64,000 nucleotides of DNA from Chloroflexota bacterium. GTDB lineage: Bacteria; Chloroflexota; Limnocylindria; Limnocylindrales; CSP1-4. Position 1 is the first letter of the stretch. Every line of letters begins with the position of its first letter. Location: contig JADMIG010000001.1 of NCBI GenBank assembly GCA_015478725.1, positions 248,001 through 312,000 on the forward strand, in the 5' to 3' direction. The notes beneath the pieces are model-generated. The model did no database searches, had not been told where the DNA came from, and was given only the letters and a program-made list of their open reading frames with translations. This document shows, piece by piece, positions 1 to 64,000 of the stretch. Both the position numbers and the translations under genes were made by a program.

Positions 1-1027
1 CGAGCGCCGATGCGGCGGCGACCGCGACCGACAGCGCCCGGGGATCCGCGGTGCCGACGTCCTCCGAGGCGCTGATGATGAGCCGCCGGGCGATGAATCG
101 CGGGTCCTCGCCAGCGGCGATCATCGAGGCGAGCCAGTAGAGCGCGGCGTCCGGGTCATTGCCGCGAAGGCTCTTGATGAATGCGCTCGCCGTGTCGTAA
201 TGGCCGTCGCCCGCCCGGTCGTAGGTGAGGACCCGCTGCTGTGCCGCCGCCTCGACGTCCTCGAGCCGCGGGGCGAGCCGACCGTCCGCGTCGCGGGCCT
301 CTTCCGCATCGGCGAGCGCCACCGCGCCTTCGAGGATATTGAGGGCCGACCGTGCGTCGCCGCCGGCGATGTCGACGAGGTGGGCGAATGCATCCTCGGG
401 AAGGGCCACGCCACCGGCCGGACCCAGGTCGCCCGCGAGTCCACGCTCGGCGTCGGACAGCGCTCGGCGGACGACGGTCGCGACATCCGCGTCGCTCAGC
501 GGTTCCAGGCGCCAGACGCGCAGGCGGCTCAGGAGGGCGGAGTTCACCTCGAAGTACGGGTTCTCCGTCGTCGCCCCGATGAGGGTGACGGTGCCATCCT
601 CGACGTGGGGCAGGAGCGCGTCCTGCTGCGCCTTGTTGAAGCGATGGATCTCATCGAGGAACAGGACGGTGCGGGTGCTGCCGAGCGTCAGTCGCTCCCG
701 CGCGTTCGCCACGATCGAGCGGACGTCCGCGACGCCGCTCATCACCGCCGAGAGGGTCTCGAAGTCGGCGCCGACCGCGGTCGCGAGGAGACGGGCGAGG
801 CTCGTCTTGCCCGTCCCGGGCGGACCCCACAGCAGGAGCGAGCCGAGATGACCGCGAGCCAGCGAGCGGCGGAGCGGGCCGCGCTCGCCGACGAGGTGCT
901 CCTGGCCGACGAACTCGTCGAGATCCCGCGGGCGCATCCGGGCGGCGAGTGGTTGCCGCCCCGGCGGCGGAGCGAAGAGCGCCTCCGGGCGGGCGCCTCC
1001 GGCGGCGGTCGATCGGCGGGCCGGCAT
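1..1027 (-). CDS. rarA: Replication-associated recombination protein A (AAA+ ATPase), 3' end beyond window
   Basis: RarA/MgsA (Mgs1/WRNIP1 family) is a clamp-loader-like AAA+ ATPase that acts at stalled replication forks. Reading the minus strand from the ATG at 1027 gives an N-terminal region followed by a Walker A loop (GPPGTGKTS), a Walker B with DEIHRFNKAQQDALLPHVE, and the sensor stretch GATTENPYFEVNSALLSR, all characteristic of the family. The C-terminal part is cut off by the left edge, so only about 342 codons are present. The gene runs divergently from the DUF4446 gene. The identity rests on motif recognition and is solid. Confidence 0.93.
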   Translation of the reverse strand, partial: MPARRSTAAGGARPEALFAPPPGRQPLAARMRPRDLDEFVGQEHLVGERGPLRRSLARGHLGSLLLWGPPGTGKTSLARLLATAVGADFETLSAVMSGVADVRSIVANARERLTLGSTRTVLFLDEIHRFNKAQQDALLPHVEDGTVTLIGATTENPYFEVNSALLSRLRVWRLEPLSDADVATVVRRALSDAERGLAGDLGPAGGVALPEDAFAHLVDIAGGDARSALNILEGAVALADAEEARDADGRLAPRLEDVEAAAQQRVLTYDRAGDGHYDTASAFIKSLRGNDPDAALYWLASMIAAGEDPRFIARRLIISASEDVGTADPRALSVAVAAASAL

Positions 1028-1062
1028 CGTCGGATGGTACCGCCGCCGTGCCCGCGGGAGGA

Positions 1063-1467
1063 TCAGAGACGGACGACCCCGGCCACGTCGATGAGGATGA
1101 AGAGCACGAACATGACCCCCAGGAGCGATCCGCCGACCCGGACGATCCGTCGCACGTCGCGGGCGACGTAGGCGTATTCCTCCTCGGCGCGGGCGGCAAG
1201 CAGACTCCCGTCCCGCGTCCGCACCATCGTCGCGCGACCACCCGCCTCGTCGCGGCGGCGATCGCGTCCGCGGATCCGGGTTGCTTCGGCGGCCCGCTCG
1301 TCCGCGACCAGCTGGGCCTCGATCTCCGCGGCCCGAGCTTCCTCCGCTGCGGTGAGCGACACCGCGGGTCCGCCCACCGGCCGGGCAGTGGCCGGGCGCG
1401 CCGCCGGGCGGGTCGCTCGGGCTGCGGGTGGCCGCTGGCCCGGTCTCGTTCGCTGGCGTTTCGCCAT
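1063..1467 (-). CDS. Small basic protein with one C-terminal membrane segment
   Basis: A 134-residue protein. I chose the ATG at 1467 (MAKRQRTRPGQRPP); a longer reading upstream is possible. The N-terminal half is rich in Arg, Pro and Ala. The middle is a charged, probably helical stretch rich in Ala and Glu. The end (about residues 112-134, GGSLLGVMFVLFILIDVAGV) is a single hydrophobic segment. It lies 36 bases upstream of rarA on the same strand and may be co-transcribed with it. I do not recognise a family, and no catalytic motif is visible. Confidence 0.6.
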   Translation of the reverse strand: MAKRQRTRPGQRPPAARATRPAARPATARPVGGPAVSLTAAEEARAAEIEAQLVADERAAEATRIRGRDRRRDEAGGRATMVRTRDGSLLAARAEEEYAYVARDVRRIVRVGGSLLGVMFVLFILIDVAGVVRL

Positions 1468-1612
1468 GGGTGCGGGATGCCTCCGGTCGTCGTCTCGTGG
1501 GCGGTTCGGACCGCCGACGCGGAAGGATAGCATCGGGCGCGTCGGGCCCGACTGCTAGACTCGGGTCCCCGAGGAGGACCGCCCCATCGACCTCTCGCTC
1601 GCCTCGCCGGCG

Positions 1613-2125
1613 GTGGATCTCATCATCGCTGCCATCGCGCTCGCCGTCGCGGTCGCGGTCGGCGTCCGCTCGATGCGGCGGCTCGCACGGCTCGAGGCCC
1701 GCGTCGTCGCGCTCACCCGGGGTGCGGACGGGCACACCCTCGAAGCCGTCATCGGCGCACATCTCGAGACGGTCGACGCGGTCGCCCGCGAGCTCGCCTC
1801 GGTGGCTGCCCGGACGGCCATGCTCGAGGCCTCCGGACGGCGCGCGTTCCAGCGGCTCGGGCTCGTCCGCTACAACCCGTTCGAAGAGACGGGCGGGAAC
1901 CAGAGCTTCGTCCTCGCCCTTCTCGATGCGGACGACGATGGCTTCATCCTCACCAGCCTCCACACGCGCTCCGGGACCCGCGTCTATGCCAGGGCCCTCA
2001 CCGCTGGCCGGTCCGAAAACGCCCTGTCGGGTGAGGAGACGGAGGCGCTCGAGCTCGCGCGCGCCGCGGCGAAGGGCAGCCCCGCGACCGCGGACCATCC
2101 GACGGGGTCCGCCAGGGCCGAGTGA
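1613..2125 (+). CDS. DUF4446 family protein
   Basis: A 170-residue protein with an N-terminal membrane anchor (about residues 2-18), a short coiled-coil-like stretch, and a C-terminal domain with RYNPFEETGGNQSFVLALLD and GFILTSLHTRSGTRVYAR, the hallmark of DUF4446. The family has no established function and is common in Firmicutes and Chloroflexota. The GTG at 1613 lacks a good ribosome-binding site. A clear GAGGAGGA at 1571-1578 lies just ahead of an in-frame ATC at 1586, which would add nine residues (IDLSLASPA), so the true start may be there. Confidence 0.82.
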   Translation: MDLIIAAIALAVAVAVGVRSMRRLARLEARVVALTRGADGHTLEAVIGAHLETVDAVARELASVAARTAMLEASGRRAFQRLGLVRYNPFEETGGNQSFVLALLDADDDGFILTSLHTRSGTRVYARALTAGRSENALSGEETEALELARAAAKGSPATADHPTGSARAE

Positions 2126-2195
2126 CGGCCAAGCTGTCACGGATGCCGTCCATGATCCGCTCGTGGTGGCAGGCCGACCGTCGTATGACCCCCCA

Positions 2196-5100
2196 ATGAG
2201 TGCACCTCATCGACGGCGCGAACCCGCCCCGCTCGAACAGATCCCCGTCTGGGGTGTGCCGCCGACGATCGTCTCGACCGCCGCGGGGCATGGCGAGGGC
2301 CTGGGCGGGCTTCTCGACGGCCTCAATGTGGAGCAGCGCCGCGCGGTGACGCACGACCGGGGGCCGCTCCTCGTCGTGGCTGGGGCCGGTACCGGCAAGA
2401 CGGAGGTGATCACCCGCCGGATCGCCTGGCTCATCGCGACGCGGCGGGCGAAACCCTCGGAGATCCTCGCCCTCACCTTCACGGACAAGGCCGCCGACGA
2501 GATGGCGGTGCGGGTGGATCAGCTCGTGCCGTATGGCTACACGGACACGGCGATCTCCACCTTCCACGCCTTCGGCGATCGGCTCGTCCGCGAGTTCGCG
2601 CTCGAGGCGGGACTCTCGTCGGATATCCGCGTCCTCTCCCGGGCGGACGTCGTCGTCTTCCTCCGGGAGCGCCTCTTCGGATTCGAGCTCGACCGATACC
2701 GGCCCCTCGGCGATCCCACCCGCTTCCTCGACGCCCTCGCCGGCCACTTCAGTCGGTGCAAGGACGAGGACATCTCGCCCGCGCGGTACCTCGGATACGC
2801 CAGCCGGCGGGTTCAGGACGCACGCGCCGCATGGACGTCCGGCGACGAGGGCGCCGCGGCGGAGCTCGAGGCGGCGGAACGTCAGCTCGAGCTCGCCCGA
2901 GCGTTCGAGCGGTACCAGGAGCTTCTCGGGGCCGCCGGCTACCTCGACTTCGGCGAACAGGTCGCACTCGCCCTGCGGGTCCTCCGGGACTCGGCATCGG
3001 TCAGGGCCCGCGTGCAGGCGCGGTTCCGGTACATCCTCGTCGACGAGTTCCAGGACACGAACCGCGCCCAGGCTGCACTCGTCGGCCTCCTCGCCGACCG
3101 CCACCACGACATCACCGTGGTCGGCGACGACGACCAGTCGATCTACCGCTTCCGTGGCGCGGCGATCAGCAACATCCTTGAGTTCCGTGAGCGCCACCGC
3201 CGAGCCCGACTCGTCGTGCTCCGGCGGAACTACCGCTCCCGCGCTCCGATCCTCGACGCGTCGTATCGCCTCATCCGCCACAACGATCCGGACCGTCTCG
3301 AGGTGCGGGCCGGGATCGCCAAGCGACTGCGGCCCGAGCGCCGCGCGCACGGAGCCCGTCCGGTCCGCGTCGAGTCGTTCGCCACGGGATCGGACGAGGC
3401 GGACTGGGTCGCGGCGGAGATCCGGCGCCGGATCATCACCGGCGCCCGGCCGCGCGATCACGCCGTCCTCGTGCGGACGAACGCGATGGCCGATCCCGTG
3501 GTCCGGGCGCTCGACGCGGCGGGCATCCCATGGCGGTTCTCCGGGACGTCGGGCCTGTACGCTCGACCCGAGGTCCGGCTCCTGCTGTCGGCGCTCCGCG
3601 CGATCGCCGACCCGGGCTCGAGCACGGACGTCTATGCCCTCGCCGCCTCGGAGGTCTACGGCCTCGGCGGCGAGGACCTCACCTCGATCGTCACGACCGC
3701 GCGACGGCGGAACCGCTCGATCTGGGAGATCGTGGAGGAGCTTCAGCGGCAGCCGGGGCTCATCCGTCTCTCACCCGCCACCTCGAAGACGCTCGCTCGC
3801 TTCGTCGACGACCTGCGGCGCTGGGTGGCCCTCGCCCACGAACGATCGTCCGGCGAGGTGCTGTACACGTTCCTTCGGGAGTCGGGCCTGCTCGCTCGCT
3901 GGTCGGCGGCGGACAGCGTCGCGGCCGAGGAGACGCTCCGCAACGTCGCCCGTTTCTTCGAGATCGTGCGCGTCCGCTCGGAGCTCGTCGCGGATCCTCG
4001 AGCGGCGTTCGTCGTCCCGCACCTCGGCGCACTCCTCGAGGCGGGGGACGATCCGGCGACGGCGGAGCTCGATCCGGACGCCGACGGGGTCGCCGTCCTC
4101 ACCGTCCACAAGGCGAAAGGGCTCGAGTTCCCGACCGTGTTCATCGTCGGCCTCGTCGCCGGCCGGTTCCCGGCGCTCGATCGACGGGATCCCCTCGGGT
4201 TGCCGGCGGCGCTCCTCGACGAGGTCGTGCCCGAGGGCGACGCGGGTCTTGCCGAGGAGCGCCGCCTCTTCTACGTCGCGATGACCCGCGCCCGCGACGA
4301 GCTCATCCTCAGCCACGCCCGAGACTACGGGGGGGCACGGGTCCGCCGTGTGTCGCCGTTCGTCGTCGAAGCGCTCGACCTCCCCGCCGCGGCCGCGGAG
4401 ATCGTCACCCCGTCGCCGCTCGAGCGGCTCGCCCGCCACGGTCGTGCGACGGCGCCCATCGCGGAGGACCGGCCGGTGCGAGTGCGGCCCATCGGCGAAC
4501 CGCTGACGCTGAGCTTCGGGGCGATCGACGCGTACCTCGGCTGTCCGGCGAAGTACCGCTACGGGCACCTCCTCCGGATACCGACACCGCCGCATCACGC
4601 CCTCATCTACGGGGCGGCGCTCCACGTCGCCGTCTCGGCCTTTCATCGCCGTCAGGCCGGCGGGGAGGTGATGTCGGAGGCGGATCTCGTCGCGGCCTTC
4701 GAGGCGGCGTGGTCGAACGAGGGCTTCCTGTCACGCGAGCACGAGGAGGCACGACTCGAGGCCGGGCGGACGGCGCTCCGCCGTTTCCGTGCGGCACAGC
4801 TCGAGGCGGACGCGGTCGTGCCGGCCTCGGTCGAACGGGAGTTCACGTTCCTCCTCGACGGCGATCGGATCCGCGGTCGCTGGGATCGGGTCGATGTCGA
4901 GGCCGGTCCCGCCGACGGCACGGGGATCGGCGAGACCTCGACGATGGAGGCGGAAGTAGCGGGAAGCGCCGCCGAGCTCGGCCCGACCGCGGCCGGTCCG
5001 AACCGCAGTGGTCTCGCCCCGGACGTCGTCGAGCCGACCCTGCGGCTCCTCCCGCGCGAGCGGGTGACCATCACGGACTACAAGTCCGGCGACGTTCGCG

Positions 5101-5390
5101 ACCCCGCGGTCGCCCGGAAGCGGGCCCGGGAATCGCTGCAGCTCTCGATCTACGCGCTCGCGTACGAGGCGCAGACGGGACGGCTTCCGGACGCCGTCCA
5201 GCTGTGGTTCCTCGACTCGGGGCTCGTCGGACGGGCGGAGGTGGACGACCGCCGGATCGCCCGGGCTCGAACGCTGATCGCGGCCGCGGCGACCGGCATC
5301 CGGGCCGGCGACTTCACCCCGCGCCCGGACCCGGTCGGATGCTCGTATTGCCCGTATCGGGACATTTGTCCGGCGAGCGCCACCGCGTGA
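2196..5390 (+). CDS. UvrD/PcrA-type DNA helicase fused to a RecB-like nuclease domain
   Basis: A 1064-residue superfamily 1A helicase. Visible motifs in order: Walker A GAGTGKTE (about residue 65), YILVDEFQDTNRAQ (motif II), VVGDDDQSIYRFRGA (motif III) and VLTVHKAKGLEFPTVFIVG (motif V), then VAMTRARDEL (motif VI). The C-terminal third carries a PD-(D/E)XK domain of the AddB/RecB type: SFGAIDAYLGCPAKYRYGH, the catalytic ITDYKSGD, and a closing CSYCPYRDICP. Those cysteines, with the earlier one in LGCPAKY, suggest an iron-sulfur cluster. The architecture resembles AddA-like or actinobacterial UvrD2/AdnA-type proteins acting in double-strand-break repair. The ATG at 2196 begins just before the conserved helicase region; the reading frame is open further upstream but shows no conserved sequence. 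Confidence 0.92.
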   Translation: MSAPHRRREPAPLEQIPVWGVPPTIVSTAAGHGEGLGGLLDGLNVEQRRAVTHDRGPLLVVAGAGTGKTEVITRRIAWLIATRRAKPSEILALTFTDKAADEMAVRVDQLVPYGYTDTAISTFHAFGDRLVREFALEAGLSSDIRVLSRADVVVFLRERLFGFELDRYRPLGDPTRFLDALAGHFSRCKDEDISPARYLGYASRRVQDARAAWTSGDEGAAAELEAAERQLELARAFERYQELLGAAGYLDFGEQVALALRVLRDSASVRARVQARFRYILVDEFQDTNRAQAALVGLLADRHHDITVVGDDDQSIYRFRGAAISNILEFRERHRRARLVVLRRNYRSRAPILDASYRLIRHNDPDRLEVRAGIAKRLRPERRAHGARPVRVESFATGSDEADWVAAEIRRRIITGARPRDHAVLVRTNAMADPVVRALDAAGIPWRFSGTSGLYARPEVRLLLSALRAIADPGSSTDVYALAASEVYGLGGEDLTSIVTTARRRNRSIWEIVEELQRQPGLIRLSPATSKTLARFVDDLRRWVALAHERSSGEVLYTFLRESGLLARWSAADSVAAEETLRNVARFFEIVRVRSELVADPRAAFVVPHLGALLEAGDDPATAELDPDADGVAVLTVHKAKGLEFPTVFIVGLVAGRFPALDRRDPLGLPAALLDEVVPEGDAGLAEERRLFYVAMTRARDELILSHARDYGGARVRRVSPFVVEALDLPAAAAEIVTPSPLERLARHGRATAPIAEDRPVRVRPIGEPLTLSFGAIDAYLGCPAKYRYGHLLRIPTPPHHALIYGAALHVAVSAFHRRQAGGEVMSEADLVAAFEAAWSNEGFLSREHEEARLEAGRTALRRFRAAQLEADAVVPASVEREFTFLLDGDRIRGRWDRVDVEAGPADGTGIGETSTMEAEVAGSAAELGPTAAGPNRSGLAPDVVEPTLRLLPRERVTITDYKSGDVRDPAVARKRARESLQLSIYALAYEAQTGRLPDAVQLWFLDSGLVGRAEVDDRRIARARTLIAAAATGIRAGDFTPRPDPVGCSYCPYRDICPASATA

Positions 5391-6193
5391 CCGGATCCAG
5401 AACGCGGGCCGCGGGTCGGCTTCACCCGGTCGCGATCACCTTCGACTTCGGCAACACGCTCGTGGCGGTGCGTCGGGACGCGCTCGAGCTGGTGGTCGAG
5501 CGGCTGGCGATCGAGGTCGACCGCCGCTCCGGGCCCGTTGCGCGGCCGGCGTTCCTCGCCGCGTGGCGCGAGGAGCGGGTCCGCCAGTTCGCGGAGGAGA
5601 TCCCGGAGGGTCGCGAGGTGGACCTGGAACAGCGGGTCGTGCGCGTCCTCGCCCGCCTTCGTGGGATGCCCCCACCCGCCGTCGGACGGCGCTGGGACGA
5701 CGCGGTCGCGGCAGTCATGTCCGACGCCGCGGAGCGGAGCGCCGCCGTGGAGGCCTACAGCGCGGCGTTCATCGCCGAGGTACCGGTACCGGATGGCGTG
5801 GGTGCCCTGCTCGCCCGACTCGCGCAGCGCCACCGTCTCGGTGTCCTGTCGAACTGGCCCCACGCGAGGACGATCGACCGCTTTCTCGGGGCGGCGGGAT
5901 GGTCGCCGCTGTTCCAGGCGACGATCGTCTCGCAGCGCGTCGGAGCGATCAAGCCGCGGCCGGAGATCTTCCGTGCCGCCGAGGCGGCGCTCGACGCGGA
6001 GCCCGCTTCGATCCTCCACGTCGGCGACGACTGGGCGGCGGACGTCGTCGGGGCGAAGCGAGCCGGCTGGCTCGCTGCGTACCTGCCGGGACGGCAGGGG
6101 GATTCGCCGCTTCCCTCGAGCGATCCCGACGACGCCGTGCGGGCGGATCTCCTGCTCGACGAGCTCGGCGACCTCGTCGATCGGCTCGCCTGA
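5387..6193 (+). CDS. HAD-superfamily hydrolase
   Basis: A 268-residue haloacid-dehalogenase-like phosphatase. The GTG start overlaps the stop of the helicase gene by four bases (GTGA), so translation is probably coupled. Motif I is TFDFGNTL; the usual second Asp of DxDxT is Gly here, as in several HAD subfamilies. Motif II is GVLSNW, motif III the Lys in IKPRPEIF, and motif IV is HVGDDWAADVVGAKRAG. A helical cap lies between motifs I and II. The substrate cannot be deduced. Confidence 0.88.
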   Translation: MTGSRTRAAGRLHPVAITFDFGNTLVAVRRDALELVVERLAIEVDRRSGPVARPAFLAAWREERVRQFAEEIPEGREVDLEQRVVRVLARLRGMPPPAVGRRWDDAVAAVMSDAAERSAAVEAYSAAFIAEVPVPDGVGALLARLAQRHRLGVLSNWPHARTIDRFLGAAGWSPLFQATIVSQRVGAIKPRPEIFRAAEAALDAEPASILHVGDDWAADVVGAKRAGWLAAYLPGRQGDSPLPSSDPDDAVRADLLLDELGDLVDRLA

Positions 6194-6216
6194 CCGCCGG
6201 CTAGACTCGCAACCGC

Positions 6217-6591
6217 ATGGAATCGCGCGATCGACTCGGGAACCTCGCGGTCTTTGCCGCTGCCGCGGCGGTCTGGGTGCTCGTCGGGATCGTCGTCACG
6301 ACTCGCGATCCGCGCGTGGATCCGGCCACCGGGTTCGTCGGCGCCGTCCTCATCGGGGCGGCGATCGGCCTGACCACGATCCCCCTCTTCTGGCTTGCCG
6401 TGTTCGGCCGCCATCGGCGCATCGCGTACCGCGGTGACTGGCTCCGGGCGAGCCGGCGCGGTGGCTGGGTCGCCATCGTCGTTGCGCTGTTCGTCGCGCT
6501 CCGGCTCCAGGGAGCCCTGCAGCTGGCGATCGCGCTCTTCGTGCTCACGATGGTGACCCTCGCCGAGGGCTGGCTGTCCGCTGACCGCTGA
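6217..6591 (+). CDS. Small integral membrane protein, unknown function
   Basis: A 124-residue protein with about four predicted membrane segments (roughly residues 9-30, 41-63, 84-96 and 100-118) separated by short basic loops. No recognised domain. It follows the HAD gene by 23 bases in the same direction, so co-transcription is plausible. Confidence 0.65.
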   Translation: MESRDRLGNLAVFAAAAAVWVLVGIVVTTRDPRVDPATGFVGAVLIGAAIGLTTIPLFWLAVFGRHRRIAYRGDWLRASRRGGWVAIVVALFVALRLQGALQLAIALFVLTMVTLAEGWLSADR

Positions 6592-6752
6592 GTCCGCCCC
6601 CGGTCACGCTCGTCGCACCGGGCGTATCATCGGCTCGACGCGCCCCGCTGGACGACGGACACGAACCGGCGGCGCCCCCTGAGACGGCCTCTCGTCGGCC
6701 GCGACGGGCGATGACGCCCGCGCCACCGCGCCGCCTCCCGGAGGAGTGCTCC

Positions 6753-7823
6753 GTGCCCGAACGTAACGGATCAGACCGCGACGCGGCCCGCGTCCCCGAC
6801 TTCGCCGCGGTCAACGGCTGGGACGCCGAGTACGAGACGTTCGACGACTACGACCTCCCGACCTACGTCGGCCCGGTCACGTTCAGCCGCCTGCCATGGG
6901 TGCCCGACCCCGCGGAGATCCGCGCTCGTCGGGCGGACGTCGCGATCATCGGCGCCCCGTTCGACGACGCGGTGAGCCACCGCCCGGGGGCCCGCTTCGG
7001 CCCTCGCGCCATCCGCCAGGCGCAGTACACGACCGGGGCGCTCCATTCGCTGGCGCTCGGCATCGAGCCGTACGAGGTGCTCACGGCAGTCGATGCCGGC
7101 GATGCGAACATCGTCCCGGCCTGGACCGAGCGGGCCCATGCGCTCATCTACCGCAAGGTTCGTGACGTGGCGAGCAGCGGCGCGATCCCCATCGTCCTCG
7201 GCGGGGACCACTCGATCACCTGGCCCTCGGCGACGGCCGTCGCCGAGCTCCATCGACCCGGCTCGATCGGCATCGTCCACTTCGACGCCCATGCGGATAC
7301 GGCGAGCGACGACTGGGGCGTCCTCGCCGGCCACGGGACGCCGATGCGCCGCCTCATCGAGTCGGGCGCGGTGGACGGTCGGAACTTCGTCCAGGTGGGG
7401 CTCCGTGGGTACTGGCCGCGGATCCCGGTCTTCGAATGGATGGCCGAGCACGGCCTCCGCTACCACCTCATGCGGGAGATCGAGGAGCGCGGCGCGGAGG
7501 CGGTCGTCGCCGATGCGATCGCCGAGGCGCTCGACGGGCCGGACGCGATCTACCTCTCGCTCGACATCGATGTCATCGATCCGGGGCTCGCACCGGGCAC
7601 GGGCACGCCGGAGCCCGGCGGCATGCTCACCCGCGAGGTGCTCCGGGCGATCCGCCAGGTCGTGGGCGCCGTCGAGCTCGCCGGGATGGATGTCGTGGAG
7701 GTCTCGCCGCCGTACGATCACGCCGAGACCACGGCGATGGCGGCGAACCGGGCCGTCCTCGAGGCGATCAGCGCGCTCGCCGTGAAGAAGGCGGCCGGGC
7801 GCACCGTCCGGTTCGAACGCTGA
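6753..7823 (+). CDS. Agmatinase/arginase-family ureohydrolase
   Basis: A 356-residue member of the ureohydrolase superfamily, which hydrolyses guanidino compounds such as agmatine to an amine and urea. The binuclear manganese ligands are visible in GGDHSITWP, HFDAHADT and SLDIDVIDPGLAPGTGTPEP. The last segment resembles agmatinase more than arginase, but guanidinobutyrase or proclavaminate amidinohydrolase cannot be excluded. The GTG at 6753 follows a GGAGGAG at 6740-6746. The reading frame extends 42 bases further upstream, but that part looks non-coding. Confidence 0.88.
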   Translation: MPERNGSDRDAARVPDFAAVNGWDAEYETFDDYDLPTYVGPVTFSRLPWVPDPAEIRARRADVAIIGAPFDDAVSHRPGARFGPRAIRQAQYTTGALHSLALGIEPYEVLTAVDAGDANIVPAWTERAHALIYRKVRDVASSGAIPIVLGGDHSITWPSATAVAELHRPGSIGIVHFDAHADTASDDWGVLAGHGTPMRRLIESGAVDGRNFVQVGLRGYWPRIPVFEWMAEHGLRYHLMREIEERGAEAVVADAIAEALDGPDAIYLSLDIDVIDPGLAPGTGTPEPGGMLTREVLRAIRQVVGAVELAGMDVVEVSPPYDHAETTAMAANRAVLEAISALAVKKAAGRTVRFER

Positions 7824-7837
7824 ACCGCGACGCCGCC

Positions 7838-8641
7838 ATGCCGATCCTCGGGGCGACGCCGGAGGAGCGCGCCGCGCTGGCTCGCCTCTATGACCTCGAC
7901 CTTCTCGATGCCCCGGGCGACCTCGACCTCTACCGGGCGCTCGCCGTCCGGACAGGCGGGCCGATCCTCGAGCTTGCCGTGGGGACCGGCCGGCTCGCGA
8001 TCCCGCTCGCGGGCGACGGCCACGCAGTGTCCGGCGTCGACCTCGACGCGGCGATGCTCGAGCGGGCCCGACGGCGGCCTGTCCCGGGCGCCGACGGGTC
8101 ATCCCGTTCGTCCGGTCCAGTCCGCTTCATCGAGGGCGACGCCCGGACGATCCGGCTTCCCGACGCCGGTTCCTACCACCTCGCATTCATGGCCCTCAAT
8201 TCGCTCCTGCTCATGGGCGATCGCCGCGCTCAGGCGGACGTCGTCGCGACGCTCGCCGCCCATCTTGCGCCGGGCGGTCTCGCCGTGGTGGATGTGTGGG
8301 TCCCGGACGCTGACGATCTCGCCCGGTTCGACGGTCGGATCGTGCTCGAATATCCGCGCCGCGATCCCGAGAGCCGGCGCTTCGTGACCAAGGCGGCGAG
8401 CGCGGTCCACGACGCCGCGACCGGGACGGTCCGCCTCACGACGATCTACGAGGAGGGCGATCCGGGCGTGCCGGCGGTCCGCTGGATCCGCGAGGATCGC
8501 CTCCGGCTCGTCTCCGCCGATGAGCTCGTCGGCTTCGCGGAGGCGGCAGGGCTCACCGTCGAGACGATGGGCGGCAGCTACGATCTCGAGCCGCTCGCCG
8601 GCGGTGCCGATCGGGCGATCCTCGTCGCCGTCAAGCCGTAG
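7838..8641 (+). CDS. Class I SAM-dependent methyltransferase
   Basis: A 267-residue Rossmann-fold methyltransferase. Motif I is ILELAVGTGRLAIPLA, the acidic residue after strand 2 lies in GVDLDAAMLERA, and motif IV is around YHLAFMALNSLLLMGD. It starts 14 bases after the agmatinase-family gene, suggesting an operon. The substrate is unknown; the overall shape is that of small-molecule methyltransferases (Methyltransf_25). Confidence 0.85.
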   Translation: MPILGATPEERAALARLYDLDLLDAPGDLDLYRALAVRTGGPILELAVGTGRLAIPLAGDGHAVSGVDLDAAMLERARRRPVPGADGSSRSSGPVRFIEGDARTIRLPDAGSYHLAFMALNSLLLMGDRRAQADVVATLAAHLAPGGLAVVDVWVPDADDLARFDGRIVLEYPRRDPESRRFVTKAASAVHDAATGTVRLTTIYEEGDPGVPAVRWIREDRLRLVSADELVGFAEAAGLTVETMGGSYDLEPLAGGADRAILVAVKP

Positions 8642-8994
8642 GAACGCTGGCCGAGCGGCCGGGCTTGCCCCCGCGCGCCGGATACGCACTGGGTGCGTAC
8701 TCGACGCGGCATTCGACGCGAGAGGTGACGTGGTCACCGTCCGCCGTTCGTGTTTCCGGGCCACCGTCGCGTCTTCCGCCGTCCACCACGCACCAGGCGC
8801 GTAAGCGACGCGAAATGGACGCGCTGGGATACGGCGAGGGGGCTGCACCCCACCCCCGGGCGCCCAAGGCTGCAGCCCTGGGCAGCCCGAGGTGGCGGGC
8901 GGACAGGCGAGCCGCCGCGCCGTCATCGTCCCGGCCTGCCCGCGACGGGCATTGCGTCTCGGCCGAGCGGCCGGGCTTGATACACTCGGCCGGC
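8642..8994. repeat. 353-bp gene-free stretch with a 19-base direct repeat
   Basis: No convincing gene. A 19-base sequence (GGCCGAGCGGCCGGGCTTG) occurs identically at 8649-8667 and 8961-8979, the second copy ending just before the start of the CpaE-like gene. The interior also has short palindromic runs such as GTGACGTGGTCAC near 8726. The frame of the downstream gene is open through most of this stretch, but its translation is low-complexity and lacks family similarity. Confidence 0.5.
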
Positions 8995-10140
8995 ATGGCG
9001 ACCACGAACCAGATCCGACTCCTTGTCGTCGAGGACGTCCCGCAGGTGGCGCAGTACATCCGCGGACTCCTCAACGCGCAGGCGCACATCAAGCTCCTCG
9101 ACGTCGTCATCGAGGGTGCGAAGGTCGCCGCCAACGTCCAGCAGCTCAAACCGGACGTCGTCATCGTCGATGCGCTGCTCCAGGGTCGGGTCAAGGGTCT
9201 CCAGCTCGCCGCACAGCTCGCCCAGTCACGCTCGGGCGTCCCGGTCATCGTCCTCACGGTGCCCCAGAACCCCGTCGAGGTCGATCCCGAGCGAGGTGTC
9301 CACGGCGTGCTGTCGATGCCATTCAGCGGCTACGACCTCATCAATCGGATCCAGTCCATCCACGCCGCGTTCCAGGCATCGGATGAGAGCGGCGTCTCGC
9401 GGCTCATCAGTGTCTTCGCTCCGAAGGGCGGGGTGGGCAAGACGACGATCGCCTTCAATCTCGCGGTCGCGATGGGCCAGCGGGGGAAACGGACCGCCCT
9501 CATCGACGGGAGCCTCCAGTTCGGCGATCTCCGCTCCCTCCTCAAGGTTCCGGCGAACGCGCCGTCCATCCTCGACCTGCCGACCGACCGCATCCAGGAG
9601 TCGGATCTCCAGGACGTCCTGTGGCGAGACCCCTCGGGCATCGACATCCTCCTCGCCCCACCGCGGCTCGAGATGGCGGAGATGGTGACCGTTCGCGACG
9701 TCGACAAGGTCCTGTCCATCCTGCGGCGGGTCTACGACGTGATCGTGATCGACACCGCGCCGGCACTCGGGGACGTCAACCTGTCGCTCCTCGACGCGTC
9801 GGACACGATCCTCGAGATCGTCACCTACGACTCGACGACGATCCACAACACGATCGCCGTCGCCGATGCGTTCCGCACGATCGGCTACCCGGCGTCGAAG
9901 GTCGAATACCTCGTCAACCGGGTGGACTCGCCGGGTGGCCTCCAGGCCGCCGATCTGGCCCGCGCGCTCGGCCGCGTCCCCGAGCACGCCGTCGTCTCGG
10001 ACGGGCTCCTCGTCGTCGAGTCGAACAATGAGGGGGTACCGTTCGTCCTTGCCAACCCGACGGCCCGCATCAGCGAGGACATCGCGCGCATCGCGGCACA
10101 ACTGCTCGAGGGCCGAGTCCTCGTCGCGGCGCGCGGCTGA
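8995..10140 (+). CDS. CpaE-like protein: degenerate receiver plus ParA/MinD ATPase
   Basis: A 381-residue protein. Residues 6-125 form a response-regulator receiver fold with the phospho-acceptor Asp59 (VIVDALL), but the conserved Lys is Met108 (LSMPF), so normal phosphorelay is doubtful. Residues about 135-375 form a MinD/ParA-type ATPase with KGGVGKTT at 144-151, LIDGSLQFGDL, and VIVIDTAPALGDVNLSLLD. This architecture is that of CpaE/TadZ, which places Tad/Flp pilus machinery at a pole, but no other tad genes are nearby. A paralogue lies at 33665-34837. Confidence 0.85.
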   Translation: MATTNQIRLLVVEDVPQVAQYIRGLLNAQAHIKLLDVVIEGAKVAANVQQLKPDVVIVDALLQGRVKGLQLAAQLAQSRSGVPVIVLTVPQNPVEVDPERGVHGVLSMPFSGYDLINRIQSIHAAFQASDESGVSRLISVFAPKGGVGKTTIAFNLAVAMGQRGKRTALIDGSLQFGDLRSLLKVPANAPSILDLPTDRIQESDLQDVLWRDPSGIDILLAPPRLEMAEMVTVRDVDKVLSILRRVYDVIVIDTAPALGDVNLSLLDASDTILEIVTYDSTTIHNTIAVADAFRTIGYPASKVEYLVNRVDSPGGLQAADLARALGRVPEHAVVSDGLLVVESNNEGVPFVLANPTARISEDIARIAAQLLEGRVLVAARG

Positions 10141-10145
10141 TCCCG

Positions 10146-11075
10146 GTGGCCGACCCGCGACCGATCGGCGTCTTCGACTCCGGCGTCGGTGGCCTCACCG
10201 TCCTGCAGGAGATCCTGCGCCGGTCGCCGGCGGAATCGACGCTCTACCTCGGCGACAATGCCCGCGCCCCGTACGGGACCCGATCGGACGATGAGGTCCT
10301 CGCGTTCAGCCGGCAGGCACTCGATCTGCTCGTCGAGCGCGACGTCAAGGCGATCGTCGTAGCCTGCAACACGTCGACGGCGGTCGCCCTCGGTGCGCTC
10401 CGCCGCCGGTACGACATCCCGATGCTCGGCGTCATCCGGCCGGGCGCGGTGGCGGCCTCGCTCGCGACGCGGAGTCGTCGGATCGGCGTCATCGCCACCC
10501 CGGCGACGGTCCGTTCGCATGCGTATTTCAGCGCGATCAAGGACGAGAACCCGGCGATCGAAGTCTACGAGCACGCGACACCGGCGCTCGTCCCGCTCGT
10601 CGAGGCGGGCCGGCTCGACGGCGCCGCGGTGGAGGCGGTCGTCGCGGATGCCCTGGCGCCCCTGTTCGGCACGCGCGACGCGACGGGCGAATTCATCTTC
10701 CCGATGCCGCCGTCCGCGCGGGTCGACACGCTCCTCCTCGGCTGCACCCACTATCCGTTGCTGCGGTCCGCGATCGCGACCGTGACCGGGCCGCGGATCG
10801 CGATCGTCGACAGCGCCACGGCTACCGCCGCCGCGCTCGTGGAGGTCCTCGCGATCAACGGGCTCGAAGCTCCCGGGAGCAGTCGCGGCACGGCCGCCGA
10901 CGCGGGCAGCGAGGGTCACGATCGGCCGCCGTCGTCGTCCACCGGCGGCACGACCGGCGCGATCCACCGCCAGCTCACGACCGGCGACAGGGGACAGTTC
11001 CAGCGCCTCGCCAGTGTCCTGTTCGGCGAGCGGTTCCGGGACGTCGAGCACGTCGAGCTCGGTGTGGCTGTATGA
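10146..11075 (+). CDS. murI: Glutamate racemase
   Basis: A 309-residue enzyme that makes D-glutamate for peptidoglycan. The GVFDSGVGGLTVL opening and the two catalytic cysteines, Cys74 (ACNTSTA) and Cys200 (GCTHYPLL), are all present. The C-terminal 40 residues contain a Gly/Ser/Thr-rich insertion (about 240-275) that looks disordered. The GTG start is five bases after the CpaE-like gene. The stop overlaps the next start (ATGA). Confidence 0.95.
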   Translation: MADPRPIGVFDSGVGGLTVLQEILRRSPAESTLYLGDNARAPYGTRSDDEVLAFSRQALDLLVERDVKAIVVACNTSTAVALGALRRRYDIPMLGVIRPGAVAASLATRSRRIGVIATPATVRSHAYFSAIKDENPAIEVYEHATPALVPLVEAGRLDGAAVEAVVADALAPLFGTRDATGEFIFPMPPSARVDTLLLGCTHYPLLRSAIATVTGPRIAIVDSATATAAALVEVLAINGLEAPGSSRGTAADAGSEGHDRPPSSSTGGTTGAIHRQLTTGDRGQFQRLASVLFGERFRDVEHVELGVAV

Positions 11076-12289
11076 GCGACAGGGCCGGTGCCGGCGGTGG
11101 CGGGCGGTTCGGCGATCCACTCTGGCAGGGTGGCTTCCTCGTCGGAGCGGCCCTCGGTGCCGCGGCGACGGTCCTCGGGCGCCGGGCCGAGCGTTCGGCA
11201 CGGCGGGGACTCGTCGACTGGCGCGCGGCCGAGGCGTTCGCGATCTCCCGACTGCGCTCCGCACCCGGGACCCTCACGGCGACCGAGCTCGCCGCGGCGG
11301 AGCCGGTCTACCGGGCGGCGCTCGACCGGATCGTGCCGCGACTCGCGGCGGCGCTCGAGGCGGACCTGCCGGGGATCGTCGAGCGAGCCGGCGTCGTCGA
11401 TCGGGCCGGCTGGGTCCACGCGAACGTCGCGTCGTTCGCCGAGCTCGTCGGCCACCTCGAGGGACGGTTGCTCGACCAGGTCGTGCCGACCGGCGGCGGG
11501 CTCGCCCACGCCTCGCTCGCGATCGCCAACCGCTTCGTCACGACGCGTCAGCTCGGCTTCATCCTCGGCTTCATGGGCCAGCGGGTCCTCGGCCAGTACG
11601 ACCTGGCCCTCCTCTCCGCGGAGGCGACACCGGGCCGCCTCCTGTTCGTCGAGGAGAACATCCGCCAGACGGCCCGCGCTCTCGATGTGCCCCTCGATCC
11701 GTTCCGGACCTGGATCGCCATCCACGAGACGACTCACGCCTTCGAGTTCGAGGCCCACCCGTGGCTCCGGCCGTACCTCTCCGAACGACTGAAGCGTCAG
11801 CTCGCCGACTTCGGCGACGGCCTGGCGGTCGTGTCGCGCGACACCGTCCGCCAGCTCGGTCGGGCGCTGCGGGGCGAGTCGAGCGGCGATCACTGGCTCG
11901 AGCGGCTCATGACGGACGAACAGCGCGACCGCTTCCGGGAGACCCAGGCGGTCATGAGTCTGCTCGAGGGGTTCAGTGACTACGTCATGGACGAGGTCGG
12001 CCGCGACCTCGTCCCGGACGTCGCCCGGATCAGTGCCCGGTTCCACGCCCGTCGGGAGCAGAAGACCGGCTTCGAGCGGGCGATCGGCCGGCTCATCGGC
12101 ATGGACCTCAAGCTCGAGCAATACCGCAACGGCGAACGGTTCGTTCGTGCCGTGGCCGAGCGCGGCGGACCCGCCGCCCTTCGACGACTGTGGGAGGGAC
12201 CGCAAAACCTGCCGCTGAACGGCGAGATCGACGCACCCGAACGCTGGCTCGCCCGCGTCGTCGGGTCCAGCGGCGGTGCCTCCGCGTGA
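11072..12289 (+). CDS. DUF2342 zinc-dependent metalloprotease-like protein
   Basis: A 405-residue member of the family annotated as coenzyme F420 biosynthesis-associated protein or DUF2342 zincin. The zinc-binding HETTHAFEF is at about residues 230-238, and the downstream EGFSDYVMDE supplies a likely third ligand. An N-terminal hydrophobic Gly/Ala segment (about residues 20-36) may anchor it. It is translationally coupled to murI (ATGA overlap) and to the next gene (GTGA overlap). The physiological substrate is unknown, and the F420 association is a name rather than a proven role. Confidence 0.85.
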   Translation: MSDRAGAGGGGRFGDPLWQGGFLVGAALGAAATVLGRRAERSARRGLVDWRAAEAFAISRLRSAPGTLTATELAAAEPVYRAALDRIVPRLAAALEADLPGIVERAGVVDRAGWVHANVASFAELVGHLEGRLLDQVVPTGGGLAHASLAIANRFVTTRQLGFILGFMGQRVLGQYDLALLSAEATPGRLLFVEENIRQTARALDVPLDPFRTWIAIHETTHAFEFEAHPWLRPYLSERLKRQLADFGDGLAVVSRDTVRQLGRALRGESSGDHWLERLMTDEQRDRFRETQAVMSLLEGFSDYVMDEVGRDLVPDVARISARFHARREQKTGFERAIGRLIGMDLKLEQYRNGERFVRAVAERGGPAALRRLWEGPQNLPLNGEIDAPERWLARVVGSSGGASA

Positions 12290-13311
12290 AGGAGGAACCG
12301 CGATCCCTCGGCGGACCGGGTCTCGGCCCGGACGGTGTCCCGCTCGCGATCGCCCTGACGCCGATCCTGTCGGCGCGCTACCGGGTCCGCGACCTCGACC
12401 GGATCCGAGCCGCGGCACCCGGTGCGCGCATCGTGTCCGTCTCCACGGAAGGCCTCGCGGACGGGCCGCTCGACGAGGTGGAGGTCCTCCTGCGCGGCTG
12501 GCTCTCGGCGGACGCGTTCGATCGCATCCTCGCCCGGGCGCCCCGCCTCCGGTGGGTCCATTCCGCCTCGGCCGGGGTCGAGCGGGTCCTCACGCCGGCG
12601 GGCCGGGATCGCGGTCTCGTCATCACCAACGCCCGCGGCGTCTTCTCGGAGCCGATCGCCGAGTACGTCCTCATGATGATCCTCGCGGTGAGCCGGCGAC
12701 TCCCGCAGCTCCTCGAGCTGCAACGGGAGCGGACGTGGCAACCCCTCGAGGGCGCCGAGCTGCGCGACGTGACCGTGGGGATCGTCGGGCTCGGGTCGAT
12801 CGGACGGGCCGTCGCCGACCTGGCCTCCGCGTTCGGCTGCCGGGTCGTCGCCACCCGCCGTCGGGGCGAGGGCGGCGAGGACCACGGACCCGCCCGTATC
12901 CTTGGTCCCGATGGGCTTGCGGAGCTGCTCGCGGAGTCCGACTTCATCGTCCTTGCCGCGCCGCTCACCGCCGAGACCGAGAGCCTCATCGACGCAGAGG
13001 CGCTCGCCCGCGTGAAGCCCGGGGCATGGCTCATCAATGTCGCCCGCGGTCGCCTCGTCGACGAGCGTGCGCTCGTGCGGGCCCTCCGCGAGGGACCTCT
13101 CGGCGGGGCGGTGCTCGACACGTTCCGCGATGAGCCGCTCCCGCCGGGCTCCCCGTTCTACGATCTCGCGAACGTCATCGTCACGCCGCATACCGCCTGG
13201 TCGACGGGCCGCGTCCTCGACCGGAGCGTCGAGCTGTTCTGCGACAACCTCCGCCGATATGCAGCGGGCGAGCCACTCCACAATGCGGTCGATCCGACCG
13301 TCGGGTACTGA
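12286..13311 (+). CDS. D-2-hydroxyacid dehydrogenase (NAD-dependent)
   Basis: A 341-residue dehydrogenase of the formate/glycerate dehydrogenase family. The NAD-binding loop is VGIVGLGSIGRAVADLA. The catalytic Arg lies in INVARGRLVDE, the acidic partner in LDTFRDEPLP, and the catalytic His in VTPHTAWST. Its GTG overlaps the stop of the DUF2342 gene. The substrate cannot be assigned from sequence alone. Confidence 0.88.
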   Translation: MKEEPRSLGGPGLGPDGVPLAIALTPILSARYRVRDLDRIRAAAPGARIVSVSTEGLADGPLDEVEVLLRGWLSADAFDRILARAPRLRWVHSASAGVERVLTPAGRDRGLVITNARGVFSEPIAEYVLMMILAVSRRLPQLLELQRERTWQPLEGAELRDVTVGIVGLGSIGRAVADLASAFGCRVVATRRRGEGGEDHGPARILGPDGLAELLAESDFIVLAAPLTAETESLIDAEALARVKPGAWLINVARGRLVDERALVRALREGPLGGAVLDTFRDEPLPPGSPFYDLANVIVTPHTAWSTGRVLDRSVELFCDNLRRYAAGEPLHNAVDPTVGY

Positions 13312-13318
13312 GGAGAGC

Positions 13319-14422
13319 ATGCAGATCGCGATCGTCGGCCTTGCCGGCGCGGGCAAGACCACGGTCTTCAACACCCTGACACGCGGCCATGCGGAGACCG
13401 GCGGCTTCGGCGGCGTCCAGCTCAACGTCGGCGTCGTCAAGGTCCCGGACGAGCGGCTCGAGCGGCTCGCCGCCATCTTTCGCCCCAAGAAGATCGTGCA
13501 GGCGGACGTGACGTACGTTGACCTCCCGGCGCCCCCGGCGTCGACCGAGGGCCGGATCGGGACCGAGGAGCTGCCAGCGGAACACCTCGCCCGGCTGCGC
13601 GACTCGGACGCGCTCCTCCACGTCGTCCGCGCGTTCGACAACCCCGCGATGCCGCACCCGGACGGCTCGGTCGACCCGGCCCGCGATCTCGAGCGGCTCG
13701 ATCTCGAGTTCATCCTCGCGGACCTCGCGATGGTCGAGCGGCGCCTCGAACGGCTCGCGGCGACCGGGCGTCACGGGACACCGGCCGAGCGGGAGGCGAA
13801 CGAACGGGAGGAGGCGATCCTGCGCCGCCTTGTCGGGCCGCTTCGCGCGGGGACGCCGATCCGCGACGCCGGCCTCGAGCGCGACGAAGAGAAGGCGCTC
13901 CGCGGGTTCCGCTTCCTCACCCAGAAGCCGGTCCTCGTCCTCCTCAACATCGGGGAGGGAGACCTGCCGCGGTCCGCCGAGCTCATCGCGGCGATCGTCG
14001 CCCGATATGACCATCGGCACTCGCTCGTGGACGCGCTCTCCGCCCGCATCGAGATGGAGCTCGGCGAGCTCGAGCCGGGCGAGGCGGCCGCCTTCATGGA
14101 GGAGCTCGGCCTCCACGGTTCGAGCCTCGATCGGGTCATCGCCCTCTCGTACCGGCTGCTCGGGCTCGTGAGCTTTCTCACGGCCGGTCCGGACGAAGTG
14201 CGTGCCTGGCCGATCGCGGCAGAGTCCACGGCGGTCGAGGCCGCCGGGACGATCCACACGGACCTCGCTCGAGGCTTCATCCGCGCCGAGGTCATCGCCT
14301 ACGAGGATCTCCTCGCCCTCGGCTCGACGGCGGAGGCGCGTCGCCACGGCAAGCTCCGCTCGGAGGGAAAGACCTATCGCGTCCGCGACGGCGACGTCCT
14401 CGAGGTGCTCTTCAGCCGGTAG
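13319..14422 (+). CDS. ychF: YchF/Obg-family ATPase
   Basis: A 367-residue P-loop protein that fits YchF, a ribosome-associated member of the Obg family that prefers ATP to GTP. The P-loop is IVGLAGAGKTTVFN. The base-recognition motif reads LLNIGE, matching the NxxE of YchF rather than NKxD. The C-terminal TGS-like part includes GTIHTDLARGFIRAEVI and the closing YRVRDGDVLEVLF. The ATG at 13319 follows AGGAG by a few bases. The P-loop has Ala where YchF usually has Pro-Asn, so this is a somewhat divergent member. Confidence 0.87.
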   Translation: MQIAIVGLAGAGKTTVFNTLTRGHAETGGFGGVQLNVGVVKVPDERLERLAAIFRPKKIVQADVTYVDLPAPPASTEGRIGTEELPAEHLARLRDSDALLHVVRAFDNPAMPHPDGSVDPARDLERLDLEFILADLAMVERRLERLAATGRHGTPAEREANEREEAILRRLVGPLRAGTPIRDAGLERDEEKALRGFRFLTQKPVLVLLNIGEGDLPRSAELIAAIVARYDHRHSLVDALSARIEMELGELEPGEAAAFMEELGLHGSSLDRVIALSYRLLGLVSFLTAGPDEVRAWPIAAESTAVEAAGTIHTDLARGFIRAEVIAYEDLLALGSTAEARRHGKLRSEGKTYRVRDGDVLEVLFSR

Positions 14423-14473
14423 GCGGTCGACCCGCGGCGGCTCGGCGGCCGACGGCGCACGATCCGCGGGTGG

Positions 14474-14869
14474 TCAGTGTGGGCGAGGCGGACGCGACCC
14501 GTTGAAGTCGGCGACGATGGACCGGAAGTCGGATGGGGATCCCTCCGGATCGTCGTCATCGTCGTCGTCGTCGTCGCGCCCGCTGGTGGCCGTGCCCTCG
14601 AGGTCGGCGAGGAACGTCTCGTCCGGGTCGCGTGAGACGTTGACGGCTGCCGTCAGTCGCTCGTCGGAGACGTGGATGAAGCCGTGGATCCGCTCGAGCT
14701 CATCGGCGATGGCCTCGATGAGGGTATCGTGCTCATGCGACTCGATCACCTGCTCGCGGATCTCCTGCACCGTCCGGAAGAACTCCTCCGCTTCCATCTC
14801 CTCGTCACGGGCGAGCATGAGATCGGCGAAGACGTCGCCATCGCCCTCATGGAGTTCGTAGAAATACAC
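14474..14869 (-). CDS. Acidic protein with a poly-aspartate run
   Basis: A 131-residue protein from a GTG at 14869 (VYFYELHEGDGDVFADLMLA). It is strongly acidic and predicted helical in the first two thirds, then contains nine consecutive Asp residues near residue 105 (a GTC/ATC repeat on the + strand around 14551-14577), and ends NGSRPPRPH. I do not recognise a named domain. It is transcribed divergently from the PfkB kinase with a 65-base gap. Confidence 0.6.
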   Translation of the reverse strand: MYFYELHEGDGDVFADLMLARDEEMEAEEFFRTVQEIREQVIESHEHDTLIEAIADELERIHGFIHVSDERLTAAVNVSRDPDETFLADLEGTATSGRDDDDDDDDDPEGSPSDFRSIVADFNGSRPPRPH

Positions 14870-14934
14870 GCTCGCTCCCGATCCCTGACCACCGGCGATC
14901 CCACGGCGCCCGGCGGCCGACAGTATAGGTCGGC

Positions 14935-15870
14935 GTGACGGGCGAGCCGTCCCGACCCACGATCGTCGTCGTGGGCGCGGCCGCCCGCGACATCGCGGCC
15001 GACGATCCCCGGGGCTGGCGCCTCGGCGGCGGCGTGACCTACGGCGCGCTGACGATCGCCCGCCTCGGCGTCCGCACCGCGGCCCTCGTCGGCGTGGACG
15101 CGACGGCCGAGGCGGCACACGAGCTCGATCTGCTCCGCGACGCCGGAGCATCGGTCATCACGGTCCGTCTGGAGCACGGACCGGTCTTCGAGAACATCGA
15201 GACGCCGCGCGGTCGCATCCAGATCGGTTCGTCACCCTCCGACCGCGTCCCCCACGAGGCCATCCCGCGAGCCTGGGCGGACGCCCCGGGCTGGCTCTTC
15301 GCGGCTGTCGCGGACGAGCTCGGGGACGGTTGGGCCGCCGCCGTCCCCGCTGGCGCGCTCGTCGCGACCGGCTGGCAGGGACTCCTCCGCGAGGTGACGT
15401 CGGGCGAGCGCGTCCGCCACCGGGCTCCAGGCCGCGCTCCGATCATCGAGCGCTCGGACATCGTGGGCGTGAGCCGCGACGACCTCGACGCGGACGTCCC
15501 GCTCGCGACGCTCTGCGAGCTGTTGCATCCGGGCGCGACGCTCGTCCTCACCCAGGGCGCGAACGGCGGCATTGCGCTGGGTGGCGGTTCCGGAGGTCCG
15601 ACGAGGATGCGCCGCTGGCCGGGTATCCGGCCAGCGGCGATCGTCGACCCGACCGGAGCCGGCGACGTCTTCCTCGCCGCGCTCCTCGCCGCCCGCGTCG
15701 AGCCGCGGCTCGTCGGCGGCCGGCTCGGGGCACAGCTCGACCTGCGCCTCGCGGCCGCCGCAGCGTCCCTCGTCCTCGAGGGTCCCGGACTCGCCGGGGT
15801 TCCCACGAGGGAGGCCGTGAAGCGGAGGATCGCGGAGCTTCCGCGCGGAGGCGGGGACGCCGGCGGATAG
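14935..15870 (+). CDS. PfkB-family carbohydrate/nucleoside kinase
   Basis: A 311-residue ribokinase-like protein. The N-terminal glycine pair lies in GGGVTYGALTIARLG, and the C-terminal signature IVDPTGAGDVFLAALLAA contains the GAGD anion hole and catalytic Asp. The substrate is unknown. Its 3' 639 bases lie opposite the extended reading frame of mrfB. Confidence 0.88.
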   Translation: MTGEPSRPTIVVVGAAARDIAADDPRGWRLGGGVTYGALTIARLGVRTAALVGVDATAEAAHELDLLRDAGASVITVRLEHGPVFENIETPRGRIQIGSSPSDRVPHEAIPRAWADAPGWLFAAVADELGDGWAAAVPAGALVATGWQGLLREVTSGERVRHRAPGRAPIIERSDIVGVSRDDLDADVPLATLCELLHPGATLVLTQGANGGIALGGGSGGPTRMRRWPGIRPAAIVDPTGAGDVFLAALLAARVEPRLVGGRLGAQLDLRLAAAAASLVLEGPGLAGVPTREAVKRRIAELPRGGGDAGG

Positions 15871-17133
15871 GTGGCGGGCGATCCTCGCCGCCAGGCGACG
15901 TCGGCGTCGGGCGAGGTCCGCCTCGAAGATCGGCATCGGCCGACCCATGGCCCGCCCTCGTTCGGCGACCACGCGTCCGCGCTCGACGATCGCGAGGGCG
16001 GCGATCGGATCCGTCCACGCGTGCTCGAGCGCCTTCGCGATCTCGACGATCGCGAGCGCCGCGAGGGGACGGCTGGCGGTCGCGAGCTCCCGCCAGGCCG
16101 CGAGCGCCTCCGCGTGGCGGCCGAGGCGCCGCAGGGTCCGAGCCCGCTCTGCGGCGATGCCATCGCGGATCCGTCGCGGATCGGGCGTCAGGTGCGGGTC
16201 CTCGACGCCGCGCGTCCGGGCCGTGGCGTCCCACGCCCGATCCGCGTCGAGAGCGGCGTCGAGGCAGGCGAGGGCCTCCGCGTGCCGACGCTCGCGCCGG
16301 AACAGGCGGGCGACGGCGGCGAGATCGCCGCGATGGGCGCTTCGCCGGAGATCCGGGTCGGCGACCGTCCGGTCGATGTGGGCGAGGAGGGTGGCGAGGG
16401 ACCACACGTCGAGCGCGTTGTGGCGCGCGACGTCCACGAGCGGCCCCGCCGTGCCGCCTCGGAGGAAGGCGAGGTATCGGCCGGGGATCTCGGCTCCCTC
16501 GACGTCGCCACGCCGATGGAGGTCGAGCAGCTCGCGTTCGACGGTGCGGAGTCGCGCATCCGTCATCCGGTGGCGGAATACGCGACGGACGAACGGCAGG
16601 AGATCGAGATGGCCGGCACGGCTCGGGGCAGCGCGGCGGTCCATCCGGAAGCGGGCTTCGAGGAGCGGCCAGTCGAAGCCGTGCCCGTTGTACGTGACGA
16701 GCCAGGCATCGGCGGGCACGAGGTCGGCGAGCGCGCCGAGCATCGCCGGCTCGTCCGGCTGGTCGGGCACGACGAGCTGGACTCGCCGGAACGTCGCACC
16801 CTCCCACCAGCCGATCCCGACCAGGAAGGCGATCGTGCCGGCCGCCGTCGCGAGGCCCGTCGTCTCCGTGTCGAGGCAGACCAGGGGGACCGACGCCGGC
16901 GGCATTCCCGGCAGCAGCGCGAGCCGGCCGCGGTCGAGCGGCACGGTCGTGGGTGGAAGGTCGCAGCGGATGTATCGCCCGCGCGACGTCTCGACGACCT
17001 CGCCGCCGAGCGCGGCGGCGAGTCGAACGGCGGGCGCCTCGCCTTGCGGTTCGAGATGGATCCCGGCCGGCCCCGCCGAGTGGCCCGCTCGATGATTCGC
17101 GAGGCGGCGCTCGAGCGTCGCGTTGGGGCTCAC
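15232..17133 (-). CDS. mrfB: MrfB-like RNase H-fold exonuclease with an abnormal C-terminal extension
   Basis: MrfB (YprB) is the DnaQ-like exonuclease partner of the MrfA helicase in UvrA-independent repair of mitomycin C lesions (known from Bacillus). The N-terminal domain carries CLDTETTGL (DEDD site) and YNGHGFDWPLLEARF, later RHNALDVWSLATLL, then TPR-like helices to about residue 440. The GTG at 17133 overlaps the MrfA stop. The frame stays open about 190 residues beyond the expected end, antisense to the PfkB gene. MrfB relatives are near 400 residues, so the extension probably reflects a lost stop or a sequencing error. Confidence 0.82.
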   Translation of the reverse strand: MSPNATLERRLANHRAGHSAGPAGIHLEPQGEAPAVRLAAALGGEVVETSRGRYIRCDLPPTTVPLDRGRLALLPGMPPASVPLVCLDTETTGLATAAGTIAFLVGIGWWEGATFRRVQLVVPDQPDEPAMLGALADLVPADAWLVTYNGHGFDWPLLEARFRMDRRAAPSRAGHLDLLPFVRRVFRHRMTDARLRTVERELLDLHRRGDVEGAEIPGRYLAFLRGGTAGPLVDVARHNALDVWSLATLLAHIDRTVADPDLRRSAHRGDLAAVARLFRRERRHAEALACLDAALDADRAWDATARTRGVEDPHLTPDPRRIRDGIAAERARTLRRLGRHAEALAAWRELATASRPLAALAIVEIAKALEHAWTDPIAALAIVERGRVVAERGRAMGRPMPIFEADLARRRRRLAARIARHLSAGVPASARKLRDPPLHGLPRGNPGESGTLEDEGRCGGREAQVELCPEPAADEPRLDAGGEERGEEDVAGSGRVDDRRWPDTRPAAHPRRTSGTATQRNAAVRALGEDERRARMQQLAERRERDVRVEVVAAHAHDVRALDDRSAAWSPVADALARRHLAEESLPAGRDERASGDGGGPTVPELVRDSREEPARGVRPGSRDGLVGDAVGG

Positions 17134-19448
17134 CGAACGGTCGCCCCGCCGATCGCGCCGCGCGTGCCGAGCCCGACGATCTCGCCGAGCAGGCGGAGCG
17201 CGGATGCCCTGGCGTCGACGTCGGGTTCGAGGCGGGGGCCGGTGCAAGCAGGGCATCCGGCGTCGCATGGACAGCTCGCGACGAGGCTCGCGGCGCCCTC
17301 GATCAGCTCGTCGTGCCGCTCATACAGGCGTTCGGCGAGCCCCACGCCGCCGGGCACGCCGTCGTAGAGGTAGATCGTGGGGGCCTCGTGGTGCGGTGAG
17401 CGGACCTGGCTGACGAGCCCGAGGTCGCGCGGGTCGACCATGAGCAGGATCGCCGCCACCGCCTGGATCGCCCGCCCGGCCCCGAGGAGCGCGATGTCGA
17501 GCTCGCGCCGCGACCATGCCCCCTGCGGGCGTCCGAGGGTGAGCCAGTAGGCGGTCGTCTGGAGCTCGATCTCCGGCAGGTGGATCCGTCCCCAGCCGAT
17601 GTTCTCGTTCGTCGTGAAGCGGAGCTTCTTGTAGATGGTGGCGAGGCTCGCGACCATCACCTCGCCGTGGGCCCGCGTCCCGCCCGGCACCGGTGCCGTC
17701 GCGAAGACGTCGAGCGGCTTGAGCGTCACCGCGGCGTCAGCCTGCGTGTAGTGCTCGACGTCCACCCGCCGGACGTACGCCTTCCGCTCGTCCCAATCGA
17801 GGCGGTCCACGTGGAACTGCGCCGACTCGTGGAGGTAGATGGCATCCTCGTGGACGAGCGTCGGCGCGGAGAACATGTCGACCTCGCCGATGACCCGCGG
17901 CCGATCGGGTGTCGTGTCCACGATGACGACATTCTCCGAGGCGGCCGTCCGCAGCGAGATCGAGGCGGCGGGGAAGTTCTCCGACGACCAGTACCAGCGA
18001 CCGTCGCCGGCCTGACGGACGTGGCCCTCCTCGGCGAGGAACGCGAGGAGGTCGGCCACGCCGTCGCGCCCGAACCGTTCGTCCGGCTCGAATGGAAGCT
18101 CGAAGGTCGCCGCCTTGAGATGGGCGAGCAGGATGTGGAGGTTGTCGGGGTCCGCCCGCGCCTCCTCCGGCGTGCCGGCGAGGAGGAACTCCGGGTGGTG
18201 GACGATGTAGCGGTCGACGGGTGAACCGGCGGCGACAAGGACGGCGACGCTCACCCCGGACCTCCGGCCTGCCCGGCCGATCTGCTGCCACGTGGCGGCG
18301 ACGGATCCCGGATAACCGGCGAGGATCGCGGCGTCCAGGCGGCCAATGTCGACGCCGAGCTCGAGGGCGTTCGTGCTCACGACCCCGAGCACCTCGCCGT
18401 CGCGGAGGCCTCGCTCGATCGCCCGACGCTCCGTCGGCAGGTACCCGCCTCGATAGCCGCGGATCCGCGATCGGGGGCCGGCATGCTCGCGGAGCGCCTC
18501 GCGGATGCCGGTGAGGAGGAGCTCGACGGCCGTCCGCGATCGACCGAACACGACGGTCTGGCGGTCGGCGCGGAGGAACGGGAGGGCCCATCGCTGGGCC
18601 AGGGTGAGGGCCGATCCCCGGGCGCCGGTGGCGGGATCGAGGAGCGGCGGTTCGACGAGGAGGAGATGCCGCTCGCCGGACGGCGCCCCGTTGCGGGTGA
18701 CGAGCTCCACCGGCCGGCCGGTGAGGAGGCCGGCGAGCTCGGCCGGGTTCCCGATCGTCGCGGAGCAGCAGACGATGACCGGGTGCGAGCCGTAGTGGGC
18801 GCACAGGCGGAGGAGTCGACGCAGCACGTTCGCGACGTGGCTGCCGAATACGCCGCGATACGTGTGCAGCTCGTCGATGACGATGTACCGCAGCTGCTCG
18901 AAGAGCTGGAACCACTTCGTGTGGTGGGGGAGGATCGATGCGTGGAGCATGTCCGGGTTGGTCACCACGACCTGCCCGGCGTCACGGATCGTGGACCGGA
19001 TGGGGGCCGGCGTGTCGCCGTCGTAGGTCGCCGTCGAGACCGTCAGGCCGGCCGCTCCGGCGAGGGCCGAGAACTCGGCGACCTGGTCCTGACCGAGGGC
19101 CTTCGTCGGGAAGAGCCAGAGCGCGCGAGATCCGGGATCATCCGCGATCGCCTGGAGCGTCGGTATCGCATAGCACAGCGTCTTGCCCGACGCCGTGGCC
19201 GTGACGACGACGGTGTCGCGCCCGGCGCGGATCGCGTCGATCGCCTCTGCCTGGTGCGTGTAGAGCCGATCGATGCCGCGCGTCCGAAGACCGGCGGCGA
19301 TGCGGGGATCCAGCCACGACGGCAGGTCCTCCCAGGCGGCTTCGCGAGCGGCGATCGTCTCATGGTGGACGACGGTCGCGGCGAGCGACGGCTCAGCGAG
19401 GATCCTCGCGAGCACGGCAGCGGTATCGAGCGGGGCGTAGGTCCGCAA
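17130..19448 (-). CDS. mrfA: MrfA-like DEAD/DEAH helicase with DUF1998 zinc domain
   Basis: A 772-residue superfamily 2 helicase (YprA/MrfA, related to yeast Hrq1) that works with MrfB in mitomycin-lesion excision. Motifs: TATASGKTLCYAIPT (Walker A variant), VIDELHTYRGVFGSHVANV (DELH), CCSATIGNPAEL, and QQIGRAGRRSG. The C-terminal DUF1998 region ends with SCPCDAGCPACTGPR, the zinc-binding cysteines. I chose the TTG at 19448 because a strong GGGAGGAG lies six bases ahead. A longer frame begins at 19571 but lacks such a site. B. subtilis MrfA is similar in length. Confidence 0.9.
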   Translation of the reverse strand: MRTYAPLDTAAVLARILAEPSLAATVVHHETIAAREAAWEDLPSWLDPRIAAGLRTRGIDRLYTHQAEAIDAIRAGRDTVVVTATASGKTLCYAIPTLQAIADDPGSRALWLFPTKALGQDQVAEFSALAGAAGLTVSTATYDGDTPAPIRSTIRDAGQVVVTNPDMLHASILPHHTKWFQLFEQLRYIVIDELHTYRGVFGSHVANVLRRLLRLCAHYGSHPVIVCCSATIGNPAELAGLLTGRPVELVTRNGAPSGERHLLLVEPPLLDPATGARGSALTLAQRWALPFLRADRQTVVFGRSRTAVELLLTGIREALREHAGPRSRIRGYRGGYLPTERRAIERGLRDGEVLGVVSTNALELGVDIGRLDAAILAGYPGSVAATWQQIGRAGRRSGVSVAVLVAAGSPVDRYIVHHPEFLLAGTPEEARADPDNLHILLAHLKAATFELPFEPDERFGRDGVADLLAFLAEEGHVRQAGDGRWYWSSENFPAASISLRTAASENVVIVDTTPDRPRVIGEVDMFSAPTLVHEDAIYLHESAQFHVDRLDWDERKAYVRRVDVEHYTQADAAVTLKPLDVFATAPVPGGTRAHGEVMVASLATIYKKLRFTTNENIGWGRIHLPEIELQTTAYWLTLGRPQGAWSRRELDIALLGAGRAIQAVAAILLMVDPRDLGLVSQVRSPHHEAPTIYLYDGVPGGVGLAERLYERHDELIEGAASLVASCPCDAGCPACTGPRLEPDVDARASALRLLGEIVGLGTRGAIGGATVR

Positions 19449-19601
19449 GACTCGCTCCTCCCAGGTGATATCGAACGGATGTGCGGTTCGGAGTGTACGC
19501 CACACGGTCAGCCGCGTTCGTGACAGGTCACCTGGCACGCGTCCACAGGCACGCGTACCGTGGTTTGACACGCCAGCTGCCCGCAGCTAGCATCCGGCCC
19601 G

Positions 19602-20132
19602 ATGGACCCTCGGACCCACGGCGCCTCGGCGGACCTCGACCCCGGCCTCGACGAGGATGGGGCGCAGAGTCAGGAGTCCACGGACGAGCCGTTCGCCGAC
19701 ACGAGCGCCCCGCGCCTGTCGCTCGAGGGCCTCACCGTGGGAGGTTTCACGAGACGCCGGGCGGCGTGGCTCGTCGGGGCTCTGGCCACCGTCTGGATCG
19801 TCATCGTGTTCGCGCGCCAGGTGGGCGACGCGTCGGCGGTCGCCGTGCAGGCAGATCAGGCCCGCGTGGCGAACGCCGCGGTGGCTGCGAACGTCATCGC
19901 GCTCCAGCGGGAGCTCAACCTCGTCCAGCGGCCGGACTACATCCTCCAGCAGGCCCGCGGCCTCGGACTCGGCACGGCGAAGGACCATGCGTTCGTCCTC
20001 GCTCCGGGAGCGCCGCCGCTGCCCTCGAATGCCCCGGGCTCCGCGGCGCTCCGCCTCGGCGCGCCGGCCTCGAGCCCGTCGCCCCTCGACTCCTGGCTGC
20101 AGATGCTCTTCGGCCCGACGCCGGGCGGCTGA
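19602..20132 (+). CDS. FtsB/DivIC-like septum formation initiator
   Basis: A 176-residue protein with a disordered acidic N-terminus, one membrane segment (about residues 56-75), a short coiled coil, and the segment PDYILQQARGLGLGTAKDHAF followed by APGAPPLPS. This is the pattern of septum formation initiator proteins in this kind of genome. In the divisome, FtsB bridges FtsL and FtsQ. It is divergent from mrfA with a 150-base gap. Confidence 0.75.
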   Translation: MDPRTHGASADLDPGLDEDGAQSQESTDEPFADTSAPRLSLEGLTVGGFTRRRAAWLVGALATVWIVIVFARQVGDASAVAVQADQARVANAAVAANVIALQRELNLVQRPDYILQQARGLGLGTAKDHAFVLAPGAPPLPSNAPGSAALRLGAPASSPSPLDSWLQMLFGPTPGG

Positions 20133-20380
20133 TCGCCCGGAGGGACGACGCTGCGCAGTGACGGCTTCCCGTGCCGGAGCGCGACGCCGAGTGGGCGCGG
20201 GCAGCGTCGGAAGGAACGCACATCGAGCGGATCCTGTCGTTCTGGACCAACGATGCGGTCGTCCTGGCGCCCGGCTCGAGCGCACCGGGGGCGACCAACT
20301 CCGAAATGTCCTTGACGTTGCCCGGACGGCCGGGCCACGATGAGGAGGCTCCGCAATGGCTCGCTCATGGAGGACTCGTC

Positions 20381-20989
20381 ATGGCCTGGCGATTGGACGG
20401 CACCTACTTCGAGAACTGTAGCTGCGAGGTCGGGTGTCCATGCACCGTGGCCGACTTCTCGGCCCCTGCGGATCATGAGCGGTGCCGGTTCCTCATGGCC
20501 TTCCACGTCGACTCGGGCAAGGTCGACGACGTGGACGTCAGCGGGCTGACCGTCGGCGTCTTCGGCGATACGCCCGCCATGATGGTCGAAGGCAACTGGA
20601 AGGTCGGACTGTTCATGGATTCCAACGCATCGGCGCAGCAGGGAGCCAAGCTCGCGAGCGTGTTCTCCGGGCAGATCGGTGGGCCCATGGCTGGCCTCGC
20701 ACCGTTGATCACGGAAATGCTCGGGATGGAGTCGGCATCGATCGAGTACCGCAGCGACGGACGTCACCACAGCGTGAAGATCGGCGATGGCGTCGCGATC
20801 GAGGTCGATGACGTCTCCTCACCGCTCGATCCTGCCGCCGATGCGCCGAAGGTGACCGGCGTGCATCACCCCGCGGGCGCATCGCTCACGGTCGCGCGGT
20901 CGACCGCATCCCGCATCTCGGCGTTCGGCTACGACATCGCCCTCGTCGGCAAGAGCGGGTTCTCGGCGCCATTCTCGTGGGCGGGGTAG
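20381..20989 (+). CDS. DUF1326 domain protein
   Basis: A 202-residue protein starting at the ATG preceded by GGAGG seven bases upstream. It opens with the DUF1326 signature TYFENCSCEVGCPC, a cysteine cluster that may bind metal, and continues with a beta-rich domain. Families with DUF1326 often sit next to DUF2182 membrane proteins, and the next gene is one, overlapping by 13 bases. The role is unknown; a link to metal handling is inference from the cysteines. Confidence 0.82.
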   Translation: MAWRLDGTYFENCSCEVGCPCTVADFSAPADHERCRFLMAFHVDSGKVDDVDVSGLTVGVFGDTPAMMVEGNWKVGLFMDSNASAQQGAKLASVFSGQIGGPMAGLAPLITEMLGMESASIEYRSDGRHHSVKIGDGVAIEVDDVSSPLDPAADAPKVTGVHHPAGASLTVARSTASRISAFGYDIALVGKSGFSAPFSWAG

Positions 20990-21738
20990 CCAGCTCTCGG
21001 ACCATCTGGCGCCTGACACCTCAGGCGGCCGTCCTCCTCATCGCGGCCGCGATCGCCTGGGTCGCGATCATCGCCTGGTCGTCGCAGGACGGGGCCATGT
21101 CCGGCACCATGGGCCTGGCGCTACCGGCATTTCTGGTCGCCTGGACCGTGATGATGGCCGCCATGATGCTGCCGTCCGTCGCGCCGGTGGCCTCCCTCTA
21201 CGCCCGGTCGATCTCCGGGCGTCGCGCCCTGCGCCTGACCCTGTTCACCGGCGGCTATCTGGCGGTCTGGGCGTCTGCGGGCGTGCTCGCGTTCGCGCTC
21301 GGCGGGTTCATCTCGCGGCTGGCCGAGGGGGATGGGCGACTCGGGACCGCGGCGGGAGTCGTCGCATATCTGGGCTGCGGCCTGTACCAGTTATCGCCGC
21401 TCAAGTACCGCTGCCTGGCGCACTGCCGCTCTCCCCTGTCGCTCTTCCTCATGTACAGCTCCTACCAGGGCGTACTGCGAGACCTGCGTGTGGGCGTGCA
21501 CCACGGCGCCTACTGCCTGGCCTGCTGCTGGGCGCTCATGGTGGTCCTGCTCGCTCTTGGGGCGATGAGCGTCGTCCCGATGCTGATCCTCGCGGCGGTG
21601 GTCCTCACGGAGAAGCTCTGGTCGAGGGGAGAAGCCTTCGCGCGACTCGTCGGGGTCGCCTGCCTCGGCCTGGCGATCGCGACGATCCGGATCCCCGAGC
21701 TCGCACCCGGATTCATGCCAAGCACGGCAGGCATGTAG
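20977..21738 (+). CDS. DUF2182 integral membrane protein
   Basis: A 253-residue protein with six or seven membrane segments and the DUF2182 marks VMMAAMMLPSVAP, GLYQLSPLKYRCLAHCRSP and HHGAYCLACCWALM. The family is described as predicted metal-binding membrane proteins. Several conserved Cys, His and Met residues lie in or near membrane segments. It overlaps the DUF1326 gene, so the two are very likely co-translated and may form a complex. Confidence 0.85.
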   Translation: MGGVASSRTIWRLTPQAAVLLIAAAIAWVAIIAWSSQDGAMSGTMGLALPAFLVAWTVMMAAMMLPSVAPVASLYARSISGRRALRLTLFTGGYLAVWASAGVLAFALGGFISRLAEGDGRLGTAAGVVAYLGCGLYQLSPLKYRCLAHCRSPLSLFLMYSSYQGVLRDLRVGVHHGAYCLACCWALMVVLLALGAMSVVPMLILAAVVLTEKLWSRGEAFARLVGVACLGLAIATIRIPELAPGFMPSTAGM

Positions 21739-21830
21739 CCGTCGTCGACCCGCGGGTGGCGGCCGAACGAGGCAAGGTTGGCGGACACGTCCGGCTCGGC
21801 CATGGAATCGAGCGCAGCGCGTGAATCGGC

Positions 21831-21870
21831 GGCGGAGTAGCTCAGCGGTAGAGCAGGGGACTCATAAGCC
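21831..21870 (+). pseudogene. 5' half of a tRNA-Met gene (partial copy)
   Basis: Forty bases match positions 25235-25274 of the complete tRNA-Met with one mismatch (C at 21846, T at 25250). They cover the acceptor 5' strand, D arm, anticodon stem and the CAT anticodon, then diverge. No 3' half follows, so this copy cannot fold. It marks the left boundary of the accessory segment and is probably one product of insertion into a tRNA gene. Confidence 0.85.
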
Positions 21871-21952
21871 GCCCGACACATCCGCTGTGCTCATCCTCGT
21901 GAAAGCTGAGCACGAATCGGTCCACTTATAGGCTGTATCGTCGGTGACCGTC

Positions 21953-21983
21953 AGAGCACATAACTCCGATACAGCACATACCT
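21953..21983 (+). repeat. Left terminal inverted repeat
   Basis: Reads AGAGCACATAACT, five unmatched bases, then ACAGCACATACCT. The reverse complement of 25154-25184 has the same two 13-base blocks at the same spacing, with one mismatch in the second. Each end therefore holds two copies of an AGCACATAACT-type motif, resembling paired transposase- or recombinase-binding sites. Confidence 0.75.
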
Positions 21984-22029
21984 GAATCTGGTCATCATCC
22001 TCTAGCCCGAGGGACGTGATCGCCTCCCC

Positions 22030-22063
22030 AAGCGTTCAATCTCCGCCGTTCGATTGAACGCTT
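22030..22063. promoter_or_regulatory. 12-bp perfect inverted repeat ahead of the TPR-like gene
   Basis: AAGCGTTCAATC (22030-22041) and GATTGAACGCTT (22052-22063) are exact reverse complements separated by ten bases and end 14 bases before the ATG at 22078. It could be an operator or an mRNA hairpin limiting translation. No nearby gene is proven to bind it; the AbiEi antitoxin is a candidate because AbiEi proteins bind inverted repeats at their own promoter. Confidence 0.5.
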
Positions 22064-22077
22064 AGGATTCGGTTGAC

Positions 22078-23556
22078 ATGCCCGATCTGATCCGACCGTT
22101 CCTGGCGAGCCTCGATGGCGATGCCCTCGTCGACCTCATCGTCGAGGAAGCGGACCGTGACGACGGACTCGCCGAGCGACTTGGGCTCCGCGCGGCGATG
22201 GCGGCCCCCGGAACCGATGGCCTGCCGGCACTGAAGAAGGCGATCGGTCGCGCGACCAGGACGTATGGCTTCCTCCGCTATCGGGACGTCCGGGCGTTCG
22301 CCCGGGGTGTCGACGAGGTCGCTGACCTGCTCGATGGGCTGGTGACGGACGGCCGGCCCGACGCCGCGATCGGCCTGGCCGAGCATGCCTTGGCGCGCCT
22401 CGAGAAGGCGCTCGATCACGCCGACGACTCGGATGGCTTGATCGGCGATCTGCTCGCCCGTTTCCAGCAGACCCACCTCGACGCGTGCCGGGCGGCCGGA
22501 CCCGATCCGGTCAAGCTCGCTGAACGGCTCTTCCGCTGGGAACTCAGCGGCGATTGGGATGTCTTCCGGGGCGCGGCCGAGACCTACAGCGACGTGCTCG
22601 GAGAGGCCGGGCTGGCCAGGTATCGGCTTCTCGCGGAGGCCGAGTGGGAGCGCATGCCGACGCTCGCGCCAGTCCCGGACGCCATCGAGCCCAACGACTC
22701 CAACCGGTTCAGCATCACGTACACGATGGAGTCGCTCGCCCACGCGTATCACGACATTGACATGGAGATCGCGGTCCGAAGCCGCGACCTATCGTCCGCC
22801 TACCGGTTCCTCGAGATCGCACAAGTCTGTCGGGACGCCGGTCGCCCCGACGAGGCACTCGACTGGGCCGAGCGCGGGGTTCGCGCCTTCCCGGAGCGTA
22901 CTGACCATCGTCTCCGAGAGTTCATTGCCGACGAATACCTGCGCCGCGCCCGAGGCGACGACGCGATGGCGGTCATCTGGGCGCAGTTCCTCGAGCAGCC
23001 GGCCCTCGCCGCCTTCCAGCTTCTGAAGCGGTACGCCGACCAGATCGGAACGTGGGCGCTCTGGCGCTCGCGCGCGCTCGCGGAGGTGCGCCGGTCGATC
23101 GGCCTGGCCAAGGCTGCTGGACCGACGCCCGCCGCGATCAGTCGGGCCCGATACCGCTGGAACGTGCCGCCGGACGGCTCGCGGCTGGTCGACATCCTCC
23201 GCTGGGAAGGTCACGTCGACGAGGCGTGGTCGGAAGCACATGCGCTCGGCTGTTCGCCGGGTCTGCTCCTCCTGCTGGCCGCGGAGCGCCAGGTGACCCA
23301 CCCGGACGAAGCCATCCCGATCTACCGTCAGGAGGTCGAGCGACTGCTCCAGGTGAGCGACAAGGGGAACTACGTGCAGGCGGTTGACCTTCTCGGACGG
23401 ATCGGCCCGCGGATGTCCAGGCTTGGTCGCGCTACGGAGTTCGCGTCGTACGTGGCCGACATCAGGGCGGCCAACGCGCGCCGGCCGGCCTTTACGTCGC
23501 TCCTCGATGACGTCCAACTTGCCCCCAAGCGCCCGATCCTTCGCGCCGTGGACTGA
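22078..23556 (+). CDS. TPR-like helical repeat protein (DUF6880/SWIM-associated type)
   Basis: A 492-residue, largely helical protein. It resembles the C-terminal part of SWIM zinc-finger proteins and the DUF6880 group: GLAEHALARLEKALDHADDS, LAERLFRWELSGDWDVFRGA, and repeated AxxxAERGVRAFPERTD-like helices. No enzymatic motif and no SWIM zinc finger (CxCx..CxH) is visible. It sits inside the inverted-repeat-bounded element, facing the AbiE genes convergently. A defence or stress role is inferred only from position. Confidence 0.6.
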   Translation: MPDLIRPFLASLDGDALVDLIVEEADRDDGLAERLGLRAAMAAPGTDGLPALKKAIGRATRTYGFLRYRDVRAFARGVDEVADLLDGLVTDGRPDAAIGLAEHALARLEKALDHADDSDGLIGDLLARFQQTHLDACRAAGPDPVKLAERLFRWELSGDWDVFRGAAETYSDVLGEAGLARYRLLAEAEWERMPTLAPVPDAIEPNDSNRFSITYTMESLAHAYHDIDMEIAVRSRDLSSAYRFLEIAQVCRDAGRPDEALDWAERGVRAFPERTDHRLREFIADEYLRRARGDDAMAVIWAQFLEQPALAAFQLLKRYADQIGTWALWRSRALAEVRRSIGLAKAAGPTPAAISRARYRWNVPPDGSRLVDILRWEGHVDEAWSEAHALGCSPGLLLLLAAERQVTHPDEAIPIYRQEVERLLQVSDKGNYVQAVDLLGRIGPRMSRLGRATEFASYVADIRAANARRPAFTSLLDDVQLAPKRPILRAVD

Positions 23557-23667
23557 AAGTCGGCACTCCGCCTTTCGGGCGACTTGTTGGCGCGTCGACC
23601 GACAGAGTCAATCTGGCGAAGCGCAAGAGGCAGTCTTCCTGGGTCAGTCATGGAGACCGACGGCGGG

Positions 23668-24276
23668 CTACCGGAGCGCTCGGCGAAGGGCGTATTCGAG
23701 CCCGCGCGACGTCAGCGTGCGCAGCCGTGGCGATCCGATCCGCTCCAGCCAATGAGCGATCTCCTTGCGGTCGAAGTCCGTCGGGAGCTCAAGCTCGGGA
23801 ATCCGGCGCTGCCGCGCGCCATGCGCCGCAGACACGTAGCAGAGGTCGAAGAGCGCTTTCGCCGGACTCGCCACCTTGATCCCGTCCTTTTCCACCCATC
23901 CGCCGAACAGGTCCGGTGGCAGGTGATGGACAACGAAGGTGGCCACGGAGGTCCGGACCTGTTTCGAACGATCGAGCGAGGCGACAGAGATATCCCGCGG
24001 GAGCTGGTCGATCAGCTGATGGAAGTTGAGTGCCGAAGCGAACGAGATGTACGCGGGGTACGGTCGCGTGACTTCCTCGGCGAGTCGTCGCGGGTCGACT
24101 GGCTCGCTCCCGAGGACCCACAGTCCGTGTCGCACCCGCTGAGCGAGACCGTGCGTCGCGAGATCGCTGAGGAGACGGCTCGCCGCACTGGTGGAGATCC
24201 GAAGCGCGGCGGCGGCCTCGCCGGTCGTCAGTGTCGGACCGAGTCCGGCGAGGGTGGCGTAGGAGGCCAGCGTCAT
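23668..24276 (-). CDS. AbiEi-type antitoxin / transcriptional regulator
   Basis: About 202 residues from the ATG at 24276, which overlaps the toxin stop (ATGA). An N-terminal winged helix (LTTGEAAAALRISTSAASRL) is followed by the AbiEi core with PYPAYISFASALNFHQLIDQ and VASPAKALFDLCYVSA. AbiEi neutralises AbiEii in the type IV AbiE toxin-antitoxin system used in phage abortive infection, and represses the operon. Here it is the second gene; in characterised systems the antitoxin usually comes first. Confidence 0.85.
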   Translation of the reverse strand: MTLASYATLAGLGPTLTTGEAAAALRISTSAASRLLSDLATHGLAQRVRHGLWVLGSEPVDPRRLAEEVTRPYPAYISFASALNFHQLIDQLPRDISVASLDRSKQVRTSVATFVVHHLPPDLFGGWVEKDGIKVASPAKALFDLCYVSAAHGARQRRIPELELPTDFDRKEIAHWLERIGSPRLRTLTSRGLEYALRRALR

Positions 24277-25034
24277 CGCAGTCGCTCCAGATGGCCGGCG
24301 ACCGTGGTCACCATCTCGTCCCACACCTCTGGCCGGTTGTAGATCTCGACGAACTCCTCTTCGAGGTAGTCGACGACGAGGTCCGCGAAGGCCTCGAACG
24401 GGATCGCAAACGCCGCGTCGATGGCCTTGCCGACAAGTACCCCGTCGACATCACCGGCCTTGACCGCGTCCGGGTTCCCGGCGAACAGGAGGTCGAGATC
24501 GAAGACGTCGCGCGGCTCGGTCTCCGAGCGCTCGGCGAGGGCCCGGATCTTCTGCCGAATGGCGGCGGTGGCCAGGTAGTGGTTGGCCTTCACGACACGG
24601 AGACCGGCGGCCCGCCCGATGTCCGACCGTGCGGCCTCAAGGGCGTACTCCGGATCGGCGGCGTTCCGGGACGAGAACTCGATCTTGGAGTTGAGTCTGG
24701 CCCCGCTCCCGACGACGGCGAACTTCCATCTCCGGGTCGTGTCGGTCTGTTTCGGCTTCGTCAGGTCGGCCATCTCGACACCGGCAAGCCGTAGCAGGTC
24801 GCGGAACGCTCGAGAGTCGAGCGTCTCGTCGACCTTGTCCTCGATCTTCCAGAACGCAGTGCCCACGTAGTCGAGATCGATGTCCTGCGACCGGCGGCGG
24901 CTCTCGTAGAAGAGACGCATGTTCGCGCCACCCTTCACGACATAGTCCGCGATGGGCAGGCGCGTTGGCAGGACCTGGAGGAACGCCAGCTGGAGGAACT
25001 CGATGAGCTTGGCGCCCGTCTGCGTGGTGTTCAC
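24273..25034 (-). CDS. AbiEii-type nucleotidyltransferase toxin
   Basis: A 253-residue DUF1814/AbiEii protein. The nucleotidyltransferase motifs are YVVKGGANMRLFYESRRRSQ, then DIDLDY (metal-binding acids), a middle KIEFSSR, and a C-terminal FDLDLLFAG. AbiEii toxins belong to the NTase-fold family and stop growth by modifying RNA or related substrates. Coupled to the antitoxin by a four-base overlap. Confidence 0.88.
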   Translation of the reverse strand: MNTTQTGAKLIEFLQLAFLQVLPTRLPIADYVVKGGANMRLFYESRRRSQDIDLDYVGTAFWKIEDKVDETLDSRAFRDLLRLAGVEMADLTKPKQTDTTRRWKFAVVGSGARLNSKIEFSSRNAADPEYALEAARSDIGRAAGLRVVKANHYLATAAIRQKIRALAERSETEPRDVFDLDLLFAGNPDAVKAGDVDGVLVGKAIDAAFAIPFEAFADLVVDYLEEEFVEIYNRPEVWDEMVTTVAGHLERLR

Positions 25035-25153
25035 TCAGCAAGACTACGTGATATTGACTCCACTCGTCAATATGCCGTACTCTAACGCCGACGACCTCGA
25101 TATGGTTCGGGAGCGACTGTCCGCCGCCTGGCCGTACGTGACCAGGGCTCAAT

Positions 25154-25184
25154 AGTTATGTGCTGTGCGATAGTTATGTGCTCT
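25154..25184 (-). repeat. Right terminal inverted repeat
   Basis: Reverse complement matches 21953-21983 at 25 of 31 positions: AGAGCACATAACT, a five-base spacer, then ACAGCACATAACT. On the + strand it shows as two direct copies of AGTTATGTGCT. It ends 50 bases before the tRNA-Met gene. Confidence 0.75.
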
Positions 25185-25234
25185 AGCGACCTCGGTTGCT
25201 GCCCTTGGTCACGCTCGGTAAGCTTGAGAACCTC

Positions 25235-25309
25235 GGCGGAGTAGCTCAGTGGTAGAGCAGGGGACTCATAAGCCCTTGGTCGGTGGTTCGAATCCGCCCT
25301 CCGCTACCA
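25235..25309 (+). tRNA. tRNA-Met (CAT anticodon)
   Basis: A complete cloverleaf of 75 bases including an encoded CCA. The seven-pair acceptor stem GGCGGAG / CTCCGCT has one G-U pair, then discriminator A and CCA. D arm GCTC..GAGC, anticodon loop CTCATAA, T arm GGTGGTTCGAATCCGCC. It lacks initiator features (no C1:A72 mismatch), so elongator Met is likely; a CAT-reading Ile tRNA cannot be excluded. Its first 40 bases recur at 21831-21870. Confidence 0.95.
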
Positions 25310-25327
25310 GATCCTCCGCACGTTCGT

Positions 25328-25494
25328 GCTCATCCGCTCATCCCCGGAACGTTCGTGCGCGATTCCGGCTGGAGGGCGAGCTTCCGGCCCGTTCGGTCCC
25401 GCCGGATCACGCTCGGCCGGGCACGATCGAGCGGTGGACGTGGGCCTCGGGAGACCGCACCGCTCCCGAACGTTCCTCCGATGAGCGGATGAGC
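25328..25494. repeat. 27-base inverted repeat between tRNA-Met and ftsH
   Basis: 25328-25354 and 25468-25494 are reverse complements at 24 of 27 positions. Each arm contains a GCTCATCC-GCTCATC doublet and a GGAACGTTC palindrome, 113 bases apart. The 25310-25646 gap (337 bp) has no convincing gene. Possible readings are a small non-autonomous (MITE-like) insertion, a long RNA stem in the ftsH leader, or a regulator-binding array. Confidence 0.65.
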
Positions 25495-25646
25495 GAGGGG
25501 CAGCGGCGGCCGGACGCGACCCGCATGGACGGCCCGGTCCAGCCGCAGTCGCCTCTCCGGGGGGCGGGCAAAGAGTGCGGCGGTATACTCGCCCGTGAGC
25601 TCGCCGCTCGGTCGGCGGGTCTTCGCGCATCCGGAGGCTTCCTTCC

Positions 25647-27593
25647 TTGAACGCCAAGTTCCTCCGCAACGGCATCGTCATGCTCGTGCTCGTCGTGGGC
25701 ACCGTTGCGCTCCTCGCCGCCGTGCTCATCAGCCCGAGCAGCACCGGCACCGCCCACTCGTACACCTCGTTCCTCCAGGACGTCCAGAACGGGACCGTCG
25801 TCTCGATCGTCCAGCAGGACAAGACGCTCACGGTGAAGCAGTCGACCGGTCAGTACACGGTCGTCGTCCCGGGTCTCCTCGCGGACGCCTATCCGGACAT
25901 CGTCGCGGCGGCGAAGGCCGGCGGCAAGCCCACCCCGGACCTGACCGCGGATGTCCCCGCGGACACCTCGTGGTTCCTCTCGCTCCTTGGCATCCTGCTT
26001 CCGGTCGTCGTCATCGTCGGCTTCATCATCTTCATGATGCGGCAGGCGCAGGGGACGAATAACCAGGCGCTGAGCTTCGGCAAGAGCCGGGCCCGCATGT
26101 TCCTCGGCAACAAGACGGTCGTGACGTTCGCGGACGTGGCGGGCGTGGACGAGGCAAAGACGGAGCTCCAGGAGGTCGTGGAGTTCCTCAAATACCCCGA
26201 GAAATTCAACTCGCTCGGCGCGCGGATCCCGCGCGGCGTCCTTCTCGTCGGCCCTCCCGGAACCGGCAAGACCCTCATGGCCCGGGCCGTCGCCGGTGAG
26301 GCCGGCGTCCCGTTCTTCAGCATCTCCGGTTCGGAGTTCGTCGAGATGTTCGTCGGCGTCGGCGCTTCACGGGTCCGCGACCTGTTCGATCAGGCCAAGC
26401 GGAACTCCCCGTGCATCGTCTTCGTCGACGAGATCGACGCCGTCGGTCGTCAGCGCGGGGCGGGCCTCGGCGGCAGCCACGACGAGCGCGAGCAGACGCT
26501 CAACCAGATCCTCGTCGAGATGGACGGCTTCGACACGAACACGAATGTCATCGTCGTCGCGGCGACGAACCGGCCGGACGTGCTCGACCCGGCCTTGCTC
26601 CGGCCGGGCCGCTTCGACCGCCAGGTCATCCTCGACCGCCCGGACATGCGGGGTCGGACGGCGATCCTCAAGGTCCACACGAAGGGCAAGCCACTCGACA
26701 AGACCATCGACGTCGAAGGCATCGCCCGGCGATCGCCCGGCTTCTCCGGAGCGGACCTCGCGAACCTCGTCAACGAGGCGGCGATCCTCGCCGCGCGCCG
26801 CAACAAGAAGGTCATCGCGATGCCGGAGTTCCAGGAGGCGCTCGAACGGATCGTCGCCGGCCCGGAGCGGAAGAGCCGGGTCATTAGCGATGTCGAGAAG
26901 GGGATCATCGCCTTCCACGAGGGCGGCCACGCGGTGGTCCAGCGGATCCTCCCGAAATGCGACCCGGTCTCCAAGGTGACGATCATCAGCCGTGGCATGG
27001 CCCTCGGCTACACGATGGCCCTGCCGACGGAGGATCGGTACCTGCAGAGCAAGTCGGAGTTCGAGGACAAGATCGCCGGTCTCCTCGGCGGCAACGCCGC
27101 CGAGCGGCTCGTGTTCGGTGACACGACCACGGGGGCGAGCAACGACATCGAGAAGGCGACGGACCTCGCGCGCCGGATGGTCACCGAGTTCGGCATGAGC
27201 GACAAGCTCGGTCCGTTGAGCTTCGGCAAGCGGGACGAGCTCGTCTTCCTCGGCCGCGAGATCGGCGAGCAGCGGAACTACAGCGACGATGTGGCGAAGA
27301 CGATCGACGACGAGGTCCGGGCGATCATCGATCGGGCATACGATCGGGCGATGGAGGTCCTCGTGACCCATCGCGACCGGCTCCAGACGCTGGCCGAGAA
27401 GCTCGTCGCGGAGGAGACGGTGGACTCGGAGGAATTCGAGAAGATCTTCGCGGACCTGCCGCCCAAGGAGGATCCGCGCGGCGGAACACCCTTGATCGCC
27501 GCTGCGCCGGTGACGCCGCGGACGCCGAACGCGCCCGCCGCTCCGGGCCCGTCGACCGGTCCGGCTCCGGCGCCCGCGCCGAGCCCGGCGTGA
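25647..27593 (+). CDS. ftsH: ATP-dependent zinc metalloprotease FtsH
   Basis: A 648-residue membrane AAA+ protease that degrades misfolded and regulatory membrane proteins. Two membrane segments (about residues 8-30 and 110-130) flank an extracytoplasmic domain. Walker A is [17 protein letters not shown] (about 202), Walker [17 protein letters not shown] region [18 protein letters not shown], and the zinc site FHEGGHAVV (about 423), where the usual Ala is Gly. The last 40 residues are a Pro/Ala-rich tail. The TTG at 25647 follows a GGAGG by about ten bases. Confidence 0.96.
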
Positions 27594-27618
27594 TCCCGAT
27601 CGAACCGATCGGGATCAC
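27590..27618. terminator. 13-bp perfect hairpin after ftsH
   Basis: GTGATCCCGATCG and CGATCGGGATCAC are exact complements with a three-base loop, overlapping the ftsH stop codon. No T-run follows, so it is not a standard intrinsic terminator. It may be a processing or stability element between ftsH and the peptidase gene. Confidence 0.55.
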
Positions 27619-27624
27619 CGGCAG

Positions 27625-29040
27625 GTGACGACGCAGCCCTCCGTATCCCCGGGCGCCCCGGTCACGGATCCGGCCCTCGAGGCGTACCTCGTCGAGACCC
27701 ACGGCCGACGCCTCGACGAGTACATCGAGTTCCTCCGGATCCCGAGTGTCTCGGGGCTTCCGGAGCACGACGGAGACTGCCGCCGGGCGGCGGGCTGGGT
27801 CGCTGATCGGCTGCGGGCGATCGGTCTTGAGCACGTCGACGTGTCCGAGACGGGCGGCCATCCGATTGTCTATGCGGACTGGCTGCACGCGGCGGGCGCT
27901 CCGACGGCCGTGGTCTACGCTCACTACGACGTCCAGCCGGTCGACCCGGTCGAGGAGTGGGCGTCACCACCGTTCGAGCCGGTGATCGTCGACGACCGCG
28001 TCCTCGCCCGTGGCTCGAGCGACGACAAGGGCAACATCGCGATCATCGTCCAGGCGGCCGAGGCGCTGCTTGCGACGCGCGGACAGCTGCCCATCAATCT
28101 GCGGTTCATCTTCGAGGGCGAGGAGGAGTCGAGCTCGGTCCACCTCGAGCCGTGGCTCGCGGCGAACCGCGGGCGGCTCGGCGGCGACGTCGCCCTCATC
28201 TGCGACTCCGGCTTCTTCGCCGGTAACATCCCGGCCGTGACGATCGGACTCCGCGGGATCATGTACGCCCAGCTCGACGTGACGGGCCCGTTCCAGGACC
28301 TCCATTCGGGGGTCTACGGCGGCATGGTCGCCAACCCCGCGAACGCCCTCGCGACGATCCTCGGCGGGCTCAAGGACGCGGACGGACGGATCCTCATCCC
28401 GGGCTTCTACGATGACGTCATCCCCCTCGGCGCGGACGACCGGGCGGCCTTCGCGACCCTCCCGTTCGACGAGGATGAGGCGCGCGCATCGCTCGGCGTC
28501 GTGGAGCTCGTCGGCGAGGTGGGCTACACGACCCTCGAGCGCCGCGCGGCCCGCCCGACCCTGGACGTCAACGGCATCTGGGGCGGCTTCCAGGGCGAAG
28601 GGAGCAAGACGATCATCCCTGCCAGGGCGCACGCGAAGGTGAGCTGTCGGCTCGTCGCCGCCCAGGATCCCGAGGTCATCCTGCGGCGCTTCCGCGAGCA
28701 CGTCCTCGCGACCTGCCCGCCGGGCGTCACGGTCGAGGTGCACGATCTGGGCATGGGCCGGCCGAGCTTCTCGCCGATCGACCTGCCGGCGAACCAGGCC
28801 CTCGCCCGGAGCCTCGCCGCGGTCTTCGGTCGCGAGCCGGTCTTCATTCGCGAGGGCGGTTCCATCCCGTTCGTCGCGGCGTTCGAGACGCTCCTCGCCC
28901 TGCCCGTCGTCATCATGGGATTCACCCCGCCGGACGGGAACTTCCACGCCCCGAACGAGTGGATGGACCTGACCAACTTCGAGCTCGGGATCCGCGCGAT
29001 GGCGCGCTACTGGGAGGAGCTCGCGAGCCTCCCGCGGTGA
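27625..29040 (+). CDS. M20-family metallopeptidase (dipeptidase-like)
   Basis: A 471-residue M20/ArgE/DapE-family zinc hydrolase. Metal and catalytic motifs: VVYAHYDVQPVDP, LARGSSDDKGNIA, IFEGEEESSS and the late ANQALARSLAA/EGGSIPFVAAFE region. Length and the DVQPVDP and SSDDKG motifs fit the dipeptidase/carboxypeptidase (CPG2/ACY1-like) group. The GTG start lies right after the hairpin. Confidence 0.88.
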   Translation: MTTQPSVSPGAPVTDPALEAYLVETHGRRLDEYIEFLRIPSVSGLPEHDGDCRRAAGWVADRLRAIGLEHVDVSETGGHPIVYADWLHAAGAPTAVVYAHYDVQPVDPVEEWASPPFEPVIVDDRVLARGSSDDKGNIAIIVQAAEALLATRGQLPINLRFIFEGEEESSSVHLEPWLAANRGRLGGDVALICDSGFFAGNIPAVTIGLRGIMYAQLDVTGPFQDLHSGVYGGMVANPANALATILGGLKDADGRILIPGFYDDVIPLGADDRAAFATLPFDEDEARASLGVVELVGEVGYTTLERRAARPTLDVNGIWGGFQGEGSKTIIPARAHAKVSCRLVAAQDPEVILRRFREHVLATCPPGVTVEVHDLGMGRPSFSPIDLPANQALARSLAAVFGREPVFIREGGSIPFVAAFETLLALPVVIMGFTPPDGNFHAPNEWMDLTNFELGIRAMARYWEELASLPR

Positions 29041-29170
29041 GGGCGGCAGGTGGCAGCGAGCCGGCCGCCGGGACTCCGCCGGTCCGCGGGACCCAGGACC
29101 TTCGGCGACTTTCCGGGCTTCTGGCCGGTGCTACCATGCCCGCACGTCACCACCGGGAGGGATACGCCGC

Positions 29171-30250
29171 GTGAGCACCGAGGCACCTGACACGAACGCC
29201 ACCCCCAAGACCGCGTGGCGGCTCGACACGCCGAACGGCAGCATGGCTCCTCGTTCCGCGCTGGATGTCCTCGTGGATCTCAACGATCACGTCACCTCCG
29301 GCAACGTCGGCGAATACCAGCCGGTGCCGCTCGGGTTCACCCCGCTCGACAAGACGATCGGCAACGGTCTGCGAGCCGGCGAGCTCTTCCTCATCGGCGG
29401 CGCCCAGGGGACCGGCAAGACGACGATGGCCCTCCAGATGGCGCGCAACGTCGCCTCGGGCGGACAGGCGAACGTGCTGTACGTCTGTTTCGAGCATGAG
29501 GAGCAATACCTCCTCAATCGGCTCATCGCGATGGAGTCGGCCCTCGCCCACCTGCCGCACAAGACCGGGGCGATCAAGATCCAGGACGTTCGCAAGGAGA
29601 TCCTCGGCTCCTGGATGGCGGACGGGTCCGGCACCGCACAGCTGGCGAACAACCCGCGACTCCGGCCCTCGCTCGACCGGATCGCTCGCTACGGCCAGAA
29701 CCTGTTCCTCATGCGCGGCACGCAGACGGCGAGCACCGTCGATAATCTCCGCCAGCTCATCCGCCAGCACAAGGAGCTGTCCGGCGACCGCCGGCTCCTC
29801 GTCGTCGTGGACTATCTCCAGAAGGTGCCGGTCTACCCGGAGCCACCGACCGAGACCGAGAAGGTGACGTTCGTCGTCAACGGGCTCAAGGACATCGCCC
29901 TGGCCGAGGATGTCCCGATGATCGCCATCGTCGCGGCCGACAAGGAGGGGCTCAAGGCGGCCCGTCTTCGGAACCACCACCTGCGCGGCAGCTCGGCGAT
30001 CAACTACGAGGCGGACATCATCGTCATCATCAACGAGAAGTACCACATCGTGGCCAAGGTCAACATCGAGTTCAACCCGTATCAGGCGCAGCGGTTCCGC
30101 GACTGGGTCGTCGTGAGCATCGAGAAGAACCGCGGCGGCCAGGACAACGTCGACCTCGAGTACGAGAAGCACTTTGAGTTCTCATGCTTCGATCCGAGCG
30201 GCCGGACGGTGCAGGAGAAACTCATCGAGGAGCGCCTCTACAACGACTGA
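29171..30250 (+). CDS. DnaB C-terminal-like RecA-fold ATPase
   Basis: A 359-residue protein with the DnaB helicase C-terminal domain but without the DnaB N-terminal helical domain. Signatures: PLGFTPLDKTIGNGLRAGEL, Walker A GGAQGTGKTTMALQMARNV, Walker B RRLLVVVDYLQKVPV, and LRGSSAINYEADIIVIINE followed by SIEKNRGGQDN. It could be a helicase-like ATPase or a KaiC/RadA-type switch rather than the replicative helicase, since the N-terminal collar domain is missing. Confidence 0.8.
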   Translation: MSTEAPDTNATPKTAWRLDTPNGSMAPRSALDVLVDLNDHVTSGNVGEYQPVPLGFTPLDKTIGNGLRAGELFLIGGAQGTGKTTMALQMARNVASGGQANVLYVCFEHEEQYLLNRLIAMESALAHLPHKTGAIKIQDVRKEILGSWMADGSGTAQLANNPRLRPSLDRIARYGQNLFLMRGTQTASTVDNLRQLIRQHKELSGDRRLLVVVDYLQKVPVYPEPPTETEKVTFVVNGLKDIALAEDVPMIAIVAADKEGLKAARLRNHHLRGSSAINYEADIIVIINEKYHIVAKVNIEFNPYQAQRFRDWVVVSIEKNRGGQDNVDLEYEKHFEFSCFDPSGRTVQEKLIEERLYND

Positions 30251-30314
30251 GGCGCCGCTGCGCGGCGGCGCACCGTCGCGCGCGTCACGGGCCCGGCACG
30301 GGTATCGTGTGCGG

Positions 30315-30854
30315 ATGGGCGAGCGCGTGAGCGACCGGTTCCCGGACGTCGTGGAAGTCGTGGTCGAGATCCCCCGCGGCAGTCGGAACAAGTACGAGTG
30401 GGACGAGCACGAGCGCGTGTTCCGCCTCGACCGCGTCCTCTCCTCAGCCGTCTACTACAACTTCGACTACGGCTTCGTCGAGGGAACGCGTTCCGGCGAC
30501 GGCGATCACACGGACGCACTCCTCCTCATCGACGAGCCCACGTTCACCGGCTGCCACGTCTGGGCGCGCCCGATCGGCGGGCTCGAGATGCGCGACGACA
30601 AGGGCTTCGACTTCAAGGTCCTCTGCGTCGCCGTGGGCGACCCGCATCAGGCCCACGTCGCTGACCTCGACCAGGTCAGGCCCCACCGGCTCGTCGAGAT
30701 CCGCCACTTCTTCGACACGTACAAGCTGCTCGAGTCCAAGGAGACGGAGGTCGTCGGCTGGCGCGCAGCGGTGGCGGCCCGGGAGGTCCTCCTCGCCGAC
30801 CGACGGACCTTCGACGCCGAGCGGAGGGCGGGCGGCGGCCGATCCGGCCGATGA
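30315..30854 (+). CDS. ppa: Inorganic pyrophosphatase
   Basis: A 179-residue family I soluble pyrophosphatase. It opens with VEIPRGSRNKYEWDE and contains YYNFDYGFVEGTRSGDGDHTDAL, the metal-binding Asp cluster, and MRDDKGFDFKVLCV, plus RHFFDTYKLLESKE near the C-terminus. The central DGDPLD of the family reads DGDHTD here, retaining both acids. The ATG at 30315 fits the family start; the stop overlaps the next start. Confidence 0.92.
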   Translation: MGERVSDRFPDVVEVVVEIPRGSRNKYEWDEHERVFRLDRVLSSAVYYNFDYGFVEGTRSGDGDHTDALLLIDEPTFTGCHVWARPIGGLEMRDDKGFDFKVLCVAVGDPHQAHVADLDQVRPHRLVEIRHFFDTYKLLESKETEVVGWRAAVAAREVLLADRRTFDAERRAGGGRSGR

Positions 30855-31609
30855 CGGAGGACGCGCCGCTCGGCGAACCGCGCCGCGAAACGGTGGCGGC
30901 CGATCCGCGCGAGCCGGCGTGGCTCGCCCGGGCGCGTGAGCCCGGCCGTCGGCTGTTCGTCGCGGTGCCCCTGCCGGCGGAGGTCATCCGTGGGGTGGCC
31001 GCGCTCGTGGAGGGCGTTCGCGCCGCGGATGGCGCCGCGATCGTCGGGCCCGTCGGTCGCGGGGGACGCGGCGCGAACGACGTCCGCTGGGTCCGGCTGG
31101 ACGCCCTCCATGTCACGATCCGGTTCATCGGGCCCACCCTCGATCCAGACGTCGAACGGATCGCGACGGCGGTCGAACGCGTCGCCGCCGCCGGCCACCC
31201 CTTCGAGGTTCGGGTGACGGGCGCCGGGGCATTCCCCGGCACAGATCGCCCGCGGGCCCTGTGGCTCGGCATCGGGGCCGGTCAGACCGAGCTCGGCGCT
31301 CTTGCCTCGACCCTCGATCGAGCCCTCGTGGAGCTCGGCTGGCCGACCGACCAGCGGCCGTTCCGGCCGCATCTCACGCTCGCCCGCTCCGACGGGGTCC
31401 GGGCGGGGCCGCGGCTCGCGCGCCGGCTCATCGCCGCGGCCGACGGTCTGTCGCTCCGCTGGCGTGCCACATCCATGGTGCTATTCGAGAGCCAGACAGG
31501 AGGCGGGCCCGCGCGCTACCTGCGGCTCATGGAAGCGTCGCTCGGGAACGTTGGGATCGCGTCGGAAGCGGGAGCAGGAAGTACGTCGGGGGATGGTACG
31601 ATCGGCTGA
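30851..31609 (+). CDS. thpR: RNA 2',3'-cyclic phosphodiesterase
   Basis: A 252-residue 2H-phosphoesterase (LigT/ThpR). Both histidine motifs are present: LHVTIRFIGP and PHLTLARS. The N-terminal RRLFVAVPLPAEV is family-typical. An Asp/Ala-rich loop of about 20 residues before the first motif is an insertion. Coupled to ppa by an ATGA overlap. Confidence 0.88.
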   Translation: MTEDAPLGEPRRETVAADPREPAWLARAREPGRRLFVAVPLPAEVIRGVAALVEGVRAADGAAIVGPVGRGGRGANDVRWVRLDALHVTIRFIGPTLDPDVERIATAVERVAAAGHPFEVRVTGAGAFPGTDRPRALWLGIGAGQTELGALASTLDRALVELGWPTDQRPFRPHLTLARSDGVRAGPRLARRLIAAADGLSLRWRATSMVLFESQTGGGPARYLRLMEASLGNVGIASEAGAGSTSGDGTIG

Positions 31610-31663
31610 GCCACGCTGGACCCGACCCGCGCAGGTGCCCGTGCACGGAGAGCCCGGATCATC

Positions 31664-32038
31664 GTGACCGTCGCGCAGCGCGCCCGCCTCGTGCTCGCGC
31701 TCGGCCTGATCAATCTCGTCATCGCGGCCGTCGCGCTGGCCCTCGGCGGTCTCGGCTCACCGCCGGTGCACAAAGGCACCACCGACCTCGCGAACCCCAC
31801 CCCGATCGTCGCCGGCCTCGGATCGCGCGCGTCGGCCTCGCCGTCCGCTTCCCCGGCACCGCCGGCGTCGCCCATCCCGTCCGAGTCCGCGGCTTCGACG
31901 AGGGCGGCAAGCGCTCCGACTGCATCGGCTTCTCCGATCGAGAGCGCTTCGCCTCCCGCGTCGGCGATCCCATCCGCCGAACCGGGCGGCCATCGACCCC
32001 CTCCGACGACGACGAGCGAGGAGACTCCGGGCCCCTAG
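31664..32038 (+). CDS. Membrane-anchored Ser/Pro/Ala-rich protein
   Basis: A 124-residue protein from a GTG, with one N-terminal membrane segment (about residues 7-30) and a long extracytoplasmic tail made mostly of Ser, Ala and Pro. It has no family and looks like a disordered surface or linker protein. Lies between thpR and tyrA on the same strand. Confidence 0.5.
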   Translation: MTVAQRARLVLALGLINLVIAAVALALGGLGSPPVHKGTTDLANPTPIVAGLGSRASASPSASPAPPASPIPSESAASTRAASAPTASASPIESASPPASAIPSAEPGGHRPPPTTTSEETPGP

Positions 32039-32109
32039 GATCGAGGCGCCGACGCCCACGCCGAGCCTTCCATCGGCGCCGACGGTGGCGGAGCGACGAT
32101 AATCGCCCG

Positions 32110-33015
32110 ATGCGGGTCGCTCTTCTCGGTCTCGGGCTCATCGGCGGTTCGATCGCCCGGGCGCTTCGCCGGCCGGACGACGACCCTGCCCGTCGACCGT
32201 GGATCTCCGCATGGACGCCCGACGGGCGCGGCCCACGCGCCGCGCTCGCGGCGGGCGCCGTCGACGTGGCGGCGGGTTCGATCGGCGAGGCGGTCGACGG
32301 CGCCTCGCTCGTCATCCTTGCCGCGCCCCCGCTCGCCTGCCTCGATCTGATCGACCGCAGCGGCGAGCAGGACGTCCGCGATCGGTTCGCGACGGACGTC
32401 CTGCTGACGGATGTGGCGTCGACGAAGGCGGCGATCGTCGCGCGGGCCGTTCGCCTCGACCTGCCGTTCGTCGGTGGCCATCCGATGGCCGGCCGGGAGA
32501 CGAGCGGCTTCGGATCCGCGGACGATCTCCTGTTCAGGGGCCGGCCGTGGGTCGTGGTGCCGACCGCCACGAGCCCCGCCGGAGGCGTCGACAGGATCGC
32601 AGCACTCGCTCGCGCGTGTGGTGCGGCCCCGGTCGTCATGGACGCGGCCGATCACGATGCCGCGGTCGCCGGGATCAGCCATCTCCCCCTCATCGTTGCC
32701 GCCGCGCTCGCCGGTGCCGTCTTCGGCCCGGCTGGAGACACCGAGCGACCGGACGCGGCGGCGGCGCGTGCGCTCGCGGCGAGCGGCTGGGCGTCCGCCA
32801 CGCGCCTCGCTCGCGGCGACCCGACCATGGCCGCCGGGATCGCCGCGACGAATGCCGCCTCGATCGTCGCGCGGATCCGCGACCTCGAGGCCGTCCTCGT
32901 GGATTGGCGGGTGCAGATCGAGCGTGGCGATCCGGCGGAGCTGACGGCGGCGTTCGCCGAGGCGCGCGCGCGCCTCGAGGCGCCGGACGGCGGCGACGCG
33001 GACGAAGCCGGGTGA
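32110..33015 (+). CDS. tyrA: Prephenate dehydrogenase
   Basis: A 301-residue enzyme of tyrosine biosynthesis. The Rossmann loop is ALLGLGLIGGSIARAL; downstream are LTDVASTKAAIV and FVGGHPMAGRETSGF, the prephenate dehydrogenase signature with its catalytic His. The helical C-terminal dimerisation domain follows. No ACT or chorismate mutase domain. The GTGA stop overlaps the Nudix gene start. Confidence 0.92.
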   Translation: MRVALLGLGLIGGSIARALRRPDDDPARRPWISAWTPDGRGPRAALAAGAVDVAAGSIGEAVDGASLVILAAPPLACLDLIDRSGEQDVRDRFATDVLLTDVASTKAAIVARAVRLDLPFVGGHPMAGRETSGFGSADDLLFRGRPWVVVPTATSPAGGVDRIAALARACGAAPVVMDAADHDAAVAGISHLPLIVAAALAGAVFGPAGDTERPDAAAARALAASGWASATRLARGDPTMAAGIAATNAASIVARIRDLEAVLVDWRVQIERGDPAELTAAFAEARARLEAPDGGDADEAG

Positions 33016-33614
33016 GCGACCCATCCGAGCACGTCCTCGTCGTTCCTCGCGCGGTGGCTGTCCCGATCCCGTGGCATGGCCTGCGGACGGATCCGGGGGG
33101 GATCGCCGACCTTGTCGGCGCCATGAAGTCGGAGGGGCGGTTCGTCCTCCGGTCCGCGGCCGAGGCGGACCCGACCGCCAAGCAGATCATCCCGTACCTC
33201 GTCCTCCGCGACGGCCCGCACTGGTTCCTCATGCGCCGCACCCGCCGCGGCGGCGACGAGCGCCTCCACGATCGCTGGTCGATCGGCATCGGCGGCCATC
33301 TCAATCCGGGCGACACGGACCTCGACGGAGGACTCCTGCGGGAGTGGAGCGAGGAGCTCGAGGCGGCGTTCGTGCCGCCGTTCAGGCCCGTCGGCCTGAT
33401 CAACGACGATGCGAGCCCCGTCGGTGCCGTGCACCTCGGCGTCGTCTACATGGCCGAGGCGGACGGGCGTCCGGTCGGGATCCGGGAGTCGGACAAGCTC
33501 GAGGGCGGATTCGCCACGGGCGAACAGGTCGCAGCCGTACGCGATCGGCTCGAGACGTGGAGTCGGATCATCTTCGACGCCGTCACTCGGAGCGTCGCGG
33601 TCGAACGCCTATAA
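33012..33614 (+). CDS. Nudix hydrolase-like protein
   Basis: A 200-residue protein with a Nudix box near residues 98-120 (GGHLNPGDTDLDGGLLREWS then EEL), matching Gx5Ex7REUxEExGU except at the first Glu position, which is Asp. This group is sometimes labelled predicted phosphoesterase, NUDIX family. The substrate is unknown. Coupled to tyrA. Confidence 0.8.
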   Translation: MSDPSEHVLVVPRAVAVPIPWHGLRTDPGGIADLVGAMKSEGRFVLRSAAEADPTAKQIIPYLVLRDGPHWFLMRRTRRGGDERLHDRWSIGIGGHLNPGDTDLDGGLLREWSEELEAAFVPPFRPVGLINDDASPVGAVHLGVVYMAEADGRPVGIRESDKLEGGFATGEQVAAVRDRLETWSRIIFDAVTRSVAVERL

Positions 33615-33664
33615 TCCGGACGCCGGAGCCCGCCCGGGCTCGCACGGAGGGGTGACGCGACCTG

Positions 33665-34837
33665 ATGGCGGCCAAGATCCTCGTCGTCGACGACGACCCG
33701 AACGTCCAGCGACAGCTCACCTACACGCTGAAGCAGGAAGGCTACGAGGTCGTCGTCGCTGCGGACGGGACCGAAGCGATCCGGCTGTGGGGCGTGGACA
33801 GCCCTGCGCTTATCCTCCTCGATGTCCTGCTGCCGAAGCTCGACGGCTACCAGGTCGCGGAGCGGATCAGGGCGGAGGAGGGCGCGACCGTCCACGTCCC
33901 GATCATCATGCTCACCGCCGAGCGTGAGGTCGAGCAGAAGGTGCGCGGCCTGCGGGCGGGCGCAGACGACTACCTCATCAAGCCGTTCCACCCGGCCGAG
34001 CTCGTCGCCCGGATCAGGAGCCTCCTCGCCCGGTTCGCCCCGGCCGAGACCCTTGTCGGCCGCCCGCCGCTCGGGCGCCTGCACGTCTACTACGGGGCGA
34101 AGGGCGGGGTCGGGACGACGACGATCGCGATCAATGCGGCGATCGCCCTCCATCGCGAGCTCGGGCGCTCGGTGGCCCTCGTCGACGGCAACCTCCAGTT
34201 CGGCGACCATCGCGTCTTCCTCGACCTCGGCCTCGACCGGAAGAGCATCGTCGACGTCGTGACCGCATCGACGATCGACGTGGACCTCGTGAAGCAGGTC
34301 CTCGTCAAGCACGACTCGGGCGTCGACCTGCTCCTCGCTCCGCCATCACCGGAGACGGCCGAGCTCGTCACGGCGGACCACGTGCCGCTCATCCTCGATC
34401 ACCTCCGGACGCTGTACGACTACGTCCTCGTGGACATCGACAAGCGGCTCGACGAGGTGAACCTTCGAGCCCTCGACGCGTCCGACACGATCTTCGTCGT
34501 CATGACCGCCGACCTGTCGTGCCTCAAGAATGTCCGCCTCGTCCTCGAGACGATCGCCAACCTCGGCTACGAGCAGGGGAAGGTGCAGCTCGTCCTCAAT
34601 CGCTCGAATGCCTTCACCGGGATCAGCGTGAAGAACGCCGAGGGGGCTCTCAAGCGGACGATCGACCATCAGGTCGTGAACGAGTACCGCGGGGCGATCA
34701 GCGCCCTCAACAGCGGCGCGCCGTTCATGTTCACGAAGGCGGACTCACCGCTCGGCCGGTCGCTCCTCGACTTCGCTCGGGCGGTCGACAAGGAGCCGGC
34801 CAAAGGCAGCCGACTCGTCGTGGCGCCGAGCCGCTGA
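33665..34837 (+). CDS. CpaE-like protein: canonical receiver plus MinD-like ATPase
   Basis: A 390-residue protein. Residues 4-122 are a complete receiver domain (VDDDPN, Asp53 in LLDVLLPK, Thr in MLTAE, Lys106 in IKPF), so it should accept phosphate. Residues about 138-385 are a MinD-type ATPase with KGGVGTTT at 146-153, where Thr replaces the second P-loop Lys as in typical CpaE/TadZ proteins, and YVLVDIDKRLDEVNLRALD. It is a paralogue of the protein at 8995-10140. No tad pilus genes adjoin it. Confidence 0.87.
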   Translation: MAAKILVVDDDPNVQRQLTYTLKQEGYEVVVAADGTEAIRLWGVDSPALILLDVLLPKLDGYQVAERIRAEEGATVHVPIIMLTAEREVEQKVRGLRAGADDYLIKPFHPAELVARIRSLLARFAPAETLVGRPPLGRLHVYYGAKGGVGTTTIAINAAIALHRELGRSVALVDGNLQFGDHRVFLDLGLDRKSIVDVVTASTIDVDLVKQVLVKHDSGVDLLLAPPSPETAELVTADHVPLILDHLRTLYDYVLVDIDKRLDEVNLRALDASDTIFVVMTADLSCLKNVRLVLETIANLGYEQGKVQLVLNRSNAFTGISVKNAEGALKRTIDHQVVNEYRGAISALNSGAPFMFTKADSPLGRSLLDFARAVDKEPAKGSRLVVAPSR

Positions 34838-34918
34838 GCGGACCAGCCGCCAGCGGACGAGCCGCCTGGATGGCGCCTGGTAAGTCGCGGGTGAGCCGGC
34901 GGTCCTAGCCTTCGGACC

Positions 34919-36012
34919 GTGCTTGCGACGATCCATTCGGCCACCCTCCATGGGCTCGAGGGACGCGTCATCCGCGTCGAGGTGGACGTCGCTCCCGGGC
35001 TGCCCGGGTCCACGATCGTCGGTCTCGCGGACACCGCGCTCCAGGAGGCGCGAGAACGCGTCCGCGGAGCCATCCGGAACAGCGGGTTCGTCTACCCACC
35101 TCGTCGGATCACCGTCAATCTGGCCCCGGCGGATCTGCGCAAGGGAGGGTCCTCGCTCGACCTGGCGATCGCGGCCGCGATCCTCATCGGTTCGGAGCAG
35201 CTCCGGGCGACGGGCCGCTGGGCGCTCATCGGCGAACTGTCGCTGGGTGGCGACGTCCGGTCGGTGCCGGGCGTCCTGCCGATGGTCGTGGCGCTCGCGA
35301 GACGCGGCGTGCGACGCGTCGTGGTGCCGCTGGATCGCCTCGCCGAGGCGCGTCTCGTCGACGGCGTGGAGGCGATCGGCGCCGCCTCGCTCGGCGAGGC
35401 CCTCGAGGTGCTGCGACCGGCCGGCCGACGGCCGCGGACGCCGACGGTGGCGGCCCGCGTCGAGCTCGCCGGCGGTCCGGTCGACGACGGGACGCCGGCC
35501 CGGAAGGACGATCAGACCTCGATCCCCGACCTGGCAGAGGTCCGCGGCCAGGTGGAGGCGCGGCGAGCGCTCGAGATCGCGCTTGCCGGTGGCCACGGCA
35601 TCCTCTTCATCGGCCCCCCCGGGGCGGGCAAGACGCTGCTCGCCCGCACGATCCCGCGACTCCTCCCGCCGCTCGACGACGCCGAGGCACTCGCCGCGAC
35701 GATCGTCGACTCGGTGGCCGGCGAGGCGCCGCTCAGGGGTCTGATCCGGCGCGCGCCGTTCCGCGCACCGCACCACACGATCTCGTACGCGGGCATGGTC
35801 GGTGGGGGTCCGCGACTCGCGCCGGGCGAGGTGACCCGGGCTGACCACGGCGTGCTGTTCCTCGACGAGCTCGCGGAGTTCGATCGGGATGTCCTCGAGG
35901 CACTCCGGCAGCCGCTCGAGGATGGTCGCGTGGCGATCGTCCGGGCCGGTCGCGCCGAGACCTTCCCGGCGAGGTTCCAGCTCGTCGCCGCGATGAACCC
36001 GTGCCCGTGGAG
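34919..36012 (+). pseudogene. comM: comM, 5' portion, interrupted by an integrated element
   Basis: ComM (YifB/Mg-chelatase-like AAA+) is a branch-migration helicase for natural transformation. From the GTG at 34919 the sequence reads [20 protein letters not shown], the Lon-C-like domain, then the AAA+ module with [46 protein letters not shown] and LVAAMNPCP. At about 36006-36012 the frame leaves the family: MNPCP is followed by WRFRLHPG instead of the expected CG. About 360 of roughly 500 residues remain, and no 3' half appears in the window. Confidence 0.92.
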
Positions 36013-37583
36013 GTTTCGACTACACCCGGGAACCGGTAGGTCACGAGGGCGCAGACGCTCTTCCTGCCGTCGTCGTGGGTCGTGGTGTTCAGGACGACGC
36101 GAACGAGCAGACGGACGATCTCCTGGCGTTGCTCAGCGGTCAGTCCAGCGTCCAGGCGGGCCCGGACCTCGGCGAGCAGGTCGATGGCCGCCACCGGCAC
36201 GTCCGGGTCGTCACGGGGCTCCAAGGCGGCCACACGGCGCTCGAGTTCGGTCGTCTCGGCCGCGATCCGGTCAAGCTCGCTATCCAGCTCTGCGTCGGGC
36301 AGGCGGCCACGGATGTTGAGGGCGATCGCTTGCTTGCGCTGGGCCCCCAGAGCCTCGATCGCTCGCGCGAGCGTGATCGACTCGGCGACGACGACCGTGC
36401 CGTGGGCCTCGCGATCAGCTTGTCCGTCGAGCTCGTCGAGGACATCGCCGGGGTCGCGGAGCCACCGCTCAACGTCAGCCCAGACAACTGGTTCGATGGC
36501 ATCGGTCCGGATTGACTGGCCCCAGCAGCGCCCTGGGAGGGGACCGCGCTCGACGAGCTGGCCGGTACAGCGATACCAGCCGACCTCGCCCCGACCCTGG
36601 GTCCCGCAGTAGGAGAGGCCATCGATCCCGCAGTGGATGACGCCCCGCAGCAGGTACTTGCGCCGCGTGTTCTTCGCGATCGTCCGGTTCGCCGCGAGTG
36701 CCTCCTGCGCCGCATGCCAGAGCGCCGGGGAAACCAGCGGCTCGACCGGTGCGGAGATCACCTCGCGACCGTGTGACGCCTTCGTGGTTCTCCGGCCGTA
36801 CTGGAGCTCACCTCGGTAAAGCGGATTGACGACGAGGTTCCGGATCCGTCCTGATCTCCATACGCCCTGGGTCCGCTGTGCCCGTTGACCTTTGGAGGTC
36901 ACGAGCCGGTCGTCGCGGGAGTAGTGGGTGGGTACGCCCCGGGCGTTGAGCTCCTCGGCGACGCGCCGACAGCTCCAGCGGTCGGCCCCCAGGCGCTGGT
37001 AGATCCAGCGGACGATGTCCGCCGCGCTCTGATCCGCCCACACGATCGAGTCGTCCGAGACGAGACGGGCCGATTCCTTGAGGCCTTGGACCCGATAGCC
37101 GAACGGCACGATGCCACCGGTGTAGCGGCCCTCTCGCGCCGCTCTCGTCATCCCTCGGGCCATGTCCGCGAGCAACTTCAGTCGATTGAAGTCGCCGATG
37201 ACCGCCTCGAGGTCTGCGACGAGCGGTTGTACCTCGCCCGTGAGGGACATGAGCCGAATGCCAAGGAACGCGAACCGTCGCCGGGCGAGCATGACATCGG
37301 GCGCGTCGCGCCCGAGCCGGTCAATGGCGACGATCCACAACTCGTCGAAGTGCCCGGCGGCCGCATCCCGCAGCAGCTGGCTTCCGGCGGGGCGGTTGGC
37401 GAGGGCGATCGTGCCCGAAACCCCGTCGTCCATATATCGGGCGACGATCTCGACGTCTGACTCGAAGGAGAGCCGTCGGTCGAGAGCGTCGGTCTGGGTC
37501 TTGATCGTCTCGCGTTCGCGCTGGTCGGCCGAACTCACTCGTTCGTAGGTCGCCACGCGTCGGGTCGCGGTTGCCATCGTCAT
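35733..37583 (-). CDS. Large serine recombinase (integrase), C-terminus fused to antisense comM
   Basis: A 616-residue reading frame from the ATG at 37583. The N-terminal resolvase domain has [20 protein letters not shown] (catalytic Ser) and [13 protein letters not shown]; next come the recombinase domain ([22 protein letters not shown]), a zinc-ribbon Cys set ([10 protein letters not shown] .. RCTGQ .. GRCWGQS) and coiled-coil helices. The authentic protein probably ends near [15 protein letters not shown], which abuts the junction. The last roughly 90 residues are translated from comM antisense. It cut comM and presumably catalyses island integration. Confidence 0.92.
36000..36020. other. 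Probable attachment site (comM/island junction)
   Basis: The comM similarity ends within the CCGTGCCCGTGG stretch starting at 35998, and island sequence (end of the serine integrase) begins. Serine integrases cross over at a 2-base core within such a site. The exact core cannot be fixed without the right junction, which is not in the window. Confidence 0.65.
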
Positions 37584-37831
37584 TGCTCGCCTCCGTCCGC
37601 GGGGGAGGGGAGCACCCGGGGAAGGTCCAGTACCACCCGGAGCGCGGCCCGCATCGCCTCGCGTTCAGGGATCCATGTACGCTCTGTTGCCGGGGAGTTG
37701 GCAAGGTGAGAAACCGACCGCCGGCCGCCGCCGATCGTGATGATCGGGGTGACGACCCGGGGGTCGGGTTCCCCGAGCCTGGCCCGTGTCCGAGGCGCGA
37801 GTTCGAGCGCTCCTCCCATCGGCTCAGCCAT
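37580..37831 (-). CDS. Small protein coupled to the integrase
   Basis: An 83-residue protein that overlaps TerS by eight bases upstream and the integrase start by four (ATGA) downstream. No known domain. Position suggests a helper or directionality factor for the serine integrase, but that is only inference. Confidence 0.5.
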   Translation of the reverse strand: MAEPMGGALELAPRTRARLGEPDPRVVTPIITIGGGRRSVSHLANSPATERTWIPEREAMRAALRVVLDLPRVLPSPADGGEQ

Positions 37832-38327
37832 CGCCCGCCGCGGGAGCCAGGACCCTGAACCGCGGCGGCAAGCCGATCTCGTCCGCGACCGAGGGACTGA
37901 AGGGGCTGATCTCCATGTGCAAGCCTGCCCGGGCCGAGGGTGTCAGTCCGAGCTCGCGGCCGAACAGGCGGATCTGGTCGGCCCAGCCCCGCATGATCCG
38001 GTCGAGCGGGTTCGCGATGAGGTCGCCTGCCCGTGCGCCGCGGATGAGGGGTGCCGAGCGGACGAGCAGCGAGGCCGCCTGGCGATAGCGGATGACCGCC
38101 TCGCAGTAGCAGGCGAGGGCATCGGTGTCGGCGCCCGTGATGACGCCCGCGGGCATCGCGCGGACCGTCCGCCGCCAGATGACCCTGGCGGCCGGATCGA
38201 GGTGGGCAGGCGGTCGCGGCGCGGTCTGGCGGGGCAGGGGCTCCCGATCGTTGAGGCGCGACGGGCGCGTCTCACCGTGGAGCCGCCTGAGTGTGCTGGG
38301 CATGGGAGCGGGACCGCGCCTGCCCAT
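37824..38327 (-). CDS. Phage terminase small subunit (P27-like)
   Basis: A 167-residue protein opening MGRRGPAPMPSTLRRLHGET, with PPAHLDPAARVIWRRTVRAM and ALACYCEAVIRYRQAASL, the pattern of P27-family small terminases. TerS recognises phage DNA for packaging. There is no large terminase, portal or capsid gene nearby. An isolated TerS beside an integrase is typical of phage satellites. Confidence 0.8.
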   Translation of the reverse strand: MGRRGPAPMPSTLRRLHGETRPSRLNDREPLPRQTAPRPPAHLDPAARVIWRRTVRAMPAGVITGADTDALACYCEAVIRYRQAASLLVRSAPLIRGARAGDLIANPLDRIMRGWADQIRLFGRELGLTPSARAGLHMEISPFSPSVADEIGLPPRFRVLAPAAGDG

Positions 38328-38340
38328 CAGCTAGCTCCGC

Positions 38341-38568
38341 TCACCGACCGGGCGGAGTGACAAGAATGGCGAAACTCGGCCGCGTATCACAAGCGGCTGA
38401 CGACCTTTGGGCGCCGCGGCGGCCACCTACCCTCATACCCCCCCACCCGTCCGAGGAGCCGGCACCGCGGCCGCCCGACTTGCGGCTGTTGCACGGCCCG
38501 CAGAGCACGCCGGCGTTCGCCCGATCGAAGGGCGCACCGCCGTCAGCGAGCGCGATCGCGTGGTCCAA
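38341..38568 (-). CDS. HNH endonuclease, N-terminus uncertain
   Basis: The frame carries LDHAIALADGGAPFDRANAG then LCGPCNSRKSGG, the HNH core (DH..N..C..C..R). Upstream of the TTG at 38568 the same frame stays open to about 38700 (WTPKGRARLLQTRLGRAGN) but has no ATG, GTG or TTG there, and it overlaps the RHH gene. Either an unusual start is used or the N-terminus has decayed. HNH genes normally sit beside terminases in phages, as here. Confidence 0.65.
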   Translation of the reverse strand: MDHAIALADGGAPFDRANAGVLCGPCNSRKSGGRGAGSSDGWGGMRVGGRRGAQRSSAACDTRPSFAILVTPPGR

Positions 38569-38611
38569 CTTGAGGTCGGCGGCCGCATGACGGCCTCGTG
38601 CGCGACGGACG

Positions 38612-38803
38612 TCATGGTTGCCCGCCCGGCCGAGCCGAGTCTGTAGCAGCCGCGCGCGACCCTTCGGGGTCCAGGCCGGCTCGGCGGAGCCCGTCTTGGA
38701 TCAGGAGGCTGGCCTGCGAGCGCGGGTCCCGCATCTCGCGGCGGGCAAGGTCACGGAGCCGCTCGGCGGCGCTCTCGGGAAGCGGAACATTGATCCGTGT
38801 CAT
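38612..38803 (-). CDS. Ribbon-helix-helix-like small DNA-binding protein
   Basis: A 63-residue protein: MTRINVPLPESAAERLRDLA then ARREMRDPRSQASLLIQDGL. The short beta strand followed by two helices fits the Arc/CopG fold. Its start codon lies within a perfect inverted repeat, consistent with autoregulation. Confidence 0.6.
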   Translation of the reverse strand: MTRINVPLPESAAERLRDLARREMRDPRSQASLLIQDGLRRAGLDPEGSRAAATDSARPGGQP

Positions 38804-38826
38804 GGGGCTGTTCTAGCAGCCCCATG
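38801..38826. promoter_or_regulatory. Palindromic operator over the RHH start codon
   Basis: CATGGGGCTG (38801-38810) and CAGCCCCATG (38817-38826) are exact complements around TTCTAG. The left arm contains the RHH start codon. RHH proteins commonly bind such palindromes as dimer pairs. Confidence 0.55.
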
Positions 38827-38870
38827 GGCGGCGGGTGAAGGTGGCGGGTGGTCGGTAGTCTGGTCGGTAG

Positions 38871-39461
38871 TTAGGCGTCCCGACGCCGACGCCTGTCCTT
38901 TCCGAGCGCATAGCGAACAGCGTCGCGGCTCACGCCGAGCTCGTCGGCAATCGACCGCTCCCCGGCCGGGCGGCCCCAGGACGCGAGCTCCTGGCGCGTC
39001 CGCGCGACATCCCCCGCCGTCACCATTGGCTGCGGCCCGGGCTTGCCCTCCCCGGACGACGGCCTCTGCCTCAGCTCCGCGAGAAGTGCCCGGCATTTGG
39101 CCGGCGGCGACGTCAAGCGGTCAAACCACCACTTGAGCTCGTCGCTGTCTATGGCCGCCAGGATCTCCGCGTCACTATCGCCGCGATCGACCAGGGCGCG
39201 GATCAGCTTGTCCGGGAAGAGCGTCTGGAGGTACGACGGCCTGCCATCGCCCACGTCGATCGCCGACATGCGCGCCGCGATGTCAAAGAGCCTGTCGATC
39301 GCCGTTGCACCCTTCTCCATCAGGGCAGGAAGGTCGGCCTCCGTGAAGAGAGGCTGTCCATCCTCGCCGACGAGCGCCGTGATGAGGAGAGTGCACTTCC
39401 CGTAGATGCTGAACCGGTCGCCCTTGGGCTGCTCCTTCACTGCGGCATCGCTCTCACTCAC
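38871..39461 (-). CDS. Unknown protein with C-terminal helix-turn-helix
   Basis: A 196-residue protein. The N-terminal two thirds is helical and unrecognised (RFSIYGKCTLLITALVGED, FDIAARMSAIDVGDG). The C-terminus, RSIADELGVSRDAVRYALGK, is a clear helix-turn-helix followed by a basic tail. It may be an island regulator. Confidence 0.6.
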   Translation of the reverse strand: MSESDAAVKEQPKGDRFSIYGKCTLLITALVGEDGQPLFTEADLPALMEKGATAIDRLFDIAARMSAIDVGDGRPSYLQTLFPDKLIRALVDRGDSDAEILAAIDSDELKWWFDRLTSPPAKCRALLAELRQRPSSGEGKPGPQPMVTAGDVARTRQELASWGRPAGERSIADELGVSRDAVRYALGKDRRRRRDA

Positions 39462-39589
39462 TCGCTCACCGTCGTCCGGGCATCGGCCCGGGTCACAGTG
39501 CGGAGCCGGACCCGAGCCGATCCTGCAGCGTCGCTGCCCCGCAGGCCGAGTCGATCTGAATGCGCCGCTCGGCTCGGCTCGGCGCTAGG

Positions 39590-40681
39590 TCAGTTTGCAA
39601 TGGCGCGAAGATGTCGCCGGCCCTCGTCTGCGGTCGGGGTTAGCGGGTATGCCGACAGAAGCTCGCGCTCGTAGACGGCGAACCATTGGCTCAGGTCGCT
39701 GATCGAATACCCGAGCGTCGTTCGGTGAAGGTCCAACAGCTCGTGGAGCAATCCGGCCGGCTCTTTCGGAAAGTCGAGTTCGACGGGCTCGCGTTGTCGG
39801 TAGCCAGCCCGACCGATCTGGATCCACAGGTAGCGTTCCTGGTTCTTCGTGATGGCCCCAATGCGAGCTGCTTGAGTCACGATCGCGGCCATCGACACGC
39901 GCCACATCAACTTCAGCGTTGCCAATCGCGGAAGCGTAAGGGCGCGAAGCATCGGCCGAATCTGGCGTTCGGGCATGAGCAGCTCGCCCGCAAACCGGAA
40001 CGCCTCGTCCTCCATCGTGGGAGTCGGCACCTTGTGCATGACGATGTGCCCGATCTCGTGCGCGAGAGTGAGCCGCTCACGATCGGCGACGAGATCAGCG
40101 TTCAGAAAGAACAGCGGCGGCAGGCCCGGCACCCACCGGCTCACAGCGTCGACCAGGCGCGTGCCGAAGTCCATGCGGATCACAAGCCCGCCCGCGCTTT
40201 CGACGGCCTGGATGAGGTTCTGGATAGGCCCGGACGGGAGATTCCAGGCAGCGCGCACCGCGCGCGCGATCTCTTCGGGCGATTCGTATTCGTCGAGATC
40301 GAACCGTGGGAACCCCTCGGGGATCTCCGCGCCCCGCAGGAGCCGGCTGACGTGCATGACCCGCTTGTTGATCTCGGCGTAGATGCGTCGCAGATCGCGA
40401 CTCGTCGCAGCCTGTCGTTTCCGATGCCAGAACTCTGTCACCCCAGGTCCATAGGTCGGATCAGCGAGATAGAAGAACGACACCGGATAGTCCAACGCGC
40501 TCGACAGGCGAGCAAGTATGTCGTCGGTTGGGACCAACAGCCCGGCCTCGACCTTCGACAGATAGCCTTGCGAGACGATCAGGAAGCGCGCTAACTCGCT
40601 CTGCGTGAGCCCACGCGATTCCCGCGCGAGGGCCACCATCTGCGGGTTCGGCCGACCGTCGGTTTCAGCTGCCGGATGCAT
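39590..40681 (-). CDS. XRE-HTH/ImmA-IrrE zinc protease
   Basis: A 363-residue protein. Residues 12-68 form an XRE helix-turn-helix (GLTQSELARFLIVSQGYLSK). The ImmA/IrrE domain carries LTLAHEIGHIVMH with His208, Glu209 and His212. Such proteins cleave or relieve repressors in mobile elements and are common toxin-antitoxin or regulatory components. It overlaps the upstream partner gene by 17 bases. Confidence 0.87.
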   Translation of the reverse strand: MHPAAETDGRPNPQMVALARESRGLTQSELARFLIVSQGYLSKVEAGLLVPTDDILARLSSALDYPVSFFYLADPTYGPGVTEFWHRKRQAATSRDLRRIYAEINKRVMHVSRLLRGAEIPEGFPRFDLDEYESPEEIARAVRAAWNLPSGPIQNLIQAVESAGGLVIRMDFGTRLVDAVSRWVPGLPPLFFLNADLVADRERLTLAHEIGHIVMHKVPTPTMEDEAFRFAGELLMPERQIRPMLRALTLPRLATLKLMWRVSMAAIVTQAARIGAITKNQERYLWIQIGRAGYRQREPVELDFPKEPAGLLHELLDLHRTTLGYSISDLSQWFAVYERELLSAYPLTPTADEGRRHLRAIAN

Positions 40682-41279
40682 CCTGACGCTCTTCGGCGGC
40701 AGGGGGCTCGACCTCCTTGGGCCGCGCGCGCGGCCCAGTATCGGGCGCCGGCAGTCGGATCGGCTCGGACCCCACGTCCGGCGCCCGCAGCGTCCACTCC
40801 CAGCGATAACCCGCCACGCCGTTCGGGCAGACGATGTGAGCGCTGATCATCGCCGAGCGGGTCGCATTGAGGAGGTAGCCGAGATGGAGGTTGGTGACTG
40901 GCTCCGGCATGCTATCGAGGGCCAGCTGCCCGTCGTCCTGCTCTACGAAGTCGAGCGCGAGGCGGGTGCTGTTGTTCGCCACGGTGAAGTCGTGGTTCAG
41001 CTTCCTCGGCTTGATGATGTACTTGTGCCTGTAGTCCAGGAAGAAGAGCTGCGACCCGGGTGGCGGCATCGTGATGCTCGGCTCATCGACGAAGAGTGAT
41101 CTCGCCCAGTTCTCCATGTACTGGTGCAGCAACACTGCCTGGACCCTCGGCACGTTGTACTGCCAACGGAGAGCCCGGTGCTGCTCGGCATAGTCCGCCC
41201 ATGCGCTGGCGACGACGGTCTGGCAACGATCCTCGAGATGCTGCAGATCCGCCTGGACTTCGTCGAGTGGTCGGAACAC
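40665..41279 (-). CDS. Unknown partner of the ImmA/IrrE protein
   Basis: A 204-residue protein of unrecognised family, with a helical N-terminus (PLDEVQADLQHLEDRCQTVV) and a beta-rich middle (GSQLFFLDYRHKYIIKPRKL). The last 30 residues are Pro/Glu-rich. Immediate coupling to the protease suggests it is the substrate or regulator partner. Confidence 0.55.
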   Translation of the reverse strand: MFRPLDEVQADLQHLEDRCQTVVASAWADYAEQHRALRWQYNVPRVQAVLLHQYMENWARSLFVDEPSITMPPPGSQLFFLDYRHKYIIKPRKLNHDFTVANNSTRLALDFVEQDDGQLALDSMPEPVTNLHLGYLLNATRSAMISAHIVCPNGVAGYRWEWTLRAPDVGSEPIRLPAPDTGPRARPKEVEPPAAEERQDASGS

Positions 41280-41362
41280 AGGGCAAGTATCGGCTCGTCC
41301 TTTGCAGATGTCAATCTGATTATTCTGACTCTATGACCAGCAGCCCCCGAGCAGCCGTCTTG

Positions 41363-41758
41363 CTAGGACCTGGGTGCCTCACCCGCGTGGCTCGCCTCGG
41401 CCGCGTCGGCGTCCGCCTTCGTCCGATGGATCGTGCCGGGGGCATGCTCCGGCGGAGCGTAGACCGTGTAGAGCCGCAGGTCAGAGGCGCCGGTGTTGAC
41501 GAAGTTGTGGCGCGTGCCGGCCGGGACGAGGACGAGGCGATCCGGGCCGACCGGGCGACGATCGCCATCGAGGATGGCAGCGCCCTCGCCCGCGACGAAG
41601 ACGAGGACCTGGTCCACGTTCTCATGGACCTCCTCGCCGATCTCGCCGCCGGGTGGGACGCTCATCACGACGACCTGCGCATGGGGGCTGGTCGCGAGGA
41701 CCTCCCGGAAGGATGTGTTGCGCTTCGCCCGCTCGACGATGTCCTCGTTGAAGCTCAT
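41363..41758 (-). CDS. Cupin-domain protein
   Basis: A 131-residue single-domain cupin from the ATG at 41758, preceded by GAGGTG. Motif 1 is PPGGEIGEEVHENVDQVLVF and motif 2 VLVPAGTRHNFVNTG, so the metal ligands are retained. Function unknown. Confidence 0.82.
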   Translation of the reverse strand: MSFNEDIVERAKRNTSFREVLATSPHAQVVVMSVPPGGEIGEEVHENVDQVLVFVAGEGAAILDGDRRPVGPDRLVLVPAGTRHNFVNTGASDLRLYTVYAPPEHAPGTIHRTKADADAAEASHAGEAPRS

Positions 41759-41904
41759 GGGTCGCACCTCATCACCGCCGCTCGGATGCGTCTGGGCGGT
41801 GTCGTGGCCAGTATCGGCCATCTCCAGGTGGATCAGCCGGGCCGACACCATGCCGGGATCGTGGCCCGGTCAGCGACCGATGGTCGCAAGCCTGGACCCT
41901 ACAC

Positions 41905-42726
41905 CTAGAGCCAGTACTCCGAACGGCGCCAAGTCTCGCCGAGCTGGTCCAGGCGCGACTCCACGAACTCTTTGGGCAGTGGCTCCAAGCCGGCGATTTG
42001 GGTCGGTGAGATTCCGTCGTGGCTGGCCAAGTATTCGGCCCAGATGCGTCGCAGGACCTCCTGCTGGCGCGCACCTTCGCGAGGATCGAGTCCCGATGGC
42101 GGCGGAGGGTCAGTCCATTTCGGGGGCCGGCGTCCGTCCTGTCCGTCCTCGCTCGGCTTTGGGCCGAGAGCATGCTGGAGGCGGTCGGCATCCAGGACCA
42201 TCTCGTTGATCCGCTTCATGCGGACCTGCATCCAGGTCTGCAAATGATGCTGCCAGGACACCCCGATGAACGCCGCCTGGTCTCGATCGGCCTCGTTCGC
42301 AATGGCCGATCGAAGATGGGGGAGACGCCACTGAACGATCCGGTCGAGCCAGTCAGTCCACTGCTGAACCTGGTCGCGCCAGAAGCCCTCCGCGACGTCG
42401 TCACCCTCCCTCGCCGCGTAAGCATTCAGGCGACCGAGAAGCCTCTGCCCTTCAAGCGAAACCGCGCTCAGCTCACGCTGCGTTTCGATGTGTGCAGGTC
42501 GAAGGAACGGTAGTCGATTCCTGGCGGTGTCCGTATCGACAACGACGGCTGCGAGAATGGCGCCGACCCCCAGTAGCCACAGAGGCGTCAGGTTGGAACC
42601 GAGCGTGTTCGGGGTCGCTGGTGCGAAGGCGACGGTTACCGCGGCTGTAAGACAGATCGTGGCGATGACCAACAGCACCGTGGCGGTTCGTGACATGGTT
42701 GAAGGCTGCGACACTGTCCGGACCAT
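41905..42726 (-). CDS. Membrane protein with helical cytosolic domain
   Basis: A 273-residue protein with two N-terminal membrane segments (about residues 11-33 and 43-60), then a coiled-coil-like domain (TQRELSAVSLEGQRLLGRLN, WTDWLDRIVQWRLPHL) and a Pro-rich linker. The start may be 42726 or an internal ATG at 42696. No family recognised. Confidence 0.55.
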   Translation of the reverse strand: MVRTVSQPSTMSRTATVLLVIATICLTAAVTVAFAPATPNTLGSNLTPLWLLGVGAILAAVVVDTDTARNRLPFLRPAHIETQRELSAVSLEGQRLLGRLNAYAAREGDDVAEGFWRDQVQQWTDWLDRIVQWRLPHLRSAIANEADRDQAAFIGVSWQHHLQTWMQVRMKRINEMVLDADRLQHALGPKPSEDGQDGRRPPKWTDPPPPSGLDPREGARQQEVLRRIWAEYLASHDGISPTQIAGLEPLPKEFVESRLDQLGETWRRSEYWL

Positions 42727-42763
42727 GGGTGGCCACTCACCACGATGACCAAGCTCCTATCAG

Positions 42764-43793
42764 TCAAGCGGCCTCGGCCGAGACGATCGAGCCCTCCACC
42801 AGCAGCCTGAAGACCGGCCGGACCAGCAGACGCTTGAGGGCGCGGATCGCCTCCCGCCAGGTCTTCCCGTCGGTCTCCATGCGTCGAGCCATGTATGCCA
42901 TCGCGGGCGCATGGAAGCGGGACTGACTCACCGCGATGACATAGAGCGCTCGGTTGAGCTGACGGTTGCCGCCCCGGTTGAGGCGCATCCGCTGGATCTG
43001 TCCTGAACTGGCCGGGATAGGTGCGACGCCGGCTAGGGCCGCGAGCGCGTCGGCGGAGCGGAAGCGACGGACGTCGCCGACCTCCGCGATGAGCCGGGCG
43101 ACCGTGATCGGTCCGGCGCCCGGCAGGGCGAGGAGCGGATGACCGGCGACAAGCTGATCGATCCGGGCAGTGAGAGCCGTGCTCTCGCGCTCGAGCCGCG
43201 CGAGGCGGACGATGAGCCCGCGCGCGAGCTCTGCCTGGACGGTGGGGTAGCCGCGCAGTAGGCGCCCGATCGTGGCTCGATTGCGGGCCGCGACGAGATT
43301 GGCGACCTTCGCCCCGTAGCCAGGCACGAGCGCCAGCAGGTGCGCATGCAGGCGGTTCCGGGCACGTGTCGTCTCGGCCACCAGGTCTTCCCGCGCTTCG
43401 AGGAGGAGCCGGAGCTCGGTCGTCCGATCGGGGAGCCGGATCGGCGGCAGGTTCGTCTCCCGTGCGGTCACCCGGGCGATCGCAAGGGCGTCGCCCGGAT
43501 CGCTCTTGCCCGGTCGGCGGGTGCGTCCGCGCTCGGCGCGGCTGAGGTGCGGCGGTACCTCGCGTACGGCCAACCCAGCGTGCTGGACTGACCACGCCAG
43601 CGGTCCGCCGAACGAAGGACGAGCCCTCGATGCCGATCATCACGTCGGAAGCGATCGCGCGAGCCCAGGCGATGAACGCCACATGGCCCGGTGGGTCGTT
43701 GGCGAACGTTGCCTCCCTGATCGGACGTCCGAGATCGTCGACCGCGCAGGCGGCGAGGGTCGCCTTGTGGGTGTCGATGCCGATTGCCGTCAT
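42764..43793 (-). pseudogene. IS110-family transposase, frameshifted
   Basis: The N-terminal part from the ATG at 43793 (MTAIGIDTHKATLAACAVDD, then IGIEGSS) and the C-terminal part in another frame (RPGKSDPGDALAIARVTARE, LPGAGPITVARLIAEVGDV, GVAPIPASSGQIQRMRL) together make an IS110 DEDD transposase with its C-terminal Ser domain. The shift is at about 43610-43618, where removing one T would restore SFVGGPLAWSVQH. It was probably intact until recently. IS110 has no terminal inverted repeats, so element ends cannot be read directly. Confidence 0.88.
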
Positions 43794-44071
43794 GACTCTT
43801 GCCCTCCGTGCCGACCGTGGGGTGGACGCGGGCCGGACGGGCAGGTGTGCGTTCAGCGGGACATGCTCCTATGAAGCCACGGTCCGGTCCGCTCGACGGG
43901 AGACGGAGGCACTTGGTCATGCGGCCACGGCCACGAGCCTGGCTACGTTGTGAGGAGCCATCCGCGTCCCGGATCGAACCACCGCACCCCGACGATGGTC
44001 GGGTCACTCTGACGCACACGTCGTGTGGGGGCGGGACGGCTGCGGTCATCCTGCGCGAGAGGCGACACCTT
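43794..44071 (-). other. Non-coding flank upstream of the IS110 transposase
   Basis: In IS110-group elements the region between the left end and the transposase start encodes a guide (bridge/seek) RNA. This 278-bp stretch lies in that position and has no convincing gene. It contains several short inverted repeats, for example GCGGCCACGGCC near 43921. The element boundary is not determined, so the RNA itself is inferred. Confidence 0.3.
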
Positions 44072-44185
44072 GAACCGGGGCCCAGTGCGCGCCATCATGG
44101 GCCGACCAGCGTCCCATCGGGCGGGTTCGTGCGTGTGACGGAGGGGGACCATGGGCCGAGATCAACCGGCCGACACGGCGGACCG
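44072..44185 (+). repeat. Leader repeat, copy 1 (before GH10 gene 1)
   Basis: From GAACCGGGG through the first 11-12 codons, this segment closely matches 45758-45860 upstream of GH10 gene 2, including CCAGCGTCCCATCGGGCG and the Shine-Dalgarno region. The upstream leader is therefore duplicated together with the signal peptide start. Confidence 0.75.
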
Positions 44186-45731
44186 CACGCGCGATTGCCC
44201 GACCGACTCTTCGTCCCCCTTCTCCCGCCGCTTCTCCCGACGCCAGCTCATGCAGGGGGCCGGCGCCCTTGCGGCGGCGATGGTCCTCGGCGAGGCATGT
44301 GGGCCATCGGCCACCTCAAAGCAAACCTCGGAGCCGTCGATCGCCGCGACGCCAGCCAATACCTTCACCCCGCCGTCGCCGGTGCCGGCTGCCACGCCGA
44401 CGCCGACGCCAGCGAACTCGTCACCGCCCGACACGATGCTCAAGAGCGCCCTGGCGAGCTACGCAAAGGCGATGGGCGTGCTGCCCAACGGAGTCCAGGT
44501 CGCCAGCCGGATCATCACTGAGACCTCCGGCGCCACGTTCACTGCGCTCGTCACACCCGACGGCACGCCCCTCCTCCTGCGCGACGCCGAGGCGGGCTGG
44601 ATCGAGGCAACGCTTGCGCCGCTTGCCACCAAGGCCGGCGTCATCCTCGAGACGATGATGCAGGTCACCCGCCAGGAGAACGGCACCTGGGTCGATCTCA
44701 CCATGAACTCGACGTACGTCGGCCTCATCACGGGCAACGCGAACCACATCTACACCTCGGGCGAACTCGACATGATCTGGGTCTTTGGCGAGTTCACGAC
44801 CGCCCACTGGAACCAGATCCTCGCCAACTGGCCGCGCGTCCTCGCGCAGCTCCGCGATGGCGCCATTCCCTCGGGATACCCGTACAACTGGCAAGGCATC
44901 GATCGGCTGAGGGGGTTCGCGTCGGCCCGTAACCTGCCCCTTCGGGCCTTCCACCTCGTCTGGGGTGACGACATCCCGTCGACGATCACAAGCTACGGTG
45001 CGTCTGACCTCAAGAAGATCCTCGAGTTCACTGTGCGGGTGCGGCTGTTGTACTGCCCCGACATCTCGGTGTGGAACATCGGGGACGAGATCCTCGCCCG
45101 GAGCCTCTATCTGCAGGACGCCACCGGCGGGCTGTGGCCGCAACTCTTCGGAGCGCCCCAGATCGTCGCGTTCGTGGGCAAGATCGTACGCGAGGTCAAT
45201 CCCAAGGCCATCCTGGTCGTTACCGAGGACATGCCCCTTGAGGCCACGTTCCCCGACCCGCGCTTCTCCCGGTGGTACCTGACGTACCTGCAGCAGATCC
45301 AGGATCAGGGCATCGAGATCGGATGGGCGGACATCGAGAACAACTTCTGGGTCTACGACCCGCCCGATCTTGCGAAGATCGATCGCGTCCTCGGCCAGAT
45401 CAAGGCGCTCGGGATCAAGACCATCACCTCCGAGATGACGGTCACCGTCTCCCCGCTCTTCCCGAGCTGGCCCAGCCGGCCGAAGACGGTCGCGACCGTG
45501 CGAGATCCAGTGGCCGTCCAGGCGCTGCTCTACGGTGAGACGGTCGCCGCGTACCTGCGCCACCGGACCGGCGCATTCGGCACAGGCGGAGTGTGGGACG
45601 AGATCGCCTGGCAGAACTCCATCGGCCACCCGGAAGCCCACGCGATGATGTACGACACTGCGGGCGACCCCAAGCCCGCGGTCTACGCGCTGCGCAGGCA
45701 GCTGCTCGCGTCGCTGTCCCTCGGCGTGTAG
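44151..45731 (+). CDS. Exported GH10-type glycoside hydrolase (gene 1)
   Basis: A 526-residue protein with a twin-arginine signal ending in a lipobox (SRRQLMQGAGALAAAMVLGE, then AC), followed by a Pro/Thr-rich linker. The catalytic domain resembles GH10 endoxylanases: Glu313 in VWNIGDEI is the likely acid/base (family motif has Asn-Glu; here Asp-Glu), and Glu428 in TITSEMTVT the likely nucleophile. It is closest to gene 3 in layout (no extra N-terminal domain). GGAGGGGG precedes the ATG. Confidence 0.78.
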   Translation: MGRDQPADTADRTRDCPTDSSSPFSRRFSRRQLMQGAGALAAAMVLGEACGPSATSKQTSEPSIAATPANTFTPPSPVPAATPTPTPANSSPPDTMLKSALASYAKAMGVLPNGVQVASRIITETSGATFTALVTPDGTPLLLRDAEAGWIEATLAPLATKAGVILETMMQVTRQENGTWVDLTMNSTYVGLITGNANHIYTSGELDMIWVFGEFTTAHWNQILANWPRVLAQLRDGAIPSGYPYNWQGIDRLRGFASARNLPLRAFHLVWGDDIPSTITSYGASDLKKILEFTVRVRLLYCPDISVWNIGDEILARSLYLQDATGGLWPQLFGAPQIVAFVGKIVREVNPKAILVVTEDMPLEATFPDPRFSRWYLTYLQQIQDQGIEIGWADIENNFWVYDPPDLAKIDRVLGQIKALGIKTITSEMTVTVSPLFPSWPSRPKTVATVRDPVAVQALLYGETVAAYLRHRTGAFGTGGVWDEIAWQNSIGHPEAHAMMYDTAGDPKPAVYALRRQLLASLSLGV

Positions 45732-45757
45732 GCGTGACCGAGCTGGCCTCACGGGCC

Positions 45758-45860
45758 GAACCGGGGCGCGCTGCACGCCATCATGGGCGAGCCAGCGTCC
45801 CATCGGGCGCGTGAGGGAGGAGACCATGGGGCGAGACCAGCCGGCCGATACGGCGGACCG
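45758..45860 (+). repeat. Leader repeat, copy 2 (before GH10 gene 2)
   Basis: Matches 44072-44185 with short indels; see copy 1. Both encode MGRDQPADTADR at the start of the mature leader. Confidence 0.75.
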
Positions 45861-47907
45861 CGTGGCCGATGTCACCTTCCAGCCCCCCTCACCCTTCGCC
45901 CGCCCCCTCTCGCGCCGCCGGCTCCTGCAGGGCGCCGGAGCCCTGGCAGCGGCGATGGTGCTCGGTGAGTCGTGTGCGCCGAGCACGCCGAGCCTGCTCC
46001 CAGCGCGGACGGTGGCACCGACGCCGTCAGCTGCGACGCCCTCGCCTTCGCCCACCCCGCTCGGTGCCGACCAGCTGACCACGGCCGCCGCCGCACTGCC
46101 CTCGAGCGGAGCCATGCCCCTCCCCGGCGGTGCCTCGGCCGAGGCGACTGACCTCATCGCTGCAGCCGCTGCGTTCGCGGTCGCCGATCCCCAGGCGGCG
46201 CGCATCGATCGGAACCCGATTGCTGCACTCGGTCTCGCGCTGGCGGTCGCCGACTGGTCCGGGCAGCAGGGCGCGATCGATCTGACAGGGGTCTTCCCAA
46301 AGCTCCCCCTGACGCCGGTCCGTCTCGTCCTGCCGAGCCTGCCCGGCGGGAAGCCCGCCGATACGCTGACGCCTGCCACTCCGCCCGGGCTCACCCTCCG
46401 CCCGGGGTGTGCGCTCCTCCTGGCGGGCACTCTGCCCGACGGGCGCATCGTGCTCGGGGTGGCCGATCCGGGCCGGAAGGTGGCGGGCCATCCGCGCCTG
46501 GAGCTGGCCTTCCTCTCGGCTGCCACCCTGACACCCCTCCTTGCCCTCGCCGGGGCCTCCCTCGATACCGCTGGCACCGCGGTCACGTTGGCCGGTGGCA
46601 GCCCTGTCCCCCTTGCCATGATCGATCCGGTCCTCGGGACCCGCCTCGTCACGGGGGCCGGGGTCCTCTTCGTCGACGAGGTGCCCCTGCAGCCGAAGGG
46701 GGCGAAGACCCCGCTCCTCACGGTCGACCCCTACGTGCCGGCGCTGCCGGCATCGCTCGCGCCCGCCGGCAGCCGGATCACCCAGCTCAAGGACGGTCGC
46801 ATCGTGGCGCTCGACGCGACCGGGAAGGCGATCGCGCGAGCCGCCAACCTCGGCGGCGACTGGCAGTGGGTGGGCCCCGACAAGGCGGCTGGGCTCGACT
46901 ACTTCCTGCGCGAACTGGCGGACGGTCTCGGGATCCGGATTGGCGTTGCACCCGACGGCGCACAGTTCAACGCCAACAACACGGCGTACCTGGCGCTCAT
47001 CGGCAAGTACTTCAACCTGGACTCCAACGACATCGGCGGCTGGCGAGACCGTAACCCGGCACCGGGGCAGTTCAACTTCGGGTGGGGAGACATGATCGTC
47101 TCGTTCGCCCCGGCACATCACATGCGCGCGCTGGGCTACCTGGTCGGCACGCCGCCTGGGGTGCCGACATGGGCACTCGCCGGGAGTTACAGCGCACGAC
47201 AGATGGCGGCGTTCACGAAGGAATGGGTCACCACCGTGGCGAGCCGCTACGCGGGGGACATCGGGACCTGGATCGTCTTCAACGAACCGGTGTCCGCCAC
47301 CCTTTACGGCGCCACGCCGGCAGAGCACTTCTGGGCCAACACGTTCGGCTCCGACTTCTGGCCCTTCATCGCGCAGACGTTCGCCTGGGCGCGAGCAGCG
47401 GATCCTCACGCCAGCCTGATCCTCAACGACCAGGCCAACGATGGGCGCACGGACACTACCAGCGCGGGTTTCTACCAGCTCGTGCAGTACCTGCTCGCCC
47501 AGAAGGCGCCGCTCGATGGCGTGGCCATGGAGATGCACCTCGCCTATCACGACGCGAGCATCAGCGGGCAATGGTCGCCCGAGATCTTCACGTCGTGGGT
47601 GAAGCGCTACCGGGCGCTCGGCCTGCAGGTCTACGTGACAGAGTTCGATGTCGACATGACCGGGTTCCCGGGCACGAAGGCGGAAGAGGAGGCATGGCAG
47701 GCGAGCTACTACCGCGACTACCTGCAGGCGGCCCTCGACGCCGGCATCACGAACTTCACGATCTTCGGACTGACGGACACCACGTCCTGGTACAACCTCA
47801 CAGGCAGGCCGCACGCCGATGCCCTGATGCTGAACGGCGACTACTCGCCCAAGCCCGCGTACTTCGCCGTCCGCGACGTCCTGAAGAAGCGAGCTGGGCT
47901 CGCGTGA
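45826..47907 (+). CDS. Exported GH10 glycoside hydrolase with N-terminal domain (gene 2)
   Basis: A 693-residue Tat lipoprotein (SRRRLLQGAGALAAAMVLGE, then SC). Residues about 90-340 form an unrecognised beta-rich domain ending in LQPKGAKTPLLTVDPYVPA. The GH10 domain follows: Glu487 in WIVFNEPVS is the acid/base and Glu606 in VYVTEFDVDM the nucleophile, both in canonical contexts. Family GH10 mainly cleaves xylan. Gene 3 overlaps its stop by GTGA. Confidence 0.88.
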   Translation: MGRDQPADTADRVADVTFQPPSPFARPLSRRRLLQGAGALAAAMVLGESCAPSTPSLLPARTVAPTPSAATPSPSPTPLGADQLTTAAAALPSSGAMPLPGGASAEATDLIAAAAAFAVADPQAARIDRNPIAALGLALAVADWSGQQGAIDLTGVFPKLPLTPVRLVLPSLPGGKPADTLTPATPPGLTLRPGCALLLAGTLPDGRIVLGVADPGRKVAGHPRLELAFLSAATLTPLLALAGASLDTAGTAVTLAGGSPVPLAMIDPVLGTRLVTGAGVLFVDEVPLQPKGAKTPLLTVDPYVPALPASLAPAGSRITQLKDGRIVALDATGKAIARAANLGGDWQWVGPDKAAGLDYFLRELADGLGIRIGVAPDGAQFNANNTAYLALIGKYFNLDSNDIGGWRDRNPAPGQFNFGWGDMIVSFAPAHHMRALGYLVGTPPGVPTWALAGSYSARQMAAFTKEWVTTVASRYAGDIGTWIVFNEPVSATLYGATPAEHFWANTFGSDFWPFIAQTFAWARAADPHASLILNDQANDGRTDTTSAGFYQLVQYLLAQKAPLDGVAMEMHLAYHDASISGQWSPEIFTSWVKRYRALGLQVYVTEFDVDMTGFPGTKAEEEAWQASYYRDYLQAALDAGITNFTIFGLTDTTSWYNLTGRPHADALMLNGDYSPKPAYFAVRDVLKKRAGLA
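46690..46743 (+). repeat. 54-base block shared with GH10 gene 4
   Basis: Identical to 50075-50128, encoding QPKGAKTPLLTVDPYVPA at the domain/catalytic boundary. Flanking DNA of the two genes is much less alike. Confidence 0.85.
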
Positions 47908-49271
47908 GGCCGCCCGGCGCCCCGGAACCGAGACTGGCTCTCGCCCGCCCCCTCAGCCGCCGCCAGCTCCTCCAGGCGGGCTCGCTCGGCGCGGTGGCGC
48001 TCCTCCTCGGGGAGGCGTGCGGGACGCAAGCCAAGGACACGCCGCCTGCAACGGCAGTCCCTGCATCGACCGCCACGCCAGTTGCCACGCCTGCCAGCGC
48101 ATCGCCCCCTTCTACCTCGTCGGTCGCTCCGTCGGTCGAGCCCGCGAGCCCGCCCCCGCTGCTGCCCACACCCACGTTACGGGAGCTGGCGGATCGCGCC
48201 CACGTCACGATCGGCTCACAGGTCGTCACCTACGGTCTCGACAGTTCGGATCGCTACCGACGTGCGGCCCCCGAAATAGCCAACCTGCTCGCCATCGACG
48301 GGGAACTGGACATACGACGGGTCTTCTCGGGGCTTGACTGGCGGACCATTCCGCAGCACTGGCCGGAGGTGTCCGCCGCGCTGTCGGCCGGCCGGATTCC
48401 GTACGAGGACCAGCTCAATTTCTCGGCCGCCGATGCGCTCATCGGCTTCGCCGAACGGAACGGCATGCGGGTGCATGCCCAGCATTTGCTGTGGCCGCAG
48501 GACATGCCGACGGACCTGACTGCGGGAGCGGCTTCGCCCGACGCCATCCTCAAGGTGGTCCGATTCTTTGTCCAGGCGCGGGTGCTCCGCTACAAGGGCC
48601 GGATCCAATCGTGGAGCGCGGTGAACGAGGTCGCCGGGGGGCGCCTGTACGGTGACGCCCGCTACAAGTATTGGTACGGGAGCCCGTTCAGCGACGAGCT
48701 GATCCGCAGCGTGTTCGAATGGGCCCATGCGGCCGATCCACATGCAGCGCTCCTGCTGAACGAGAACAACGTCGTCGAGCTCGACAACCCGACCTACGCA
48801 CCGGTCGCCGCCGGGTTCATTCGCCTGCTATCGGAGCTGAAGAGCGGCGGTGTCCCGGTCTCGGTCGCCGGTCTTGAGAACCACCTCTGGATCTACGATC
48901 CCCCGACGCTGGCGTCGATGGAGACGTTGATCAGGGAGGTGCATGGTCTTGGACTTCGCGCGATGGCTACCGAGACCACCGTGGCGATGAGCGAGCATTA
49001 CCCCTTCTGGAGCGGAAGACCCAAGAGACTGCCATCCGTGCCGAACCGGCTGACCGCCCAGGCGAACCTATACCGGAACGCGCTCCAGGCGTGCATCGAC
49101 ACCGGGTCGGTCTTCTGCATGTTCGGGTTCACGGACGCCGTCTCGCTGTTCGACAGTAACAACATCCACATCCCGGACGCGCAGGGCCTCATCCTCGACG
49201 CGAACTACTCTCCCAAGCCTGCCTACTTCGCGCTGCTCGATGTCCTGAAGCAGAAGGCGGGCCTGGGCTGA
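47904..49271 (+). CDS. Exported GH10-type glycoside hydrolase (gene 3)
   Basis: A 455-residue protein with a GTG start overlapping the gene 2 stop. Tat signal with lipobox (SRRQLLQAGSLGAVALLLGE, then AC). Glu242 in SWSAVNEVAGG is the acid/base and Glu357 in MATETTVAM the nucleophile, so it should be active. Shares the layout of gene 1 and ends NYSPKPAYFALLDVLKQKAG, like gene 2. Confidence 0.86.
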   Translation: MRPPGAPEPRLALARPLSRRQLLQAGSLGAVALLLGEACGTQAKDTPPATAVPASTATPVATPASASPPSTSSVAPSVEPASPPPLLPTPTLRELADRAHVTIGSQVVTYGLDSSDRYRRAAPEIANLLAIDGELDIRRVFSGLDWRTIPQHWPEVSAALSAGRIPYEDQLNFSAADALIGFAERNGMRVHAQHLLWPQDMPTDLTAGAASPDAILKVVRFFVQARVLRYKGRIQSWSAVNEVAGGRLYGDARYKYWYGSPFSDELIRSVFEWAHAADPHAALLLNENNVVELDNPTYAPVAAGFIRLLSELKSGGVPVSVAGLENHLWIYDPPTLASMETLIREVHGLGLRAMATETTVAMSEHYPFWSGRPKRLPSVPNRLTAQANLYRNALQACIDTGSVFCMFGFTDAVSLFDSNNIHIPDAQGLILDANYSPKPAYFALLDVLKQKAGLG

Positions 49272-51235
49272 TGGAGCCCGCTGTGCTCCTCACCCGCCGC
49301 CAGCTGCTCCAGGCCGGCTCGCTCGGCGCGGTGGCGCTGTTCCTCGGGGAGGCATGCGGGACGGCTCCGCTGCCGAGCCCGGCCGAGAGCGCGAGTCCGC
49401 TCACCCCGTCGCCCGCCTCGCCGGCCCCCTCGTCGATCCCGCCGCTCGATGGGGCTGCGCTCACCGACGCGGTGTCCGCCCTCGGGACGGCCGACACACT
49501 CACCGTTCCCGGTGGTGTCGCCCTCGCGGTGATCGACCTCGAGGCGGCGGGTGAGGCCGTGGCCAGGGCCGGCGGCTCGGGCGGGTTGCCCGAGCGCGAC
49601 CCGGTCGCGGCGCTCGGCTACCTCCTCGCCGCGGTCGACTGGTCGGGCGTGACCGGCGCGGTGGAGCTCGGCCGGTTCTTCCCGAACCTCTCGCTCCCGC
49701 TCGTCCGCCTCCCTCTCGCCCGCCTGCCCGACGGGGGACCGACGACGGTGATCGCGGCTGCCCTCCCGGCGGGGCTCACCGTCCGGACCGGTGCAGCCCT
49801 CCTCGTCGTGAGCCACCTCGCCGAGGGGACGTATCTCATCGCGATCGATGATCCGGCCCGGCCGATCGACGGCAATCCGCGGCTCGAGCTCGGGGTCGTG
49901 CCCGCCGCGGCGCTCAGCCCGCTCCTCGCGGTCGCCGGCGCCCGGCTCGACGCCGCCAGCGGCGCGGTCGTCCTCGCCGATGGCACGGGCGTCACGCTCC
50001 GGCCGCTCACGGCGAGCCTCGCCGACCGCCTCACCGCTGCCGCGGGCGTCCTCTTCGTCGATCGGGTGCCACTCCAGCCGAAGGGGGCGAAGACCCCGCT
50101 CCTCACGGTCGACCCCTACGTGCCGGCGCCGGGCCCGAGCGTCGTGACTGGCGCCACGCGTGTTGCGCCTGCCGCCGACGGCCGGGTCCTGGCACTCAAC
50201 GCCGCGGGCACGGCGGTCGGGCGGGCGCAGTACATCGGGGGCGCGACGCCCTGGAGCTGGCTGGGCAAGGATGGGCTTGATTGGACCCTCCGCGAGCTGG
50301 CGGATCGGATCGGCTGGCGGGTGGGGGTCGAGCTCACGGGCTGGGAGTTCAATGACCAGCACTGGCAGTCGATCGTGCGGGCCCAGTTCAACCAGGGTCT
50401 CCTCTCCTGGGGGCTCGACTGGAACGAGGTCGAGCCCGCCCGCGGCCAGTACGACTTCTCGGTCATGGATCGGCTGGTCGCCTTCGCGCAGGCCAACGGT
50501 ATGCGTGTGCGGGCCGACTCCGTCGTGTTTGGGCATACGTCGATGCTGCCATCGTGGCTCGTGCAGGGCCACTTCTCCGCTGCGCAGCTGACGGCAATCC
50601 TGCAGGCGCACGTGCGCGCGGTTGTCAGCCAGTACCGCGGCGTCATCGCCGAGTGGGTCGTGGTGAATGAGCCGTACGTCGCGCCCTACTCCACCGACGA
50701 TCTCTTCTATCAGGCGCTCGGCTACGACTACATCGACGTGGCCTTCGCGGCCGCCCGCAAGGCCGACCCGTCGGCCGTGCTCAACTTCAGCGACACCGCG
50801 AACCACACGGCGGCGGGCATCACTACGAACCTGACCATGCAGACTGTGACCAGGCTAGAGGCGAAGGGCCTGGTCGACATCGTGGGCCTGCAGATGCACC
50901 TCGACGGGGCCAACCCGCCCGATCCCACGGACGTGCGCGACACGATGCGCCGGTACGGCTTGCCGGTGGCCGTCACCTCGCTCGACATCGACCTCTCCGA
51001 CGTGCCCGGCACGCTCGCTGACCGGTACGCTGTTCAGGCGAAGATCGCGGCATCGATGCTGCGGGCCGCGCGCGACTCCGGCGTGTGCCGCGACTTCAGC
51101 GTCTGGGGGATCGGTGATGGCGTGGCCGACAGGTGGCTCCAGCGTCCGGGCGCGCCGGCGCCGACAGCGACGCCGTTCGACGGCCAGCTCCGGCCGAAGC
51201 CCTTCTTCTCGGCACTGCTCAAAGGAATGTCGTGA
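49271..51235 (+). CDS. GH10-like protein lacking the catalytic nucleophile (gene 4)
   Basis: A 654-residue Tat lipoprotein (TRRQLLQAGSLGAVALFLGE, then AC) with the same N-terminal domain as gene 2. Its ATG overlaps the gene 3 stop (TGATG). The acid/base Glu467 (WVVVNEPYV) is kept, but the nucleophile position is Ser570 in VAVTSLDIDL, where gene 2 has Glu. It is therefore predicted to be inactive as a retaining glycosidase; it may bind polysaccharide. Confidence 0.85.
   Translation: MEPAVLLTRRQLLQAGSLGAVALFLGEACGTAPLPSPAESASPLTPSPASPAPSSIPPLDGAALTDAVSALGTADTLTVPGGVALAVIDLEAAGEAVARAGGSGGLPERDPVAALGYLLAAVDWSGVTGAVELGRFFPNLSLPLVRLPLARLPDGGPTTVIAAALPAGLTVRTGAALLVVSHLAEGTYLIAIDDPARPIDGNPRLELGVVPAAALSPLLAVAGARLDAASGAVVLADGTGVTLRPLTASLADRLTAAAGVLFVDRVPLQPKGAKTPLLTVDPYVPAPGPSVVTGATRVAPAADGRVLALNAAGTAVGRAQYIGGATPWSWLGKDGLDWTLRELADRIGWRVGVELTGWEFNDQHWQSIVRAQFNQGLLSWGLDWNEVEPARGQYDFSVMDRLVAFAQANGMRVRADSVVFGHTSMLPSWLVQGHFSAAQLTAILQAHVRAVVSQYRGVIAEWVVVNEPYVAPYSTDDLFYQALGYDYIDVAFAAARKADPSAVLNFSDTANHTAAGITTNLTMQTVTRLEAKGLVDIVGLQMHLDGANPPDPTDVRDTMRRYGLPVAVTSLDIDLSDVPGTLADRYAVQAKIAASMLRAARDSGVCRDFSVWGIGDGVADRWLQRPGAPAPTATPFDGQLRPKPFFSALLKGMS
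50075..50128 (+). repeat. 54-base block shared with GH10 gene 2
   Basis: Identical copy of 46690-46743. Confidence 0.85.
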
Positions 51236-51469
51236 ACTCGGCGCGCGTATCTCGCCGCAGCTGCCTGCTGGGCCCTTGCCCGCAGGAAGCGCGGATGGTG
51301 GGGACAGGTCGCTGCTGGTTCTTCCCGCAGGGGCGCGCGACAGACGAGTATCGTCGGTGGGCTGCAATCGGCGACAAGCGATTCGTCGCACCTGTGACTG
51401 CGCGACGAAGACATGGTGCCGTCAGAGTTAAGGCGCCGCCCTACCAGCCGCCGAAAGGAGAAGCGCGTC

Positions 51470-52912
51470 GTGCTTGCCGCTGATCGACGTGGGGTCCTGA
51501 CATCCCTTTGCGTGGCAGCGCTGGTCGCCGGATGCGGCACGAGCGCACCAACCGCAAGACCTGAACAGCCGACACCCAGCCGAGCCGCATCGACGGCGCC
51601 CGTGACCGTCAGCGCACCACCGGCAGCCAGCCAAGGTGCGGCCGCGACTCCGAGCGCGACCTGGACGACGTACAACGCGCCGACGGGCACGACACTCGGT
51701 GGCGTCTGGGTCGGTCCCGACGGCACCGTGTACACGAGCCCGACGAGTTCGACTCTACCGAATGCGCTCCTTGCACTCGGGCCTGACGGACGGCCGAAAC
51801 TTGGTTGGCCGGTCGCCCTTCCCGATCCCTACATGAGCACCGTCGCGTTCGGCCCGGACGGCTCGATCTACGTCGCGACGATAACCAAGGACGGCACGGC
51901 TGGCCACCTCGTCGTGATCGGTCCGGACGGCGCGATACGGCCGGGCTGGCCGTATCCGACAACGGGCTCGACTGGGCAGTTGCTCGTCGGTCCCGACGGA
52001 ACCGTCTACGCGCTCCTCTCCTCCAAGACCGACGGCGACAGCCTGCTGGCCCTCAACTCCGATGGTCGGCTCAAGTCAGGCTGGCCGTATCGACTGGCAA
52101 CGACGGTGAAGTTCGGGTCGCAAACGATCCCTGTCGACCATCAGGTCACCGTTCGTCCCGACGGGACCGTGTACGTCACAGGGGCACCGGGTCTCGTCGC
52201 GCTCGATGCCGATGGCCGGGTGAAGCCGGGCTGGCCGTTCGCGGCATCGGCTTGGTACAACAGGCCGGTCTTCGCCGCCGACGGGACGATCTACATCGGA
52301 ACCGGACCTCGTGGCCCGGCAGTCTTGAGCACGATTGTCGCTCTCGACCAGAATGGGAGCCCGAAACGCGGCTGGCGCTCGCCGACGATCTACGGGAACC
52401 CGACCCTCGGGCTCGGACCCGACGGCACTTTGTATGCCGCAGAGGGCTGTTGCGGGAATCCGGCCGAGCGGATCTTGGCGTTCGGTTCTGACGGTTCGGC
52501 GCGGGCCGCTTGGAGCGTCTACAAGGTGCCGGTGAGCGGCGGCATCATCGTGGGTCTCGACATCGGAGCGACCGGCGACGTATACGTCACGGTCGCGCCG
52601 CCGCCTGGCAAGACCGGGTCGAACCGCCTGGTGGGCCTCGGCCCCGACGGCCGGGTCCTCCCGAGCTGGCCAACGACGGTGGAAGGGCCGCTCTGGGCTC
52701 AGCTTTTCGCGCCGGACGGGACAGCCTACTTTGTGTCCGGGAACACGATCACCGCACTGGTCCCGGACGGTCACCTCCGCCCGGGATGGCCCTACACGAT
52801 CCCGGGCACCGTCACCTATCCATGGGTCACGCTCTCCCCGGGCGGCGGCCTGTACGTCGTGACTTCCACCTCGGTCATCTGGGTTGGGCCGGACGGGACA
52901 ACCCATCGGTAG
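51470..52912 (+). CDS. Beta-propeller-like lipoprotein
   Basis: A 480-residue protein from the GTG at 51470, which has GAAAGGAG at 51453-51460. The signal ends in a lipobox (SLCVAALVAGCGTS). The mature part has about eight repeats of GPDGTVY..GWP (for example LGPDGRPKLGWP, VGPDGTVYALL), a PQQ/NHL-like propeller. It follows the GH10 genes and may bind or position sugars, but that is inference. Confidence 0.75.
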   Translation: MLAADRRGVLTSLCVAALVAGCGTSAPTARPEQPTPSRAASTAPVTVSAPPAASQGAAATPSATWTTYNAPTGTTLGGVWVGPDGTVYTSPTSSTLPNALLALGPDGRPKLGWPVALPDPYMSTVAFGPDGSIYVATITKDGTAGHLVVIGPDGAIRPGWPYPTTGSTGQLLVGPDGTVYALLSSKTDGDSLLALNSDGRLKSGWPYRLATTVKFGSQTIPVDHQVTVRPDGTVYVTGAPGLVALDADGRVKPGWPFAASAWYNRPVFAADGTIYIGTGPRGPAVLSTIVALDQNGSPKRGWRSPTIYGNPTLGLGPDGTLYAAEGCCGNPAERILAFGSDGSARAAWSVYKVPVSGGIIVGLDIGATGDVYVTVAPPPGKTGSNRLVGLGPDGRVLPSWPTTVEGPLWAQLFAPDGTAYFVSGNTITALVPDGHLRPGWPYTIPGTVTYPWVTLSPGGGLYVVTSTSVIWVGPDGTTHR

Positions 52913-53537
52913 CGTGTCGTGTCTTCGACAGGGCCAGGCATGTTCCTCCCCCTCCTGCAGGCCTCGCAGGTGAACAACGGCAAGGCCCTGATCGGGATGA
53001 AGGTCGAGGTCTACACGAAGTGCCGACTGGCTCTTCACGTATTCGATCACCGCGGTCCATCGGCACGTCGACGCTACGAACGGTCATGCTCTCGGCGGAC
53101 CGCGGGCTGCCACGAGTCCCGAACTCTGGCTCCAGACAGGAGAGGGCCAGGTGGGTTCTCCTGTCCTCCTGGTCGCTTCGACGCTCGTGACTGCGGGCCC
53201 GGCCAGCCACGCCGCTGCCCAGCCGTCGCCCAAGGTCGTCTCCTGCACGTGAAGCACGACCCCTGTTCGCGGCACACTCTCCATCCGGTGCAGGCAACGC
53301 GGCGAGCCTGCCGCCTCCACTCACGCTGGGCTTGCCGCGTGACGGCGCGCGGGCGAGCGGGTCGTAGCAGGCGCTGAAGCTGAACGGCTACGAGATGCGG
53401 CCAATGCCGTACTGTCTGCTCCCAACAGGGCAGTCCGACCCGCCCGAACCCGATCGTCGCCCGTGTTGACGATTGAGATCACCGCGCCGCGATGTCCGCA
53501 TGGTGTTTGAAGGCCCAGTCCGCACGGGGTTAGCCAC
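52913..53537. other. 625-bp stretch without a supported gene
   Basis: Short frames exist on both strands but look non-coding. One + strand segment near 53157-53251 (SPVLLVASTLVTAGPASHAA) resembles a signal peptide that stops soon after, suggesting a decayed exported-protein gene. Nothing else recognisable. Confidence 0.4.
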
Positions 53538-54122
53538 TCACATTCCGTAGGGACGTTCTCTCCAGGCGATGAGTTCGCCCGCGAATGCAATCGGGCGGAC
53601 AGTTATCTCCCGCGGCTTGAACCTCGGCCAGATGAAAAGTGACTCGAGGGCGGTCCAGCCCACGACCATCGACAGGGCACCGTTGGGATCGCGAACGATG
53701 TCTCGGAGCCGGCCCTCATCATCGAGGGAGAGAACCAGCCACCACGCCACGGTGAGGCGTAAGGGCTTGTCGCGATCCACGAGCGCCTCGAGCCGATGGA
53801 ATGCGACCGGCGCGAGGTGGTCGACTACCCCAACGTCTGCGCGCTGTACCGCCAACCCGGCGGGTAGAGTTGGCATCTTGGACTCCACGAGCGAGATGTA
53901 CGCAGGCCGGTGGCCATCGTTCGTGAAAAGGAGGTCCCGCCAGACATTCACCAGCAGTCGGGGGGATGGATCATCCACCCGGCCGATCGCGACGACCGTC
54001 GAGCCGGGGACGGATAAGCAGGCGGTGCGCGGACCACGGAGCTCAGTGCGCCAGTAGGTCGTCAGTGAGACCGCAAGTGCAAGAACGCTGATCGTCAGAC
54101 CGACGACGACAGAACGGTCCAT
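53538..54122 (-). CDS. Single-pass membrane protein of unknown function
   Basis: A 194-residue protein from the ATG at 54122 (MDRSVVVGLTISVLALAVSL), one N-terminal membrane segment, then a beta-rich extracytoplasmic domain (LLVNVWRDLLFTNDGHRPAY). The longer frame to 54341 has no conserved sequence. It is divergent from the AlbA_2 gene. Confidence 0.6.
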   Translation of the reverse strand: MDRSVVVGLTISVLALAVSLTTYWRTELRGPRTACLSVPGSTVVAIGRVDDPSPRLLVNVWRDLLFTNDGHRPAYISLVESKMPTLPAGLAVQRADVGVVDHLAPVAFHRLEALVDRDKPLRLTVAWWLVLSLDDEGRLRDIVRDPNGALSMVVGWTALESLFIWPRFKPREITVRPIAFAGELIAWRERPYGM

Positions 54123-54375
54123 GGCGAGTATCTGCCCTCTTCGGTCTTCTGAGAGGCGCGGTCCCTGCGCCGGAGTGCGAGCGAGGTCAGTCCTTGGGCT
54201 TTGGTCGCTGACTTGCCGCCGCCTCGGACTCTGGCTCGCTTGCAGACCAGCAGGACCCACCGCGCCGCGTCCTGAGAATAGATCACCCCTCGCAGGATGA
54301 GAGGCGACCGAACCACGTCGAGGTCGCCGGAAATACGCCAACTCGACGCGCGGTATCGTGAGCTAATCTGGAGCA

Positions 54376-55386
54376 GTGATCGGCTCGGAGCAGCTTGCGA
54401 AAGTTCTGGAAGCCGGCGTTGAAACACTGTCCGTGGACTTCAAGCTGCGACTCGACTGGTCGAAGTCGAGGCGGAACAAGCTCGAGACCGCCAAAGACAT
54501 CGCGTGTCTGGCGAACCGGGACGGCGGTCTCCTCGTTATCGGCGTTCCGGACAAACCGACGATCGCAGGCGTTGGGCTCGCTGATGACGATGTGCTCCCC
54601 GATGTCACGCAGCTCAATGAGTTCGTCCAGCAGTACTTCGATCCGCCGATCCCCGCGGAAATCCGGATCATCGACGTGGCCGGGACTCCCTACGGGGTGA
54701 TCGCGGTCCCTCCCTTCGCGCGCGAGCCGCACATCTGCTCGAAGGACGGACAGGACGAGGAGAAGGAGCTCATCGTCCGAAACGGCGATGTGTACGTCAG
54801 GTCGGATGCCATGGACTGTCGGCGCGCTCGCGGACCAGAGATGCGGTCGCTGATCATCCGAGCGGTCGCGGCAACAGGTGAGGCGATCCGCCTCATGCTC
54901 GCGCCGTCGTCCGGGTTATCGGCGGCCCAGGCGTCCAGCGATTCGCATCCGATCGCGTCGCCGGCTCTGCAGCGGTACCCGACCCTTCAGGCAGCGGATC
55001 TGCGACCCGTTCCCGAACCACCTGCGCGACGGATTCGCGAGCTTGAGACCCTGCTCTCGAATGCAGCAATCCTCGCCCGATCGGGCGACGCACTGATTCC
55101 CCGCTACCTCAATCGACTCGGCGGCGGTGAAGGGGTCATGATCCGTCAGCCGAGCCGCGTGATCTTTGAAGCGGAGATCGGGGAAGCGGGAATCGGGGAG
55201 GACGACCGACGGATACTGAGCGTCACGGAGGCTTCGAGAACGCTCAAGCTTCGCATCCGCGAGAGTCTATGGGAGGACGCGAGCAACATCCCGGGCCTCC
55301 GCGGCCAGGCCGTGGACATCGAGAGTCTCGCGGCGTTCACATTGGGCTCGTTCTCGTGGCGCCTCTTGGCCGGAGGCTGTGGATGA
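54376..55386 (+). CDS. AlbA_2 (Schlafen-type) ATP/DNA-binding domain protein
   Basis: A 336-residue protein. Residues about 15-140 carry the Schlafen AlbA_2 domain: VDFKLRLDWSK, KDIACLANRDGGLLVIGVPD and VIAVPPFAREPHICSK with VYVRSDAMDCRRA. Such proteins are frequent in defence islands and anti-phage systems. The C-terminal half is unrecognised. Its stop overlaps the next start. Confidence 0.8.
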   Translation: MIGSEQLAKVLEAGVETLSVDFKLRLDWSKSRRNKLETAKDIACLANRDGGLLVIGVPDKPTIAGVGLADDDVLPDVTQLNEFVQQYFDPPIPAEIRIIDVAGTPYGVIAVPPFAREPHICSKDGQDEEKELIVRNGDVYVRSDAMDCRRARGPEMRSLIIRAVAATGEAIRLMLAPSSGLSAAQASSDSHPIASPALQRYPTLQAADLRPVPEPPARRIRELETLLSNAAILARSGDALIPRYLNRLGGGEGVMIRQPSRVIFEAEIGEAGIGEDDRRILSVTEASRTLKLRIRESLWEDASNIPGLRGQAVDIESLAAFTLGSFSWRLLAGGCG

Positions 55387-55616
55387 ACCCAGCCCACTTC
55401 ATGCCGTTCACCCGGGCGCATCGGGCAACATCCGGGGTGGATCTCTGGGTCACCCGCGAGGTCGCCACCGAACAGGTTCGCTCGATCGAGGAGCGGCACG
55501 CGATCGCTTTGGAACTTGTTGCCGAGCTGGTCGAGTATTTCGGGTTCGTGCTGCTCGACGGGACCTGGGACGCGCTCGTCCGGCAAGTTCATGAGGACTT
55601 CGGCCCAGATCTCTAG
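55383..55616 (+). CDS. Small protein coupled to the AlbA_2 gene
   Basis: A 77-residue protein from the ATG overlapping the AlbA_2 stop. MNPAHFMPFTRAHRATSGVD and an amphipathic helix EQVRSIEERHAIALELVAEL. No family known. Confidence 0.5.
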   Translation: MNPAHFMPFTRAHRATSGVDLWVTREVATEQVRSIEERHAIALELVAELVEYFGFVLLDGTWDALVRQVHEDFGPDL

Positions 55617-55702
55617 ACGCACCGCCATGTCCGTGTCGTGTCGTTCGGCGCCGTGTTCGTGGTGGACGATCCGGGGGGCGGAAGCCCTGCTAATCTCGGG
55701 CC

Positions 55703-55805
55703 GTGAAGACGACCGTCCTCTACTACGGCGATGAACCTCGTCTGCCTCGATCCGCCGTTCAACAGCAACCGCGACGGCTACTCGCGCCAGACAGATCCTG
55801 ACTGA
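55703..55805 (+). pseudogene. Remnant of a DNA methyltransferase N-terminus
   Basis: GTG at 55703 gives VKTTVLYYGD, the usual opening of type III-like adenine methyltransferases. A frame offset then gives NLVCLDPPFNSNRDGY (55734-55781), which contains the DPPF catalytic motif IV. The normal spacer of about 15-20 residues between the two is missing, and the frame ends at the methylase start (TGATG). It is a decayed fragment. Confidence 0.7.
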
Positions 55806-58800
55806 TGGATCTCGGGCGCGAGCCGCTCCTCCGCGACGTTTCCGTCGTCGGTGGCCGTGCGACGCGGATCTGGCAGGGACAACTCAACGCCGCGGGCGTC
55901 GGGATCGAGATCGCCGAGGTCGCGCTCGACCAGAATCCGACGCCCCCTCGCATGCGGCAGGTCTGGCTCGCGCGTCGCGCCGGTCAGGCTCGGCCCGTGA
56001 TCGTGTTCACGATGCTGGGCCCGGATCAGGTCCTCGTCTGCGGTCCAGAGGGAACACCGCCTCCGGTCGCGACCATCCCCCTGAGCCTCGCCGAGCGCAT
56101 CTTCGCGAGCGTCCTCAACGAGCTGCCCGTCCCGGCGACTCGGCGAGCGATCGACTTGATCAACCGCGCCCAGGGCAGCGGACAGGTTCCGGGGTTCCGC
56201 AACCGCGGTCTCGTCAGCACCCACTACGTGACCCAGGTGATCCGCCGTGAGGCGCGGCCCGACTGGACCGAGGCGGCCGAGGGGGGGGATCGAGCCCTCG
56301 GCCAGGTCGGCGAGGCGCTGATCCGCGCCCTCGGGTATCGCCTCGAGACGACCGGCCCGAAGGAGTACCGGGTCCAGGACGGTGGCACCGCGGTCGCGCT
56401 GGCGCATGTCTACGACGACGGGGCGAGCCTCGACCGGGTCGGGGCCGGCCAGGCCGCACCGCCATCAGCGATCGCTCTCAAGCGCGCCCGCGAACTTGGG
56501 CTCGACCATGCGCTGCTCGTCGCCGGATCGCTCTTGCGGATCTACTCGCTGCGCGGCGAGGAGTCGCTCGACGAAGGCGCGGCCTCGGCCGCGTATGTCG
56601 AGTTCGACACGAGCCTTCTGCCGGCGAGTTGGGCGCCACTGCTCGGCGCCCTCGCGGCCCCGGACGCTCTCCGACCGAATGGCCGCCTCGAACGCATCCG
56701 GTCAGGATCGGGCCGATATGCCGTCGGCCTCCGCGAGCGGTTCACCGAGCGCCTCTACGAGGATGTCGTCGACCGACTCGTGCGCGGCATCGATGCGGCG
56801 GCACGGGCACGCGTCGATCCCCGCCCCAACGAGGGTGAGCTGTACCGGGCGACCCTCGTCGTGCTCTTCCGGCTCCTCTTTCTCCTCTACGCCGAGGATC
56901 GCGACCTCCTCCCGATGGGGAACGCCGAGTACGGGACGCACTCGATCACCCGAATGGTCATCTCATCCGCCGAACGCCAGCGGTCCGGCCAGGCCTTCGA
57001 TCCCACAGCCACGAGTCTCTGGTCCGAGCTGAACCAGCTCTTCGCGGCCGTGGCGCACGGGAATGCCGACTGGGGCGTTCCGCCGTACGACGGAGGCCTG
57101 TTCGCGGACGACGGCCTCGATGGTGGGCTCCTGCGCCGGATCGAGCTACCGAACGCCGTCGTCGGCCCGGCACTCGTCGCGCTCGGCTGGGATGTCGGTC
57201 CGGACGGCCAGGCGGGCAAGGTCGACTTCGGCGATCTCGGCGTCCGCCACATCGGGACGATCTACGAGGGACTCCTCAGCTACGAGGTCGCGTTCGCCAC
57301 TCAGAACCTGCGCATCGACCGCCGCGCGGAAGGGGAGCCGTACGTGGCGGCGGGGCCCGGAGAGGCGGTCGACGTCCCGGTCGGTGCGCCGCACATCCGC
57401 TCGCCACAGGGTGGGCGCAAGGCGACGGGCTCCTACTACACCCCGGTGTTCGCGGTCGATCGGCTCATCGACAAGGCCCTTCGGCCCGCGATCGATGAGC
57501 ACCTGGGTCGCGTCGGCGACGATCTCGATCTGCCGGCCGCGACGCTCTTCGACTTCCGCGTTGCCGATATCGCGATGGGCTCCGGCCACTTCCTCGTGGC
57601 CGGGCTCGACGCGCTGACCGAGCGGTACGCCGCTTATCTCGCGGCGCATCCGAACCGAGCAGTCCGTGCAGAGCTCGAGCGGGCCCGTGAGCGGCTCAAC
57701 ATCGTGGGCGATGGCTATGGCGCCCCGCAGCTCGGGGATCGGGTCGCCGACGTTGATCTCCTTCGCCGGATCGTCCTGAAGCGCTGCATCTACGGCGTCG
57801 ACTACAACGCGATGGCCGTCGAGCTGGCGCGGCTCGGGCTGTGGCTCCACAGCCTCGTTCCGGGGTTACCGCTGAGCTATCTGGGAGCGAACCTCCAACA
57901 CGGCAACTCGCTGGTCGGAGTCGGCGGCGACGTTCCGATGATCGGGCTCTTTGCCCTGGTCTATGAGGAAGAGGCGCGAGGGCGCGCCGCCGAGGTCGCA
58001 TCGATCGATGATCTTGAACTGGGCGACATCGCTCGTGGGCGCGAGCTCGAACTCGAGCTCGCACAGGCGACGGCCGGGCTCCACGACTACTACGACGTCG
58101 CGACGGCCGGGCCGCTTCTCGATGAGAGCCTGAGTACGCTCGAGCAGCTCTATGCCGAGCAGATTATCGAGGGCAAGCTCACGACCGGCATGGAGCCCGT
58201 GCTCAGCCGGGCCCGGCGTGCAGCGCGAGACCAGACCGCGCTCCACTGGCGGCTCGCGTTCCCAACCGTCTTCTTGCGCCGAGATCGTCCGGGCTTCGAC
58301 GTCATCGTGGGTAATCCGCCGTGGGAAGAGGTGACCGTCGAGCGACTCGGCTTCTACGCTCGGCACCTGCCCGGGATCAAGAGCGTCAAGTCGCAGGCCG
58401 AGCAGGAGCGCCGGATCGCGGAGTTCGAGGCGACCTATACGACCGTCCGAGAGCGCTACGAAGCTGAGGTGGTCGACAAGCTGGCGCTCCGTCGATACCT
58501 GGCGGCGAAGTACACGCTCACGAAGAGCGGCGACCCCGACCTGTACAAGGCGTTCGCCGAGCGGTTCCTCGACCTCGTCCGCGACGGAGGGCAACTGGGC
58601 GTCGTCCTTCCACGAAGCGCCTTTGCCGGAGATGGCACGACCCCGTTCCGCGAACGCCTCCTTGGCAGCGCTGGAAAGACGTTGCTCGATGTCCTCCAGA
58701 ACAGCGGGGGCTGGGTCTTTCCTGACGCAGAGCATCGGTACACGATCGTCCTGGTCGCCGCGAAGGTCGGGCAGGCCGATGTACGGACCTTGTCGGTGTC

Positions 58801-59806
58801 GGCGGTCGCGGCCGACCGGGAAGCCTTCTTGCGGATCGATACCGAGCGGACCGAGTGGACGCTGGAGCAGCTTCGTGTCCCGCATCCTGACCTAGCGGTT
58901 CCGCTGCTGCCGTCGGCCGCCGCAGCCCGCCTCTACCAGCGGGTCGTGACGAGCCATCCTCGCTTCGACTCTGGGAAGGGCGGCTGGCGCGCCGTGCCTT
59001 GGGCTGAGCTCCACGTCACCAACGACCGCAAGTCCGGCCTGTTGAAGGAACCCGGGGCAGTAGCCGGCGAGGTCTGGCCCGTATACGGTGGCAAGTCGTT
59101 CGATCTCTGGGAACCCGAGCTCTGGAAACGGGACGGCGAACCCGGCTTTGTTCTCGAGCCGGAGGTCGGCCTTCCTGAACTTCAGCGAAAGCGCCAAGGG
59201 TCCAGTGTCTGGCGAGCCTACTTCCTTCCCGACGTCCTCCGCGACCCGAAAACGATGCCGCACCATGGCCCGCGAATCCTGTTTCGCGACATCACGAACC
59301 GCACCAACTCCCGGACCGCGATCGCATGCCTGGCGCCGCCCCATGTGTTCGCGCACAACAAGGCGCCTTCGTTGTTGTGGCCGAAGGGAGATGAACGCGA
59401 TCAGGCGTACCTGTTGGGCGTCATGGCGTCCGTTCCCTTCGATTGGTTCGCCCGTCGCAGGGTCGAACTGAACATGAACTACTTCATCCTCAACAGCCTG
59501 CCGGTGCCTCGTCCGCCGCGGGACGATCCACTCCGCGAGCGCGTCGTGACTCTGGCCGGTCGGCTTGCCTGCGTCGACGAGCGATACGCTGACTTTGCTG
59601 CCGCCGTCGGTGTCCCCGTCGGGCCCGTTGAGCCTCGGGAGAAGGCGGCGATGATCGCCGAGTTGGACGCGGTCGTCGCGCGCCTCTACGGGCTCGATCA
59701 CGATGAACTCGAGTTGATGTTCGAGGACTTCCCGGCGACCGAGGCGGGCGTCTCGCCCGGCCGGCGGGCCGTGGTCCTTGAGAACTTCGATCGGTGGACG
59801 ACGTGA
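55805..59806 (+). CDS. Eco57I/PglX-like adenine DNA methylase of the defence type
   Basis: A 1333-residue protein. The large N-terminal domain (about 1-500) is unrecognised. Then KATGSYYTPVFAVDRLIDKA (about 540), motif I IAMGSGHFLVAGLDAL (about 590), catalytic motif IV VIVGNPPWEEV (N837), and a target-recognition region with WPVYGGKSFDLWEPELWK. The C-terminus LAHNKAP..NMNYFILNSLPVP resembles type IIG and PglX proteins. Coupled to the PLD-SNF2 gene. Confidence 0.85.
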   Translation: MDLGREPLLRDVSVVGGRATRIWQGQLNAAGVGIEIAEVALDQNPTPPRMRQVWLARRAGQARPVIVFTMLGPDQVLVCGPEGTPPPVATIPLSLAERIFASVLNELPVPATRRAIDLINRAQGSGQVPGFRNRGLVSTHYVTQVIRREARPDWTEAAEGGDRALGQVGEALIRALGYRLETTGPKEYRVQDGGTAVALAHVYDDGASLDRVGAGQAAPPSAIALKRARELGLDHALLVAGSLLRIYSLRGEESLDEGAASAAYVEFDTSLLPASWAPLLGALAAPDALRPNGRLERIRSGSGRYAVGLRERFTERLYEDVVDRLVRGIDAAARARVDPRPNEGELYRATLVVLFRLLFLLYAEDRDLLPMGNAEYGTHSITRMVISSAERQRSGQAFDPTATSLWSELNQLFAAVAHGNADWGVPPYDGGLFADDGLDGGLLRRIELPNAVVGPALVALGWDVGPDGQAGKVDFGDLGVRHIGTIYEGLLSYEVAFATQNLRIDRRAEGEPYVAAGPGEAVDVPVGAPHIRSPQGGRKATGSYYTPVFAVDRLIDKALRPAIDEHLGRVGDDLDLPAATLFDFRVADIAMGSGHFLVAGLDALTERYAAYLAAHPNRAVRAELERARERLNIVGDGYGAPQLGDRVADVDLLRRIVLKRCIYGVDYNAMAVELARLGLWLHSLVPGLPLSYLGANLQHGNSLVGVGGDVPMIGLFALVYEEEARGRAAEVASIDDLELGDIARGRELELELAQATAGLHDYYDVATAGPLLDESLSTLEQLYAEQIIEGKLTTGMEPVLSRARRAARDQTALHWRLAFPTVFLRRDRPGFDVIVGNPPWEEVTVERLGFYARHLPGIKSVKSQAEQERRIAEFEATYTTVRERYEAEVVDKLALRRYLAAKYTLTKSGDPDLYKAFAERFLDLVRDGGQLGVVLPRSAFAGDGTTPFRERLLGSAGKTLLDVLQNSGGWVFPDAEHRYTIVLVAAKVGQADVRTLSVSAVAADREAFLRIDTERTEWTLEQLRVPHPDLAVPLLPSAAAARLYQRVVTSHPRFDSGKGGWRAVPWAELHVTNDRKSGLLKEPGAVAGEVWPVYGGKSFDLWEPELWKRDGEPGFVLEPEVGLPELQRKRQGSSVWRAYFLPDVLRDPKTMPHHGPRILFRDITNRTNSRTAIACLAPPHVFAHNKAPSLLWPKGDERDQAYLLGVMASVPFDWFARRRVELNMNYFILNSLPVPRPPRDDPLRERVVTLAGRLACVDERYADFAAAVGVPVGPVEPREKAAMIAELDAVVARLYGLDHDELELMFEDFPATEAGVSPGRRAVVLENFDRWTT

Positions 59807-62800
59807 CCGGCGAGCGCCGCGAGTTCATCGACAACCGCGACGCGAATACCGTCGCCGAGGCGATCCGCCAGGCCGGCGCGTATTACGGCCACTCGCGCGA
59901 GATCGCAATCGCCTCAGGCTACTTCAATCTCGGCGGCTTCTCGGTCATCGCCGACGCGCTCGAGGCCGCCCCGCGGGTCCGGATCCTTCTCGGCTCCGAG
60001 CCCGAACCGCCGCGCCCACGCCGCACGGTCCTGCCGGGGACACCGCCTACTGAGCAGCCGCTCCGGGAGCGGCTCGGCGAGCTGCGGGCATCATTGGAAG
60101 CCGATCGCGACCTGGTCCCATTCGCGCCCGATGCCGTCAATGCGGTCGAGCGCCTTGTGGCGTTCCTCGACCGCCCGACGACCGAGGTCAAGATCTACCG
60201 ACGCGAGTTCCTGCACGGAAAGGCGTTCATCTTCGGCGACGAGGCCGGCGTCCTCGCCGGCTCCGCCAACTTCACCGCGGCGGGCCTCCTCCACAATCTC
60301 GAACTCGATCTCGGCGCCTATGCGCCGCACCAGGTCAAGGCTGCTCGCGCCTGGTTCGACGATCTTTGGGAGCAAGCCGAGCCGTTCGATCTAGCCGGCG
60401 TGTACCGGGCCCTCGAAATCGACTACGACCCGCACACCATCTACCTGCGGATGCTCTACGAGCTGTACGGCGCCGAGTTGGCCGAGGAGGTTGACGAGCT
60501 GCCGCGCACGCCCGGCGCGACGCTCCAACTGACCGAGTTCCAACGACTCGGTGTGACTCGGGCGCTCCGGATCCTCGACCGCTGGGGCGGCGTGCTGATC
60601 GCCGACGGGGTCGGCCTTGGCAAGACCTTCACCGCCGGTGGGCTCATCGAGTTCCACCTGCAAGCGAAAGGCTGGCGCGTGCTGGTCGTGGCCCCGGCCA
60701 GCCTGCGCGACGCGAACTGGGAAGGCTTTCTCGCCGCCCACACGAAGTACGCAGTCGAGGTGGTGTCCTACCAGGAACTCGCCAACGACCTCCAGGTCGG
60801 CGACCCGCCGGAGCCGGGACGTGCCGACGGGCGTAAGGCGCACCTCAAGCTCGATGCGTCGGAGTACCGCTGCATCGTCATCGACGAGGCGCACGCCTTC
60901 CGTTCGTCCGAGACGACCTACTACAGGGCGCTGCGTCGCCTGATGGCCGCGGGCGGGGTCGAGAAGCGGCTCATCATGCTCACCGCAACCCCGGTGAACA
61001 ACAGCCTCTGGGACCTCTACTGGCAGCTACTGCTCTTCGCCAGGACCGAGAGCCGCTTCGCTGAGATCGGCATCGCGAACCTTCGCGAGTACATCGTTCG
61101 AGCGCTGGGGCTTGACCTCGAGGCGCTGACCCCGGCACATCTCTTCCCGCTCCTGGACGCCGTATCGGTGCGCCGGACCCGAACACACATCAAGCGGTTC
61201 TTCCCGGGTGCGACGCTCAACACCCCCGAGGGACCCGTCCCGCTCATCTTCCCAACGCCCAAGCTCCATCGCGTTGGTTACGACTCCGCCCGTCCCGCCG
61301 ACGCGGCGAACGCCGGTGAGTTCTTCGACCAGGTCGCGACTGCGATTGGCGGCGGCTTGTCGATGGCCCGCTATCAGCCAGACCTCTACCGCCTCGGTGG
61401 CGAAGGCGCACCGGCCCAGCAGGTCACGAGCGCTCTACTGCTCAGCCAGCTCCTCAAGCGGTTCGAGTCGAGTCTCGAGGCCTTCCGGCGAACGCTCGGG
61501 AAGATGATCGGGTCGCACGACCGCTTCCTCGAGATTCTCGATCGCGGGTACGTTGCGGTTCCCCGGGTGTCACCGGAGGCGTTCGACGCGGGGCTCGACG
61601 ACGCGGAGCTCGACATGCTCCTCGTCGAAGACCCGAACGCGCGGCCGACCAGCGAGTACCTCGCCGCCGATCTGCGTGCGAGGGTTGTCGCGGACCGCGA
61701 TCTGTTGCGGACGCTGCTGACGCGTGCGACGACGATTGACGCGGCCCACGACCCAAAGCTCGACGCATTGCTCGACACGCTGGCGCGGATCGACGGAGCC
61801 GCCACGCATGCGGACGAGCGCAAGGTGGTCCTGTTCAGCTATTTCGCAGACACCGTTGACTACCTCCACCGGTTCCTCGAGACGACTTCCGATCCGCGGA
61901 TGGCTCGCTACCGCAGCCGGATCGGCGTTACCACGGGAGCGGCGAGTTCCGAGACCCGCCAACACATCGTCTGGTCCTTCGTCCCATTGTCGTCGGGCGC
62001 CCCGCCCGGAACCGCCGAGGAGATCGATCTGATGCTCTCGACGGACGTGCTTGCCGAGGGCCAGAACCTTCAACAGGCCGGCACGGTCATCAACTTCGAC
62101 CTGCCCTGGAACCCGATGCGCCTCGTCCAGCGGAACGGCCGCGTCGACCGGATCGGATCGAAGCACGACGTCGTTCACCTGTACACGTTCTTCCCCGACC
62201 AGGAGTTGGATCGACTGCTGGATCTGGAAGCCAACCTGCGGCGGAAGATCGCCCAGGCGAACGCCGCGGTCGGGGTCGAGACCGTCGTCATTCCGGGCGA
62301 TGACCCAGTCGAGCGCGTGTTCGATGACACCCGTGCCGAGATCGAGCGGATCGCCGCAGAGGATGCGGGCTTCATCGACGAGAAGGAGGCCGAGCTGGAC
62401 GCGTTCAGCGGGGAGGTCTTCCGTGAGGAGCTGCGGCAGGCGCTCATGCAGGCTCGCGAGGGCGAGCTCAAGTCGCTGCCGTGGGGCATCGGGTCCGGGT
62501 TCCGAGCCGCGCGGCCCAGCGGTGTCGTCTTCGCCGCCCGGGCCGGCTCGCGCGTCGAGTGGCGGTTCGTGCCGTTCGACGCGGGCGATCTATCGTCCGA
62601 CCGTCTCGCGCTGCTCGGGCTCGCTCGCTGTTCCGAGATGACGGCACGCAATCTGCCGGATGACGTTCGCGCCCGACTGTTCGAACTGTGGGATCTTGCC
62701 CGTGATGCGATCCTCGCCGATCGCCAGGCCGAGCTCGATCCAGCGACGCGTGCCGCCGCGGTGCCGAAGGCCCAGCGCGACGCCGTGTCGCTGTTGTTCG

Positions 62801-63048
62801 CCGCGATGATGATCGAGCCCGCCGTCCAGGAACGCGTCATCGAGGCGCTCCAGGCTCCGTGGCCCTTGACGGTCAGTCGAGCCCTGCGGGGGATCCTTGA
62901 TCGCCCGGATGCCTCGGACTCAGCGAGGGTCGACCAGATCGTCGCCTATGTCGAGGGCGAGGGTCTGCGGGCGCCGCGCGTTCCGGTGGAACCGGCCGTC
63001 GGGCGCGACGACATCCATCTCGTGTGCTACCAAGTCGTCACGGCATAG
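59794..63048 (+). CDS. PLD-nuclease/SNF2-type helicase fusion
   Basis: About 1084 residues. N-terminal PLD domain: FLHGKAFIFGDEAGVLAGSA then NFT (about 138-158), a single HKD motif. The SNF2/SWI2 helicase core has GVGLGKTFTAGGLIEFH (about 272), VIDEAHAFRSSETTYY (DEAH), LTATPVNNSLWDLYW, DVLAEGQNLQQAGTVINFDL and RLVQRNGRVDRIGSKHDVVH. The GTG at 59803 overlaps the methylase stop by four bases and may be the true start. Pairing of these domains recalls DISARM DrmD/DrmMI and related systems. Confidence 0.86.
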   Translation: MDDVTGERREFIDNRDANTVAEAIRQAGAYYGHSREIAIASGYFNLGGFSVIADALEAAPRVRILLGSEPEPPRPRRTVLPGTPPTEQPLRERLGELRASLEADRDLVPFAPDAVNAVERLVAFLDRPTTEVKIYRREFLHGKAFIFGDEAGVLAGSANFTAAGLLHNLELDLGAYAPHQVKAARAWFDDLWEQAEPFDLAGVYRALEIDYDPHTIYLRMLYELYGAELAEEVDELPRTPGATLQLTEFQRLGVTRALRILDRWGGVLIADGVGLGKTFTAGGLIEFHLQAKGWRVLVVAPASLRDANWEGFLAAHTKYAVEVVSYQELANDLQVGDPPEPGRADGRKAHLKLDASEYRCIVIDEAHAFRSSETTYYRALRRLMAAGGVEKRLIMLTATPVNNSLWDLYWQLLLFARTESRFAEIGIANLREYIVRALGLDLEALTPAHLFPLLDAVSVRRTRTHIKRFFPGATLNTPEGPVPLIFPTPKLHRVGYDSARPADAANAGEFFDQVATAIGGGLSMARYQPDLYRLGGEGAPAQQVTSALLLSQLLKRFESSLEAFRRTLGKMIGSHDRFLEILDRGYVAVPRVSPEAFDAGLDDAELDMLLVEDPNARPTSEYLAADLRARVVADRDLLRTLLTRATTIDAAHDPKLDALLDTLARIDGAATHADERKVVLFSYFADTVDYLHRFLETTSDPRMARYRSRIGVTTGAASSETRQHIVWSFVPLSSGAPPGTAEEIDLMLSTDVLAEGQNLQQAGTVINFDLPWNPMRLVQRNGRVDRIGSKHDVVHLYTFFPDQELDRLLDLEANLRRKIAQANAAVGVETVVIPGDDPVERVFDDTRAEIERIAAEDAGFIDEKEAELDAFSGEVFREELRQALMQAREGELKSLPWGIGSGFRAARPSGVVFAARAGSRVEWRFVPFDAGDLSSDRLALLGLARCSEMTARNLPDDVRARLFELWDLARDAILADRQAELDPATRAAAVPKAQRDAVSLLFAAMMIEPAVQERVIEALQAPWPLTVSRALRGILDRPDASDSARVDQIVAYVEGEGLRAPRVPVEPAVGRDDIHLVCYQVVTA

Positions 63049-63191
63049 GCGAGGGGTGATCAGGACGCGGGTGGCGAGACGGGCGCGAACTGCCAGCCTC
63101 CGGGCAGACTCTGGCGTGCTCGCGACATCGGGAGGGCAGGTTGGGGGAGCCTCAATAGCGCGCAGCGTTTCAGAGCACGAAAGGCGGAGAC

Positions 63192-63518
63192 ATGGCGCAC
63201 GAAGAGTCGGTCCGTCTTGGGGAGTGGGTTCGCGACCACCGAGTGGGGAAGAACCTGACTCAGGGTGATTTGGCAGTCAAGCTTGAAGCTGGAATCCGCT
63301 TCAGCAGAAGCCAGCCATGGTTCAGCCAGTTGGAGAACGCCCAGGCCGCACCCTCCAAGCTCGAGTTGGTCCTCATCGCCGTGGCCATCGACGCTGACCC
63401 TGTTGAAGCTCTCGAGCTCGGCGGCTTCCTGACGACGCCAGCGTGGGCTCGGCGCCTCGAACGCAAGGTCGACGAGATGCTCGTCGCGACGAAGACGGCC
63501 GCTCGCACGATGGGGTAG
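63192..63518 (+). CDS. XRE-like helix-turn-helix protein
   Basis: A 108-residue protein. SVRLGEWVRDHRVGKNLTQG and FSRSQPWFSQLENAQAAPSK fit a Cro/C1-type helix-turn-helix; the C-terminal third is a charged helix. It follows the helicase by 143 bases, and may be a controller (C-protein-like) of the module. Confidence 0.65.
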   Translation: MAHEESVRLGEWVRDHRVGKNLTQGDLAVKLEAGIRFSRSQPWFSQLENAQAAPSKLELVLIAVAIDADPVEALELGGFLTTPAWARRLERKVDEMLVATKTAARTMG

Positions 63519-63759
63519 GTGACGAAGGCCCCTGCTATTGATTGATGACGCGCTCGCCATTCGCTCGAAGCGCGACGGCGCTGGGCCGTCGGAGGCAAAG
63601 AGGCAGAGAGTTGCAGCATTCTGTCGAGTGTCCGAAGGCCTGCCTCGTGGAGCCCGCGTCGCTTGCGCGGCGCACATTCCGCACCGACACGATGGTTTCA
63701 TGGTGTGGGGCCCAGCGCGGCACCAGGTAGCCTCGAACGCCGGCTGCGCTCCGGGCTTT

Positions 63760-64000
63760 TTAGGCGCGGATGGGGTCCGCCCCGAAGTCGGGGCGGGTGA
63801 GCCGACCTGATGCCGGTGCCGGCCCAGAAAGGACCGGTCGCCAGTCGTCGACTCGCTCCCGATACCGTCGCTCGAAGTCGGCCCGTTCGTCGTCGGTCAG
63901 GTCAGCGGCGATGAGGAGGTCGAGGAGGTTCCGGTCAAGGTCGGCGGCCTCGCCCATGAAGTCAGCCTCGGTCGTGACGTAGCCGTCGGAGGTGACCGAG
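63760..64000 (-). CDS. Partial unknown protein, 5' end beyond window
   Basis: The frame is open to the right edge and reads VTTEADFMGEAADLDRNLLD then LIAADLTDDERADFERRYRE. It is acidic and helical, with no recognised family. An ATG at 63957 is possible, but the open frame suggests an earlier start outside the window. Confidence 0.45.
   Translation of the reverse strand, partial: SVTSDGYVTTEADFMGEAADLDRNLLDLLIAADLTDDERADFERRYRERVDDWRPVLSGPAPASGRLTRPDFGADPIRA

Follow-up and report, generated by a model that had tools for sequence, protein, structure and literature searches.

A methylase gene paired with a PLD-SNF2 translocase gene suggests a compact two-gene restriction-type system in bacteria and archaea

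Background

The type IV restriction enzyme SauUSI carries a PLD nuclease, an SF2 helicase and an SRA domain on one chain and acts in a modification-dependent manner, with an active site that is built from two subunits (PMC7913695). CglI and NgoAVII are three-gene ATP-dependent restriction-modification (RM) systems in which the nuclease and a B3 domain reside on R, the ATPase on H and the methylase on a separate M protein (PMC4267653, PMC5737866). Type-2 BR systems, which are defined with a DUF499 ATPase and DUF3780, combine an N6 methylase with a Swi2/Snf2 helicase that has an HKD nuclease fused to its N-terminus (PMC12839542), and COG1743-DUF499-SNF2 operons have been described (PMC7641849). 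In ARMADA, a BrxHII/RapA-like helicase adjoins a PglX-like methylase and a YprA-family helicase is required (PMC12458937).

The locus analyzed here lies in a 64,000-nucleotide stretch of a Chloroflexota genome (the window). It consists of a methylase gene (MT) and a second gene (HE) that encodes a PLD nuclease fused to an SNF2-type motor. Methylase, SF2 translocase and endonuclease domains with conserved catalytic residues are thus encoded together, which is the general composition of an ATP-dependent RM system. A preliminary description, made from the window's letters, had suggested that the pair may be a compact and under-described module that differs from DISARM. The difference from DISARM is upheld below, but among described systems those of the ATP-dependent RM and the DUF499 BR type come closest, and the nearest nucleases are SauUSI, BfiI and NgoAVII.

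The gene pair and its boundaries

Both open reading frames are intact, and they overlap by 13 nt on the same strand in different frames (Table 1). Neither has an earlier ATG, GTG or TTG start, and in each frame the closest stop codon before the start in use is only a short distance away. The two genes are as originally outlined within 55703-63048, except for the left edge: about 100 nt from 55703 belong to a degraded, unrelated methylase gene outside the module. The reading frames of this gene just upstream of MT contain YYGD and LDPPFNSNR, sequences that we take to be characteristic of a different DNA methylase family. There is no obvious defense island around the pair in this window.

Table 1. 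Features of the MT-HE gene pair in window coordinates
Feature	Position	Strand	Description
MT	55805..59806	+	1333-aa Eco57I-family N6-adenine methylase, ATG start; Pfam Eco57I, PADLOC PDLC03620
MT N-terminal domain	55805..56854	+	Residues 1-350; where true type IIG enzymes carry their nuclease domain
MT SAM-binding motif I, DFRVADIAMGSGHFL	57551..57595	+	Residues 583-597; conserved in the 19-member alignment
MT catalytic motif IV, NPPW	58313..58324	+	Residues 837-840; N837, P838, P839 and W840 invariant in 19
MT variable C-terminal region	58652..59404	+	About residues 950-1200; candidate target-recognition domain; low column identity
HE	59794..63048	+	1084-aa PLD nuclease fused to SNF2/RapA-like translocase, GTG start
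HE PLD nuclease domain	59821..60438	+	Residues 10-215; H141xK143, S157xN159, E170
HE SNF2/RapA-like two-lobe ATPase core	60526..62283	+	Residues 245-830; motifs conserved in 28, RapA fold match
HE C-terminal region	62284..63045	+	Residues 831-1084; no Pfam match

The domains first assigned to the two proteins, a methylase and a PLD-SNF2 fusion, all score above their Pfam cut-offs: Eco57I in MT (73.6 bits versus 25.3), and PLDc_2 (34.9 versus 27), SNF2-rel_dom (51.1 versus 24.9) and Helicase_C (58.1 versus 23.5) in HE.

Recurrence and co-inheritance

Relatives of HE were gathered from 400 genomes of the phylum, 84,980 species genomes, viral contigs and plasmids. Wherever the sequence reaches far enough upstream, at 26 loci in total, HE is preceded by a gene of the same MT family in the same orientation; at three others the sequence ends before the MT position. 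The same conservation pattern holds across the 26. The proposed coupling of the genes extends beyond the window, as they overlap (often by 4 nt) or adjoin each other at most loci. They need not be strictly coupled, because unrelated genes separate MT and HE at five loci; genes found in between at some loci encode trypsin-like, DUF5131, HNH and M78/XRE proteins. MT is split over frames in five metagenome-assembled genomes, which may reflect sequencing error or decay.

The hosts are Chloroflexota, Actinomycetota, Gemmatimonadota, Planctomycetota, Acidobacteriota, Pseudomonadota, haloarchaea and a Nitrososphaera. Euzebya pacifica, Rhodococcus erythropolis and Halorubrum lacusprofundi are among the carriers of a complete pair. 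Among 72,556 plasmid records, MT and HE occur in exactly the same six. Close matches to the two proteins also fall in the same genomes of the phylum survey, except for one genome whose contig ends at MT. Pairwise distances among 19 MTs and 19 HEs are strongly correlated (r = 0.93), a value that none of 20,000 permutations reaches. In the HE tree, the window type forms a single clade with 27 of its 28 rows and an SH-aLRT of 100; its members come from different phyla, and the HEs of haloarchaeal plasmids are nested among bacterial ones. The genome that contains the window carries a second copy of the pair, and the two copies belong to separate lineages within this clade. The pair is absent from the 20 listed genomes of the same family, and its overall distribution is patchy and includes plasmids.

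An all-against-all comparison of flanking open reading frames revealed no conserved third gene. The only recurring neighbors are antisense shadows of MT or HE and a few genes common to a few, mostly close, relatives. Restriction genes adjoin the pair in places; GmrSD-RAMA follows it at one locus and a phosphorothioate-dependent endonuclease at another. There is only one weak match among 50,697 phage records. Three IMG/VR contigs carry the pair, and these may be integrated elements because an integrase lies beside it in one of them.

The recurrence of MT with HE is not due to chance, and the pair is a conserved unit. Two checks that the preliminary description had named came out in its favor: the pair recurs at all 26 testable loci, with no DUF1998 (DrmA/DrmB-type) gene at those checked, and the two genes travel together across phyla with mirrored trees.

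The methylase and its N-terminal domain

Within motif I of MT, residues D588, A590, G592, S593, H595 and F596 are invariant in all 19 aligned members. The protein has the full-length architecture of a type IIG-like enzyme with an Eco57I-type methylase: PADLOC profile PDLC03620 (REase_MTase_IIG) matches residues 47-1309 with 575 bits, and it also matches 19 of 19 full-length relatives. Mean pairwise column identity is mostly 0.24-0.34 in the variable region, versus 0.5-0.6 in the blocks that contain the catalytic motifs. By analogy with type IIG and PglX enzymes, this region is a candidate for target recognition.

The domain that would hold the nuclease of a true type IIG enzyme has no conserved D/E/K triad in the 19-member alignment. 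Its positions conserved at 90% or more are G80, G130, L136, A198, R245, L280, L289, G293, L309 and L313. A predicted model places secondary structure elements in the order alpha-beta-beta-beta-alpha-beta at residues 169-248, with hydrophobic residues where an ExK would sit. This arrangement could represent a decayed PD-(D/E)XK domain, which we offer as a suggestion only, since neither a PDB fold search with the N-terminal model nor a profile search of the PDB gave a significant match. Because the MT N-terminus does not have a conserved nuclease triad, the nuclease of the system is probably elsewhere, and cutting is most likely located in HE.

These observations bear on the simplest alternative, that MT is an autonomous type IIG RM enzyme and HE an accessory or chance neighbor. 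The full-length profile match shared by all of the relatives speaks for this explanation. The missing triad, the failure of the N-terminal profile to find any nuclease in the PDB, and the presence of HE beside MT at every testable locus with a mirrored tree all argue against it, and we consider it unlikely, if the best of the alternatives.

Relation to DISARM, ARMADA and BR systems

Like DISARM class 1, the pair combines an SNF2 helicase with an Eco57I/PglX-like methylase. In DISARM the PLD resides on a separate protein, whereas it is fused to the motor in HE. The DrmD model matches HE with 172.7 bits, far below its cut-off (NF038317, 610 bits), while full-length DrmDs from this phylum exceed 1000 bits. 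Five DrmDs that were examined are devoid of a PLD domain and branch apart from HE. MT matches DrmMI with 239 bits and is closer to PDLC03620. As first noted, DrmA and DrmB are missing: no DUF1998 (DrmA/DrmB-type) gene occurs at any MT-HE locus checked, and none scores above the cut-off on the plasmids that carry the pair. The sole DUF1998/MZB protein above the cut-off in the window's own genome is an MrfA/Hrq1-type helicase 38 kb away. The pair is therefore not a member of DISARM.

The helicase of type-2 DUF499 BR systems is the closest described architecture to HE, as both place an HKD nuclease N-terminal to a Swi2/Snf2 helicase and are accompanied by an N6 methylase. They differ in that DUF499 is not adjacent to MT and HE: when 20 genomes or records were searched with PF04465, none lay beside the pairs, and membership in the DUF499/Hma/BR group is rejected for this reason. 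DUF499 proteins are present in some of these genomes away from the pair, and in the window's own genome one occurs with a DrmD-like helicase on another contig (C29). The pair shares a RapA-like helicase and a PglX-like methylase with ARMADA, and differs from it in having no DUF1998-type YprA neighbor at the loci checked.

MT and HE might still be related to DISARM, ARMADA, BREX or BR as a stripped or ancestral form that acts with chromosomal partners elsewhere. Partial homology to DrmD and DrmMI, the shared BR architecture (PMC12839542) and the DUF499 protein of the same genome are consistent with such a relationship. It is at odds with the absence of DUF499 and DUF1998 neighbors at the loci checked, the separate branching of true DrmDs and the movement of the pair alone on plasmids, so we judge it slightly less probable than an autonomous type IIG enzyme.

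The PLD nuclease and motor of HE

Each HE chain contains one PLD nuclease motif of the form HxK...SxN...E, and H141, K143, S157, N159 and E170 are unchanged in all 28 homologs. Loss of these residues would have counted against the original proposal; the set is complete. When a profile of 28 PLD domains was compared with solved structures, the closest match was SauUSI (7clg, E = 2.6e-10), followed by BfiI (2c1l, 1.7e-7) and R.NgoAVII (4rct, 0.007).

HE resembles SauUSI in having an N-terminal PLD nuclease joined to a translocating ATPase of the SF2 type. In SauUSI an SRA recognition domain is part of the chain, the DNA that is cut is methylated and there is no partner methylase, whereas HE always has a methylase beside it and a Pfam scan detected no SRA, B3, EVE or other recognition domain in it. 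CglI and NgoAVII likewise employ a PLD nuclease, a helicase-like ATPase and a methylase and are NTP-dependent; they differ from the pair, which has two genes only and unites nuclease and motor in one protein.

Since SauUSI, a modification-dependent PLD and SF2 helicase chain, is the nearest solved PLD relative (PMC7913695), HE could conceivably be a type IV-like enzyme that attacks foreign modified DNA, while MT would have a different task, for instance in marking or in competing modification. The lack of a recognizable modified-base domain in HE speaks against this proposal, and a type IV enzyme would not be expected to have a conserved methylase partner whose C-terminal region varies. We find it rather improbable, somewhat below the two preceding alternatives.

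The motor motifs G274xGK277, DEAH (364-367), TATP (397-400) and motif VI Q779RxGR783 are invariant or nearly so in the 28 sequences. An AlphaFold model of HE (mean pLDDT 82.1) has RapA as its best PDB fold match (8spg, E = 1.7e-16). Because the RapA alignments cover almost the whole model, the C-terminal region is probably included in this RapA-like match. A RapA-like pair linked to DNA repair or transcription, with no role in defense, would account for this resemblance, and it is very improbable given that patchy distribution, plasmid carriage, cross-domain spread and the nuclease fusion favor a mobile, conflict-related function.

A reversed gene order and the state of the catalogs

HKD-SNF2 proteins that are less closely related to HE (about 24-30% identity) are followed by an Eco57I methylase, mostly within 10 nt. 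This is so at every one of the 18 loci whose sequence extends far enough downstream; at two of them (L083 and L088) about 1.1 kb lies between the genes. This methylase belongs to another type IIG-like family, matching PDLC03596 in the three that were tested. Hosts of the reversed order are Clostridia, Bacilli, Bacteroidota, Pelagibacteraceae, Alphaproteobacteria, Fibrobacterota and candidate phyla, along with one viral contig. Most of these HKD-SNF2 proteins (17) form their own clade apart from the window type, and a third group in the tree, found in larger loci, is nearer to the window type. The opposite gene order across other phyla indicates that the two-gene logic recurs.

The best PADLOC models are C3a139 'HKD+Snf2' for HE and PDLC03620 for MT, and C3a139 together with PDLC03620 or PDLC03596 matches both halves in both gene orders. 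The halves are thus known to PADLOC only as separate models: the profile search proposed at the outset, which included DrmD, returned a separate match for each half. Public plasmid annotation lists MT as a 'hypothetical protein' and HE as a 'helicase-related protein' or 'helicase, SNF2 family'. The compact module appears to be under-described as first suggested, with two genes, no constant third and no named system or naming paper in the open-access literature. Unpublished or database-level recognition of the pair is possible, because REBASE and most subscription journals were outside this scope. ATP-dependent RM-like defense is of a known kind; to the extent that this could be tested, neither the arrangement in two proteins nor how widely it occurs has been described.

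Proposed function

We propose, with a probability of roughly two in three, that MT and HE form a mobile, two-gene, ATP-dependent RM system in which MT recognizes and protects DNA and HE moves along it and cuts. The C-terminal half of MT would recognize a DNA sequence, and adenine methylation within it would mark host DNA as self. As the effector, HE would be brought to an unmethylated site or licensed there, probably through contact with MT. Its RapA/SNF2-like motor would then drive movement along DNA, and the cut would be made by a PLD active site shared between two HE subunits, by analogy with SauUSI and BfiI. The outcome would be restriction of invading DNA. Guidance or licensing of HE by MT at unmethylated sites is most likely because MT contains the variable, TRD-like region and HE has no recognizable DNA-recognition domain. 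This division of labor would resemble that of type III systems, with the difference that the effector is a PLD nuclease and SNF2 motor. A role in defense is what the domains, mobility and co-inheritance of the pair lead us to infer.

A broader reading, to which we give even odds, is that the pair represents an unnamed and widespread class of two-component ATP-dependent RM systems in which the role of nuclease falls to a PLD-SNF2 partner instead of the type IIG-like methylase. Such a class would comprise at least two lineages with opposite gene orders (MT-HE and HE-MT) in bacteria and archaea, and many of the 'type IIG' enzymes listed as stand-alone would be its specificity half.

Implications

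Catalogs currently list MT and HE as two unrelated halves. The joint spread of two overlapping genes among bacteria and archaea, on plasmids and on possible viral contigs suggests a minimal restriction-type defense. Builders of profiles could join the two existing PADLOC models into one system call. If the proposed function is correct, part of the 'type IIG' space in defense catalogs is mis-assigned, and the methylases in question guide a nuclease-motor rather than cut. The pair would also be among the smallest known combinations of recognition, protection, translocation and cutting, in two genes. Being mobile on plasmids across both prokaryotic domains, it would be relevant to barriers to gene transfer.

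Related gene arrangements

A reversed configuration, in which the Eco57I methylase gene is placed after the gene for the HKD-SNF2 nuclease-helicase fusion, occurs in many phyla (L066, L068, L070-L076, L078, L079, L081, L082, L087 and L135). The HKD-SNF2 protein of these loci is mostly about 1060-1080 aa long, and the methylase gene starts no more than about 10 nt after the fusion gene, except in L081, where the distance is 40 nt. Where tested, this methylase belongs to PADLOC type IIG family PDLC03596, and PADLOC enters the two halves of the reversed pair separately.

In Chloroflexota, a related HKD-SNF2 group lies within larger loci (L041, L040, L043, L048, L042 and L045) that may be multi-gene variants. 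One setting of such loci includes AAA_5 and an unknown 740-aa gene, another a second N6 methylase with a DUF5655 gene, and a further one an adjoining ORF that is very long, at about 2,500 aa.

Neighboring genes

At the Euzebya and Microbacteriaceae loci, the fusion gene overlaps at its 3' end with a further restriction gene directly after it. Upstream of the window's methylase gene, the remnant contains YYGD ... LDPPFNSNR, which we take to be the signature of another DNA methylase family, and the Schlafen/AlbA_2 protein was matched weakly by PADLOC candidate PDC-S50. The MrfA/Hrq1-type helicase is 38 kb distant from the methylase-fusion pair.

Features of the window, its genome and related loci
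Feature	Location	Remarks
DNA methylase remnant	window 55703-55799	directly 5' of methylase gene; internal deletion
Schlafen/AlbA_2 domain protein	window 54376-55386	5' of methylase gene
MrfA/Hrq1-type DEAD-box helicase, MZB (DUF1998) domain	window 17130-19571 (-)	
Glycosyl hydrolase family 10 (xylanase-like) protein	window 49271-51235	N-terminus lipoprotein-like
DrmD-like helicase, DUF499 ATPase	G000:C29:6264-16753 (L239)	same genome as window
Second methylase-fusion pair	L031:7612-15092 (G000 contig C4)	same genome as window
Phosphorothioate-DNA endonuclease (annotated)	L234:12375-13223	Euzebya; overlaps fusion 3' end
GmrSD-RAMA protein	L059:13315-15459	a Microbacteriaceae; overlaps fusion 3' end

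Other systems in the same genome

The DUF499 ATPase of L239 lies about 7 kb past the DrmD-like helicase, and this locus is probably a separate Hma/BR-type system. The second methylase-fusion pair is independently placed and 35% and 39% identical to the window pair; this one genome therefore has two coexisting lineages of the system, perhaps with different specificities.
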